A DNA stretch of 42,097 bases from a virus: IMG/VR virus record IMGVR_UViG_3300047483_000436, positions 1-42,097 of that record. One strand, given 5' to 3'. Position 1 is the stretch's first letter; the number at the start of each line of letters is the position of its first letter. Positions 1 through 42,097 of this stretch are shown one piece after another. The notes under the pieces are model-generated. The model saw only the letters and a program-made list of their open reading frames with translations, made no database searches and was not told where the DNA came from. The translations under genes and the position numbers were made by a program.

Positions 1-51
1 TGTCTTAGCAATTTTCTTTCTACTTTTTTCTTTTTTTTGTCTGTTTGTCAT
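1..51 (-). CDS. Start of a basic protein (partial, runs off the left edge)
   Basis: Seventeen codons from an ATG at 51 to the window edge encode a Lys/Arg-rich start, MTNRQKKEKSRKKIAKT. An unusually strong Shine-Dalgarno sequence, AGGAGGG, lies 6 nt upstream and overlaps the stop of the preceding gene (62-886). That leader is what supports the start. Function unknown, since only the N terminus is present. Confidence 0.6.
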   Translation of the reverse strand, partial: MTNRQKKEKSRKKIAKT

Positions 52-61
52 TTCAACCCTC

Positions 62-886
62 CTATACTTTTTTTATTTCTATTTTAATTTTAGGATTATA
101 ATCCCTTGGTAAATCTGTTTTAATACCTTTAAATTCTGAAATTCTATCTTCAAAATAAGTAATTTCTAATACCTTATCAGTTAAGTTCATTACCGTTTGT
201 GAGGATGTAAACATTTCATCACTTTGTCTTCTCATATTCAATTGAGATTCTTTTGGAAAGAATTCTTTTCTCATAGCTTGTGCTATTTCTTTCCAATCTT
301 CAATTTTATCAACTGTCTTTTCTGCTGATATTTTTCTCATTTTAGATGAAAGATATTTCTCACCATGAGTATAACCAGCATCGGTAAACATATGACCATG
401 ATTTGTTCTTACAATTGGAGATTCACTATTGTGCATTTTAACATCTGGTTTGTGTTTAGATGTTGCTTCTACACTAATCATATGCTGTGGAGATGAAATA
501 AACGTATGTCCTTTTAGAGGTAAATTACTTTTACCAGTATAAGTTAAACATGATTTTAATGCTTCTTTCAAACTTTTTTGTGATAAGATATTTCTCATCT
601 TAGCACCATCTGCTCCTGGTTTACCACCACCTTTTTTTACTAACTTATGTTCTGCTTCATCATGACCTACTAATAATGCAGAATTAACTACACCAATACC
701 ATACTCATTTAATCCTTCACTCCAATCGGTAGTGATATCATGTAGATATGCAACTTCAATCCCATTCATAATAGTATGAACTATTTCCAATGTAGGTTTG
801 TATGCCCTATCTCTGTTTTTAGCAAGAATGAACTTATCATTAATTTCTTTTGATACGATAATACATTCGCTGAGTATCTTAGCCAT
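62..886 (-). CDS. Ntn-hydrolase, peptidase C45 / acyltransferase-like
   Basis: A 274-aa protein with the look of the C45 (acyl-CoA:6-aminopenicillanate acyltransferase-like) Ntn-hydrolase superfamily. Seen: Cys8 after a short removable N terminus (MAKILSE-C), an NRDR motif about 16 residues later, GLNEYGIGVVNSAL near residue 60, and an SVEAT...IVRTNHGHMF block around 150-170, where this family places its substrate-binding Asn-His. Members cleave themselves to expose the N-terminal Cys and then hydrolyse or transfer amides. Substrate unknown; a role in head maturation or in modifying a host metabolite is open. It lies at the 3' end of the run 1476-62. The family call is moderately sure, the function is not. 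Confidence 0.6.
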   Translation of the reverse strand: MAKILSECIIVSKEINDKFILAKNRDRAYKPTLEIVHTIMNGIEVAYLHDITTDWSEGLNEYGIGVVNSALLVGHDEAEHKLVKKGGGKPGADGAKMRNILSQKSLKEALKSCLTYTGKSNLPLKGHTFISSPQHMISVEATSKHKPDVKMHNSESPIVRTNHGHMFTDAGYTHGEKYLSSKMRKISAEKTVDKIEDWKEIAQAMRKEFFPKESQLNMRRQSDEMFTSSQTVMNLTDKVLEITYFEDRISEFKGIKTDLPRDYNPKIKIEIKKV

Positions 887-912
887 TTTGAGTTATTATT
901 GTTTTTTAATTA

Positions 913-1476
913 TTATTCTATATCTTTGATTTTACCACATTTCAAACACTCTTCTTCACCATCACCATCCAAATCTCCCCAAACATGTTCACATTGTCTA
1001 TGTGCAAAATACATATCAATTTTACCATCACCATCGAAGTCAATACCATCCATAGTTCCATCTCCATCTTCATCGATTTCAATTCCAGTTCTTGGCTCTG
1101 ATTTCACAACTTTGACTTGGTCGGTAACTACATCGGTGACTTGGTCGGTTGATGAAAACGAACCTGATGGTGGTGTATCTCCACTCGTTGAACTCAATGC
1201 GATACCATCTTCCTCATCCATTTTCTGAACTAACATTTTATCCTTATCAGTATCAGAAAACCAATAATCAATAATCTTACCATAAGAACCAATAAACGCT
1301 CCTAACAATAAAAGTAGAAGTTCTTTCCACTCACCACCTATTGCCGTATTACTAACGATTGATGCGAATATTCCACCTATAATTAATATAAATCCACCTA
1401 AAACCATAGCAGTAATATACCATCTACGTTTCATCATTGCATTTAATAAATCCTTAAAACCACTTGGTTGTTCCAT
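913..1476 (-). CDS. Holin-like membrane protein with DxDGDG and zinc-type tail
   Basis: 187 aa. Two hydrophobic segments (about residues 20-41 and 51-66) are followed by a GKIIDYWFSDTDKDK segment resembling the end of phage three-TM holins. The C-terminal half is soluble and acidic. It carries calcium-loop-like repeats (DEDGDGTMDG, DFDGDGKID, DLDGDGEEE) and a possible Zn site (HRQCEH ... CLKCGK) flanking the last repeat. A Shine-Dalgarno AAAGGAG 10 nt upstream supports the start, and a terminator separates it from the gene before. A holin or a membrane-anchored structural protein are both possible. Confidence 0.45.
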   Translation of the reverse strand: MEQPSGFKDLLNAMMKRRWYITAMVLGGFILIIGGIFASIVSNTAIGGEWKELLLLLLGAFIGSYGKIIDYWFSDTDKDKMLVQKMDEEDGIALSSTSGDTPPSGSFSSTDQVTDVVTDQVKVVKSEPRTGIEIDEDGDGTMDGIDFDGDGKIDMYFAHRQCEHVWGDLDGDGEEECLKCGKIKDIE

Positions 1477-1520
1477 TTATGTAATCTCCTTTATTGATTT
1501 TTATACTATAATAAATATAC

Positions 1521-1554
1521 AAAATAAAAAACCCAACATAAAAATGATGGGTTT
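1521..1554 (-). terminator. Rho-independent terminator after the 1579-1887 gene
   Basis: Read on the minus strand, AAACCCA pairs with TGGGTTT around a 12-nt loop and is followed by TTTATTTT. It lies between the 1579-1887 stop and the 1476 start. Confidence 0.6.
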
Positions 1555-1578
1555 AATATAATAAAATGATAATAATAA

Positions 1579-1887
1579 TTAATTTTTGGTATATGCAATA
1601 GATGATTCTAATCTATTAACCTTACTTTGTAATTGGGCTATCATAATTTCTTGTGTAGTCCATTTACGATTTCCTTTTGGATGAATCCAAATTAATTTTC
1701 CCATATCATACTTTGCCTTAGCATAGTTTGATTTCCAAATTCCGTTTTGAACGAATTTGCTACCATCATAAACCATAGCACCTTTTTGAATACCATCGTT
1801 TATTTTAATCGTTTCCCCACGTTCCACATTTTGTGAAATCCCCATCAAAGAAAATAGGAGAAGGGATAATGTAATAATTTTTCTCAT
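1579..1887 (-). CDS. Small secreted protein of unknown function
   Basis: 102 aa with a clear signal peptide (MRKIITLSLLLFSLMGIS, probable cleavage before QN), so it should reach the periplasm or beyond. The mature part is about 84 residues with a short C-terminal amphipathic helix. There is no lipobox cysteine and no recognised domain. AGGA lies 8 nt before the ATG, and a terminator follows the gene. A lysis or envelope role is possible but not shown. Confidence 0.6.
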   Translation of the reverse strand: MRKIITLSLLLFSLMGISQNVERGETIKINDGIQKGAMVYDGSKFVQNGIWKSNYAKAKYDMGKLIWIHPKGNRKWTTQEIMIAQLQSKVNRLESSIAYTKN

Positions 1888-1976
1888 AATAAAATCCTAT
1901 TTATTATAAGTATATCAATGTTATGAAATGGTTAAGAAACAAATGTTAAATGTTATCTAAATGTTATGAAACGGTA

Positions 1977-3695
1977 TTATAGTATCTTTTTTCTTACAAT
2001 ATAATTCTGTAAAACTAAAGTATCCATTTCACAATTAAGAAAAGTTTGGATTGCAGTTTTTGGGTCCATCACCATAGTTTGGTCTTTCAAATTAAATGAT
2101 GTGTTTAATACAATTGGATATCCATTATCTATTTGTAATTGACAAAGAAGTTTATACATTCTCGTATGTTGTCTATTATTTAAAGTTTGGATTCTAGCAG
2201 AACCATCTATGTGTGTGATGGCCGGTAAATTATTACGATGTTCTGATTTTACTCTTACAACCTGATTCATAAATGGAACTAACAATTTATAATCAAAATA
2301 TTTTAATCTATCTTCTTCCTTTACAATCGGTGCAAATGGTCTAAATCCTTCTCTTTTTTTAATAACCTTATTTACCCTTGCTTTCATTTGAGGGTCTCTT
2401 GGGTTTGCAAGTATCGAACGATTACCTAATGCTCGAGCACCAAATTCCATTTTACCTTCGAACCAACCAATCACATTTCCATCAGTAATTTCTTTAGAAA
2501 CGATTGGAATTAATTCTGAATAATTTTTATACTCATACCAAACATCGGCATCGAATTCATCTAATGTAGTTTTTATTTCATCATTTGAATATGAAGGACC
2601 TAAATATGGGGTTGTATTATCAACTCTTACTGAATTTGAATTGTTATTGTAATAATGATATAATGCACATCCTATTGCAGAACCACCATCGGATGGTGCA
2701 GGTGGAATCCATAAATTTTTAAATGGAGTCATTTCGGTAATTTTACCATTGGCAGTTCCATTATACGCACACCCCCCACTCAAACATAAATAATTAGCAG
2801 GTCTAATTGCAGCCATTCTATTTAGTAATTTGAAAAAATATTCTTCATATACTTTTTGTAGTGTTGCAGCTAAATCCATATGATGATTTTGTAATTCTTC
2901 ATCTGGTAATCTATTTGGGAATCCAAATAATTCACCCAATTTTTCATTAAACATCATATCGGTTGACCATTCATAATCAAAGAAATCCATATTCAATTCA
3001 AATCCACCATCATCCGTTGATGAAATAATATCTTCAAATTTATCTAAATATGTTTTTGGATTACCATATGGTGCTAAACCCATTACTTTATACTCGCCTT
3101 CATTTGGTTTGAAACCTAAGAAAGCAGTAAAAGCTGAATATAACATACCCAACGAATGTGGGTATTCGATTGTTTGTAATTTAGTTATTTTATTAGAATC
3201 ACCATACGCAAGAACTGCAGTTTCCCATTCACCTACACCATCTACCGAAACAATTGCAGTGCGTTCGTAGGGTGATGTGTAATATGAATATGCTAAGTGA
3301 GATAAGTGGTGTTCTACATATGATATTTCAATTTCGTTTCCAAAGATTGATTTTATAGTAGTTTCTAATTCATCATACGCTTTTTTGTTTTTACTTATGA
3401 TTGATGCACTATTTAATAATTTAAAGAATCCACCTTTTTTTACGGATTTTTCAATTCGATTTATTTTAAGTTTAGGATTTTCATAAAATGAAACAACATT
3501 AATATCTGATGGAGTTAAGTGGTTTGATTCCAATAACCATTCAATTGATTTAAATGGAAATGATGCATCATGTTTCACACCGGTAAAACTTTCTTCTAAC
3601 GATGCCCCTATAACTTTACCATCTTTAATTAATGCTGCTGCGGAGTCGTGAAATCCACATGAAATTCCTAAAATGTAATTACTAATCTTCATCAT
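1977..3695 (-). CDS. Carbamoyltransferase, NodU/TobZ/CmcH family
   Basis: 572 aa, the full family length. The N-terminal kinase-like fold has GISCGFHDSAAALI at 10-23 and the metal-binding EHHLSHLAYS at 128-137, then VSVDGVGEWETA. The C-terminal YrdC-like half carries GKMEFGARALGNRSILANPR and GFRPFAPIV. Family members transfer carbamoyl from carbamoyl phosphate, via carbamoyl-AMP, to hydroxyls on sugars or antibiotics. The phage substrate may be a sugar or a modified nucleotide; the sequence does not say. The start ATGATG overlaps the end of the sigma-factor gene by 14 nt, which suggests translational coupling. Either Met is possible. Confidence 0.9.
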   Translation of the reverse strand: MMKISNYILGISCGFHDSAAALIKDGKVIGASLEESFTGVKHDASFPFKSIEWLLESNHLTPSDINVVSFYENPKLKINRIEKSVKKGGFFKLLNSASIISKNKKAYDELETTIKSIFGNEIEISYVEHHLSHLAYSYYTSPYERTAIVSVDGVGEWETAVLAYGDSNKITKLQTIEYPHSLGMLYSAFTAFLGFKPNEGEYKVMGLAPYGNPKTYLDKFEDIISSTDDGGFELNMDFFDYEWSTDMMFNEKLGELFGFPNRLPDEELQNHHMDLAATLQKVYEEYFFKLLNRMAAIRPANYLCLSGGCAYNGTANGKITEMTPFKNLWIPPAPSDGGSAIGCALYHYYNNNSNSVRVDNTTPYLGPSYSNDEIKTTLDEFDADVWYEYKNYSELIPIVSKEITDGNVIGWFEGKMEFGARALGNRSILANPRDPQMKARVNKVIKKREGFRPFAPIVKEEDRLKYFDYKLLVPFMNQVVRVKSEHRNNLPAITHIDGSARIQTLNNRQHTRMYKLLCQLQIDNGYPIVLNTSFNLKDQTMVMDPKTAIQTFLNCEMDTLVLQNYIVRKKIL

Positions 3696-4446
3696 CGAAA
3701 ATATCCTCTTCTAAATTGATTTTTGAGGTATCTACCCAAAATGGTTCATCTCTAACTGAAAAATCACCATTATCTAAATACTCATTTAACATCTTTTTTT
3801 GATGTTGTTTCATTATATTGACAACCTTTGTAATGTAATGAGTCTTACAATCTGTCATCTCTCTAATAAGTAGATATAAATGTTTTTTGTTAAAATTTTC
3901 AATAAAATCACTTCTACGGAATAATTCTAAAACTGCATCTCCAATTTGAATATCTCTTTTCTTATTAAAGACAGTTGCTAAATGTTTATCCCAATACTCT
4001 AACATTATATCTTTAAATTCTCTGAACTCTGATGCTTCTTCTACCTCATAGAAATCATTTTCAGGGTTCCAACTCTCAGGCATTTCTGAAATAAGAGCAT
4101 TCTGTTTCCAACGTTTGTAGTTTCCGTTGTTTTTTAAGATAAGATGGTTTTTTGCAATAATAGTAAAATAAGAAAATGCTCTACCCTTACCTTCTTTATA
4201 CATATGTATCTTTTCTACCATAGTAGAAACTACTTCCATCTGAATATCTTTTTTAGATACATCAAAATAAGAAAATTTAAATGTATTTAAAACGTTTTCT
4301 GCTAATTTTTCAAAGGGATATTTAATTCTCTCTTCGTAAATTTTACTACGTTTAACCGAGTCTTTACATTTGTTGTATTCAACTATAGCTTCTTGAGCAG
4401 GAGTACCAAAATATATTTTGGATTTTGGTTTTCTGGTTTTTGCCAT
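3682..4446 (-). CDS. Late-transcription sigma factor, T4 gp55-like
   Basis: 254 aa. The block from about 45 to 115 (PFEKLAENVLNTFKFSYFD ... EGKGRAFSYFTIIAKNHL) is the gp55-like sigma region 2, the part that binds core polymerase and the late promoter -10 element. T4 gp55 is about 185 aa, so this one has extra sequence at both ends, with an acidic C terminus (EEDIFDDED). It should direct host RNA polymerase to late phage promoters, where T4 uses TATAAATA. It is packed 1 nt from the 4448-4711 gene upstream and overlaps the carbamoyltransferase downstream. Confidence 0.85.
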   Translation of the reverse strand: MAKTRKPKSKIYFGTPAQEAIVEYNKCKDSVKRSKIYEERIKYPFEKLAENVLNTFKFSYFDVSKKDIQMEVVSTMVEKIHMYKEGKGRAFSYFTIIAKNHLILKNNGNYKRWKQNALISEMPESWNPENDFYEVEEASEFREFKDIMLEYWDKHLATVFNKKRDIQIGDAVLELFRRSDFIENFNKKHLYLLIREMTDCKTHYITKVVNIMKQHQKKMLNEYLDNGDFSVRDEPFWVDTSKINLEEDIFDDED

Positions 4447-4447
4447 A

Positions 4448-4711
4448 TTAAATTGTTTCGTTTAATTTTTCAATAATATCTTTCAATTCTGAAAATACTA
4501 CACCAACTTCATCATCAGATTCGAACGAACCACGTAAATCTAAATCTTGCATTGTTTGATATGCAGTTTCTACTTTAGTTTGGACATCCAATACCGTTTC
4601 TAATAAAGTATCTTCTAGTTCTTCGTTTTGTAATATGATATTACGTGTGCCGATTATTAATATAATGTTAAAAATAACTGATACGCCTAAGATAATTTCA
4701 ATTATACCCAT
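4448..4711 (-). CDS. Small single-TM membrane protein
   Basis: 87 aa: an N-terminal membrane helix (residues 3-22, IIEIILGVSVIFNIILIIG) and an acidic helical tail. No family recognised. It sits between an unknown gene and the late sigma factor with 1-3 nt gaps, so it is surely co-transcribed with them. A role in envelope association is only inferred from the helix. Confidence 0.7.
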   Translation of the reverse strand: MGIIEIILGVSVIFNIILIIGTRNIILQNEELEDTLLETVLDVQTKVETAYQTMQDLDLRGSFESDDEVGVVFSELKDIIEKLNETI

Positions 4712-4714
4712 ATA

Positions 4715-5086
4715 CTATTCTTTAAATTTAATATTTGATATGATGTTTTCAAGTAACTCAACTTCGTTTTGAAAAATCGTTTGTTCAAATTCGTTTCTAT
4801 CTGCTTCGATGAAAGTATCTATCATAGCAATTAACTTTTTTTGATATTCCGAATTAATTGTATTTGTAAGTGTAAATTTGTGATTAGTAATACTAACACT
4901 AAAATCTTCAACTTTAGCCCAATAGGATAATCTCTTATTTATCATAAAATATCTACCGGTTAATGGTGCGATTTTCAAATCCGTATCGGATTGCTCACAT
5001 AACATTTGAATAACTTCATAAGTTAATGTCTCCTTTTCATTCATTTGATATGGAGGGAAAATTTTTGATTTTAAGTAGTTTATCAT
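4715..5086 (-). CDS. Unknown phage protein, first gene after a promoter
   Basis: 123 aa, soluble, no signal peptide and no motif I recognise. It is the first gene downstream of the Bacteroidota-type promoter at 5110-5142 and so heads the run that includes the late sigma factor and the carbamoyltransferase. Its A-rich leader (AAAATTAAAAGAA just before the ATG) is typical of this host group. Confidence 0.7.
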   Translation of the reverse strand: MINYLKSKIFPPYQMNEKETLTYEVIQMLCEQSDTDLKIAPLTGRYFMINKRLSYWAKVEDFSVSITNHKFTLTNTINSEYQKKLIAMIDTFIEADRNEFEQTIFQNEVELLENIISNIKFKE

Positions 5087-5109
5087 TTCTTTTAATTTTT
5101 AGTTATATA

Positions 5110-5142
5110 CAAATATACGAATAATATTTGAATTTACCAAAT
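5110..5142 (-). promoter_or_regulatory. Bacteroidota-type promoter
   Basis: On the minus strand: -33 element TTTGG (complement 5137-5141), 20 nt from TTG to the -7 box, -7 box TATATTTG (complement 5110-5117) preceded by TCG. It matches the TTG/TAnnTTTG consensus of Bacteroidota and drives 5086 and the genes below it. Confidence 0.85.
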
Positions 5143-5157
5143 AATTTATGATTTATT

Positions 5158-5400
5158 TTATGCTTCACCAACTTGACCATTGTATTGAAACCCTGCATTT
5201 TCTGGTATTTCCTCATCATTTTTAAATGATTTTATTTCAGATTCCATTAAATCAAGATTTTCTCTAACTCTAGCATCCAAATCATCTTCGGAAGTCAAAT
5301 TATTTTCGATTAAAATATCGATAAGGGATTGTATAATTATATTTTGAGTTAATAATCTATCGTTTAGATTTTTAATCAATTTTTTTGTTGTTAATTTCAT
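5158..5400 (-). CDS. Unknown small helical protein
   Basis: 80 aa, predicted helical and acidic toward the C terminus, no recognised domain. Its ATG lies 29 nt inside the 3' end of the upstream gene (5372-5626), an overlap typical of co-evolved phage gene pairs. The promoter for the next unit begins just after its stop. Confidence 0.65.
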   Translation of the reverse strand: MKLTTKKLIKNLNDRLLTQNIIIQSLIDILIENNLTSEDDLDARVRENLDLMESEIKSFKNDEEIPENAGFQYNGQVGEA

Positions 5401-5626
5401 TTAGTAGTTGTCTTAACCCATCCTTAGATTCATCACCATATACAAGATTACCAAATCCTTTATCAATAGTTTCTTGTTGATATCCTAATGATGATGCCAA
5501 CCGAACACACATTATTTTAAATTCATGTATATCCATATCATCGGGGACAGTAAATTCAATTTCTGATGCTTCTCTCAATCCATCGATATATTCGGAATCG
5601 GTGTATTTAAATATTAATTTTGCCAT
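5372..5626 (-). CDS. Unknown small acidic protein
   Basis: 84 aa, soluble, no recognised family. It follows the peptide deformylase gene with a 9-nt gap and overlaps the next gene by 29 nt, so all three are likely translated from one message. Confidence 0.65.
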   Translation of the reverse strand: MAKLIFKYTDSEYIDGLREASEIEFTVPDDMDIHEFKIMCVRLASSLGYQQETIDKGFGNLVYGDESKDGLRQLLNEINNKKID

Positions 5627-5635
5627 AAGTGTTTT

Positions 5636-6322
5636 TTATAAGATTTCAACTGATGAACCCAATTGTAATGCTTTTTTGTATTTAATAAATTCAGTGCTAC
5701 CATCTGGTAATTTAACCATCACCATTTCGTTTCTACCATACGTTTTGTTTTTAACAATGGTTGTGGTATAACGTCTTTTAGTATCAGTAATTAACGTGCC
5801 ATTTAAGTGGTCAATTTCATGTTGTGCACAAACACATTCTAATAATCCCAAATCACCAAAGAATTCATTGGAATCTTTCCACTCTCTTCCTTCAACATAA
5901 TCCGGTGAAAATACTACCGTTCCTAAATTATCACATTCAAGTGTAAATGATTTATGACGGACAGTTTTTACTGGTTTAGTCATTGATTTTGGAATAGATA
6001 AACATTGCTCAACATATGCAACGGTATCTCTAGAAACTTCGGTTATTACTGGGTTAATCAATACCAATGGTTCTTTTACATTGATAATACATGCACGAAC
6101 ATCTAATCCAAGTTGGTTTGCTGATAATCCAATTCCACCATACAACTCTAATCCTCTTTTTAACTTTGCAGTAATATCATCAATATCTTCTTGAGACATT
6201 GATTTTGGTTCTACCACCGATTTTAATTTAGATGGGTCTTTTACTAATTTTGGGAAATTTTTTAAATCATTGATAAGTTTATCAATTTTTTCTTCTGTTA
6301 TTTCAATTGCTACGTCTGTCAT
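5636..6322 (-). CDS. def: Peptide deformylase
   Basis: 228 aa. All three deformylase motifs are present: GIGLSANQ (63-70), EQCLS (105-109, metal-ligand Cys107) and HEIDH (168-172, two metal-ligand His and the catalytic Glu). The enzyme removes the formyl group from nascent N-terminal formyl-Met using Fe2+ or a similar metal. Motif 2 has Gln in place of the usual Gly (EGCLS). An N-terminal extension of about 55 residues and a C-terminal tail make it longer than typical phage deformylases. Marine T4-like phages are known to carry this gene, where a role in fast protein turnover during infection has been proposed. Confidence 0.93.
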   Translation of the reverse strand: MTDVAIEITEEKIDKLINDLKNFPKLVKDPSKLKSVVEPKSMSQEDIDDITAKLKRGLELYGGIGLSANQLGLDVRACIINVKEPLVLINPVITEVSRDTVAYVEQCLSIPKSMTKPVKTVRHKSFTLECDNLGTVVFSPDYVEGREWKDSNEFFGDLGLLECVCAQHEIDHLNGTLITDTKRRYTTTIVKNKTYGRNEMVMVKLPDGSTEFIKYKKALQLGSSVEIL

Positions 6323-6344
6323 TTTATATTTGTTTTATTTATTT

Positions 6345-6815
6345 TTATTCTGCGATATTTAAGTATTTTTCTAATAACCAAGATGATGATTGAATTTTAT
6401 TTCCTAAGCCCCATACTGAATCAATTCCGTAGGTATGACACACATCATTTTCAGGAGTAGTAGTTTCAGTTCTATCACCCCCATTACCAAACGCCATTAC
6501 ATCCTTTGGTAAATCACCATTTTCTTTAATGTATTTTAATCTTGCATGATCAATAAAATCAATTGCAGTATCATCGTTATGAATTTTAGGATTCATCACA
6601 TAGACATATGAAACTCCTTTAATATTTTCCATAATGAATTTACGTTCGGATTGATCCATAAAGGATTTACCCTTCTTACGTTTTAACCAACTATCGTTAT
6701 TTAACCCAACCCAAACTTCATCTGCTAATTCATTTGCTCGTTGGATACATTCGATATGTCCTTTGTGTATCGGGTCAAACCCACCACTTAATAAAATAAC
6801 TTTGTATTTTTTCAT
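6345..6815 (-). CDS. Cytidylyltransferase-like nucleotidyltransferase
   Basis: 156 aa. The start MKKYKVILLSGGFDPIHKGH holds the HxGH nucleotidyltransferase motif at 17-20, followed by NDSWLKRKKGKSFM and ERKFIMENIKGVSYV as in HldE/RfaE C-terminal and glycerol-3-phosphate cytidylyltransferase enzymes. Such enzymes couple CTP or ATP to a phosphorylated sugar, alcohol or cofactor precursor. The exact substrate cannot be read. With the carbamoyltransferase and glycosyltransferases in the window, an activated-sugar pathway is a reasonable inference. Confidence 0.8.
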   Translation of the reverse strand: MKKYKVILLSGGFDPIHKGHIECIQRANELADEVWVGLNNDSWLKRKKGKSFMDQSERKFIMENIKGVSYVYVMNPKIHNDDTAIDFIDHARLKYIKENGDLPKDVMAFGNGGDRTETTTPENDVCHTYGIDSVWGLGNKIQSSSWLLEKYLNIAE

Positions 6816-6826
6816 ATATTATAGTA

Positions 6827-7423
6827 TTATAGTTTTTTATGTATAAATGCACAAATTGCATATCTCTCACCATCTATTACTTTGGTAACCTCATGATTAA
6901 CTGAATTTTGAGTATAATCAATCAGAACCACTCTACCATATTCTGGTACAATTTTAGTTTCATTTTTTAAAATTAAATTACCACCATTTGATTCATCGTA
7001 ATTTTTATTTAAATAAATTAAAATACCAAGTATTCTATCTCGATCTTTACCATCCTCATGAGGTATGATAAAACACCCGTCGTTGTATAGTGTTAAGATG
7101 TTTAAAAAATTAACATTAGTATATTCGTAAAATTTGTAAAAAATACTTTTTAATAATAAATTAGTTTCAGTTGAAGTATCATGTGCTGCAAACCAAATTT
7201 GTGCTAGATTATCAGTTTTAACTAACTCTTTTTTAATTTCGTTTAATTTTTCTAATGTAGATGAGTTAAGTGGATAATCATTTGCAACATTACCATATGA
7301 AACTACTAATTTGTTAAAATCGGTATTTGGTAAATTTGAATATATAGTTGAAAGTAAATTTAACTCATATTCACTTGTTATATCAAATGAAACATATCCA
7401 TTCTCTAAAAGTTCTTTTTTCAT
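6827..7423 (-). CDS. 2-oxoglutarate/Fe(II)-dependent oxygenase
   Basis: 198 aa. The C-terminal half shows the jelly-roll facial triad: H122-E-D124 (PHEDGKDRDR), H177 (NSVNHEVT) and the 2-oxoglutarate-binding Arg187 (GERYAIC). This is the prolyl-4-hydroxylase-like type common in marine phages. It stands outside the 16.7-24.6 kb cassette and lacks that cassette's C-terminal tail (it ends HKKL). It has its own promoter at 7428-7459. Substrate unknown: protein, nucleotide or small molecule. Confidence 0.82.
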   Translation of the reverse strand: MKKELLENGYVSFDITSEYELNLLSTIYSNLPNTDFNKLVVSYGNVANDYPLNSSTLEKLNEIKKELVKTDNLAQIWFAAHDTSTETNLLLKSIFYKFYEYTNVNFLNILTLYNDGCFIIPHEDGKDRDRILGILIYLNKNYDESNGGNLILKNETKIVPEYGRVVLIDYTQNSVNHEVTKVIDGERYAICAFIHKKL

Positions 7424-7427
7424 AATG

Positions 7428-7459
7428 TAAAGATACGAAAATTAATTTATAATTCCAAA
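7428..7459 (-). promoter_or_regulatory. Bacteroidota-type promoter
   Basis: Minus strand TTTGG (complement 7455-7459), 20 nt from TTG to TATCTTTA (complement 7428-7435), preceded by TCG. The -7 box lies 5 nt from the ATG at 7423, so the message would be nearly leaderless. The -33 element almost touches the stop of the 52-aa gene. Confidence 0.7.
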
Positions 7460-7460
7460 T

Positions 7461-7619
7461 TTATTTTTTTAAATTATTGATTTCAATTAATTTAGTTAAT
7501 TCTTTATTGACAATTTTTCGTTTGTTTTTAGAATCGATTAAAGAATTATACTCTACTAATTTAGTATATTCAATGCCATTTTTATCTTTTACTTTGATTA
7601 CCAATTTTGATTTTTCCAT
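7461..7619 (-). CDS. Small basic protein (52 aa)
   Basis: An ORF from ATG 7619 to TAA 7461 encodes a 52-aa, Lys-rich protein starting MEKSKLVIKVKDKNGIEYT. It fills the 200-nt gap between thymidylate synthase and the oxygenase gene, 5 nt after the former. Packing and frame support it; function unknown. Confidence 0.6.
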   Translation of the reverse strand: MEKSKLVIKVKDKNGIEYTKLVEYNSLIDSKNKRKIVNKELTKLIEINNLKK

Positions 7620-7624
7620 TATGC

Positions 7625-8719
7625 TTAGTTTGAAAGTGGTGCTTTAATTGTTGGATGACATTGATAATTTTCTACCTTAAAAAAATCAGGTCTATATCGA
7701 TTTATTTTTTCATTAAATGACATTTCTCCAACCAATTCAACATCATTTATATAATGATACTCATCTAAGAAAAGAAGATTTGGTAAATCATATGATTCTC
7801 TACTAAGTTGTTCCTTAGCTTGTTCAATATGATTGGAATACAAATGAACATCACCTAAATTACCAATTAATTCATCAGGTATCATATTTACTTCTTTAGC
7901 AATTATCTCTAATAACAATCCATAAGATGCAATGTTGAATGGTAAACCTAAGAATGTATCTACTGAACGTTGATTCCACATTAAAGAGATTGCTCTGGTT
8001 GGAATGTTTTTCTCATCAGCTTTTTTCATTAAAAGAGTTAAACAAAAGGCCTCTAAAGCATCCACTTGCTCTTGCACATCTGGGAGTAGTATTTGTAAGC
8101 GTTCTTTCTCACTCAACTCTCTTGTATATACTTGAAATCCATAGTGACAAGGTGGAAGAACCATTTGGTCTAATTCTCCAACATTCCAAGCATTAACCAT
8201 TAATCGTCTTGAGTCTGGATTGTTTATAAGGTCGTCAATTAGGGTTTGGATTTGGTCAGTATTTGAGTTTAACCCTTCCCAACTTCTCCATTGAGCCCCA
8301 TAAATTGGACCTAATTGACCCCATTGTTTTGCAAATTCAGGAACTATCTTAATTAGATTTTCAAACTCCGTAACATCAGGATAAGATTTTTCTAATTGTT
8401 CCGGAGTCATTTTATCACTCCAGTCCTTTTTATGTGCTTCAACATATCGTTTATAAGCATCACCTGTCCAAATGTGGCAATCGTAATCCAATAAGAATTT
8501 GATGTTAGTATCTCCCCTTAGAAACCATAAGAGTTCCGTCACCATAGTTTTCCACGCCATCTTCTTTGTGGTAAGTAATGGAAACCCTTGTGACATTTTA
8601 TGTCTGATTTGTCTTCCAAATACCGATATAGTACCAGTACCAGTTCTATCACTTTTCTGAATCCCGTTATCTAAAATGTCTTGTAATAAATCTTGATATT
8701 TCTTATCTATTGTATTCAT
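7625..8719 (-). CDS. thyA: Thymidylate synthase (ThyA type)
   Basis: 364 aa, about 100 longer than bacterial ThyA. It makes dTMP from dUMP with methylene-tetrahydrofolate. Seen: DRTGTGT (24-30), the catalytic Cys191 in LPPCHYGFQVYT, the RSVDTFLGLPFNIASYG block (251-267) and NHIEQAKEQL. Asn262 sits where ThyA has Asn and dCMP-methylase-type enzymes have Asp, so normal dUMP use is expected. The extra length comes mainly from an insert near 92-135 and another near 199-240 (ELSEKERLQILLPDVQEQ...). It overlaps the upstream membrane-protein gene by one nucleotide (TAATG). Confidence 0.95.
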   Translation of the reverse strand: MNTIDKKYQDLLQDILDNGIQKSDRTGTGTISVFGRQIRHKMSQGFPLLTTKKMAWKTMVTELLWFLRGDTNIKFLLDYDCHIWTGDAYKRYVEAHKKDWSDKMTPEQLEKSYPDVTEFENLIKIVPEFAKQWGQLGPIYGAQWRSWEGLNSNTDQIQTLIDDLINNPDSRRLMVNAWNVGELDQMVLPPCHYGFQVYTRELSEKERLQILLPDVQEQVDALEAFCLTLLMKKADEKNIPTRAISLMWNQRSVDTFLGLPFNIASYGLLLEIIAKEVNMIPDELIGNLGDVHLYSNHIEQAKEQLSRESYDLPNLLFLDEYHYINDVELVGEMSFNEKINRYRPDFFKVENYQCHPTIKAPLSN

Positions 8720-9078
8720 TAAAATTTTGTAGTTGTTTGTTTTTTAAATTCTCTATCGGATTCTATATCATAGTTTTCTTTCATCTGTGAGATGCGAATG
8801 AAATCTTTGTATGCTTTTGGATGATTGTATTTAAGATAATCTAATGACATTTCATATCTAAAAATAATATCTTCATATCTACTTTCTCTACTATCAAACC
8901 CATCTTCTAAGAAAATAATTTCTCCTTGTAAATTTGATATAACACTTTGGAGAGAATCTATTTTTTGATGTTGGGGTGATTCGATTGTAGTTGGTTGGGA
9001 TTTCATTGCGGGTATCACTACTGCAACTAAAAATCCAATTAAAACACCTGATATAATTGATAATATTAATTGTTTCAT
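8719..9078 (-). CDS. TM-anchored coiled-coil protein (possible inner-membrane spanin)
   Basis: 119 aa: an N-terminal membrane helix (about 3-24) followed by a long helical, coiled-coil-like domain. That is the shape of an inner-membrane spanin (Rz-like), but shape alone cannot prove it. It shares a 4-nt ATGA overlap with the upstream secreted protein gene, so the two are translationally coupled and could act together in the envelope. Confidence 0.5.
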   Translation of the reverse strand: MKQLILSIISGVLIGFLVAVVIPAMKSQPTTIESPQHQKIDSLQSVISNLQGEIIFLEDGFDSRESRYEDIIFRYEMSLDYLKYNHPKAYKDFIRISQMKENYDIESDREFKKQTTTKF

Positions 9079-9362
9079 TTGATTTCAATAAATTCAGAAT
9101 ATTTGTAATTTAATTTTGCTTGATAATCCGATTTCCAATTTTGGATAATTTCTTCTGCCTGAGATTGAGTTTGAAATGGAAATGCTCCACTTCTCCATAC
9201 TTTAATTGGTAAAGTAAAGTAATTTGTTCTATACCATACTTTTTTTTGTGGTAAGTAATATTTTACCCCATTATCCACCCAAGTTTCTATTCGATATTTT
9301 GGATTTGCTTCTGATGTTATCACTCCCAATACCATCAGTAATGTTAATATTTTGGTTTTCAT
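9075..9362 (-). CDS. Small secreted protein
   Basis: 95 aa with a signal peptide (MKTKILTLLMVLGVITSEA, cleavage probably after SEA). The mature part is rich in Trp and Tyr. No lipobox, so not an o-spanin lipoprotein. It is the first gene after the promoter at 9367-9397 and is coupled to the TM coiled-coil gene. Function unknown; the pair may act at the cell envelope. Confidence 0.6.
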   Translation of the reverse strand: MKTKILTLLMVLGVITSEANPKYRIETWVDNGVKYYLPQKKVWYRTNYFTLPIKVWRSGAFPFQTQSQAEEIIQNWKSDYQAKLNYKYSEFIEIK

Positions 9363-9366
9363 TGAT

Positions 9367-9397
9367 TAAATATACGAAAAATAAGTGATATTTCCAA
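9367..9397 (-). promoter_or_regulatory. Bacteroidota-type promoter
   Basis: Minus strand TTGG (complement 9394-9397), 20-nt spacing, -7 box TATATTTA (complement 9367-9374) preceded by TCG. The ATG at 9362 lies 4 nt after the -7 box, so the transcript should be leaderless or nearly so. Confidence 0.75.
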
Positions 9398-9402
9398 CAA
9401 AT

Positions 9403-10179
9403 TTAGACAATTATTTTAGTATGTTCCTCAATTTCATCAATTAATATGTGAGATTTTGGTTGTCTAAAGTAAAAATCTAAGTGAACAAACTTCTTTGCTA
9501 ACGCATTATTTATATCATATGATTCCAATTGTTCCGAAAAAGGTGAATATTCATACAAAAACCCAATATCAGTTTTATAATAATGCAAATAATTGTATAA
9601 TAAGAATTGTTCGTAAAATTGAACACTTGATTTTGTCCAATCACCATTCATTATTCTTAAAATCTTTTCATACATCTTTTTAACAATAAATGGATTATTC
9701 ACTGCAACTAAACTATTATTTGGAAATGTAAGCCAATCCAATTGTATATCGATTCTATCTTTAAATTCTTCGTATGAATTCAAATAATAATTGTTGATAT
9801 ATCGAGTTCCTGCGATGTTTTCTGGTTCGCCTTCTTTATAACCATAAGTAATGGTATGTGGTGTGATTATTGGTTCAAATATAAGAGTATCCAAATCCAA
9901 CATTACATACGGCTCATTCTGTTCCATCATAGCATAAATTTTTGCTAATCCGTAGGTATGTTCATTGACATCTCTTAATGAATTCAAAATGATAACCTCA
10001 TCAAAATACAAATCATGTTCTTTGAAATTTCTATCAGTTCTCCTATCACAATATAAGACAGTTTTATAATGTCTTTTTGCTAACTTCAAAGACAATCTAG
10101 CAAGTTTATAAAACGTTTCAGATTGACCTTTCCAATAATCATCAATTAGTTTGTAACTATATACTGCTTTTTTTATCAT
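9403..10179 (-). CDS. Glycosyltransferase-like protein with DxD motif
   Basis: 258 aa. The layout (YSYKLI at the start, TVLYCDRRTD near 40-50, then YVMLDLDTLIFEP at 91-103 with DLD as metal-binding DxD) is that of a GT-A-type nucleotide-sugar transferase. A WLTFPNNSLVAVNNP segment and a C-terminal HLDFYFRQPKSH with possible metal-binding His fit this. It could glycosylate DNA, virion proteins or host glycans; the target is not readable. No signal peptide, so cytoplasmic. Confidence 0.65.
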   Translation of the reverse strand: MIKKAVYSYKLIDDYWKGQSETFYKLARLSLKLAKRHYKTVLYCDRRTDRNFKEHDLYFDEVIILNSLRDVNEHTYGLAKIYAMMEQNEPYVMLDLDTLIFEPIITPHTITYGYKEGEPENIAGTRYINNYYLNSYEEFKDRIDIQLDWLTFPNNSLVAVNNPFIVKKMYEKILRIMNGDWTKSSVQFYEQFLLYNYLHYYKTDIGFLYEYSPFSEQLESYDINNALAKKFVHLDFYFRQPKSHILIDEIEEHTKIIV

Positions 10180-10191
10180 CGGTATAACTTA

Positions 10192-10392
10192 TTAAAATGT
10201 GGAGTTTCTAACATCAAACATAAAATCTCTAATTTTTTCTAATTTCTTTATAGTCATTTCGGCTTCCATTCCTTTTTTTAATTCTACTATAATATCATTA
10301 ACTGATTCAATTGAAATGTTGAAACCATCATCTCTTGAATTTAAAAAGTTTTCTGAAATCTTGTACTTTGCTGCAATCTGTTGAATGTTCAT
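10192..10392 (-). CDS. Unknown small helical protein
   Basis: 66 aa, charged, probably all-helical, no recognised domain. It lies 4 nt after the helicase gene and 12 nt before the glycosyltransferase gene in one operon. The N-terminal IQQIAAKYKISENFLNSR could be a short helix-turn-helix, but this is weak. Confidence 0.6.
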   Translation of the reverse strand: MNIQQIAAKYKISENFLNSRDDGFNISIESVNDIIVELKKGMEAEMTIKKLEKIRDFMFDVRNSTF

Positions 10393-10396
10393 AATT

Positions 10397-11782
10397 TTAT
10401 TTTTTTATTTGTTCTAAACGTAGAATTTCTTCTTTAATTTTCTGATTATACGGATTCCACGTTATATTATCCAATAACCATTTTCTATAATAAGGTGGGA
10501 TTGATGCCACCGGTTTATTTTTGTATTTACCAAAGGTCATATAAACCTTTTGAATTTCACCTTCGGAATTTCTTTGTTCGGCAAGATTAACTCCACCTTC
10601 TAAGTGCAATCCTATTTCGTGAATAGGTATTCCGGTAATCTTCTTCTTATTCTCCCCATAGAGTTCCCAAGTCCCCTCATCATCTTCTTTGTAGTATAAA
10701 TCCTCAACCTTACCAAAACGTTCAAGAGAACCCACAAAATCCACAACTAAACAATCTTTTTTGTTATTGTGAATACGAGTTCCTCTACCAACGAATTGAT
10801 ACCACCATGAGATAGATGCAGTTGGTCTTGCGGTGATTAAACAATCTAATTCTGGATAATCGAATCCAACCGTCAATACGTTTACCTGAACAATAACTCT
10901 GATTTGTTGATTACGGAATTCTTCGATAATACGATTACGTTCTGCAGTTGGAGTATCTCCATGTACCACTGCAGCCGATGGAATCTTACGAGCAAGATTA
11001 GTTGCTTGTTCGATTGTTGGGACTGCAATTAGAATAGATTTTCTATCATGCATTTCGTAAATCTTCTTAACAATCTTTGTTTCTAAATTTTGATTCTCAT
11101 ATGCTCGAGCAATAGAATCATTGGTATATTCAGCACCAGATGAATTGAACATCAACGCACCGGTATCAAAATCATAAGATTGATATACCAATGGTGTCCA
11201 AAATCCTAATTTAACAATATCTTGAATTTGTGCAACGTGAAGAATGTGTTTAAAGAAAACACCATGTTTAGATTTATTGGTCAACATTACTAACTTTGAG
11301 TAAGGACCAGTTTCACTCATATTGGATTGTAATTTAAGAGGAGTTGCGGTTAGACCTAAAACATGAGTTGCCTTCATTGAATCTAAAAATCTTCTCAACA
11401 TTCCACCCTTATCTCTTGGATATCTATCACACTCATCGATGATTACTTTCGTAATACCCAATTCTCTAAACTTATATCCAATGGATACGATAGAACCAAT
11501 TGTTGCATATGTCACATCACCCAATTCTTTACTACCCATTGATGCTGAATATATTGCAGCCTTTCCACCGAAGTAAACAAACTTATTATAGTTTTGTTCT
11601 AATAATTCTTTTGATGGTTGTAGAACTAAAACCTTTTCTTCAATACCCTTTGCTATATGGGCAATAACAATCGATTTACCGAATGCAGTAGGTGCAACGA
11701 TAATCGAAGGTGCCATTTTAGGTATCTTAAAAAATTCGATACCAATCGTAACTGGGTCTATTTGATTTTGTCTTAATTCCAA
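10397..11782 (-). CDS. uvsW: SF2 DNA helicase, UvsW-like, with C-terminal DUF3820-like module
   Basis: 461 aa. Helicase motifs: Walker A PTAFGKS (31-37), Walker B DECD (116-119), GLTATP (motif III) and QFVGRGTRIH (motif VI). T4 UvsW unwinds R-loops and branched DNA and helps switch replication from origin to recombination mode. From about residue 415 the sequence MTFGKYKNKPVASIPPYY looks like the small DUF3820 module (FGKYKGK..), which I do not expect on UvsW, so a fusion is suggested. The gene symbol rests on helicase type and phage context, not on a search. Confidence 0.8.
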   Translation of the reverse strand: MELRQNQIDPVTIGIEFFKIPKMAPSIIVAPTAFGKSIVIAHIAKGIEEKVLVLQPSKELLEQNYNKFVYFGGKAAIYSASMGSKELGDVTYATIGSIVSIGYKFRELGITKVIIDECDRYPRDKGGMLRRFLDSMKATHVLGLTATPLKLQSNMSETGPYSKLVMLTNKSKHGVFFKHILHVAQIQDIVKLGFWTPLVYQSYDFDTGALMFNSSGAEYTNDSIARAYENQNLETKIVKKIYEMHDRKSILIAVPTIEQATNLARKIPSAAVVHGDTPTAERNRIIEEFRNQQIRVIVQVNVLTVGFDYPELDCLITARPTASISWWYQFVGRGTRIHNNKKDCLVVDFVGSLERFGKVEDLYYKEDDEGTWELYGENKKKITGIPIHEIGLHLEGGVNLAEQRNSEGEIQKVYMTFGKYKNKPVASIPPYYRKWLLDNITWNPYNQKIKEEILRLEQIKK

Positions 11783-11791
11783 AACATTTTA

Positions 11792-12073
11792 TTATTTAAT
11801 ATCAAAAGTTAAAACTCCATATGAGATATCAACCCAAAGGTTTGCCCATATTAAATTTAAACCCATCATAATACCTGGTCTATGATTTTCACTTTTAAAC
11901 ATTTTTTTACCTTTGTATTTAGTTCCAACTGCTTTATAAGTTTTCCACCATATACCTAATTTCTTTTCTTGCCACTTTGTTTTTTCATAGGAATCATCCG
12001 TTCCCACTTTATCACCTTGATATCTTAAAACTATATTTACTTTTAGTTTTCCTATCTTTTTTCTTATAATCAT
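11792..12073 (-). CDS. Unknown small basic protein
   Basis: 93 aa, Lys- and Trp-rich, mostly beta by appearance. No signal peptide and no family I can name with confidence. ATGA overlap with the upstream 70-aa gene and 9 nt to the helicase start, so it belongs to the helicase operon. Confidence 0.65.
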   Translation of the reverse strand: MIIRKKIGKLKVNIVLRYQGDKVGTDDSYEKTKWQEKKLGIWWKTYKAVGTKYKGKKMFKSENHRPGIMMGLNLIWANLWVDISYGVLTFDIK

Positions 12074-12282
12074 AAATTGTATTTCTTTTTGTATTTCTCT
12101 TCGAAGTTTCCAACACCTATTTCCAATATTTCATTTTCATGTGGAATCGGCGGTTTTCTCTTCTTTGCGTCTAATATATCATCAACCCGCATATTCTTAA
12201 ATACTTCAATTTGAATTTTTGAGTTTTTTCTCGGTCCTTTATGAACCACCCAAATATCAGATATGCTATTTATATTTCCCAT
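12070..12282 (-). CDS. Unknown small protein
   Basis: 70 aa, charged, no recognised domain. The 4-nt overlap with the next gene and 10-nt gap from the previous one place it in the 13.9-9.4 kb operon. Confidence 0.6.
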   Translation of the reverse strand: MGNINSISDIWVVHKGPRKNSKIQIEVFKNMRVDDILDAKKRKPPIPHENEILEIGVGNFEEKYKKKYNL

Positions 12283-12292
12283 ATTGTATTCG

Positions 12293-12922
12293 TTAATCCC
12301 ACCAACCTCTCATATCAGAACCATCGAACCAATCATTCCAAAAATTATGTTTCAACATTTCTTCTGGTGTTTTTTCTTTAAGTAATTTTTTATATTGATT
12401 TCTGTTTTGACCTTTAAAGATATTCCACAATTCTTCCCATTCTTTATCATCAATAGTTTGTGCTAATTTGAATACTTTTCTATTGTGAATAGTTTGTTCT
12501 TTAGTTTCATTATCTTTTAATCTGTATAACCCATCTTCAGTAAGTTCGAATTCAAATGGACTCTGATGTAGTTCACCCAATTTTTCTTCGGCTTGTTCAA
12601 CGTAATTATCATCTAAACGATTTTTTAATAATTGAATTGCTCGTTGCATTTTAGCAACTTTCTTATTTCTACTAATATCTTCTTCCATTCCTTTTACAGA
12701 AATTTCCTTTTCCATAATTACCAATGAACGATGTAATATCTCCAATGTATATCGATAATCCCACCATTGATGATTGTATAACTCCTTGCGGAAACGATAA
12801 ATGTTTTTAAAAAATGTGGGCAATCCTCTTCTAAAAAATTCCCATACTTTCCATAACTTGGTGTCATACCAAGCCAACTTTTCTAAACTTTCAAAAAAGG
12901 TATCCTTAAACTCTACTTTCAT
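12293..12922 (-). CDS. Unknown helical phage protein
   Basis: 209 aa, strongly helical and very rich in Trp (about 12, including WWDYRY and a terminal GWWD). A middle segment (about 85-125) is coiled-coil-like. No catalytic motif seen. It lies one nucleotide after the metallophosphoesterase gene. Confidence 0.7.
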   Translation of the reverse strand: MKVEFKDTFFESLEKLAWYDTKLWKVWEFFRRGLPTFFKNIYRFRKELYNHQWWDYRYTLEILHRSLVIMEKEISVKGMEEDISRNKKVAKMQRAIQLLKNRLDDNYVEQAEEKLGELHQSPFEFELTEDGLYRLKDNETKEQTIHNRKVFKLAQTIDDKEWEELWNIFKGQNRNQYKKLLKEKTPEEMLKHNFWNDWFDGSDMRGWWD

Positions 12923-12923
12923 A

Positions 12924-13700
12924 TTATATAAAATCTATTAATTCTTTACTTAAAAAATCATAATCAAACGTCAATGGTTTGTTTATTGGTTCATAACTCA
13001 AATCACACGTACAACCATTAAATGCATATCCCCATTTAGTTTGTCTATAACCATATGCCTCGTGAATATGACCTGAAAAATGTAATTGAGGTTTCACTTC
13101 ATCCAATCGATGATATAATTGTTCGCATCCTACGTTTAATCCACCTCTATCGGTTCTATCACAATAACCATAAATTGGGCCGTGTGTGATAACAATATCT
13201 GTATCGTTTGGTATGGTTTGCCAGTATTGGTTAATTTGATGTGGATATGCATTAAAAGCCCAACCAAATCCAAATGCTGGAGTAATGGGTGAACCCCATA
13301 TCTTTAACCCATCAATTGTAATATCTGAATTTTCTAAATAATACACATTAGGATTTAATTCAGAATTCAATAGGATATCTAACCATTGTGGTTTACCTAC
13401 TGAAGGGAAATGTTCATTACCTTCGGTTTCCCATACTGAGCGTTTACCATCAAAATAATCAATTTTATTTTGCATCAGTATTTCAGAATCAAAAGACATA
13501 TCGTGATTACCTGCAATAAAAACTTTATGAGTATAGTTATCGATTTCATTAAACCATTTTATGAACGATTCAACTTCTCTCGGTCTACCCAATGAAGATA
13601 CATCACCACTATGAATTAGTAAATCACCGCCAGGTAATTTACCAGTCAATTGTTTGTGTTTATTGTGAGTATCACTAATGTGTGTTATTCGCTTCATCAT
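12924..13700 (-). CDS. Calcineurin-type metallophosphoesterase
   Basis: 258 aa from the chosen start. All metal-binding motifs are in order: ISDTH (D-x-H), HSGDVSS (GD), AGNHDMSF (GNH[DE]), VITHGP and FSGHIHEAYG (GHxH). The family cleaves phosphomono- or diesters with two metal ions; this sequence resembles the MPPED1/2-like branch more than nucleic-acid nucleases. I start it at the MMKRITHISD methionines because the longer frame only adds sequence inside the upstream gene (13675-13896). Substrate unknown. Confidence 0.85.
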   Translation of the reverse strand: MMKRITHISDTHNKHKQLTGKLPGGDLLIHSGDVSSLGRPREVESFIKWFNEIDNYTHKVFIAGNHDMSFDSEILMQNKIDYFDGKRSVWETEGNEHFPSVGKPQWLDILLNSELNPNVYYLENSDITIDGLKIWGSPITPAFGFGWAFNAYPHQINQYWQTIPNDTDIVITHGPIYGYCDRTDRGGLNVGCEQLYHRLDEVKPQLHFSGHIHEAYGYRQTKWGYAFNGCTCDLSYEPINKPLTFDYDFLSKELIDFI

Positions 13701-13896
13701 ATTCGTAACTTTTATGACCAACTATTTGATATGCTTCATACGTTGCTTCCGTAGCAATTTCTAATGCTTTATAAATTTCCTCATCGTATTCAGCAAGTGG
13801 ATGTTTTATACAATGGTCGTGTAATGTAGATGCTAATATATGCAATCTATCCATCAATTCCAAATAATGTCCTGAATTTATTTTATTATTTTCCAT
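13675..13896 (-). CDS. Unknown small protein
   Basis: 73 aa, helical, His- and Tyr-rich. It overlaps the genes on both sides (11 nt upstream, about 26 nt downstream), which supports real translation in a coupled run. No family recognised. Confidence 0.6.
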   Translation of the reverse strand: MENNKINSGHYLELMDRLHILASTLHDHCIKHPLAEYDEEIYKALEIATEATYEAYQIVGHKSYEYDEANNTH

Positions 13897-14149
13897 TTAC
13901 TTTTGATTTATGCAATGAAATGTAACGCTTGTAATCTACCTGAACTAAATTGGGTTCATCGTTACTATCTACAACTAAAATTTCAATATCCCCATTTAAT
14001 CTAACACCGATTCCACTAAATCCAAAACCTTCGCATATAATCGGTTTGTAATATCCTTTAGGAATATCTTCTGCGATTTGCTCAATATCAAAATCCCATT
14101 TCAATTCGGGTTCATATATTTCACAATATTGTTTACTAAATTCTGCCAT
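13886..14149 (-). CDS. Unknown small protein
   Basis: 87 aa counted from MAEFSKQY. The frame is open for nine more codons upstream, but those lie in or against the 3' end of the 36-aa membrane peptide gene, so the inner Met is preferred. Soluble and acidic, no recognised domain. Confidence 0.6.
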   Translation of the reverse strand: MAEFSKQYCEIYEPELKWDFDIEQIAEDIPKGYYKPIICEGFGFSGIGVRLNGDIEILVVDSNDEPNLVQVDYKRYISLHKSKVNGK

Positions 14150-14159
14150 AATTTTATTT

Positions 14160-14270
14160 TTAATCAAACATTGCAATTACAATCAGCATAATTATCAATC
14201 CAATACTAGCATAGAATGATACATCTTCTGAATATTTAATTTGTTCTGGTCGTTTTCCTTGAGTTTTCAT
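14160..14270 (-). CDS. 36-aa membrane peptide
   Basis: ATG 14270 to TAA 14160 encodes 36 residues: a charged start (MKTQGKRPEQIKYSEDV) and one membrane helix (YASIGLIIMLIVIAMF). It starts 1 nt after the uvsE stop. Packing and a clean TM helix support it; function unknown. Confidence 0.55.
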   Translation of the reverse strand: MKTQGKRPEQIKYSEDVSFYASIGLIIMLIVIAMFD

Positions 14271-14271
14271 A

Positions 14272-15174
14272 TTAATTAATAAAAGGTAAAATTGCTAATT
14301 CTTTTGCCTTGGCCTCTATCATAATATCTACATCGATTCCGTATGTGTTGGGAACTGAATTGATATAATCGGAATGTGCCTGTGGTTTAAGTTTTGAATC
14401 ATTTTCATGTAATGCTTTTGATTCTGAATAGTGAACAATTGGTTTAACACCGCTTGGTTTCCACGTACTTACGGCCAACGATAAGGCCTGTTCTTCGGAG
14501 AGGTCACCCGTCTGAAACGTATGGTGGTGATAATCAAAAACAATAGGGATACCAATTTTCTCATGTATATAAATTAAATCTTTTACAGAATACATCGATG
14601 ATTTATCGTCATTCTCCACAGTCAAACGTTTTTGAACCGAATTAGAGAGTCTTTTGAAGTTCTCACAGAATCTATCCATCGCAGAGATTTTATCTCCGTA
14701 AACACCATTACAATGGATATTAATTTTATTGTAAGGTGATAGGTCTAAACCTAACAAATCGAATATCTTACCATGTAACTCTAAATCTTTAATAGTATTC
14801 TCAACTACTTTTGGATTTGGTGAAACTAATACATTGAAAGGACCGGGATGGGATGTAATCCGTAAACCATTTTCTTTGGCATACGTGCCACAACCTTTTA
14901 AGATATTTGAAATCTTAGTGTAATCTGGTAAATCTTCTAAATTGTATTCACTACCCCACGGGAAAATATCGGATGATATACGGAATACTTTAATATTGGA
15001 TTTTACGTTCCATTTGATAATCTCAAACAAATCTCGTACATTTTGTAATGCTAGTTCTGAAGCATATGAAATACCTTTTTGTGTAAAGGTCTTTTTAACC
15101 ATACCACGATTAGTAGTAATCTTAGGATTCTGTTCTCCTAATGTCATATTGATACACGCGTAACCTAAATTCAT
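14272..15174 (-). CDS. uvsE: UV damage endonuclease UvsE/UVDE
   Basis: 300 aa, full family length. UVDE is a TIM-barrel nuclease that nicks DNA 5' of UV photoproducts using a metal cluster. Seen: LGYACINMTL at the start, FRISSDIFPWGSE, RITSHPGPFNVL, NIHCNGVYGDK, LTVENDDKSSM, PIVFDYHHHTF and PIVHYSESK, the conserved His/Glu/Asp metal-binding strands of the family. It has its own promoter at 15201-15232, which fits early expression for repair of phage DNA. Confidence 0.93.
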   Translation of the reverse strand: MNLGYACINMTLGEQNPKITTNRGMVKKTFTQKGISYASELALQNVRDLFEIIKWNVKSNIKVFRISSDIFPWGSEYNLEDLPDYTKISNILKGCGTYAKENGLRITSHPGPFNVLVSPNPKVVENTIKDLELHGKIFDLLGLDLSPYNKINIHCNGVYGDKISAMDRFCENFKRLSNSVQKRLTVENDDKSSMYSVKDLIYIHEKIGIPIVFDYHHHTFQTGDLSEEQALSLAVSTWKPSGVKPIVHYSESKALHENDSKLKPQAHSDYINSVPNTYGIDVDIMIEAKAKELAILPFIN

Positions 15175-15200
15175 AATATATAGTTTTACATTTTATAAAG

Positions 15201-15232
15201 CTAATATACGAATATTATTTGTAATTACCAAA
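15201..15232 (-). promoter_or_regulatory. Bacteroidota-type promoter for uvsE
   Basis: Minus strand TTTGG (complement 15228-15232), 20-nt spacing, -7 box TATATTAG (complement 15201-15208) preceded by TCG. The leader begins CTTTATAA, as at the 29333 promoter. Confidence 0.85.
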
Positions 15233-15235
15233 TAT

Positions 15236-16504
15236 TTAGGTAGTTTTTTTATACTCTTCTAACGCTGCTTGTGTCCCACCTTGATAACTTAACCAAAAAT
15301 CAATTGCTTTTCTATCGTTAATCCAACGTTCTCTCTTACTCCAATCAAACCAGGGATGGTGGTAGTATGCTTTACCCTCATGTGGCGATTTCCACCCACC
15401 TTCCTCATACCATTTTCTAAGTTCTTCTTCAGAAACAACTCCATCACCATCGGTATCGGCTTCTTCTAATAAATCTTCAGTTTCTAAAGTATTTTCTACT
15501 AAAACATCAGATTCTTCTTCATTTATTAAATTTTTTCCACTAAAATCATCATTTTGTAAAGTATTTTCCACTAAAACATCGGATTCTACGTCAATTCCCT
15601 TTAATTCATCATCAGTCATTCCCAATTCGTAATCTCGTGCCTCCAATTGTTGACCCAAAGGACCAGGACCAGGGAAATGGTTAGATTCGGGTTTCGTTAT
15701 ATCGCCATATACCTCATATAACCCCAATTTTTGGTCATTTTCCATCATTTCGGTTAAAATTTCTCTTTGTTTTCTCTTTTTATCACCAATTAACCCATTA
15801 AATGCGATAATTAGAGCAATTGCAAGGGGGTCAAAGACAATTACAATCAAAAATATGAAGAATTTCACTACATTTTTCAATTCCATACCAAAAACTTCGG
15901 CAATAAATCGAAATCCACCTACTTCTTTTTCCAAACCTAAGTTTTTTACCTTAATTTCGTTGATTTTTTCGTTATTTTTAGCGTTTTCATCTTGCAAATC
16001 AGTAATTTTCTTATTAATTGTAGCAACTTGCTTATCTTTTTGGTCAATTGAACGTAATAAACGAGAATTTACCTTACCCTTTTCCAAAATTGTTGATTGA
16101 GTGGAGGATAATTGTCCTAATTGAGTGTTTAGTTGGGTAATTTGAGCAGTATTTTGTTCAATTTTAGTAGTATAAACCAAAACTTCTCTATCTACTTGTT
16201 GTAATTGTAATGATTGAGATTGAAATGCGTTCGAAAGATACCCAAAAATACCTGCAGAGGTAATCAACATAAGGATTCCAACTGATATAGTTAAATACCA
16301 TTTGTTAAATCCTTTAATATCATCCCAAGATTGCTTTAGATAGGTTGCAGCAACTAATTTAGCAAACTCCAACGAACCAGCCATAATCATTACAGGTATA
16401 GATGCCCCTGCGAAAAGAACACCTAAACCGGTTACTGAAAAGTATGCAGCACATCCTGCTATAATCAAAGCTGATATTCCTACTAAATACTTTAACGAAT
16501 TCAT
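15236..16504 (-). CDS. Membrane protein with coiled coil and EF-hand
   Basis: 422 aa. Four membrane helices (about 5-25, 32-50, 71-90 and 212-236) surround a long coiled coil (about 98-195, Gln/Asn/Lys-rich). The C-terminal cytoplasmic-type tail is acidic with a ten-residue repeat (ESDVLVENTL twice, near 307 and 331) and an EF-hand loop DTDGDGVVSEEEL at 350-362, then a Trp-rich end. The repeat is also a 30-nt DNA repeat. Possible roles are remodelling of the host membrane or superinfection control; none is proven. It starts 1 nt after the 59-aa gene upstream. Confidence 0.7.
   Translation of the reverse strand: MNSLKYLVGISALIIAGCAAYFSVTGLGVLFAGASIPVMIMAGSLEFAKLVAATYLKQSWDDIKGFNKWYLTISVGILMLITSAGIFGYLSNAFQSQSLQLQQVDREVLVYTTKIEQNTAQITQLNTQLGQLSSTQSTILEKGKVNSRLLRSIDQKDKQVATINKKITDLQDENAKNNEKINEIKVKNLGLEKEVGGFRFIAEVFGMELKNVVKFFIFLIVIVFDPLAIALIIAFNGLIGDKKRKQREILTEMMENDQKLGLYEVYGDITKPESNHFPGPGPLGQQLEARDYELGMTDDELKGIDVESDVLVENTLQNDDFSGKNLINEEESDVLVENTLETEDLLEEADTDGDGVVSEEELRKWYEEGGWKSPHEGKAYYHHPWFDWSKRERWINDRKAIDFWLSYQGGTQAALEEYKKTT
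15485..15586. repeat. 30-nt direct repeat inside the EF-hand membrane protein gene
   Basis: Copies at 15485-15514 and 15557-15586 differ at two positions and keep frame, encoding the repeated ESDVLVENTL segment. It looks like a recent in-gene duplication of a linker. Confidence 0.75.
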
Positions 16505-16505
16505 A

Positions 16506-16685
16506 TTACGATAAATCTACTATTTCTTGTATAGTTTCTAAACCCTTTTGCACTTCTTTCAAATATTGTTCAGCCATTTGTGCATCGGCAGGTCTTTGTC
16601 CTGTTAACATTTCTTGAACAATTTTAACTCTTTGTTGAAGTGATATCATAGTATTATCAATTCGTTGTTTGTAAACATCTTTCAT
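16506..16685 (-). CDS. Small helical protein (59 aa)
   Basis: ATG 16685 to TAA 16506 encodes 59 residues starting MKDVYKQRIDNTMISLQQR. It is one or two amphipathic helices, likely a coiled coil, with no known family. It is the first gene after the terminator at 16725-16748 and is 1 nt from the membrane coiled-coil protein, with which it may interact. Confidence 0.6.
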   Translation of the reverse strand: MKDVYKQRIDNTMISLQQRVKIVQEMLTGQRPADAQMAEQYLKEVQKGLETIQEIVDLS

Positions 16686-16722
16686 AATTATATATTTTAG
16701 TGTATAGTAATAAATATTAGGA

Positions 16723-16739
16723 TATAAAAAAAGGGAGTT
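16723..16739. repeat. 17-bp direct repeat, left copy
   Basis: TATAAAAAAAGGGAGTT here is identical, in the same orientation, to 24703-24719. Both copies form one arm and the T-tract of a terminator, and together they bound the 8-kb modification cassette. Confidence 0.8.
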
Positions 16740-16748
16740 TTAACTCCC
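16725..16748 (-). terminator. Terminator closing the modification cassette
   Basis: Minus strand GGGAGTT, 2-nt loop, AACTCCC, then seven T. It lies 6 nt after the stop of the last cassette gene. Confidence 0.85.
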
Positions 16749-16754
16749 GTGATT

Positions 16755-17402
16755 TTATATTATACTTTTGAATTTAGGTTCACCCTCATTCAATCTAATT
16801 TTACATAAATCAGAATATACATAATCATTATAAAATGAATCGTTTAATTCTATATCTAAATACGCAAACATATCAATGATTTTACTTTTATCTTTTTTTA
16901 TAAAAATATCTTCAAAATAATACAACGGATATCCTTTAGTGGAAAACTGATGCATCATATTAGATTCGGTTAGCAATACGTTTTTACTATTTTGTATTTC
17001 ATCTGATGTGGTTATTGATAAATCGTAAAATTGTTTTTTCTGCCAACTATGAATATCATCTTGTTTCATATGATATGTCAAACTTTCACTTTGGGAATCT
17101 TTATCTATCCTATCCAATAAAATTATTTTTTCAAAATAATTAAAAAACCAATCCCAATATACATCTTCATTATCTAATAAACTTTTTGGTTTTTGAGCTT
17201 TACTAACAAAAGTCTTAATGAAAATATTTTTTTTGTTTTCAAAAAAATCTAAATCATAGGTTGGTTTACTTATTTTATCTCTCCAATAATTATTGAATGG
17301 CTCGGAAATACAAATGTGATTTTTTTTACTTAAATGGGCTTCGATTAAATGATATAAACTTGTAGAACCACTTCGTGCACTTGTTAGTATTGCAATTCTC
17401 AT
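16755..17402 (-). CDS. Sulfotransferase-like protein
   Basis: 215 aa. The N terminus MRIAILTSARSGSTSLYHLI matches the sulfotransferase 5'-phosphosulfate-binding loop (TxxRSGST). KIILLDRIDKDSQS near 90-105 stands where the family has its 3'-phosphate-binding Arg/Ser. Such enzymes move sulfate from PAPS to a hydroxyl or amine on sugars, proteins or lipids. It is shorter than most, so activity is likely but not certain. Last gene of the cassette; its ATG overlaps the preceding oxygenase gene (ATGA). It ends FKSII, the shared cassette tail. Confidence 0.7.
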   Translation of the reverse strand: MRIAILTSARSGSTSLYHLIEAHLSKKNHICISEPFNNYWRDKISKPTYDLDFFENKKNIFIKTFVSKAQKPKSLLDNEDVYWDWFFNYFEKIILLDRIDKDSQSESLTYHMKQDDIHSWQKKQFYDLSITTSDEIQNSKNVLLTESNMMHQFSTKGYPLYYFEDIFIKKDKSKIIDMFAYLDIELNDSFYNDYVYSDLCKIRLNEGEPKFKSII

Positions 17403-17965
17403 AATAAAGTTTTATTAATTTTTAATTTAGGATAATTGAAATCAGTTTCAGTCATCCATACGTTCAACGCATATCGTTTACCATTTGTTACTGGTAAAAC
17501 TCCATGATATGTCTGCATTCCATTAAATGAAATTGCATCTCCCAATTTTAAATCAAACGTTTCTATATCATCTAAATTTTCAAAATGAATTGCAGGAGAT
17601 TTACTATTAGATAGTGCAAATTGACCACCATCAAATCCTTCAGATAATACGATGACGGTAGTTAATTCACTTGTTTTATCTTTATGTAGATTAAGATATC
17701 TACCATCGTAGTAAGAGGTTAAACTAATATTAAAATTTTTTAATTTAAAATCTGTGTAGTTAAACCATAGTGTAAATTCGTTATTTGAAAATTTATTATT
17801 TAATAAATCAATTATTTCTAATTTAAAATTATCATCATAGATTCTTCTGCAATCCCAAGAGTTAGATAAATTATATGAAAATGGTTCACCATACTTCATA
17901 CAAAAATCAATTATAGTATCGGCTTTTGTTTTATCACAAAAATTGGTGTTTATATTGTAATTCAT
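17399..17965 (-). CDS. 2-oxoglutarate/Fe(II)-dependent oxygenase
   Basis: 188 aa. Facial triad H94-K-D96 (NLHKDKTSE), H154 (QTYHGVLPV) and Arg197-equivalent R164 (GKRYALNVW), with the usual GFDGGQFAL turn. Prolyl-hydroxylase-like type. Part of the cassette, coupled to the sulfotransferase by an ATGA overlap. Target unknown; a hydroxylated side chain made here could be the acceptor of a later sulfation, which is inference. Ends NKTLL, the cassette tail. Confidence 0.83.
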   Translation of the reverse strand: MNYNINTNFCDKTKADTIIDFCMKYGEPFSYNLSNSWDCRRIYDDNFKLEIIDLLNNKFSNNEFTLWFNYTDFKLKNFNISLTSYYDGRYLNLHKDKTSELTTVIVLSEGFDGGQFALSNSKSPAIHFENLDDIETFDLKLGDAISFNGMQTYHGVLPVTNGKRYALNVWMTETDFNYPKLKINKTLL

Positions 17966-17978
17966 ATCAATTTAGATA

Positions 17979-18674
17979 TTAAAATAGTTTATTTACTATT
18001 TTAGATTTAACCAATTCATATTTTTCTTCACTAAACATTTCTGGCTTAAAATTTACTTCGGTTTCTGATATGTAATTATGACCTGATATTTTATATGGAG
18101 TATTCATATAGAAATTGAATATCTCATCCCAATAGGTAATCGATGGTATTGTATTATTTATACCTTTTATTTGTCTTATTAGTCCAGATGGTTTGTTATA
18201 TACAATAACGATATGGGAACTATTTGAATCTTTAGTATTTTCACGTAACTCTATTAAGGTATTATCATAATTACATCTACCACAATTTCTCATACGTGCA
18301 ATCATTTCAATTGAATGATAGGTGTTCAATTCAACCCAATAATATCCAATATTATCAATTCTACTATCTAATAAAATCTTATTAGTTTCAATATAATTAT
18401 GGGGTGAATAACTATTACAATATTCTGTAATGTATTCACCCCATAATCGTTGGATTGTTTGTATAGTGGTTTTATTTAAAATACTCCAATCGGAGTTTAA
18501 TACCATTTCTACATAATTTGCTACATCATAAACAATACATTTTAATGTAGAATCACTATGTTTTCTAATAATATTACCATAATCTATTTCTATTTTTGAT
18601 AATAATATAGAACCAATGGTATCACCCAGAATACTATCAACTATTTTTAATTGATGTAATCTAGATGAAGCCAT
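17979..18674 (-). CDS. Unknown cassette protein with RNCGRC motif
   Basis: 231 aa, no signal or membrane segment. The only marked motif is MIARMRNCGRCNYDNTLIEL (124-143), followed by HIVIVYN and LIRQIKGINNTIP, a pattern that looks like an enzyme active-site block but fits no family I can name. It overlaps the 46-aa gene by one nucleotide (TAATG). The C terminus, NKLF, is a loose variant of the cassette tail. It could be a partner or processing factor for the neighbouring Hint protein; this rests on position only. Confidence 0.6.
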   Translation of the reverse strand: MASSRLHQLKIVDSILGDTIGSILLSKIEIDYGNIIRKHSDSTLKCIVYDVANYVEMVLNSDWSILNKTTIQTIQRLWGEYITEYCNSYSPHNYIETNKILLDSRIDNIGYYWVELNTYHSIEMIARMRNCGRCNYDNTLIELRENTKDSNSSHIVIVYNKPSGLIRQIKGINNTIPSITYWDEIFNFYMNTPYKISGHNYISETEVNFKPEMFSEEKYELVKSKIVNKLF

Positions 18675-18814
18675 TAAGATAAATGCTTTTCTTTAATTTT
18701 AGTTACAACTTCACCAATTGCACTTGCAAGTTTTACTTTTAACTCACTTGTTAATGGGGAGATGTTAGCTTTAATTACTGAAGCCGGTCTATGTGTTTTG
18801 ATTATAGTTGCCAT
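18674..18814 (-). CDS. 46-aa peptide of the modification cassette
   Basis: ATG 18814 to TAA 18674 encodes 46 residues: MATIIKTHRPASVIKANISP, then a Lys-rich amphipathic helix ending KIKEKHLS. No Cys, no signal peptide. It sits directly after the Hint-domain gene and is coupled to the 231-aa gene through a shared TAATG. Size and place would suit a small substrate or chaperone, but nothing in the sequence shows that. Confidence 0.55.
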   Translation of the reverse strand: MATIIKTHRPASVIKANISPLTSELKVKLASAIGEVVTKIKEKHLS

Positions 18815-18843
18815 TGTTGTTTTATATTTTTTAATTATTAATA

Positions 18844-20331
18844 TTATGCTTTTTCAAATCCACCACCACCACAGCCACAATATGATGAGTTACAGAAGTA
18901 ACCACAATAGTTCCAAGGACACCAGCAGGTGTTGTGCATCACACTAAATAATCCATCACCAACATCTACTAAAAATAAATCCGATGGTTCGAAATCCAAA
19001 CTATAAATAGTCGTTTGAGCATGTTCCATTTCTAATGATGTAATTGCTATTGTAGATAATTGGTTTGTAGATGAATCAGTTACAACCAATTTATCACCCA
19101 CAACTAAATTATTTACTTTCTCAAATCTAGTCTTATCTGAATCGTTTTCTTCTATAAAGTATGTACAAGATGGTGCATCTGTCCATGTTTTACCATCTTC
19201 TAATGTAATTCTTACATAAATAGTATCGATAGATGATGAATATACATTTGATAAACTGGATGATTCTGCAGTTAGGGTTTCATTTGCTTGTGGTAATGTA
19301 GTTTCCCAACCATAAGTTTCCAAAAGAGTTTGGTCGAATGCAGCTGCATTGTTACCATGTATATCTTGGAAATTTATAGATTTTATATAATCACCTAATT
19401 TTAAATTATCCACATCCACCAATGAACCAGTATAATCTAAAATAACCGAATCACTATCGGTGTGGTATTCATTAGTATATTCTCTTGTAATTGGCTTAGA
19501 AATATATTTTATTCTACTTTTTTGATTTAATCTTTTAGTATCGGCTACAAATTCATCAGTTGTAAAACTCATTGGAATTAGCGTACTTTGCTTGTATCCA
19601 CCTAAGTTAATCACATCTAATTCAGAACCATATATAATATCAATACTACGAATAATAGAATATCTACCATCTACAATATTTTCATCAGAGTAAACAAATT
19701 CTTGAACTAAATAATCAGAACCTAATTCATTTTTTAATTCAGTTAATTCTGAAATATCATCTAATTTGTATAAAGCAGGATATAAATTCAAATCATACGA
19801 TGGTGCGTTTGCCTTAACTAATACGTTTGGTGCAGATGGAATCGATGTATCTAAATTAGTAAACTCATCCATTTGCAATGATACACCACTAAAATATGTA
19901 GCAGGAATGTGAGCAGAACCACTCATTAAATTGAAGAATTCAAATTTATTAGCACAATAGGTTTCATCTACCAATGCAGTAGTATCATACGATTGTCTTA
20001 ATATAAATTTATTAGGTGCATCTTCGATATAAGGAACTGTCACCGAATTTACTGGAACTGGATATTCTGTAAATCCTATATTATTTTCAGCACATTTTTC
20101 TTTTAAAATTTCTTTAAATTTAAATGGCTCTACAAGTGGAGTATAGGCATCTACCTCTGTCCATATAAAATGAAATTCATTTATATTGTTAGATGTTAAA
20201 ACATCAAATAATGCGGTATAGTCTAATAAATCGGCACCTTGATTATAAATGGTTGTATTTGTATTTATTTCTAAAAACTTAACATTTCCATTCTTTTCCA
20301 ATAAATCGCTACCTATAATAGTTGCTTTCAT
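18844..20331 (-). CDS. Hint-domain protein with cysteine-rich C-terminal tail
   Basis: 495 aa. Residues 1-280 have LEINTNTTIYN (20-30), FILRQSYDTTALVDE (109-123), VLVKANAPSY (170-179) and YLVQEF (207-212), reminiscent of an ATP-grasp enzyme but with the ExN motif at the wrong end, so that call is weak. Residues 290-467 read as a Hint (intein/hedgehog) domain: DSVILDYTGSLVDVDNLKLGD (block A; His290 where the nucleophilic Cys should be), NLVVGDKLVV, and the end DLFLVDV...FSVMHN with His466-Asn467. After it come Thr468 and a 28-residue tail with Cys469, 471, 476, 480, 485 and 487, two Trp and a GGGG run. The loss of Cys1 with His-Asn-Thr kept suggests C-terminal cleavage without splicing. An AAGGA lies 5 nt before the ATG. 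Confidence 0.65.
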   Translation of the reverse strand: MKATIIGSDLLEKNGNVKFLEINTNTTIYNQGADLLDYTALFDVLTSNNINEFHFIWTEVDAYTPLVEPFKFKEILKEKCAENNIGFTEYPVPVNSVTVPYIEDAPNKFILRQSYDTTALVDETYCANKFEFFNLMSGSAHIPATYFSGVSLQMDEFTNLDTSIPSAPNVLVKANAPSYDLNLYPALYKLDDISELTELKNELGSDYLVQEFVYSDENIVDGRYSIIRSIDIIYGSELDVINLGGYKQSTLIPMSFTTDEFVADTKRLNQKSRIKYISKPITREYTNEYHTDSDSVILDYTGSLVDVDNLKLGDYIKSINFQDIHGNNAAAFDQTLLETYGWETTLPQANETLTAESSSLSNVYSSSIDTIYVRITLEDGKTWTDAPSCTYFIEENDSDKTRFEKVNNLVVGDKLVVTDSSTNQLSTIAITSLEMEHAQTTIYSLDFEPSDLFLVDVGDGLFSVMHNTCWCPWNYCGYFCNSSYCGCGGGGFEKA

Positions 20332-20377
20332 AAAATCCTTATATTTGTTTAATATTCTTCTATAAATATATCATTAT

Positions 20378-20665
20378 TTAAATTATAGTATTTTTATTTT
20401 TAGTTTTAATTATATCTAAATACTTAGAATCCACATTTTCCCATTTTTTTTGAGTGCATGGGTTAAACATAGTTGAAAATACTTTTTTATTCAACGGACA
20501 CCCACAATCTGAACAATATGCAGACCACTTTATTCCCTTCAAAACTTCTTTTCTAAAATCACACCCCAGACATACATCCAATCTGTCCTTTGCTAATAAT
20601 TCTTGAGTATCGGTTGGATTTGCTGATATTTTCCATGCCTCAAATATTTCTTTGTAATCAATCAT
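20378..20665 (-). CDS. Small zinc-ribbon-like protein
   Basis: 95 aa. Cysteines pair as CLGCDFRK (32-39), CSDCGCPL (51-58) and a later NPCTQKKW, the pattern of a treble-clef or ribbon zinc protein often found near phage oxygenase genes. The 86-aa protein at 39250-39510 uses the same plan (CDNC, GCGC, CPLGKW). Role unknown. It ends KNTII, the cassette tail, and starts 4 nt after the upstream sulfotransferase-like gene. Confidence 0.7.
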   Translation of the reverse strand: MIDYKEIFEAWKISANPTDTQELLAKDRLDVCLGCDFRKEVLKGIKWSAYCSDCGCPLNKKVFSTMFNPCTQKKWENVDSKYLDIIKTKNKNTII

Positions 20666-20669
20666 AATG

Positions 20670-21428
20670 TTATATTAAGGTGTTGGTAGATTTTGGTAAA
20701 TCATAATAATCATAAATATCGTTATATTTACTTATGAACTTATCATCTAAGATGATATTACATTCAATATGTTTACTAGAATTTGCTGATTCTAATTTGA
20801 ATGGTTTATCTACTTTTTCAGAAACCCAATTTTCTAACTCATTGATTTTAGCAAAATCAAACCAAATAATATTTGAATCATTATTTGTCCAATATGAAAT
20901 TGGTGTCAATAATATATCAATCATATTAATCGCATATCCAAATATAGTTTGTTCCCAATTGATAATATCTACTTTCTTATCGATTAATTTTAAATCAATT
21001 AAATATTGACCGATGACATCCCATCTTTGTTTTTTATTAATTATATCGGATGTAGTAAAAAAGAATAACTCATCTAATGTAAGTTTTGAAAATGCATCAT
21101 AAATTTTAGGATAACCACTTCTTTTTAAATCAAACAAAATGTGTTTATATAATGAATAAAATCTTTCATGTCTATTTCTCTTAACTGCAATTACTGGATA
21201 TGTTGTTCCAAATTTAGATTGTAAATCAATAATGGATTCGTGAGCATGATATATGTGATTCATTAAATTAGATTTGTCAATTGATTTGAAATCAACCTCA
21301 TCATTTAATGGTATTAATGTATTAGTATATGTTTGGACGTTTAAATCAGATATAAGACAAGAATAGTGGAATGCAGTTGATGCACAACGTGGTAGGCTTA
21401 GATATATAAATTTATTATCTACTAACAT
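20670..21428 (-). CDS. Sulfotransferase-like protein, tandem copy 2
   Basis: 252 aa. PAPS-loop-like LSLPRCASTAF at 10-20, then KRNRHERFYSLYKHI, matching the RxxRxxxSxY 3'-phosphate site. A paralogue of the gene just upstream: the first 20 residues are identical and the ends agree (WFDF..I.ELE.WVS, KPFKLE, YDYYDLPKST), while the middle has diverged. It overlaps that copy by one nucleotide. Likely cytoplasmic sulfation of an unknown acceptor. Ends TNTLI. Confidence 0.72.
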   Translation of the reverse strand: MLVDNKFIYLSLPRCASTAFHYSCLISDLNVQTYTNTLIPLNDEVDFKSIDKSNLMNHIYHAHESIIDLQSKFGTTYPVIAVKRNRHERFYSLYKHILFDLKRSGYPKIYDAFSKLTLDELFFFTTSDIINKKQRWDVIGQYLIDLKLIDKKVDIINWEQTIFGYAINMIDILLTPISYWTNNDSNIIWFDFAKINELENWVSEKVDKPFKLESANSSKHIECNIILDDKFISKYNDIYDYYDLPKSTNTLI

Positions 21429-22153
21429 TATATTAAAGTTTTTGTTGATTTTGGTAAATCATAATAATCATAAATCTTGTCATATCGTTGTATAAAGTCA
21501 TCATTTACTCTCAACTTAGATTTATAATTAACACTAGATCCAAAGTTTTCTAATTTAAATGGTTTATTTAATTTAATACTTACCCATTCTTCTAATTCAG
21601 ATAAATTATTAAAATCAAACCATTTTATATCTGAATCATTATTGTGATATACATACAATGGTGAAAACATTGGTAAGAATAGCGATTCTATATGTTTATC
21701 ATATTCAGTAAATCCTAACTTATTTAAAAAAGTATTAACCAATTTTATTCTACTATCAACATTTGTTAAATCAATACTATTATAAAATAATATATCAGAC
21801 ACATCTAATTCTAAAAGTTTACTATGTAATTCAATATGATTATTTCTGTATAGTTCACCGATTATATGATTAAAATATGAAATAAATCTATCGTGTCGAT
21901 TTCGTTTAACTGATATGATTTCGTACTCATTTCCAAACTTAGTTTTTAAAGATTTGATTGTTTCATGAAAATGATTTATATTATAAACTAACTCCATGTT
22001 ACTCATTGATTTGAAATCAATATTGTCATACATATTGTCATGAGTATTTTGAGCGTGTTCAATTTTTATATTATTTCTAATACATGAAATAAAAAAAGCA
22101 GTGGATGCACAACGTGGTAGACTCAGATATATAAATTTATTATCTACTAACAT
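21428..22153 (-). CDS. Sulfotransferase-like protein, tandem copy 1
   Basis: 241 aa. Same motifs as its neighbour: LSLPRCASTAF (10-20) and KRNRHDRFISYFNHI, the phosphosulfate- and 3'-phosphate-binding sites. Tandem duplication with diverged middle parts suggests two acceptors for one chemistry. Joined by single-nucleotide TAATG overlaps to the oxygenase gene before and the second copy after. Ends TKTLI, the cassette tail. Confidence 0.72.
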   Translation of the reverse strand: MLVDNKFIYLSLPRCASTAFFISCIRNNIKIEHAQNTHDNMYDNIDFKSMSNMELVYNINHFHETIKSLKTKFGNEYEIISVKRNRHDRFISYFNHIIGELYRNNHIELHSKLLELDVSDILFYNSIDLTNVDSRIKLVNTFLNKLGFTEYDKHIESLFLPMFSPLYVYHNNDSDIKWFDFNNLSELEEWVSIKLNKPFKLENFGSSVNYKSKLRVNDDFIQRYDKIYDYYDLPKSTKTLI

Positions 22154-22806
22154 TAGATTAGTGATTTTTGTTTTTTAATAAAACTAAATCCTACATTTCC
22201 TGCCATCACAATTCTATCTATTGTGGAATTCAGAGCAGCTTGAGGAGCATGTGGCATATCAGCTTCCATAATAATTAAATCATCTTCTTCAGGTCTAATC
22301 CAATATTCTTTTTCATTTTTACCTTTAAAATATAAAACACCATCATCATCATTCATTACATCTGGCATCTGAATATAATAAACATAGGTATAATGTGGAA
22401 CGAATGAATTAAATTTTTTATTTAACTCGGTATGCACATGGTATTTACTTACACCATCAATCTCATTGTGTTTGAGTTCTATCTGCACGGGGTTTTTACA
22501 ACGAACTACATTAACCCACGCATCGGTGTTTATTTTATTATATTCTATATTTTTTTCACTATACAATTCTTTACACTCACGTATTCCAGCGTAAACCAAT
22601 TCGTCTAATTTTGTTTTTATTTTAAAATCACCTATAAAATCTAAATCACCATCCCACTCTTTTTTATAAGCAAATGCATCATCTTTTGTTTCCGTTTGAG
22701 ATTCTATAACATGGTATGCTTCTTTTAAATGTATTTGTTTATCTACATTTTTATTTAACTTAGTTTTCCAAATATAAGTTTCATCATCAAAATATATTTT
22801 TTCCAT
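22153..22806 (-). CDS. 2-oxoglutarate/Fe(II)-dependent oxygenase, divergent type
   Basis: 217 aa. Possible facial triad H123/H125-T-E127 in KYHVHTELNK, H186 in MPHAPQA and R198 in STIDRIVMAG. This is the longer phage oxygenase branch in which the acidic ligand follows HxHxE rather than HxD, so metal ligands are less sure than in the other copies. It lies between the halogenase (1 nt gap) and a sulfotransferase gene. Ends QKSLI, the cassette tail. Confidence 0.7.
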   Translation of the reverse strand: MEKIYFDDETYIWKTKLNKNVDKQIHLKEAYHVIESQTETKDDAFAYKKEWDGDLDFIGDFKIKTKLDELVYAGIRECKELYSEKNIEYNKINTDAWVNVVRCKNPVQIELKHNEIDGVSKYHVHTELNKKFNSFVPHYTYVYYIQMPDVMNDDDGVLYFKGKNEKEYWIRPEEDDLIIMEADMPHAPQAALNSTIDRIVMAGNVGFSFIKKQKSLI

Positions 22807-22807
22807 A

Positions 22808-24049
22808 TTATATCAATTCTATTTTATTTACTTTCTTATTTTTTTTAAATATTGTTTGATAATTGTTTACAAAGAAAGTTAATTCATTTGTGTTTACATT
22901 TTCTAACTCAAACGCATTAAGTAATTCTAAATCATTCTTAACTATTATTGAATTATTTTTATCTAATATTTTTTCTAATTTAGGTGGTATTGGCATTGAG
23001 GTGCAATCTTTCCAAAAAGGAGTATCATCTCGTTCACATAAATAATGATATCTAATGAAATTTAAATTTTGTTCATTTATTTGATAACACCATTTATTAT
23101 AATTATCTCTATGATTATCATCAAAATTTATATCAATCAATCGTTTTAACTGCATGATAGTTGACATTAATGATGTTGCTTCCAATGGTTCGATGAATCC
23201 ATATGATAATCCGATTGATATTGAATTACCTATCCAACTTTGTTTATGTGTTCCTGGGTTAAAATCAAATGTTTTCTGTATAGTAATTTCATGTCCTAAA
23301 TATTTTTCAACTTCTAATTTAGCATCTTCAATTGTTTTGTATTTGGTATTAAAAACATACCCACTACCCCATCTATGTTGTAACGGAATTCGAAACATCC
23401 AACCAGAATCCATAGATACCATTTCAGTATAACTTTTATCATTAAACGTATATATCTTATTCTGTGGTAAAAAGAATGTTATAGCTTTATTCATCATAAG
23501 GTATTTATCATAACTAATCCATTTTTCGTTATGAACACCATCGATTATTAATCTTGCAAATCCACTACAATCAAAAACAAAATCTAAATCAATTGAGTTA
23601 CCATCTTTTAAATTTAATTTTGTTACATTACCATTTGTGTGTAAAATATCATCAACTTCACCATCCACCCAATTTACCCCTCGAGATATCGCGATTTCTT
23701 TGAAGTATTCTGCAACTAATCGAGCATCAAAATGATATGCGTATGATTTAGTATGTTCGTTTGGAGATTCCCCAAAAAATAAATGTTTGGATAACTCATT
23801 TTTACCAGTCCAATTATACAAATGCAATCCTGTCTTAACCGTAGATTTTGTTCTATCAAAAAACTCTAATTGATTTATATCGAGTAGATTCAACATTTTA
23901 CCAAAATTAGAAGTGCCACCTTCGCCTGCACCCAATACCCCAATTTTAGAACTTTCTAATAACGTAACATTAGCACCTTTCCAAAATTTGTTTACTACTA
24001 ATGCAGTTAACCATCCGGCAGTCCCACCTCCAATTATTACTACTTTCAT
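22808..24049 (-). CDS. Flavin-dependent tryptophan halogenase family protein
   Basis: 413 aa. GGGTAGW (7-13) is the family FAD-binding motif. Lys72 in STVKTGLHLYNW is the candidate for the lysine that carries hypohalous acid to the substrate. The halogenase signature WxxxIP reads GWMFRIP (216-222), with Phe where the second Trp is common. GFIEPLEATSLMSTI follows near 290. Such enzymes chlorinate or brominate free or carrier-bound indoles with FADH2, which needs a flavin reductase not seen here. At 413 aa it is shorter than PrnA (~540) and like the short forms of marine phages and Caulobacter. The neighbouring Hint protein has a Trp-containing tail, a speculative substrate. Ends KIELI. Confidence 0.88.
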   Translation of the reverse strand: MKVVIIGGGTAGWLTALVVNKFWKGANVTLLESSKIGVLGAGEGGTSNFGKMLNLLDINQLEFFDRTKSTVKTGLHLYNWTGKNELSKHLFFGESPNEHTKSYAYHFDARLVAEYFKEIAISRGVNWVDGEVDDILHTNGNVTKLNLKDGNSIDLDFVFDCSGFARLIIDGVHNEKWISYDKYLMMNKAITFFLPQNKIYTFNDKSYTEMVSMDSGWMFRIPLQHRWGSGYVFNTKYKTIEDAKLEVEKYLGHEITIQKTFDFNPGTHKQSWIGNSISIGLSYGFIEPLEATSLMSTIMQLKRLIDINFDDNHRDNYNKWCYQINEQNLNFIRYHYLCERDDTPFWKDCTSMPIPPKLEKILDKNNSIIVKNDLELLNAFELENVNTNELTFFVNNYQTIFKKNKKVNKIELI

Positions 24050-24064
24050 ATTGATAAAATTATT

Positions 24065-24634
24065 TTAAATTATTGATTTTTTAATAACACTTCCAGGCCA
24101 GACATTTAATGAATAGCGAACACCATTGGTTAATTCATCAACGGAGTGCACTATATTAGAATCAAAAATAAAAATACTACCTGTCTTTTTAGGAACGGAA
24201 TTTTCTACATTATCTATTATGTATTTTATATCACCACCATCATATGAATCGTTTAATTGAAATATAGTAGTAATCGATGCACCATATTCTATTTCATGTA
24301 AATCGGCATGCCAATCTAAAAAATCATGTTTAGAATATTGATTGAATGAATATTTGGGTATATGTGAATACGTTAATCCATTAAATATTTTTAATTCATT
24401 TAACGTGTCAATTACTTTAGTTGAAATTTGCTGTATTAATGGGAGTTTCAATGAATCGTTTACCAAATAACACCCCATCCGTTTATTAGTATTTTCATTT
24501 ATAGCAGATTCAGTATAAACACCATTTACATATTTAGATGATGTCATTTTTTGTAATCCACTATCTTTACCAATTTGTATGATACTATCACACTCTTCTT
24601 GTGTTAAAAAATTATCTATAAAAAGTGTAAACAT
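24065..24634 (-). CDS. 2-oxoglutarate/Fe(II)-dependent oxygenase, first cassette gene
   Basis: 189 aa. Clean triad H109-A-D111 (LDWHADLHE), H163 (NIVHSVDE) and R173 (GVRYSLNVW), with YDGGDIKY before it: a prolyl-4-hydroxylase-like fold. It opens the cassette, about 65 nt after a TATAAATA sequence and 70 nt after the Hsp20 terminator. Ends IKKSII, the cassette tail. Confidence 0.85.
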   Translation of the reverse strand: MFTLFIDNFLTQEECDSIIQIGKDSGLQKMTSSKYVNGVYTESAINENTNKRMGCYLVNDSLKLPLIQQISTKVIDTLNELKIFNGLTYSHIPKYSFNQYSKHDFLDWHADLHEIEYGASITTIFQLNDSYDGGDIKYIIDNVENSVPKKTGSIFIFDSNIVHSVDELTNGVRYSLNVWPGSVIKKSII

Positions 24635-24698
24635 TGTATAACCGATTTTGTAAATTTTTATCTAAACCCATATGAGTATCTATTACTTATAAATACAT

Positions 24699-24706
24699 TA
24701 TTTATA
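24699..24706 (-). promoter_or_regulatory. Possible late promoter (TATAAATA)
   Basis: Minus strand TATAAATA, identical to the T4 late -10 element, directly after the T-tract of the upstream terminator and 65 nt before the first cassette ATG. The genome encodes a gp55-like sigma. The octamer also occurs inside genes (for example 9505 and 18155), so chance is possible. Confidence 0.35.
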
Positions 24707-24719
24707 AAAAAAGGGAGTT
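24703..24719. repeat. 17-bp direct repeat, right copy
   Basis: Identical in sequence and orientation to 16723-16739; the two bound the modification cassette. Confidence 0.8.
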
Positions 24720-24728
24720 CAAACTCCC
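24706..24728 (-). terminator. Terminator after Hsp20
   Basis: Minus strand GGGAGTT, 2-nt loop, AACTCCC, then seven T. Same stem as the terminator at 16725-16748. Confidence 0.85.
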
Positions 24729-24756
24729 TTTTCTATGATTTACTAAATAGTGTAAT

Positions 24757-25149
24757 TTATTTAATTTTTACTGAAATCTTTTTTGGTTTTGCTTCTTCTT
24801 TCTTTGGAATGGTGATTAACAAAATACCTAAATCAACATCTGCAGTAGTTTTCGCTAAATCAAATTCCGTTGGAATACGGATTGAGTGATTGAATGGTGA
24901 AACCAATTCAGTTAAAATTGAATTTTCAGTATGGTCGGTTTCTGCTTTAATAGTTAAAGTATTACCTTCGATATCAATTGAGATATTTTCCTTTGGGTGA
25001 CCAACCACATTAAAAGCTAATTCATATGAATCATCATTTTGTTTAATGTATCCAATTGAATTATTTTTTAAGGTAGATGAAGTTTTCCATGTAGGTAAAT
25101 CTTTTTCAAATAAATCTAATAAATGTCCTAAATTTGCTGTGTAGCTCAT
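24757..25149 (-). CDS. hsp20: Small heat-shock protein Hsp20/alpha-crystallin
   Basis: 130 aa. The alpha-crystallin domain spans about 40-120: SYELAFNVVGHPKENISIDI, NTLTIKAE, the SIRIPTEFD strand and the closing GILLITIPKKE motif. A Lys-rich tail carries ISVKIK as the I-x-I/V-like anchor. Such chaperones hold unfolding proteins; T4-like marine phages often carry one, perhaps for scaffolding or assembly. Preceded by two palindromes (25215-25250) and followed by a strong terminator, so it may have its own control. Confidence 0.93.
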   Translation of the reverse strand: MSYTANLGHLLDLFEKDLPTWKTSSTLKNNSIGYIKQNDDSYELAFNVVGHPKENISIDIEGNTLTIKAETDHTENSILTELVSPFNHSIRIPTEFDLAKTTADVDLGILLITIPKKEEAKPKKISVKIK

Positions 25150-25214
25150 AATCTTTTCTTTTTTAGTTTAACAATACACCATATATTACAAATCTTATAC
25201 CAATGAATATTATA

Positions 25215-25250
25215 TGACACATTGTCAGTAATGTGTTTGACATCTTGTCA
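25215..25250. promoter_or_regulatory. Tandem palindromes upstream of hsp20 (probable operator)
   Basis: TGACACATTGTCA (25215-25227) and TGACATCTTGTCA (25238-25250) are perfect TGACA-N3-TGTCA palindromes, 23 bp centre to centre (about two helical turns). They lie in the 103-nt gap between the HD-hydrolase stop and the hsp20 start. A dimeric regulator is the natural reading; which one is unknown. Confidence 0.6.
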
Positions 25251-25252
25251 GT

Positions 25253-25912
25253 TTAGAAAGGTTTTGAATCTTCCCATTGTTTATTTTCTTGTCTGCAAGA
25301 CATATGGTCTGCCCAATGTAAGATGTATGGTAAATCGGTTTTTAACCTCATCTCGGGACGGAAACTGATAAAGTAAGGTTTAGTTCCTTCGTTGTATAAT
25401 CCATCTGCTAACATAATCCCAATCATCTCCTTTTCGGAATAGGTAATGCCATATTGATTAAGTAACCACAGCGCTCGATGGGTTACATCCATATAATGAT
25501 TCTCACCATTAATCTTAAACATCGAACCCTGATTCTTCTTATGCCAATCGGATTCTTCCTCTACATAATGTGGATTTCCCTTTGTTCCCAATTTACCTAA
25601 ATCGTGATGGAATGCTGCAAAGAATAATTCTTCATCGGTAAAATCTACTTTAACTCCACCTTCCTCATATAACTTTTTCATTTTATATGCATTACGTGCA
25701 ACATTCATAACGTGGTCTAAGTATCCACCTACATACGCCGAATGGTAATGTTCCTTACCACTTGCAGGAGCAAGAACTAATTCAGTTCCCAACTCTTCTT
25801 GTGAATACATGAACTTTAATTTTTCCAATCTCTCACCACCAAATACTTTACCCAATGCCTCAATGAATCTATCGTAATTCTTTTGTAGGTCTTCTGCCGA
25901 ATAGTTTTTCAT
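25253..25912 (-). CDS. HD-domain phosphohydrolase
   Basis: 219 aa. H66-type GGYLDHVMNVARN, then AAFHHDLGKLGT (H103-D104) and a later ADGLYNEG and ILHWADHMS supply the H...HD...D metal ligands of the HD fold. These enzymes hydrolyse phosphates of nucleotides or second messengers. A nucleotide-metabolism or signal-breaking role is likely; the substrate is not readable. Confidence 0.8.
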   Translation of the reverse strand: MKNYSAEDLQKNYDRFIEALGKVFGGERLEKLKFMYSQEELGTELVLAPASGKEHYHSAYVGGYLDHVMNVARNAYKMKKLYEEGGVKVDFTDEELFFAAFHHDLGKLGTKGNPHYVEEESDWHKKNQGSMFKINGENHYMDVTHRALWLLNQYGITYSEKEMIGIMLADGLYNEGTKPYFISFRPEMRLKTDLPYILHWADHMSCRQENKQWEDSKPF

Positions 25913-25922
25913 AATTTATATT

Positions 25923-26300
25923 TTAATCTTCGTATATATCTCTACCGGTTAATGACCGATAAAGAATTTCAATTTGTTCCTCACTTTGACATAACCCAAG
26001 TCCATTCATATTTTCCAATTCAACATAATATTGTCCTTTGGGTAATCCAATATCTTTATATTCATCATTACAATTTGAAATTAACATCTTGCATTCAGAA
26101 TCTGGATTATCTTTTGGTAATGGTAATACAAAATAATAATAAGTAACGGAATCACCACCATCAGTATCTTCATCATCATTTTCTTCATCATCATCAAAAA
26201 ATCCTCCTTCAGTTTCATCTACTCGCAACCAACCTTGTGTTTCAAATGTTTTTTCGGTGATGGGTGTTTCTGGAAATTCAATATGGTCTTCTGTTATCAT
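25923..26300 (-). CDS. Unknown acidic protein
   Basis: 125 aa with a very acidic stretch (about 33-50, FFDDDEENDDEDTDGGD) and a beta-rich C-terminal half. ATGA overlap with the lipoprotein gene upstream. No family recognised. Confidence 0.6.
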   Translation of the reverse strand: MITEDHIEFPETPITEKTFETQGWLRVDETEGGFFDDDEENDDEDTDGGDSVTYYYFVLPLPKDNPDSECKMLISNCNDEYKDIGLPKGQYYVELENMNGLGLCQSEEQIEILYRSLTGRDIYED

Positions 26301-26857
26301 TCTAAAACTATCTTAATTGATTTTGTTATTTTCTTTTCTTTAATCGTTGCAGTTAATACCAACGTATCACCTACCATTTTATATATGGGTGCTATAATCG
26401 TATTAATCTCATTTTTAGAATCTACATATGAACAACAATTTGCAGTTGGAACTAATTGTTCTTTCCAATTTGTTATTGGTGGTAAATTAACATACGTAAG
26501 CTGACCAGTGTATTGATTTATATATGTCTTAGTTGTATTTGCAACTACCTCACCCGGTTTTAACCACCAAAATAAGTTACTTTCCCACTCTACCTTAGTT
26601 GGTTCGGTGGTATTTAATACCCTACCTTCTACTCTATGTATTGTCTGATTAGTTGATTTGTTTAATGATAAATGATAATACCCATTTCCATCTTTTGGTA
26701 ATCTACCATCTAATTCCATTGTTATGGTTGATTGAACTTTGGTAGATGTAGTTGAAGATGGAGATTGAACATCTGGTCCCCATTGCGGTTCATAAATCTC
26801 ATCTTTACTACATGCAGTAAATAGTAAACTAACAATCAATACCCATTTTAATCTCAT
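26297..26857 (-). CDS. Surface lipoprotein with KDE export signal
   Basis: 186 aa from the MRLKWVLIV start. A lipoprotein signal peptide ends LLFTAC (Cys16), followed by SKDEIYEP. Lys-Asp-Glu just after the acylated Cys matches the lipoprotein export signal that sends Bacteroidota lipoproteins to the cell surface. The rest is beta-rich and unknown. The start at 26857 is fixed by the ATGA overlap with the nucleotidase stop; the longer frame adds nothing membrane-like. A surface phage lipoprotein suggests superinfection exclusion, an inference. Confidence 0.75.
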   Translation of the reverse strand: MRLKWVLIVSLLFTACSKDEIYEPQWGPDVQSPSSTTSTKVQSTITMELDGRLPKDGNGYYHLSLNKSTNQTIHRVEGRVLNTTEPTKVEWESNLFWWLKPGEVVANTTKTYINQYTGQLTYVNLPPITNWKEQLVPTANCCSYVDSKNEINTIIAPIYKMVGDTLVLTATIKEKKITKSIKIVLE

Positions 26858-27339
26858 AATAATTTGTTTAAGATTGATTCCCAAGTCGGATATTCATTCC
26901 ATGTTTCAGTTTCATACGCCCAACCAAATCTCAACAACTCACCTCTGAAATCTTCAGCACCATTCTTTAATCGGTCATCAATTAAATAATCACCCATCAA
27001 TAAATCTTTTCGGTGAGTAACGAACATCTTCTTATGAAACAAATTTCCAAAATGGTCTTCAATCCAAAATCTCTTATCTGATGCTGCCATTGGGTTTCCC
27101 CACGGTGCTGCGGTTGCGATAAACAATTCATACTTCCCACATTCGGCTAACTTTTTAACCGCCTCAATTGCTCCTTCAATGGCAGGTGCGTTACGGAATA
27201 TTCCTTGTATATGATCTGGATTCCTTTTGTATCTATCTTTTAAATGTGGGTTGTTAGTAAAAAATCTATCGAATTCTTTACTTAAATCGACCAACACACC
27301 ATCCATATCAATGTAAATAATCTTTTTCTTTTCGCTCAT
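26854..27339 (-). CDS. 5'(3')-deoxyribonucleotidase
   Basis: 161 aa from MSEKKKIIYI. HAD-type motif I DMDGVLVDLS (11-20: nucleophile Asp11, acid/base Asp13), then ELFIATAAPWGNP (motif II Thr region), HRKDLLMGDYLIDDR (motif III Lys and motif IV DD). Matches the cytosolic deoxyribonucleotidase family, which dephosphorylates dNMPs. The longer frame to 27381 is rejected because it would begin inside the -7 box of the promoter at 27371-27402. Confidence 0.88.
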   Translation of the reverse strand: MSEKKKIIYIDMDGVLVDLSKEFDRFFTNNPHLKDRYKRNPDHIQGIFRNAPAIEGAIEAVKKLAECGKYELFIATAAPWGNPMAASDKRFWIEDHFGNLFHKKMFVTHRKDLLMGDYLIDDRLKNGAEDFRGELLRFGWAYETETWNEYPTWESILNKLL

Positions 27340-27370
27340 AATCTTTTTATTATCTCTTTTTCTTATATAA

Positions 27371-27402
27371 CAAATATACAACTTTTTTTCGGATTTACCA
27401 AA
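27371..27402 (-). promoter_or_regulatory. Bacteroidota-type promoter
   Basis: Minus strand TTTGG (complement 27398-27402), 20-nt spacing, -7 box TATATTTG (complement 27371-27378) preceded by TTG. The leader holds AAGAGATAA, as at three other promoters. It drives the nucleotidase and lipoprotein genes. Confidence 0.87.
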
Positions 27403-27413
27403 TATTTTATCAA

Positions 27414-28715
27414 TTATTTTTTACATTTTTGGAAAGAAAATATATGTCGTTTCCATACACCATTTACTTTCTTAAGTCCATTATATTGGCCATCGTGATA
27501 ACTTTCGGGTATAATCTCATCAATCCCATCACCATCAATATCATCAAATTTAAATGTATCCCAACCATATTTATCCTGATACCCAAGCCCAACATTTTGA
27601 TTACCATTTAACCAAGCACCATCTTCTGAATTTTGGATATAATTGGGAACATATTTAAATGAACCACTATTGTTTAAATGAACAAACAATTTTGATTTTG
27701 GTTCGTTTTGCATTTGTCTATTTTCAATAATATCAAAATCACCATCGGTATCAATATCATAAAGTTCAAGATCATAAATAGCATCGTATTCAACTTTTTC
27801 TAATTTCACAACTAGGTTCGAATTATTAAATGTATTATTTTTATTATACACTATCGTAGTAAGATCATGAGGGCCGGATATTAGAATATCATTCAACCCA
27901 TCTCCATTCATGTCTAATATTTCATATACCAATATTGATTGACAATAATCATTCAGACTAGAAACTTTTGTAAAATTACCCTTACCATCTCCATACCAAA
28001 TAAAAGTTGCTGAAATGACATCTACGAACCCATCTCCATTTAAATCTCCTGCAGCACCATTGTGAAACCAATATTTAGTTGGATTTGGAATCGTATTCAC
28101 ATCAAACGTTCCGTTGGATTTACCAATTAATACCGAAAAATTACCATTGTAATCACCGGGAACTCGTTCATCTACCCCAAACGCAATGTAATCTGCAATT
28201 TCATCATTGTTAACATCGGTTTTAACTATCTTATGCGCATTTAACCCCTTAACACTTTGATTAAACATGGATGTATTCTTTTTGAAATGGTAATTATCAC
28301 CTTCATTAATAAACCATTTTAATTCAACATCGTTATTGGAGGTATGGACTGCAACTATAAAATCAATAAACCCATCATTATTTACATCCCCGTAATTCTG
28401 GCCACCACCAAAATAAGCTTTAGGTAATTCATCGGTTTGGGGTAAGTATGTTTGGTTAACTCCATAATTGTGTTGCGATTGGAAAAATATACCACTACGT
28501 TGATTTTTAACAGATTCTTTATATAACTTATACTTAGTGGGTATGATTTTTGTAATATAGGTAGTATCACCAATTGTAGTGGATTGAATACTATTTGAGA
28601 CAGGTGGTAATGTAACCACACTATCTTTTTTTATAACAACTGGTTCTGGTATTTCATCTTTTGTACAAGATGTAAATAATATAATACCGGAAATTAAAAT
28701 TAATATCTTTTTCAT
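27414..28715 (-). CDS. Surface lipoprotein with VCBS/FG-GAP beta-propeller
   Basis: 433 aa. Lipoprotein signal ending LFTSC (Cys17) with TKDEIPEP after it, the same KDE surface-export motif as the lipoprotein at 26297. The body carries at least six calcium-loop repeats of FG-GAP/VCBS type: DVNNDGFIDFIVA, DVNNDEIADYIAF, DLNGDGFVDVISA, DMNGDGLNDILIS, DIDTDGDFDII, DIDGDGIDEIIPE. Together they predict a seven-bladed propeller. Propellers of this type bind proteins or sugars at the cell surface. On a phage this could mask a receptor or alter cell adhesion; not shown. Confidence 0.85.
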   Translation of the reverse strand: MKKILILISGIILFTSCTKDEIPEPVVIKKDSVVTLPPVSNSIQSTTIGDTTYITKIIPTKYKLYKESVKNQRSGIFFQSQHNYGVNQTYLPQTDELPKAYFGGGQNYGDVNNDGFIDFIVAVHTSNNDVELKWFINEGDNYHFKKNTSMFNQSVKGLNAHKIVKTDVNNDEIADYIAFGVDERVPGDYNGNFSVLIGKSNGTFDVNTIPNPTKYWFHNGAAGDLNGDGFVDVISATFIWYGDGKGNFTKVSSLNDYCQSILVYEILDMNGDGLNDILISGPHDLTTIVYNKNNTFNNSNLVVKLEKVEYDAIYDLELYDIDTDGDFDIIENRQMQNEPKSKLFVHLNNSGSFKYVPNYIQNSEDGAWLNGNQNVGLGYQDKYGWDTFKFDDIDGDGIDEIIPESYHDGQYNGLKKVNGVWKRHIFSFQKCKK

Positions 28716-28726
28716 ATGTTTGTGAT

Positions 28727-28993
28727 TTAGTATTGGATTAATGAAACTGGAACATTGTAAGAAGCAAATCCACCAACTACTCGTAAGTTAGCTTTAGTGC
28801 GATTGATTTTAGTTACTTCTAATTCTCTACCTTGTAATTTGGGGTGATTTACTTTCACTACCATACCGATTTGCAATCCCATTTTCTTTTCTAAAGATTC
28901 AATCGTGCGTTTAGATTTGATAAGTTCAACTACCATCTGATTGATGTTACGCAACTCTTCAACTGATAATTTTGATAATTCTGAATAATTCAT
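28727..28993 (-). CDS. Small KOW-like protein
   Basis: 88 aa. A helical first half, then GMVVKVNHPKLQGRELEVTK (about 45-64), which has the beta-turn pattern of a KOW/SH3-type nucleic-acid or ribosome-binding module. First gene after a promoter with the 20-nt leader. Could modulate transcription or translation; weak. Confidence 0.55.
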   Translation of the reverse strand: MNYSELSKLSVEELRNINQMVVELIKSKRTIESLEKKMGLQIGMVVKVNHPKLQGRELEVTKINRTKANLRVVGGFASYNVPVSLIQY

Positions 28994-29018
28994 AATGTTT
29001 ATATTTTAAAGTTTAATT

Positions 29019-29038
29019 GTTTATCTCTTATTACTTAG
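29019..29038 (-). promoter_or_regulatory. Conserved 5' leader element, copy 1
   Basis: Minus strand CTAAGTAATAAGAGATAAAC begins at the end of the -7 box and is identical to 36730-36749. Its core AGAGATAA also follows the promoters at 27371 and 29333. Confidence 0.6.
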
Positions 29039-29070
29039 TAAATGTACGAAAATATTTTCACATTTCCAAA
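29039..29070 (-). promoter_or_regulatory. Bacteroidota-type promoter
   Basis: Minus strand TTTGG (complement 29066-29070), 20-nt spacing, -7 box TACATTTA (complement 29039-29046) preceded by TCG. Drives the KOW-like gene. Confidence 0.8.
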
Positions 29071-29087
29071 CATTTTATCATTTATTT

Positions 29088-29300
29088 TTACTCATCGTCT
29101 CCGAAAGTTAGACTCCATTCATCGCTCGTAATCCCGGTCATTAAGAACTCCCTTTCATCCATAGATAAATTTGGGACTATGTTCTGAATAAGTTCTTTGG
29201 TATGGAAACGATTTTCAATTCGAATCATTTCATATTGAGTAACATTAATATCCATTGTATTTTCGTTACCACTTAATTGACTAATTTTTGTAATTTTCAT
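29088..29300 (-). CDS. Unknown small acidic protein
   Basis: 70 aa, no recognised family. It has its own promoter just upstream (29333-29364) and another promoter just after it, the typical setting of a small early phage gene that acts on the host. Confidence 0.6.
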   Translation of the reverse strand: MKITKISQLSGNENTMDINVTQYEMIRIENRFHTKELIQNIVPNLSMDEREFLMTGITSDEWSLTFGDDE

Positions 29301-29332
29301 ATCTTTATATTTTATCTCTCAATCTTATAAAG

Positions 29333-29364
29333 CTAATCTACAACATTTTTTCCATATATCCAAA
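29333..29364 (-). promoter_or_regulatory. Bacteroidota-type promoter
   Basis: Minus strand TTTGG (complement 29360-29364), 20-nt spacing, -7 box TAGATTAG (complement 29333-29340) preceded by TTG. It sits 21 nt after a terminator. Confidence 0.8.
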
Positions 29365-29385
29365 TATTTTATGGATTATTTTTGA

Positions 29386-29418
29386 TAAAAAAATAACTCA
29401 TTGAAAATCAATGAGTTA
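29386..29418 (-). terminator. Terminator after the 29423-30556 gene
   Basis: Minus strand TAACTCATTGA, 3-nt loop, TCAATGAGTTA (11-bp stem), then seven T. Very strong. Confidence 0.92.
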
Positions 29419-29422
29419 TGCA

Positions 29423-30556
29423 TTATAGGGAGTGTAGTGATGATATGAAATAAGTTTCTAATATCCTCCGTTGATTATCTTTATCTAATAATACTTGTCG
29501 GTTTTTTCTACATATATTTCGAATATAATCAGAATCATATATTTTTGCTAACACCTTTGCTGAATCGATGACTGAACTTTCATTTGATGGTTGGTATTTA
29601 GTTATATCCTCAAATGAATTAAATCCAAATTTACTCAAAACATCTAAATGGGAATTTGTTCCAAATACTACAAATGGGGTTTCTAAAAATATAGATTTTA
29701 ATGTTTTTTCAGTTAGATGGGTTGGCGAATCGTATGTATTAGTTTCAGTTATGATATTTACTTTACTCTGATAATACCACTTAGGATTTATAGTGTATAG
29801 ATACTCATCTGCAGTATCCAATTCAGTCCCATACATTATATCATCTTCTAATTGAATTGATTTAAAATTATCAAAATCAATCCCTAACGCAGAAATGATT
29901 GGTTCATCTTTGATTTTTGAAATATCTAATTTATTACAAACCCAACTGAAATGTGTGTTTTCCAACTCACCACATTGCCATAGACGATTTACCAAATTAA
30001 ATTTATGGGATTGCATTCTACGATTTAGACAAAGAAAATCTTTGGTTGGTAATATGGTTTCACCAATACTCACATCGGTAATATATCTACTCATTTCTAA
30101 TGGAGTGCTAATTAGAAAATGTGGAAAATGGATTTTGTTTATAGTATGAATTCCATATTCAAAAGTTACTTTGTGTAAATAAGATGAATCATTCGTAAGT
30201 AATGCAAAATTTCTAGTCAATCCAACTCCACACTCAATCAATTTAGATAAAAATTCAACTCTATCTAAATCAATGTTGTTATTTGCTTCGGTTGTGTAAT
30301 CTGCTAAAAAATAAAATCCCCTTTTATTTAATTTAGAAACCAATTCGAAAAATTCGGGTTTATTAGTTCTTGCCTCTAAATTGATTGCAGCATGAGTTTC
30401 CCAAAAAAATGTGATTATATTTTGTATCGATTCATCTATTTCAGAATCATCGGTATATAATTTAAATGAATTCGGATAAAGGGATTCTAATAATGATTGC
30501 AATCCCGTACCACCCATTATAGGGTGATACCAGAATTGTATATTATTTTTTTGCAT
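29423..30556 (-). CDS. Glycosyltransferase-like phage protein
   Basis: 377 aa from MQKNNIQFWYHPIMGG. DFLCLNRRMQSHKFNLVNRL (about 180-200) and the end ITETNTY...HLTEKTLKSIFLETPFVVFG...LSKFGFNSF recall GT-B or exostosin-type transferases, where a Glu before the last helix binds the nucleotide. The 40027-41106 protein has the same order of blocks ([22 protein letters not shown]), so the two are likely distant paralogues. I prefer the inner Met because the longer start overlaps phoH by 44 nt, against 14 nt here. It ends HSL, not the cassette tail. Confidence 0.55.
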   Translation of the reverse strand: MQKNNIQFWYHPIMGGTGLQSLLESLYPNSFKLYTDDSEIDESIQNIITFFWETHAAINLEARTNKPEFFELVSKLNKRGFYFLADYTTEANNNIDLDRVEFLSKLIECGVGLTRNFALLTNDSSYLHKVTFEYGIHTINKIHFPHFLISTPLEMSRYITDVSIGETILPTKDFLCLNRRMQSHKFNLVNRLWQCGELENTHFSWVCNKLDISKIKDEPIISALGIDFDNFKSIQLEDDIMYGTELDTADEYLYTINPKWYYQSKVNIITETNTYDSPTHLTEKTLKSIFLETPFVVFGTNSHLDVLSKFGFNSFEDITKYQPSNESSVIDSAKVLAKIYDSDYIRNICRKNRQVLLDKDNQRRILETYFISSLHSL

Positions 30557-31268
30557 TGATTGTTTCGTTGTATTCCAAATATGCATCTAATAACGCATCT
30601 ACCACTGGGTGTCTGTGGTTCATTAGTAGAGTTTGGGAATCCATATCTTTGATTTTCTTAGCAGCAGTTACTAAAAACTTAAATCCGCTATCTCCTTTAT
30701 ATTTCAAATCTACTTGTTGTGAATCACCACATACTACCATCTTACTTCTCAATCCTAAACGAGATGTAATCATTTCCATTTGGTCATTCGTGCAGTTTTG
30801 TGCCTCATCAACAATAATGAATGAATCTAAAAAAGTTCTACCTCTCATAAACGCAAGAGGAACAATTTCTACTTGACCACTTTCTAAAATCTTATCAATT
30901 TTTTCTTTGTTATATAATTGATAGAAGTTGGAATAGACGGGTTGCATCCATGGCTCCATTTTTTCCCTAAGGTCACCAGGTAAGAATCCAATTTCTTCTT
31001 TACTTACCGTAGGTCTTGTGATAATGATTTTATTAACTGTCTTTTTAAATAACATATCTAATGCTACCTGACATGCTAGAAGAGTTTTACCACTTCCGGC
31101 TTTACCACTTAGGATTGTTATGGCGTTATTTAAAATCTTTTCTTTTGCTAATTTCTGCTCCTCATTTAATTGTATTTGAAATTTAATTGGAGCTTTTGGT
31201 CTTTGAGTTTTCTCATCTTGTATGTGTTGAGTTAACTCTTTGTGCTTTGCTGATTGATTATCTGCCAT
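30543..31268 (-). CDS. phoH: PhoH-family ATPase
   Basis: 241 aa. Walker A GKAGSGKT (55-62), RPTVSKEEIGFLPGDLREKM (85-104, the PhoH signature), Walker B VDEAQN (153-158) and SGLR/GDSQQVDL after it. PhoH is an NTP-binding protein very common in phages; proposed roles include RNA handling and phosphate stress, none settled. Preceded by a weak hairpin and an AT-rich leader. Confidence 0.92.
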   Translation of the reverse strand: MADNQSAKHKELTQHIQDEKTQRPKAPIKFQIQLNEEQKLAKEKILNNAITILSGKAGSGKTLLACQVALDMLFKKTVNKIIITRPTVSKEEIGFLPGDLREKMEPWMQPVYSNFYQLYNKEKIDKILESGQVEIVPLAFMRGRTFLDSFIIVDEAQNCTNDQMEMITSRLGLRSKMVVCGDSQQVDLKYKGDSGFKFLVTAAKKIKDMDSQTLLMNHRHPVVDALLDAYLEYNETINAKK

Positions 31269-31318
31269 AAACTAAATTTGTATAAATTATTTAAGGGTTA
31301 TCCCTCTTAGCATATATA

Positions 31319-31678
31319 TTAAATTAAAGTTTTTTTATTCTTAAATCTTGGAATACTTTGTTTAGAATTATTTAAATTTTGTTTAAATTCTTCAATTCTA
31401 GAACAAAATTCATAATTTTCTTTTTTAATAAACCAATCTAAACAATGATTTAAGACTACTTCATAATCTTTTTTTTCGATTACAACTACCGAAGATGCAT
31501 TGGTATGAACTACAAATGCAATTGATTCCTTTTTTTGAAGTATTGCGGTGTTAATATTTAACGCGATTTGATCAAATACTTCATTTCCATTTTTGTTAAG
31601 AAAATTCTGAACAAATGGATTATCAATTGGATTTAGATATTTCTCCCAACCTACGGTTGTAAATGTTCTACCTCTCAT
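31319..31678 (-). CDS. Unknown protein with cassette-like C-terminal tail
   Basis: 119 aa, no recognised family. It begins MRGRTF, a hexapeptide also inside PhoH (141-146) and shared at DNA level over about 18 nt, probably by chance. It ends KNKKTLI, the only clear match outside the 16.7-24.6 kb cassette to that cassette's tail. A Shine-Dalgarno CAGGAG lies 6 nt before the ATG, strong for this genome. Confidence 0.65.
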   Translation of the reverse strand: MRGRTFTTVGWEKYLNPIDNPFVQNFLNKNGNEVFDQIALNINTAILQKKESIAFVVHTNASSVVVIEKKDYEVVLNHCLDWFIKKENYEFCSRIEEFKQNLNNSKQSIPRFKNKKTLI

Positions 31679-31697
31679 AGTATTCTCCTGTTTTTAA

Positions 31698-32960
31698 TTA
31701 ATACGTTATTTTAATATTAAACTTATCCACTGCATTGGTTCTAAACCAACGAGTTCCATTACCAACATTAATTGCGTATGCGTAATCAGATTTTCTAACC
31801 GTTCCGTTTGAATCACCTTCACCAACTGCCATAGATAGAATTATTTTAAGAGCAGAGTTAACATCTGATGCAGTGTAAACACATTTCATTTGTTTTCCAG
31901 TCTCAACCATTAATTCTTTCCACGCCGATTCATCTGATTTTTTCTCATTATCAAAAACTTTATTTATACTTTGGAATGCGGCTCTATCGTTTTCTCTTTG
32001 TATAATCGTTGCCCAATACTTACCTTCTGCCGAATAATTTTTACCCAATACATCTCCTAGCGTTTTACCTAAGTAAGACCCCGCAACTGCTGCTCCTGCA
32101 ATAGCACCACCGGTTAATAAAGCACCAACTCCTAATGCTGCGATACCACCTGTCAATACCGTTAATGCAACACCAGCAATTCCACCTAAGACAAGTCCCA
32201 ATGTTCCACCAAATGGTTTATATAATGTTCTACCGGGTGGAGTTGGGATATTTGCCATTATCCTAACTAATTCTTCTACTGGATTTAATTGTGTTTGTGA
32301 TGGTTTATCAATACTAACCACTACTTCTTTTGGTAGGGTTAAATCATATTTCTCTATGAGAATATCTGCACCATATCCTTCTGGATCTGGATTACCATTT
32401 ATCATAGCATCATATTCATCTTTAGCACCCAAAGCATAATCTCCTGCTGGATTGTGAAAGATTCTCCATCTACCCAAATCGGTAACGGGTCTAAGTTCAA
32501 TATCATTCGCATCTTTAGACACTAACCAATCGATATGTTTACAAATTCGTTCTTCAGTATCAATCGATTCAATTACTTCAACTTCACAATATGCTTCGGT
32601 AATTCTAAATTTATTTTTGGTTTTATATTTTTCTAAAAAATTATAATCCAATTTAACCATTGGCACTGTTATCATATTGAAGAACGGATTCGTTTCTTCA
32701 TACGCAGTTTTTAAGGTATCGTAAAATGGTTGTGAGGTATAAAAACGACCAGGATTTAATTCTACTATAAATTCAAAAGTAGTTCCTAATATTGGGGTAA
32801 TGTTTTTATAATCGGTAATTGGGTAATCTGCAAAGTTTTTTGAGTATTTACCCAATAATCTAAATGAAGTTTGAGTTTTTTCAGTCAATGCAGATTTACG
32901 CATACCCAACTCATCCGCTGGATATCGATTTGTTATCTTATCTAATGACTTATATTCCAT
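31698..32960 (-). CDS. Large unknown protein with glycine-rich hydrophobic segment
   Basis: 420 aa. Residues 1-230 are mixed alpha/beta with no motif I know. About 245-303 is a Gly/Ala-rich hydrophobic hairpin (LGGIAGVALTVLTGGIAALG...GGAIAGAAVAGSYLG) like glycine-zipper membrane segments. The C-terminal 110 residues are soluble. It may be a virion or DNA-ejection protein, or a membrane-active factor; only the zipper suggests this. A hairpin with a U-tract lies in its leader. Confidence 0.6.
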   Translation of the reverse strand: MEYKSLDKITNRYPADELGMRKSALTEKTQTSFRLLGKYSKNFADYPITDYKNITPILGTTFEFIVELNPGRFYTSQPFYDTLKTAYEETNPFFNMITVPMVKLDYNFLEKYKTKNKFRITEAYCEVEVIESIDTEERICKHIDWLVSKDANDIELRPVTDLGRWRIFHNPAGDYALGAKDEYDAMINGNPDPEGYGADILIEKYDLTLPKEVVVSIDKPSQTQLNPVEELVRIMANIPTPPGRTLYKPFGGTLGLVLGGIAGVALTVLTGGIAALGVGALLTGGAIAGAAVAGSYLGKTLGDVLGKNYSAEGKYWATIIQRENDRAAFQSINKVFDNEKKSDESAWKELMVETGKQMKCVYTASDVNSALKIILSMAVGEGDSNGTVRKSDYAYAINVGNGTRWFRTNAVDKFNIKITY

Positions 32961-32970
32961 ACCTATAAAT

Positions 32971-32995
32971 ATAAAAAAGTGGATTTATTAATCCC
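32971..32995 (-). terminator. Weak terminator after the 54-aa gene
   Basis: Minus strand GGATT, 4-nt loop, AATCC, then ACTTTTTTAT. Only a 5-bp stem, so it may be leaky. A TATAAATA (complement 32997-33004) sits just upstream of it. Confidence 0.4.
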
Positions 32996-33005
32996 ATATT
33001 TATAT

Positions 33006-33170
33006 TTATTTAACCCATTCCTCATATGCAAGTTGATACGATTCAACTGGTGCATATCCTTCTTCTAATAATCTTTTAGCATACATCTCAACTTCTCCTT
33101 TCAATCCTACCGAATTTGCTTCGGTTAATATCAATTCGATTTCAATATATTCTTCTAATGAAAATATCAT
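33006..33170 (-). CDS. Small helical protein (54 aa)
   Basis: ATG 33170 to TAA 33006 encodes 54 residues starting MIFSLEEYIEIELILTEANS and ending in a Tyr/Glu-rich helix. It starts 3 nt after the dCMP deaminase stop, which supports it as a gene. Function unknown. Confidence 0.6.
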   Translation of the reverse strand: MIFSLEEYIEIELILTEANSVGLKGEVEMYAKRLLEEGYAPVESYQLAYEEWVK

Positions 33171-33173
33171 AAT

Positions 33174-33629
33174 TTATTTGTTTATCTCATCATAGAAACA
33201 AATTTTAACATCTGCTTCTAATAACATTTCTTTACTACGTTTAAAAGATTCTACATAAGATGTAGATTTATCATCGGTATCAATTCTATCACAATAGATA
33301 GTAGTTATACCCGCGTTAATTATACCTCTTGCACAATCTGCACATGGAAACCAATGACTTAGATACATCGTTGTTCCTTTAGTAGAAACTCCAATTCGTG
33401 CTGCGTTATAAATTGCATTACGTTCTGCGTGTTCAAACCAAAAATACTTTTCAGGTCTTTCTTGTCTTTCTAAGTTAGTATCATCAATTCCTCTTGGAAA
33501 TGAGTTATAACCCGTTGAAACAATTTCATTATCATTACCAACAATTATTGCACCAATTTGAGTTTTTGAATCTTTCGATTTTAACTTTACATTATTTGCA
33601 AGATTTCTAAAATAATCTACCCAATTCAT
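33174..33629 (-). CDS. dCMP deaminase
   Basis: 151 aa. Zinc motif HAE (67-69) and PCADC (95-99) with the STGYNSFPRGIDD loop of dCMP deaminases. Makes dUMP from dCMP, the precursor of dTMP made by the thymidylate synthase in this window. Phage forms are usually regulated by dCTP/dTTP. Cytoplasmic. Confidence 0.93.
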   Translation of the reverse strand: MNWVDYFRNLANNVKLKSKDSKTQIGAIIVGNDNEIVSTGYNSFPRGIDDTNLERQERPEKYFWFEHAERNAIYNAARIGVSTKGTTMYLSHWFPCADCARGIINAGITTIYCDRIDTDDKSTSYVESFKRSKEMLLEADVKICFYDEINK

Positions 33630-33632
33630 ATA

Positions 33633-33851
33633 TTATTCATCATTTAGTGTTTCTTCGATTATTTCAGCTTCTGCTATTTTATTACAAAACATATAAATAC
33701 CTTCGTGTCCTACTTTAAAGGCAGTATCACAATTTAACCATTCTTTAATATGGGTTACATTGGTTACTCGTTCAATTGGGTAATCTGCAATGATTTCATA
33801 TAAACTACCATTGATTTCACGTAATGGTCTTCTATTAAATGGATATCTCAT
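33633..33851 (-). CDS. Unknown small protein
   Basis: 72 aa, soluble, no family recognised. Lies 3 nt from the dCMP deaminase start and 2 nt from the membrane protein before it, so co-transcribed with them. Confidence 0.6.
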   Translation of the reverse strand: MRYPFNRRPLREINGSLYEIIADYPIERVTNVTHIKEWLNCDTAFKVGHEGIYMFCNKIAEAEIIEETLNDE

Positions 33852-33853
33852 TT

Positions 33854-34048
33854 TTACTCTTCATCATTTGGTTCATTATACGAATCGATACCTGATTTCA
33901 TTGTTATTCCTAACATCACCAATCCCCATGATTCTAACCAAGTAAAATGATTATATGGAAAGTATGTAACACCTACCGAATAAATTATTGTTGCAATAAA
34001 AGCAAACAACCCAACTCCAATACACCAATTAAACATTTCTTGTTTCAT
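33854..34048 (-). CDS. Small two-TM membrane protein
   Basis: 64 aa with two hydrophobic helices (about 8-26 and 36-50) joined by a short Tyr/Pro-rich loop, and an acidic tail. Function unknown; phage two-TM peptides often act on membranes or lysis. Confidence 0.6.
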   Translation of the reverse strand: MKQEMFNWCIGVGLFAFIATIIYSVGVTYFPYNHFTWLESWGLVMLGITMKSGIDSYNEPNDEE

Positions 34049-34058
34049 AATTTTATTT

Positions 34059-34625
34059 TTATTGTTTGTAGTTTTCTGGGTTCTGTTTCATATCTTCAAT
34101 CATATCGGTATGACACTGGAAATGCATTCCTAAAATGGAACGGAGTTCTTCAAAATATTGATCTCTAACTTCATCATCTTCCCAAATTTGATCAACTTCA
34201 TATTCACCCATATCAATACCTTCGTTATCATCATATTCTTCTGATGTATAATATACTCCAGCAAAGTTATATGCTTCATCTTCGTAAGTATTATGAACCA
34301 CTACATCGGATTTTATAGTTCGTAGATTTCGTGCTAATTTACCTACCCACTCATTTACAGCATCCCATGCAGATGTAATTTGAATAGTGATATCTTCAAT
34401 ATCATCATCTTCAATATGACCATATAACCACTTAGCACCACAATTATCTAAATACCATTCTCTATCATATTCCAACGGAGTTTCATCTCCATATACTCTT
34501 TGAGCAAGGTCTTCCGTTTGAACATCGTATCGTCCTTCTTCCTTTTCGAAAATTCGTTTTACTTCATTTAAAACGTTTTCATCTGCATTTAAAATATGGA
34601 TGAAATTTTCTACATGATTTGCCAT
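34059..34625 (-). CDS. Unknown acidic protein, DUF1281/Api92-like pattern
   Basis: 188 aa, very acidic in the C-terminal half. The start (MANHVENFIHIL), NCGAKWLYGH and ITSAWDAVNEW resemble the YubB/Api92 ferredoxin-fold proteins of plasmids and phages (CxN...GTKWD...W), but with changed key residues, so the link is weak. Follows the SWIM gene. Confidence 0.5.
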   Translation of the reverse strand: MANHVENFIHILNADENVLNEVKRIFEKEEGRYDVQTEDLAQRVYGDETPLEYDREWYLDNCGAKWLYGHIEDDDIEDITIQITSAWDAVNEWVGKLARNLRTIKSDVVVHNTYEDEAYNFAGVYYTSEEYDDNEGIDMGEYEVDQIWEDDEVRDQYFEELRSILGMHFQCHTDMIEDMKQNPENYKQ

Positions 34626-34637
34626 AACTTTTTTGTA

Positions 34638-34820
34638 TTATAATGAGTGACCTAATTTTTTATTTATTGAAACCATATGTTTACAAGGTGTAAATCTACG
34701 GAAACTTCTTGCTTCACAACTACAATTTGTGATTTTCCAATCGGTGACGGTTACGTCGTAGTATTTTAACTTACCTGTCTTTTTGTCACGCGAACCCATT
34801 TCTCTGTATTTCCAAGTCAT
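34638..34820 (-). CDS. 60-aa SWIM zinc-finger peptide
   Basis: 60 aa. CSCEARSFRRFTPCKHM supplies the CxCx(n)CxH ligands of a SWIM zinc finger, with a short beta lead-in. SWIM modules usually sit in larger proteins and bind DNA or proteins; here it stands alone. Its own Bacteroidota-type promoter suggests early expression, perhaps to bind a host factor. Confidence 0.7.
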   Translation of the reverse strand: MTWKYREMGSRDKKTGKLKYYDVTVTDWKITNCSCEARSFRRFTPCKHMVSINKKLGHSL

Positions 34821-34847
34821 ATCTTTTATGTTTTAAATCTTATACTA

Positions 34848-34879
34848 CAAATATACAAAAAAGATTTGACATATCCAAA
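34848..34879 (-). promoter_or_regulatory. Bacteroidota-type promoter for the SWIM gene
   Basis: Minus strand TTTGG (complement 34875-34879), 20-nt spacing, -7 box TATATTTG (complement 34848-34855) preceded by TTG. Confidence 0.87.
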
Positions 34880-35221
34880 TTATTTCCAAAAAATTTGAAT
34901 ACATAAAATAGTGCATGCTAATATTAAACAAACTAATGTTTTAATTGTGATGGGTTCTTTGAACAAAATCATACTCATAGTTACGAATATAATAATACCG
35001 ATTCCAAACCCGATAAGACGCGATGGCCATAATTGACCATCAAATGCTTGAACAAAATTATCTACTGATTTAACATAAAACCAAGTAGATGGTATTGCAG
35101 TTAATAAAAGAATGATTGGATATTTTTCATACCAACCATATTTCACATTACCTTGCATTTGAAGGAAAGACATTATCTGTCCTAATGTGGCGAAAATAAT
35201 ACCTATTAGTAATTTACTCAT
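34880..35221 (-). CDS. Four-TM membrane protein, small transporter-like
   Basis: 113 aa with four membrane helices (about 3-18, 34-52, 68-84, 92-110). FKEPITIKTLVCLILACT near the end recalls EamA/SMR-type small drug or metabolite transporters, which act as dimers. One-nucleotide overlap with the gene upstream. Weak family call; membrane location is clear. Confidence 0.6.
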   Translation of the reverse strand: MSKLLIGIIFATLGQIMSFLQMQGNVKYGWYEKYPIILLLTAIPSTWFYVKSVDNFVQAFDGQLWPSRLIGFGIGIIIFVTMSMILFKEPITIKTLVCLILACTILCIQIFWK

Positions 35222-35466
35222 TAGTTCATATTATACCACGCGAATACTTTTTCATGTAGATTCAGACCGGGGTATTTGGTATCCCATTTCAAATCTAAAA
35301 GCGTGTTTTGGATTAATTCTTCAAAGGACATTGTTGTCACTCCAAATTGTTCGGTGATTACTTTATAAGATTCAATTAAAATATTTCGTTGAATTTCATC
35401 AACTTTCATATTTAATTTATCAGCCCAATGCTGAATTATAATATCATACTCAAAATCATACATCAT
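35221..35466 (-). CDS. Unknown small protein
   Basis: 81 aa, helical, no family. ATGA overlap with the next upstream gene and TAATG overlap with the membrane protein below; a coupled run. Confidence 0.6.
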   Translation of the reverse strand: MMYDFEYDIIIQHWADKLNMKVDEIQRNILIESYKVITEQFGVTTMSFEELIQNTLLDLKWDTKYPGLNLHEKVFAWYNMN

Positions 35467-35696
35467 ATAAATTTTTTAAATGGGTGTAATTCTTTTTGTT
35501 TTCTTTCAAATCTTTCAACCATTTCTGACATAGTATCATGCTTTAACCAATTACTATCCCATTCGATTGATTCTAAATATAGTTTCCAATCTCTATTATA
35601 AATTCCATGAAACGTATTTACCATTATTTCAAATGGGGATTTAGAATTTTTATAATATAAATCTTGTTCTAAATCATACGGATCATCATAATCCAT
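35463..35696 (-). CDS. Unknown small protein
   Basis: 77 aa, rich in Tyr, Trp and Asp, no family recognised. Overlaps both neighbours (11 nt upstream, 4 nt downstream). Confidence 0.6.
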   Translation of the reverse strand: MDYDDPYDLEQDLYYKNSKSPFEIMVNTFHGIYNRDWKLYLESIEWDSNWLKHDTMSEMVERFERKQKELHPFKKFI

Positions 35697-35946
35697 CTAC
35701 CTCTACTTTAGTGCTTGGAACTTTTATCTTAGTTACAGATTCATCACCTTTAAATATTAAATATGATTGTTCGTGCATTAAACAAGCTGTTTTATCATTA
35801 TCATCGATATGAACTGATACAATCCCAACTTCATTTGCATAAAGATTATCACCATCACCATCATAATATTCTCTATGAGTTAGTTGATACTCATCAAACT
35901 CAACGGGTAATGAGTTTATCCATTTTCTAAATTCTTTTATATTCAT
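35686..35946 (-). CDS. Unknown small beta-rich protein
   Basis: 86 aa. The pattern (REYYDGDGDNLYANEVGIVSV) could hold a single calcium-type loop DGDGD, but no known domain. 4-nt ATGA overlap with the gene upstream. Confidence 0.6.
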   Translation of the reverse strand: MNIKEFRKWINSLPVEFDEYQLTHREYYDGDGDNLYANEVGIVSVHIDDNDKTACLMHEQSYLIFKGDESVTKIKVPSTKVEVDGL

Positions 35947-36392
35947 ATTTTTTTATTTAAAGTTTCAATAAATCCTTCCATAAATTTCTTCAATTGTTCG
36001 TTTGGTTCTTTACCATTTTCCATTTCAGAAATTTCTCGTTGGAAGCGTTCACCTACCCTTTCAAACTTTTCACCTTTAACATCTTCAAAGAAATCAACTA
36101 CATTTTGTGGTGCTTTGAATTCAATATAAGCGTAGGTAGAATCATAATCATCATCGTAATCAGTTAGATATAGTGGATGTTGTTCCAATGCTTCAAATAC
36201 ATCCTCATAATCTTCTCGATTACCACCACCATTACGGGTATATAGGATTACCTTTGGTTCACTACCTTCTTCGTTTTCAAAGTAAATATCCCTAAATCTA
36301 CCGGTTGGATATTTTTCAGTTTCCAATTCTAACGCCCCGATTAAAAATCCACTTGCTGGATTTGTTCCAAATAACATATTATATAAACTCAT
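35943..36392 (-). CDS. Unknown phage protein
   Basis: 149 aa, acidic, with a central VILYTRNGGGNREDYEDV and a YIEFKAPQNVVDFF motif of a kind seen in many small phage proteins of unknown role. No catalytic motif. Confidence 0.65.
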   Translation of the reverse strand: MSLYNMLFGTNPASGFLIGALELETEKYPTGRFRDIYFENEEGSEPKVILYTRNGGGNREDYEDVFEALEQHPLYLTDYDDDYDSTYAYIEFKAPQNVVDFFEDVKGEKFERVGERFQREISEMENGKEPNEQLKKFMEGFIETLNKKI

Positions 36393-36421
36393 AGTTTTAA
36401 ATTTTAAATTTTTAATTAATT

Positions 36422-36712
36422 TTACAAATATTCAGGTCCTGTCCATTTATATCTTGCAGTTCCATCAAAGATATTTCCTCTACTATGTTTGGCTGGAGCT
36501 CTCCAACTTGCAGGTTTCATTAAATCACCTTTCTTAACTGGGAATCCTTGAAACTCACCATCATACATACAAACAAATCCCCAAACCATATTTCCGTTTT
36601 GTATTTTAATGAATTTAGAACCTTTCTTAGCAACTAAAGGTGACCAACTATATACAACGCCTTCAAATTCTCCATTAACTTTGTCTAACCAAATTTCAAA
36701 TTGAGTTTTCAT
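36422..36712 (-). CDS. Unknown small protein
   Basis: 96 aa, mostly beta, Trp-rich, ending WTGPEYL. First gene after a Bacteroidota-type promoter carrying the 20-nt leader, so probably early. No family recognised. Confidence 0.65.
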   Translation of the reverse strand: MKTQFEIWLDKVNGEFEGVVYSWSPLVAKKGSKFIKIQNGNMVWGFVCMYDGEFQGFPVKKGDLMKPASWRAPAKHSRGNIFDGTARYKWTGPEYL

Positions 36713-36729
36713 ATATTTTATATTTTATC

Positions 36730-36749
36730 GTTTATCTCTTATTACTTAG
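36730..36749 (-). promoter_or_regulatory. Conserved 5' leader element, copy 2
   Basis: Identical over 20 nt to 29019-29038 and in the same place relative to a promoter. Confidence 0.6.
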
Positions 36750-36781
36750 CTAATATACAACACTTTTTTCAATTTTCCAAA
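36750..36781 (-). promoter_or_regulatory. Bacteroidota-type promoter
   Basis: Minus strand TTTGG (complement 36777-36781), 20-nt spacing, -7 box TATATTAG (complement 36750-36757) preceded by TTG. It sits about 23 nt after a terminator. Confidence 0.87.
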
Positions 36782-36803
36782 CATTTTTTCACTTATTTTT
36801 GGA

Positions 36804-36835
36804 TAAAAAATAAACCCATTGAGTTTCAATGGGTT
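36804..36835 (-). terminator. Terminator after the radical SAM gene
   Basis: Minus strand AACCCATTGA, 3-nt loop, TCAATGGGTT (10-bp stem), then TATTTTTTATCC. Confidence 0.9.
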
Positions 36836-36846
36836 ATATCTTACAT

Positions 36847-38616
36847 TTATATTAATTTACGAATGGGTTCGGTATCGTTGGATTTGTTGAAAAATTTACT
36901 TATCATCTCTGGTCTTTTACAATCATCAATATTGTAAATATCACCAGTTTCAGTATATTTTTGATCTTTTAAATCATAATATAGTCCTCTATTATAAACA
37001 GAATGTGGTATTCCAATTTCTTTAAATACTGCTTCAATTCTATTAATTCTATCCAATCGTTCTTCGGCAGTATTATAATTTGTATTAAAATTAACCGTAT
37101 TATGGTATTGTAAATAATTTCCTTCCTCTACCCATTTGTTTCGTAGAGTAGCATGAATAAGAAACCCAGAGCATGTTAGTATTGATGACATACAATCTTG
37201 ATACTCTTTTACAAAATCAACTGTCTTTTGAAAATCTTCTTCAGTTTCGTTTAAATAACCAATAATTAATTGCATTGCAAAATTCATTGGTTGTTCGTTT
37301 TCTTTATTAATGATTCTAACATTTTCAAAAATTTCTCTAACACCATCCATTTTAGGATATTTCTTCATATGTCTTAAAACTGGTTCTGATGCAGATTCAA
37401 ATCCGGTAATCATCGCTACTAATCCAGCTTTTCTATATAATCGCATCGTTTCCAAATCACGCATTGGAGTTTGTAATCTGACGTTTCCACCAAAGGTAAT
37501 ACCATATCTATCTGGATATTGACCGGTTAACATATCTGCCCAACCTTTTTCAATAATAGTTTCGCAGAATTTTTTCAACCATCTTGGATCACCATTAATA
37601 ATACTATCGTGACAGAAGAAGTGGTAACGACCTTTATTAATCCAATGTTCCATTTCTTCGATGACAGTTTCCAATTTACGATAACGGAATACTGGAATAA
37701 ATTCAGGTACTGAGCAGAATGTGCATCTATAAGGACATCCCCTACTTAATACAAGTGGAACATTATATTGATATGTAGTCTTATAATAATAATTATCTTC
37801 CAATGAAGTATAATCTGGAAATGGTAAAATATCCATATCAACACTTTCACGTACCAGATTATGAACCAACTTACCTTGTGAATTTCTCCAGATAATCCCC
37901 TTTATTGTTTTTAAGGATTCTTCAGACATATCGGATTTCAATATTTCAACAAAAGTAATCTCACCATCACCTTTTACAAAAATATCAATAAACTTATATT
38001 TTTCAGTTGTATATTCTTTGTTAGGTAAAACTCCAAAATCTAAAACCTCAATGCCATTACCACCCATCAAAATTTTAATATGAGGATATCGTTCTTTAAC
38101 TTTTCTAGCAATTGCAAGAGATGCATCGATGTTCCCATCAATAATACTTAATCCAAAAAATGCAGGATTTGTTTTTTCGATATATTTGAAGACAAACCCT
38201 TCAATCATATCGTTCATTTCTTTGAACTCATATAAACGTTCATATTGACCCTGCATTGCATAGGTGTTGAACATATTGAAGAATTCTGATTGTTTATCGG
38301 GCGGGTGTAAATAAAAGTAATCGATTACTGGATCTATAATTGCAACATTCAAATCTGAATGGAATTTATCAATATACGATTTCAACGCAACAATACCGGC
38401 ATAATAACCAGATTCATTGATGTTTGGTGCTTGCATTAATAAACAATCTTGCTCACCCAATGAATCGTATTGAAAGGTGTGAGTTATTTCTTGAGTATTA
38501 TTTAAAACATGGGAATGCTTTAGGTAATTAGTTAAATCAATTTTAACATCAACCAATGGAACATCACTTTCTATTTGTTGAAGAATTCGTTTTTCTACTT
38601 TTGAAATATCATCCAT
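36847..38616 (-). CDS. Radical SAM protein with B12-binding-type N-terminal domain
   Basis: 589 aa. Residues 60-260 look like a Rossmann-type B12-binding domain (VAIIDPVID, FFGLSIIDG, HIKILMGGNGIEV, FVKGDGEITF) but without a clear DxHxxG, so cobalamin may be bound base-off or not at all. The radical SAM core holds SRGCPYRCTFC with Cys294, Cys298 and Cys301 for the 4Fe-4S cluster, then MITGFESASEPVLRHMKK and FAMQLIIGYLNETEEDF. Such B12-type enzymes methylate unreactive carbons or build thioethers and rings on lipids, antibiotics or peptides. It forms a unit of its own, closed by a terminator. It ends PIRKLI. Confidence 0.85.
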   Translation of the reverse strand: MDDISKVEKRILQQIESDVPLVDVKIDLTNYLKHSHVLNNTQEITHTFQYDSLGEQDCLLMQAPNINESGYYAGIVALKSYIDKFHSDLNVAIIDPVIDYFYLHPPDKQSEFFNMFNTYAMQGQYERLYEFKEMNDMIEGFVFKYIEKTNPAFFGLSIIDGNIDASLAIARKVKERYPHIKILMGGNGIEVLDFGVLPNKEYTTEKYKFIDIFVKGDGEITFVEILKSDMSEESLKTIKGIIWRNSQGKLVHNLVRESVDMDILPFPDYTSLEDNYYYKTTYQYNVPLVLSRGCPYRCTFCSVPEFIPVFRYRKLETVIEEMEHWINKGRYHFFCHDSIINGDPRWLKKFCETIIEKGWADMLTGQYPDRYGITFGGNVRLQTPMRDLETMRLYRKAGLVAMITGFESASEPVLRHMKKYPKMDGVREIFENVRIINKENEQPMNFAMQLIIGYLNETEEDFQKTVDFVKEYQDCMSSILTCSGFLIHATLRNKWVEEGNYLQYHNTVNFNTNYNTAEERLDRINRIEAVFKEIGIPHSVYNRGLYYDLKDQKYTETGDIYNIDDCKRPEMISKFFNKSNDTEPIRKLI

Positions 38617-38709
38617 TTATTATTTTTTTAAAATCGCTATAGTTATATAAGCTATATATGGGGGAGGGGGGAAAAGTAAAAAGAAACTGAACAACCCTTA
38701 ACTGATAAG
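38617..38709. other. Intergenic region with a G-rich tract
   Basis: 93 nt without a gene. It holds GGGGGAGGGGGG (38660-38671, plus strand) in a genome of about 30% GC, and an AT-rich imperfect repeat (GCTATA...) next to the radical SAM start. No promoter of the common type was found. Confidence 0.5.
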
Positions 38710-38964
38710 CTAATAAGCTTTCCACTTACCACCATTCCGAATCCATTCACTTCTTAAGGTCATTAATAAATCCTGATCTTCACCGCCTTCTCTATACCAA
38801 CCTTTGTCTAAAATTTTAGTTAAGAATATTCTAGCTTCTGTGATTACATTTAATTGTTTAGCAGGAATTCCTCTTTCCATCATTGCATCTCGCAACCATT
38901 CATCAATCAAATTAATCAGATTAATTTGTTGTTTATCAAACTCTATTACTTTACCTTTATTCAT
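38710..38964 (-). CDS. Unknown small protein
   Basis: 84 aa from MNKGKVIEFDKQQ. The longer frame to 39039 lies inside the upstream membrane-protein gene and adds an unlikely Cys-rich start, so the inner Met is chosen. Helical; no family recognised. Confidence 0.6.
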   Translation of the reverse strand: MNKGKVIEFDKQQINLINLIDEWLRDAMMERGIPAKQLNVITEARIFLTKILDKGWYREGGEDQDLLMTLRSEWIRNGGKWKAY

Positions 38965-38984
38965 TCTTTTAAGCGGGCAAGGTT

Positions 38985-39245
38985 TTAATGAATCGGTGAA
39001 GATGAGTTCCACATCCCTACAACACCTACGATTAACCAAAACGTATTTAACATTATATAAGCACGATTATCACGTTCCCATGCACAATAGGTTAGAATTA
39101 CGGCATCGATAGTATTAATAACCCACATTGTTAATAGGGGAGTTTCTTTACCTAAAATTGCTAACATTCCAAATGAGAATATCCTCATGGCTACACCGAA
39201 TCCTTCTAAGAATTCAATCCATTTTTCATTTTGTATGAGTTTCAT
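38985..39245 (-). CDS. Small membrane protein
   Basis: 86 aa with two to three hydrophobic segments (about 18-33, 38-56, 64-80). Function unknown. Follows the zinc protein by 4 nt. Confidence 0.6.
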   Translation of the reverse strand: MKLIQNEKWIEFLEGFGVAMRIFSFGMLAILGKETPLLTMWVINTIDAVILTYCAWERDNRAYIMLNTFWLIVGVVGMWNSSSPIH

Positions 39246-39249
39246 AGTA

Positions 39250-39510
39250 TTACCACTTACCTAATGGACATTCAGAATTTCGAGCTAAGGTTTTAGCTGC
39301 GATATTACATCCACATCCGTAAGTTCGTTTGCCGGTTTTGATATGATACCCATATTTTTCAGTATCACATGAATTTGAAGTTCTTAAATCACAATTATCA
39401 CAATGTAAAAGACGAGATGTTGATTTAGCTTTAGTATCACTATCGAGTATATCGAAATGATCCCTAACTACATTACCCCATCCTTGTAATATGTTAATTA
39501 TCTGACTCAT
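39250..39510 (-). CDS. Small zinc-ribbon-like protein
   Basis: 86 aa. CDNCDLRTSNSC (37-48), GCGCNI (66-71) and ECPLGKW at the end give paired Cys of a small zinc fold. It has the same plan as the 95-aa cassette protein at 20378-20665 but lacks the TII tail. Role unknown. Confidence 0.65.
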   Translation of the reverse strand: MSQIINILQGWGNVVRDHFDILDSDTKAKSTSRLLHCDNCDLRTSNSCDTEKYGYHIKTGKRTYGCGCNIAAKTLARNSECPLGKW

Positions 39511-39513
39511 TTA

Positions 39514-39723
39514 TTAATTGTGGGAATCATCCATTTTTTGTTGAAGTTTTTGAATTTTCAATTTAGTGGATTGTGTGGTAGGAAGTTTTTTTAATTCAAT
39601 AATTTGTTCAATAACATTTTGCATATCAACTGCCAATATTGTTTTTTTCCATTCATCAAAATTTAATTTCGAATTTGGATTATCATATTGATATTGTCTA
39701 AATTGGGTTTCTAATGTTGCCAT
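39514..39723 (-). CDS. Unknown small coiled-coil protein
   Basis: 69 aa, Gln/Lys-rich, helical, probably a short coiled coil. First gene after the tRNA pair. No family recognised. Confidence 0.6.
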   Translation of the reverse strand: MATLETQFRQYQYDNPNSKLNFDEWKKTILAVDMQNVIEQIIELKKLPTTQSTKLKIQKLQQKMDDSHN

Positions 39724-39750
39724 TATGTGTTAAGTATTAAATTAATAATG

Positions 39751-39901
39751 CTGTAGTGGGGGGATTCGAACCACCCAAGTGGAGATTCAATTGATAACAT
39801 CGTTCGCATGCATGCTGGTGGTCTACCCCATATTATCAATCTGTTTCTTTATCCACACCCCCGAGACAGGAGGGCACGTCTGCCAATTTCGTCACACTAC
39901 A
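39751..39901 (-). tRNA. Unusual tRNA with ~80-nt variable region
   Basis: Acceptor TGTAGTG pairs with CACTACA. The D arm (AAATTGGCAGACG) looks Leu-like. The anticodon arm CCCTC-CTGTCTC-GGGGG would give GTC (Asp). The T arm is GGTGG-TTCGAAT-CCCCC, with one T.C mismatch. Between anticodon and T arms lie about 80 nt that fold on themselves: GTGGA/TCCAC, then ATTGATAA/TTATCAAT, then a 35-nt head with GCATGCATGC. CCA is not encoded. Identity unsure: it may be a real long-arm tRNA, a decayed one or a tRNA-like RNA. Confidence 0.6.
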
Positions 39902-39906
39902 ATCTG

Positions 39907-39991
39907 CGGAGGCGGTAGGATTCGAACCTACGATACCTTTCGGTATAACGGTTTTCAAGACCGCCGCGTTCGACCACTCTGCCACGCCTCC
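39907..39991 (-). tRNA. tRNA-Ser(UGA), copy 1
   Basis: 85 nt. Acceptor GGAGGCG/CGCCTCC, anticodon loop CTTGAAA (anticodon TGA), class II long variable arm and T loop TTCGAAT. Discriminator G; CCA not fully encoded. Five nt before the unusual tRNA, so one transcript. Confidence 0.93.
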
Positions 39992-40026
39992 TTTGTATAT
40001 ACTTATATATATACTATTTTATTTTT

Positions 40027-41106
40027 TTAATTAAAAAAATTATTGATTTCATCGATTAAGGTTTCTGTATAATTAGACCCAAGCTTTTTCAATAATGTTT
40101 TATTATGGTTTAGTTTTTGTTGTGTTTCAACTGAATAATAAAACTCATCTGTCATATTATTTCTAAAATCTTCAATGTTATCGAAAAATAATTCGAATCC
40201 TAAATTTTTTAGTGTATTAGATAAGATTGGACTATGTTCATGTACAAAGATAACGTTATCATATATTATAGGATATACTACCTTTCTACTTAACGTATGA
40301 TTGTAATATTCGTATTCATTTGGATTATCACTTAATCCAAAAAATGGTTCACAAATTATATTAAATTTAGATTCAATGTGCAACAATTGTGCTTTTTGTT
40401 GTGCATCATTTTGATTATGAACATCAACTTCTTCAGGTTGTAATACCAATGAATCTAAATAATTAAAATCTATTCCATTTTTTTCAGCATAATCTTTATA
40501 CATAGTTTTATATACATTTGAATTAAATGTATAGTTGTTATGATAAGAAATTATGTTATTTGGATTATGCAATTCATTCCAATTTTTAAGATAGGTTATT
40601 ATTAAATCTCTATTTATTTTTCTATTATAATTTAAAAAAAGTAATTTTTTATTTTTAGGTCTAGTCAAATGAGATGGTAAACCACCAGAATTTTGCATCA
40701 GAGTAGCAGCAGTATTTGCTAGTATTCTGGTAGGATAGTCATTTGGATATTTTACTTTTAAAAAATCATTAATACTACAATTAAATGAATGTATAAATAA
40801 TTTAACATCGGATTCCATACACAAATCGATAAAATATGATACTGATTCATAATCATAAGCTAATTCTTCAGATTCAAAATATATAATTTTTTTATATCTA
40901 TCCGTTATTTGTTTTAAATTATCTTTAATTATGGATTTACGTTCATCTGAAACCTCATATGGTGTTTCATCATCAATACGATAAGACATAGATTTAATCA
41001 TATACCCATCTATGATATAGATATCGCTATCATTTAGTAAACTTTTTATTTGTGTAGTATTACTAAATTTAGTAAAAGAATTTGAAAATATTTCATTAAC
41101 GTCCAT
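40027..41106 (-). CDS. Glycosyltransferase-like phage protein
   Basis: 359 aa. [20 protein letters not shown] (about 150-170) and a C-terminal [13 protein letters not shown]...[21 protein letters not shown]...[12 protein letters not shown], where the Glu of CEPF and the Lys of RKVVYP would sit at the nucleotide-sugar site of a GT-B-type enzyme. Likely paralogue of the 29423-30556 protein. No signal peptide. Follows the structured RNA region. Confidence 0.55.
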
Positions 41107-41128
41107 ATGGTATTTTTATATAATAAAT

Positions 41129-41329
41129 GAGTGTTGGAGAGACGAATCAGATTTTTTAAGATAACCAGGTTTCAGCGAGGGTTGAGTTCATTGAAAGTGG
41201 GCGATTGTTGACTCTAAAAGGTTTGAAGGTTGTGTATCGTTCTATATCTTAATCGTTCATCCGCTATGTGCCAACATAGTTGAATTGTAAGATTATATTA
41301 AGAAAACTTTCATCGTCTCTCCTCTACTC
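41129..41329 (-). ncRNA. Probable structured RNA
   Basis: A 231-nt gene-free stretch with raised GC. Its ends pair exactly: GGAGAGACGA (41136-41145) with TCGTCTCTCC (41313-41322), extended across a symmetric 3x3 internal loop by GAGT (41129-41132) with ACTC (41326-41329). Inside, TTAAGATA pairs with TATCTTAA and CTATGTGCCAACATAG forms a 6-bp hairpin. Minus strand is given because all neighbours are on it, but the pairing works on both. It matches no RNA family I recognise; tmRNA and tRNA are excluded. Confidence 0.55.
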
Positions 41330-41337
41330 AATATCAG

Positions 41338-41766
41338 TTAGATATTCGTATTTGCATTATGAACATCTAATTCATTTTGAAGTCTTTCAATCGTATCTTC
41401 CATTGATTTAATCTTACCTGCAATTTCCACTACCGATAATTCAACTTCTTTGACTGAAATGACACTTCCATAACGAGATTCTTGTTTACCTTCATCCGTT
41501 GGAATTTTTTTCAATTCTTTAATTCTACCCTTAGCCTCAGCTAATTCAAAAATCAAATGATACACCGGCATATTTGCTTTATGTAATTTGGTTTTCAATT
41601 CAACTAACTCTTTAGTTAAGGTAGCAGAACGTTGTAATGCTCCTTCGATTTGGTATCTACGAGGATTACCTTCTTCGATTGAATTATACTTTTTAGCAAT
41701 TTCGTATTGCTCCTTAATTTCGCCAACTAATTTGTTTTTTAGTTTTAACGCTTGTTTTACATTCAT
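41338..41766 (-). CDS. Coiled-coil protein, DIP1984-like pattern
   Basis: 142 aa, almost all helix with two long amphipathic stretches (1-75 and 95-138). The ALKLKNKLVGEI start and LHKANMPVYHLIFELAEAKGR middle resemble DIP1984-type proteins of unknown role; weak. It lies between tRNA-Ser copy 2 and the structured RNA. Confidence 0.55.
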   Translation of the reverse strand: MNVKQALKLKNKLVGEIKEQYEIAKKYNSIEEGNPRRYQIEGALQRSATLTKELVELKTKLHKANMPVYHLIFELAEAKGRIKELKKIPTDEGKQESRYGSVISVKEVELSVVEIAGKIKSMEDTIERLQNELDVHNANTNI

Positions 41767-41791
41767 TGTTTTTAGTTTTAAATTTAAAAAT

Positions 41792-41879
41792 TGGAGGAGA
41801 GTGAGGGATTCGAACCCCCGGCCCGGTTACGAGCAGTGGTTTTCAAGACCACCTCAATCGACCACTCTGACAACTCTCC
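41792..41879 (-). tRNA. tRNA-Ser(UGA), copy 2, with CCA
   Basis: 88 nt with the encoded CCA. Acceptor GGAGAGT/ACTCTCC, anticodon loop CTTGAAA (TGA), long variable arm, T loop TTCGAAT. Same anticodon as copy 1 but a different body, so an independent gene rather than a recent duplicate. The discriminator reads T where Ser normally has G. Confidence 0.9.
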
Positions 41880-41905
41880 GTTTAACTATCGTTCTTTATG
41901 TTAGT

Positions 41906-42097
41906 TTATAAAGTTAATCTCATTTGTCTGAACGCATCTTTAATTTCGTTCATTTCTTTTAATAAATCATCATTCGTAATTGGAATATCCTTTCGAATTC
42001 GTGCTTCCAATTTATCTAATCGAGAATCTAATAACGCAACTAATTCTTTCTCTACCGCAACTAATTCTTCCTCTACTCTATCAATATTTGTTTGTAG
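41906..42097 (-). CDS. Coiled-coil protein (partial at right edge)
   Basis: Frame open from the window edge to TAA at 41906: 63 residues, heptad-rich (ELVAVEKELVALLDSRLDKL) and ending FRQMRLTL. No start within the window. Probably a small structural or accessory coiled coil. Confidence 0.6.
   Translation of the reverse strand, partial: LQTNIDRVEEELVAVEKELVALLDSRLDKLEARIRKDIPITNDDLLKEMNEIKDAFRQMRLTL

Follow-up and report, generated by a model that had tools for sequence, protein, structure and literature searches.

The locus studied here raises the question of whether a phage protein can act as a self-cleaving carrier that frees a short, Cys-rich peptide amid genes for modification enzymes. 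It lies in a stretch of viral DNA of 42,097 nucleotides (IMG/VR record IMGVR_UViG_3300047483_000436, positions 1 to 42,097), hereafter called the window. A sequence-only reading had proposed that a 495-aa protein encoded there closes with a Hint-like domain, whose terminal His466-Asn467 could detach a tail of 28 residues. To answer the question, we used structure prediction, searches for relatives and comparison of the neighbouring genes.

The carrier protein and its predicted domains

The 495-aa open reading frame was confirmed with His290, His466-Asn467, Thr468 and the six-Cys tail, and its strand, which had not been given before, is minus. The features of the carrier are as follows.

18844-20331, minus strand: carrier protein P0001, 495 aa, with an ATP-grasp-like domain, a degenerate Hint domain and a Cys-rich tail
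19477-20331, minus strand: predicted ATP-grasp / glutathione-synthetase-like domain, residues 1-285 (AF2 pLDDT 89.7; Foldseek)
18931-19464, minus strand: predicted Hint domain, residues 290-467, with His at block A, no block B His and terminal His466-Asn467
18931-18936, minus strand: His466-Asn467, predicted Asn-cyclisation / C-terminal cleavage site, invariant in relatives
18847-18930, minus strand: predicted released peptide TCWCPWNYCGYFCNSSYCGCGGGGFEKA, residues 468-495, with six Cys

Searches of Pfam, PHROGs, NCBIfam and PDB sequences with P0001 returned nothing meaningful. For the Hint domain, Pfam gave no relevant match and NCBIfam none at all, the protein was not recognised by sequence models of Hint, BIL or intein domains, and the best result of the PDB profile search was the BIL structure 2lwy, at an E-value of only 0.23. 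The full-length AlphaFold model, built with 46 relatives as input, is of moderate confidence (pLDDT 68) and is weak at the junction, where pLDDT falls below 50 from residue 448 on. A Foldseek comparison of the modelled Hint domain with the PDB brought up inteins, intein-like domains and Hedgehog; the best E-value was 4.5e-6, and TMt reached 0.71. The Hint-like character suggested earlier is therefore borne out, and the predicted fold places the carrier in the Hint superfamily. For residues 1-285 the best Foldseek matches were 3k1t (E 6e-4), 1m0t (1.2e-3) and 3kak (1.9e-3), which are glutathione synthetases and one gamma-glutamylcysteine synthetase, with partial TM-scores of 0.38-0.44 against ATP-grasp structures. 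No match to this domain was found at the sequence level, and we count it as a predicted ATP-grasp-type fold. From the Foldseek matches of both halves, the order along the carrier is predicted to be ATP-grasp-like domain, Hint domain and peptide.

No homologue of the carrier was found in 50,697 cultured-phage records, and none in the cellular genome collection by a pattern scan, which could miss distant ones. Among uncultured viral contigs, 79 carrier loci were obtained in the first search and more were reached via profiles; the family set used below comprises 88 distinct complete proteins. Several of the loci are in contigs of 237-289 kb bearing a T4-type prohead protease, so the phages that have this gene include large T4-type phages.

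The His-Asn junction is invariant and other catalytic positions are altered

The His-Asn pair is present in all 88 distinct complete members (75 fit the scripted junction pattern, and the remaining 13, inspected as printed, likewise have it), as well as in much more diverged relatives reached through other C-termini. The carrier thus has the C-terminal His-Asn of A-type BIL domains. At block A, His290 does stand where Cys or Ser would be expected, and this His is invariant across the window's own family, in which the block B His is absent. In the distant relatives L282-L293, Ser mostly aligns at block A and His at block B; His-Asn is invariant there too. The residue after the junction (+1), Thr468 in the window protein, drifts among S, P, T, G, A, Q, N and F across the family. 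Compared with inteins, the carrier has neither Cys, Ser or Thr at position 1 nor a class 2 or 3 substitute; at +1, many members have P, G, A, N, Q or F rather than Cys, Ser or Thr; and canonical F-block residues are missing. A class 3 intein was considered and ruled out, as the presumed F4 position seems to be Ser444, which is variable, and there is no Cys.

Because P0001 has neither Cys nor Ser at block A and the residue at +1 varies within the family, no splicing is predicted, which supports the earlier expectation. Since His-Asn is invariant despite the altered blocks A and B, the retained function, if any, would be the C-terminal Asn step. These features fit a predicted C-terminal cleavage without splicing. 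Pro at +1 may slow Asn cyclisation, and the few family members that have it count against the cleavage reading, as do the missing F-block residues, the failure of sequence libraries to recognise the Hint domain and the weak model at the junction.

The Cys-rich tail

The tail of the window protein, TCWCPWNYCGYFCNSSYCGCGGGGFEKA, has two Trp, a GGGG run and six Cys spaced C-x-C-x4-C-x3-C-x4-C-x-C, as had been described. The earlier reading also drew attention to the mirror symmetry of this spacing. The symmetry is real in the window sequence, but 1-4-3-4-1 was seen only there and in its identical copies, while the family spacing is C-x-C-x4-C-x3-C-x4-C-x2-C (1-4-3-4-2), shared by 58 of the 75 tails that were counted. 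The tail of the window protein is symmetric because it is without one residue of the usual C-P-x-C; we dropped the symmetry as an accident of a single distinct sequence. Exact spacing is not uniform, but the Cys residues themselves are kept: across the 68 distinct tails compared as DNA, no change was seen in His, Asn, Gly477 or any of the six Cys, and their codons vary synonymously, the Cys using both TGT and TGC. In the same tails the +1 position holds S, G, T, A or P, and the positions past the last Cys are weakly constrained. Within the window's own lineage the peptide core is well conserved. As His-Asn occurs in all 88 relatives and the six Cys are invariant with mixed TGT and TGC, the carrier pattern is not due to chance. 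Even numbers of Cys are nearly universal in the inserts across relatives; an even count suits disulfides and would allow metal binding as well.

Three endings follow the peptide

Among the relatives, the peptide is followed by a stop, by a second, canonical Hint domain or by a Peptidase_S74-like self-cleaving chaperone. The double-Hint relatives, which were reached by a DNA pattern for HN-x-CWC, are about 37% identical and 627-641 residues long. In L219, L220, L221, L110 and L222 the second Hint lies after the junction and has Cys1, T-x-G-H or T-x-D-H, and His-Asn. It is recognised by PF14890 (E 1.7e-11), TIGR01443 and TIGR01445, and in the L148/L219 protein its best PDB match is the Tetrahymena BUBL1 BIL2 chains; profile comparison of the first with the second Hint gave a weak partial match only. 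The carriers L219-L221 and L110, in which a degenerate Hint, a Cys-rich peptide and a canonical Hint succeed one another, are a natural candidate for excision or cyclisation of the peptide. In L222 (3178-5091), His-Asn is kept and the 7-residue linker PNYSPFF takes the place of the peptide, which counts against reading the peptide as cargo; its 74-kb contig has two oxygenases and no halogenase, and no sulfotransferase was seen nearby.

At least 13 other relatives have the S74-like chaperone. Their insert between His-Asn and the Ser-Asp of S74 is hypervariable, with 26-87 aa and 6, 8 or 12 Cys; despite this, the carrier aligns end to end and the cassette genes are still adjacent. The S74 match for L103 is just under the Pfam cut-off, and the pattern SDxxxKEN...VDYxKIDVEFK is clear. 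A conserved leader or carrier with a variable core, as in RiPPs, is therefore found in this lineage, and by analogy the hypervariable insert with its persistent carrier and cassette follows a carrier-cargo logic. L279, L281-L293, L285 and L312 are distant carriers with 26-87-residue Cys-rich inserts before an S74-like chaperone, and several distant carriers of this type lie, by eye, directly downstream of a NodU/NolO-like carbamoyltransferase.

The cassette of putative modification enzymes around the carrier

The sequence-only reading had placed the gene in a cassette with a halogenase, oxygenases and sulfotransferases. The cassette is real: one Trp_halogenase, three 2OG-Fe(II) oxygenases and at least two sulfotransferase-like genes surround the carrier, as listed below.

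16755-17402, minus strand: sulfotransferase-like by eye (SARSGSTSL N-terminus), no library match; ends KSII
17399-17965, minus strand: 2OG-Fe(II) oxygenase (PF13640, E 2.4e-9); ends KTLL
17979-18674, minus strand: 231-aa protein, function unassigned, directly downstream of the carrier
20378-20665, minus strand: 95-aa CxxC...CxxCxC...C protein, adjoining the carrier in most loci; ends NTII
20670-21428, minus strand: sulfotransferase-like, homologue of the next gene, with a match in 88 of 98 loci; ends NTLI (20673-20684)
21428-22153, minus strand: sulfotransferase-like (weak PF00685, E 0.006); ends KTLI
22153-22806, minus strand: 2OG-Fe(II) oxygenase-like (PF13640, E 8e-4); ends KSLI
22808-24049, minus strand: flavin-dependent tryptophan halogenase (Trp_halogenase PF04820, E 1.9e-91); ends IELI
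24065-24634, minus strand: 2OG-Fe(II) oxygenase (PF13640, E 1.4e-10); ends KSII

The halogenase has the expected motifs, GxGxxG as GGGTAG and WxWxIP as WMFRIP (with F as the second W), and keeps the catalytic Lys. The L219 homologue of the sulfotransferase-like gene at 20670-21428 matches PF03567 at E 9e-4, below the cut-off. The gene order OG1-HAL-OG2-ST2-C95-carrier-OG3-ST3 is conserved over about 75-80 loci, so that tailoring-type enzymes in a conserved cluster, another mark of RiPP systems, are found here. The double-Hint genomes L219-L221 have the same gene kinds in a changed order, and in loci without the halogenase a twitch-type radical SAM protein often comes directly after the carrier. 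In a 251-kb contig the halogenase is absent and the peptide Trp is kept; conservation of this Trp is therefore independent of the halogenase. Halogenase and Pro472 occur together in 43 cases, the halogenase alone in 11, Pro alone in 0 and neither in 8. These counts have the look of an association, but the tree has only 2 halogenase changes, too few independent events to support a link.

The 95-aa Cys protein, which bears the tag described below, might serve the Cys-rich peptide as a thiol or metal chaperone. Elsewhere in the window there are a B12-binding-type radical SAM protein at 36847-38616 (PF04055, E 1.2e-15), far from the cassette, and a Nol-like carbamoyltransferase at 1977-3695 (phrog_1601, E 1.2e-109).

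A C-terminal tetrapeptide shared by cassette proteins

The last four residues of cassette proteins, whose folds are unrelated, are K-[TS]-[LI]-I or similar. Ends of the form [ST][LIV][LIV] were found in 70 of 70 ST2, 16 of 16 ST1, 65 of 70 OG2 and 61 of 69 C95 proteins. The strict pattern [KNRQ][ST][LI][LI] terminates 364 of 1407 distinct neighbour proteins against 3.3 expected from its internal frequency; as the counted proteins are related, these are not 364 independent events, but they come from several families without relation to one another. The tag is never found on the carrier itself. The frequency of the tag changes with distance from the carrier, from 221 of 367 proteins within 2 kb to 7 of 441 beyond 6 kb, and of the 357 ORFs of the 288-kb contig, the 6 that bear the tag all lie at 38.6-54.4 kb. 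One tagged protein of the window is outside the core cassette, about 7 kb away.

31319-31678, minus strand: 119-aa protein of unknown family; ends KTLI

Its homologue in the 288-kb contig is conserved and likewise tagged. The mixed synonymous codons and the near absence of the tag past 6 kb rule out a DNA artefact (promoter or start overlap) and make the tag a protein-level trait. We read it most readily as a peptide for docking or sorting. A PDZ domain was sought as its receptor, and no PF17820 match was obtained in four large contigs; the tag was not seen in the halogenase/oxygenase clusters of the cultured phages HTVC008M, P-SSM2 and Syn10.

Proposed mechanism and alternative explanations

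The reading that we prefer, with a probability of about 0.5, is that P0001 is a self-cleaving carrier, or leader, for a short Cys/Trp/Tyr-rich cargo peptide that is modified by tag-docked cassette enzymes and freed by Asn467. The ATP-grasp-like N-terminus and the Hint domain would form the conserved carrier. The halogenase, 2OG oxygenases and sulfotransferases (radical SAM protein or carbamoyltransferase in relatives) would probably dock through K-[TS]-[LI]-I on a common partner and act on the cargo while it is attached to the carrier. Asn467, helped by His466, would then cyclise and set free the peptide from residue 468 onward, with no splicing step, and the six Cys would most likely pair as three disulfides, or bind a metal cluster, after release. 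We infer the cleavage, the order of events, the action of the cassette on the peptide and the docking from the domain order, fold, His-Asn, synteny and tag that sequences and models provide. The peptide is taken as cargo because His-Asn is invariant beside a drifting +1 residue, unrelated Cys-rich segments can replace the tail, and two lineages have a second self-cleaving module on its far side. What suggests that it may be acted on by the cassette enzymes is synteny and residue types (Trp, Pro and Tyr). More tentatively, the whole may be a phage RiPP-like system, in which the ATP-grasp-Hint carrier shows a hypervariable disulfide-rich cargo to enzymes with a common docking tetrapeptide, and Asn cyclisation then frees a halogenated/hydroxylated/sulfated peptide, the other side being cut by a second Hint or S74 in relatives.

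The same arrangement could be explained if the Hint domain were cleavage-dead or structural and the tail remained on a carrier or enzyme protein, where it would bind metal as a zinc-ribbon-like knuckle (CxC...CPxC), the cassette modifying virion proteins, host surface polymers or the like. In favour of this explanation are the similarity of CPxC(G) to the knuckles of zinc ribbons, the fact that the window family no longer has the canonical nucleophile at block A or the His at block B, and Pelagibacter phage HTVC008M, whose oxygenase and halogenase genes are found in the midst of structural genes. We regard it as rather unlikely, since His-Asn stayed invariant while other catalytic residues drifted, a structural metal site would not be expected to be replaceable by unrelated Cys-rich inserts of 75-87 residues, and other lineages added a second self-cleaving module after the tail. 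It is still less probable that the Cys-rich segment, matured by Hint and S74 cleavage, is displayed on the particle as a tip for receptor binding or decoration, with its hypervariability reflecting evolution with host receptors. This view is supported by the usual occurrence of S74 domains in phage fibres and other proteins of the virion, by matches of the S74 part here to PHROG virion-structural and tail-fibre families, and by the hypervariability of the inserts; on the other hand, the window cassette has no recognised structural genes beside it, the cassette of the 288-kb contig (46-54 kb) is distant from its sheath-like gene, located at about 164 kb, S74 is absent from most members found, and an ATP-grasp-like N-terminus is unusual in a fibre. 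Transfer of the N-terminal part to a nucleophile, in the manner of BIL domains or Hedgehog, or splicing of the peptide onto another protein would suit the second Hint of the double-Hint lineage, with its Cys1 and His-Asn and with Tetrahymena BUBL1 BIL2 as best PDB match. In the window family, however, position 1 of the first Hint is His and the +1 nucleophile is not fixed, and we consider such transfer or splicing very improbable.

Comparison with known systems

A-type BIL domains carry out C-terminal cleavage through His-Asn without ligation (PMC7765530). The carrier resembles them in its predicted Hint fold and conserved C-terminal His-Asn, and differs in its invariant block A His (Ser in some distant members), in having no sequence-level Hint or BIL match, and in a Hint dedicated to one peptide position within a conserved cassette. 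Ciliate BUBL loci have BIL domains between ubiquitin-like domains, and BUBL1 BIL2 is reported to form an isopeptide bond (PMC8616854). Like BUBL (PDB 6y75, 6tmm), the double-Hint relatives place a cargo between Hint domains; unlike it, the phage cargo is a Cys-rich peptide of 20-30 aa beside modification enzymes, and the window protein has the upstream Hint only. With RiPP clusters (graspetides and others), the locus shares a conserved leader or carrier, a hypervariable core and adjacent tailoring enzymes. Enzymes of the ATP-grasp, radical SAM and halogenase types are met repeatedly among RiPPs. In contrast to RiPP clusters, the leader is about 470 aa long with Hint and ATP-grasp-like domains of its own, no separate protease was seen, and the enzymes are tagged C-terminally.

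VirX1, a viral flavin halogenase of cyanophage Syn10, is listed without a natural product (PMC8407142). It is likewise a Trp_halogenase-family protein in a T4-like marine phage, whereas the cultured-phage halogenases are less than 40% identical to that of the window and the cultured-phage collection yielded no carrier homologue. With conotoxin-type, hypermodified peptides held by disulfides the tail shares a short length, six Cys and the presence of Trp, Pro and Tyr, a resemblance only and no homology. Trp, Pro and Tyr are the residues that a halogenase, a hydroxylase and a sulfotransferase would modify. A literature search found no description of this arrangement; the carrier combines features of BIL, BUBL and RiPP systems in a combination that we did not find described.

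If the proposed reading is true, ribosomal peptides that are rich in Cys and heavily modified are produced in the course of infection by some large T4-type phages, by means of a self-cleaving carrier and a common enzyme tag, which would be a new viral route to modified peptides. We know of no natural substrate of the viral tryptophan halogenases, and the peptide would be a concrete candidate for one group of them. The genetically simple scheme of leader cleavage and enzyme recruitment would be usable in peptide engineering, and if release and modification are demonstrated, the system would merit a class of its own.
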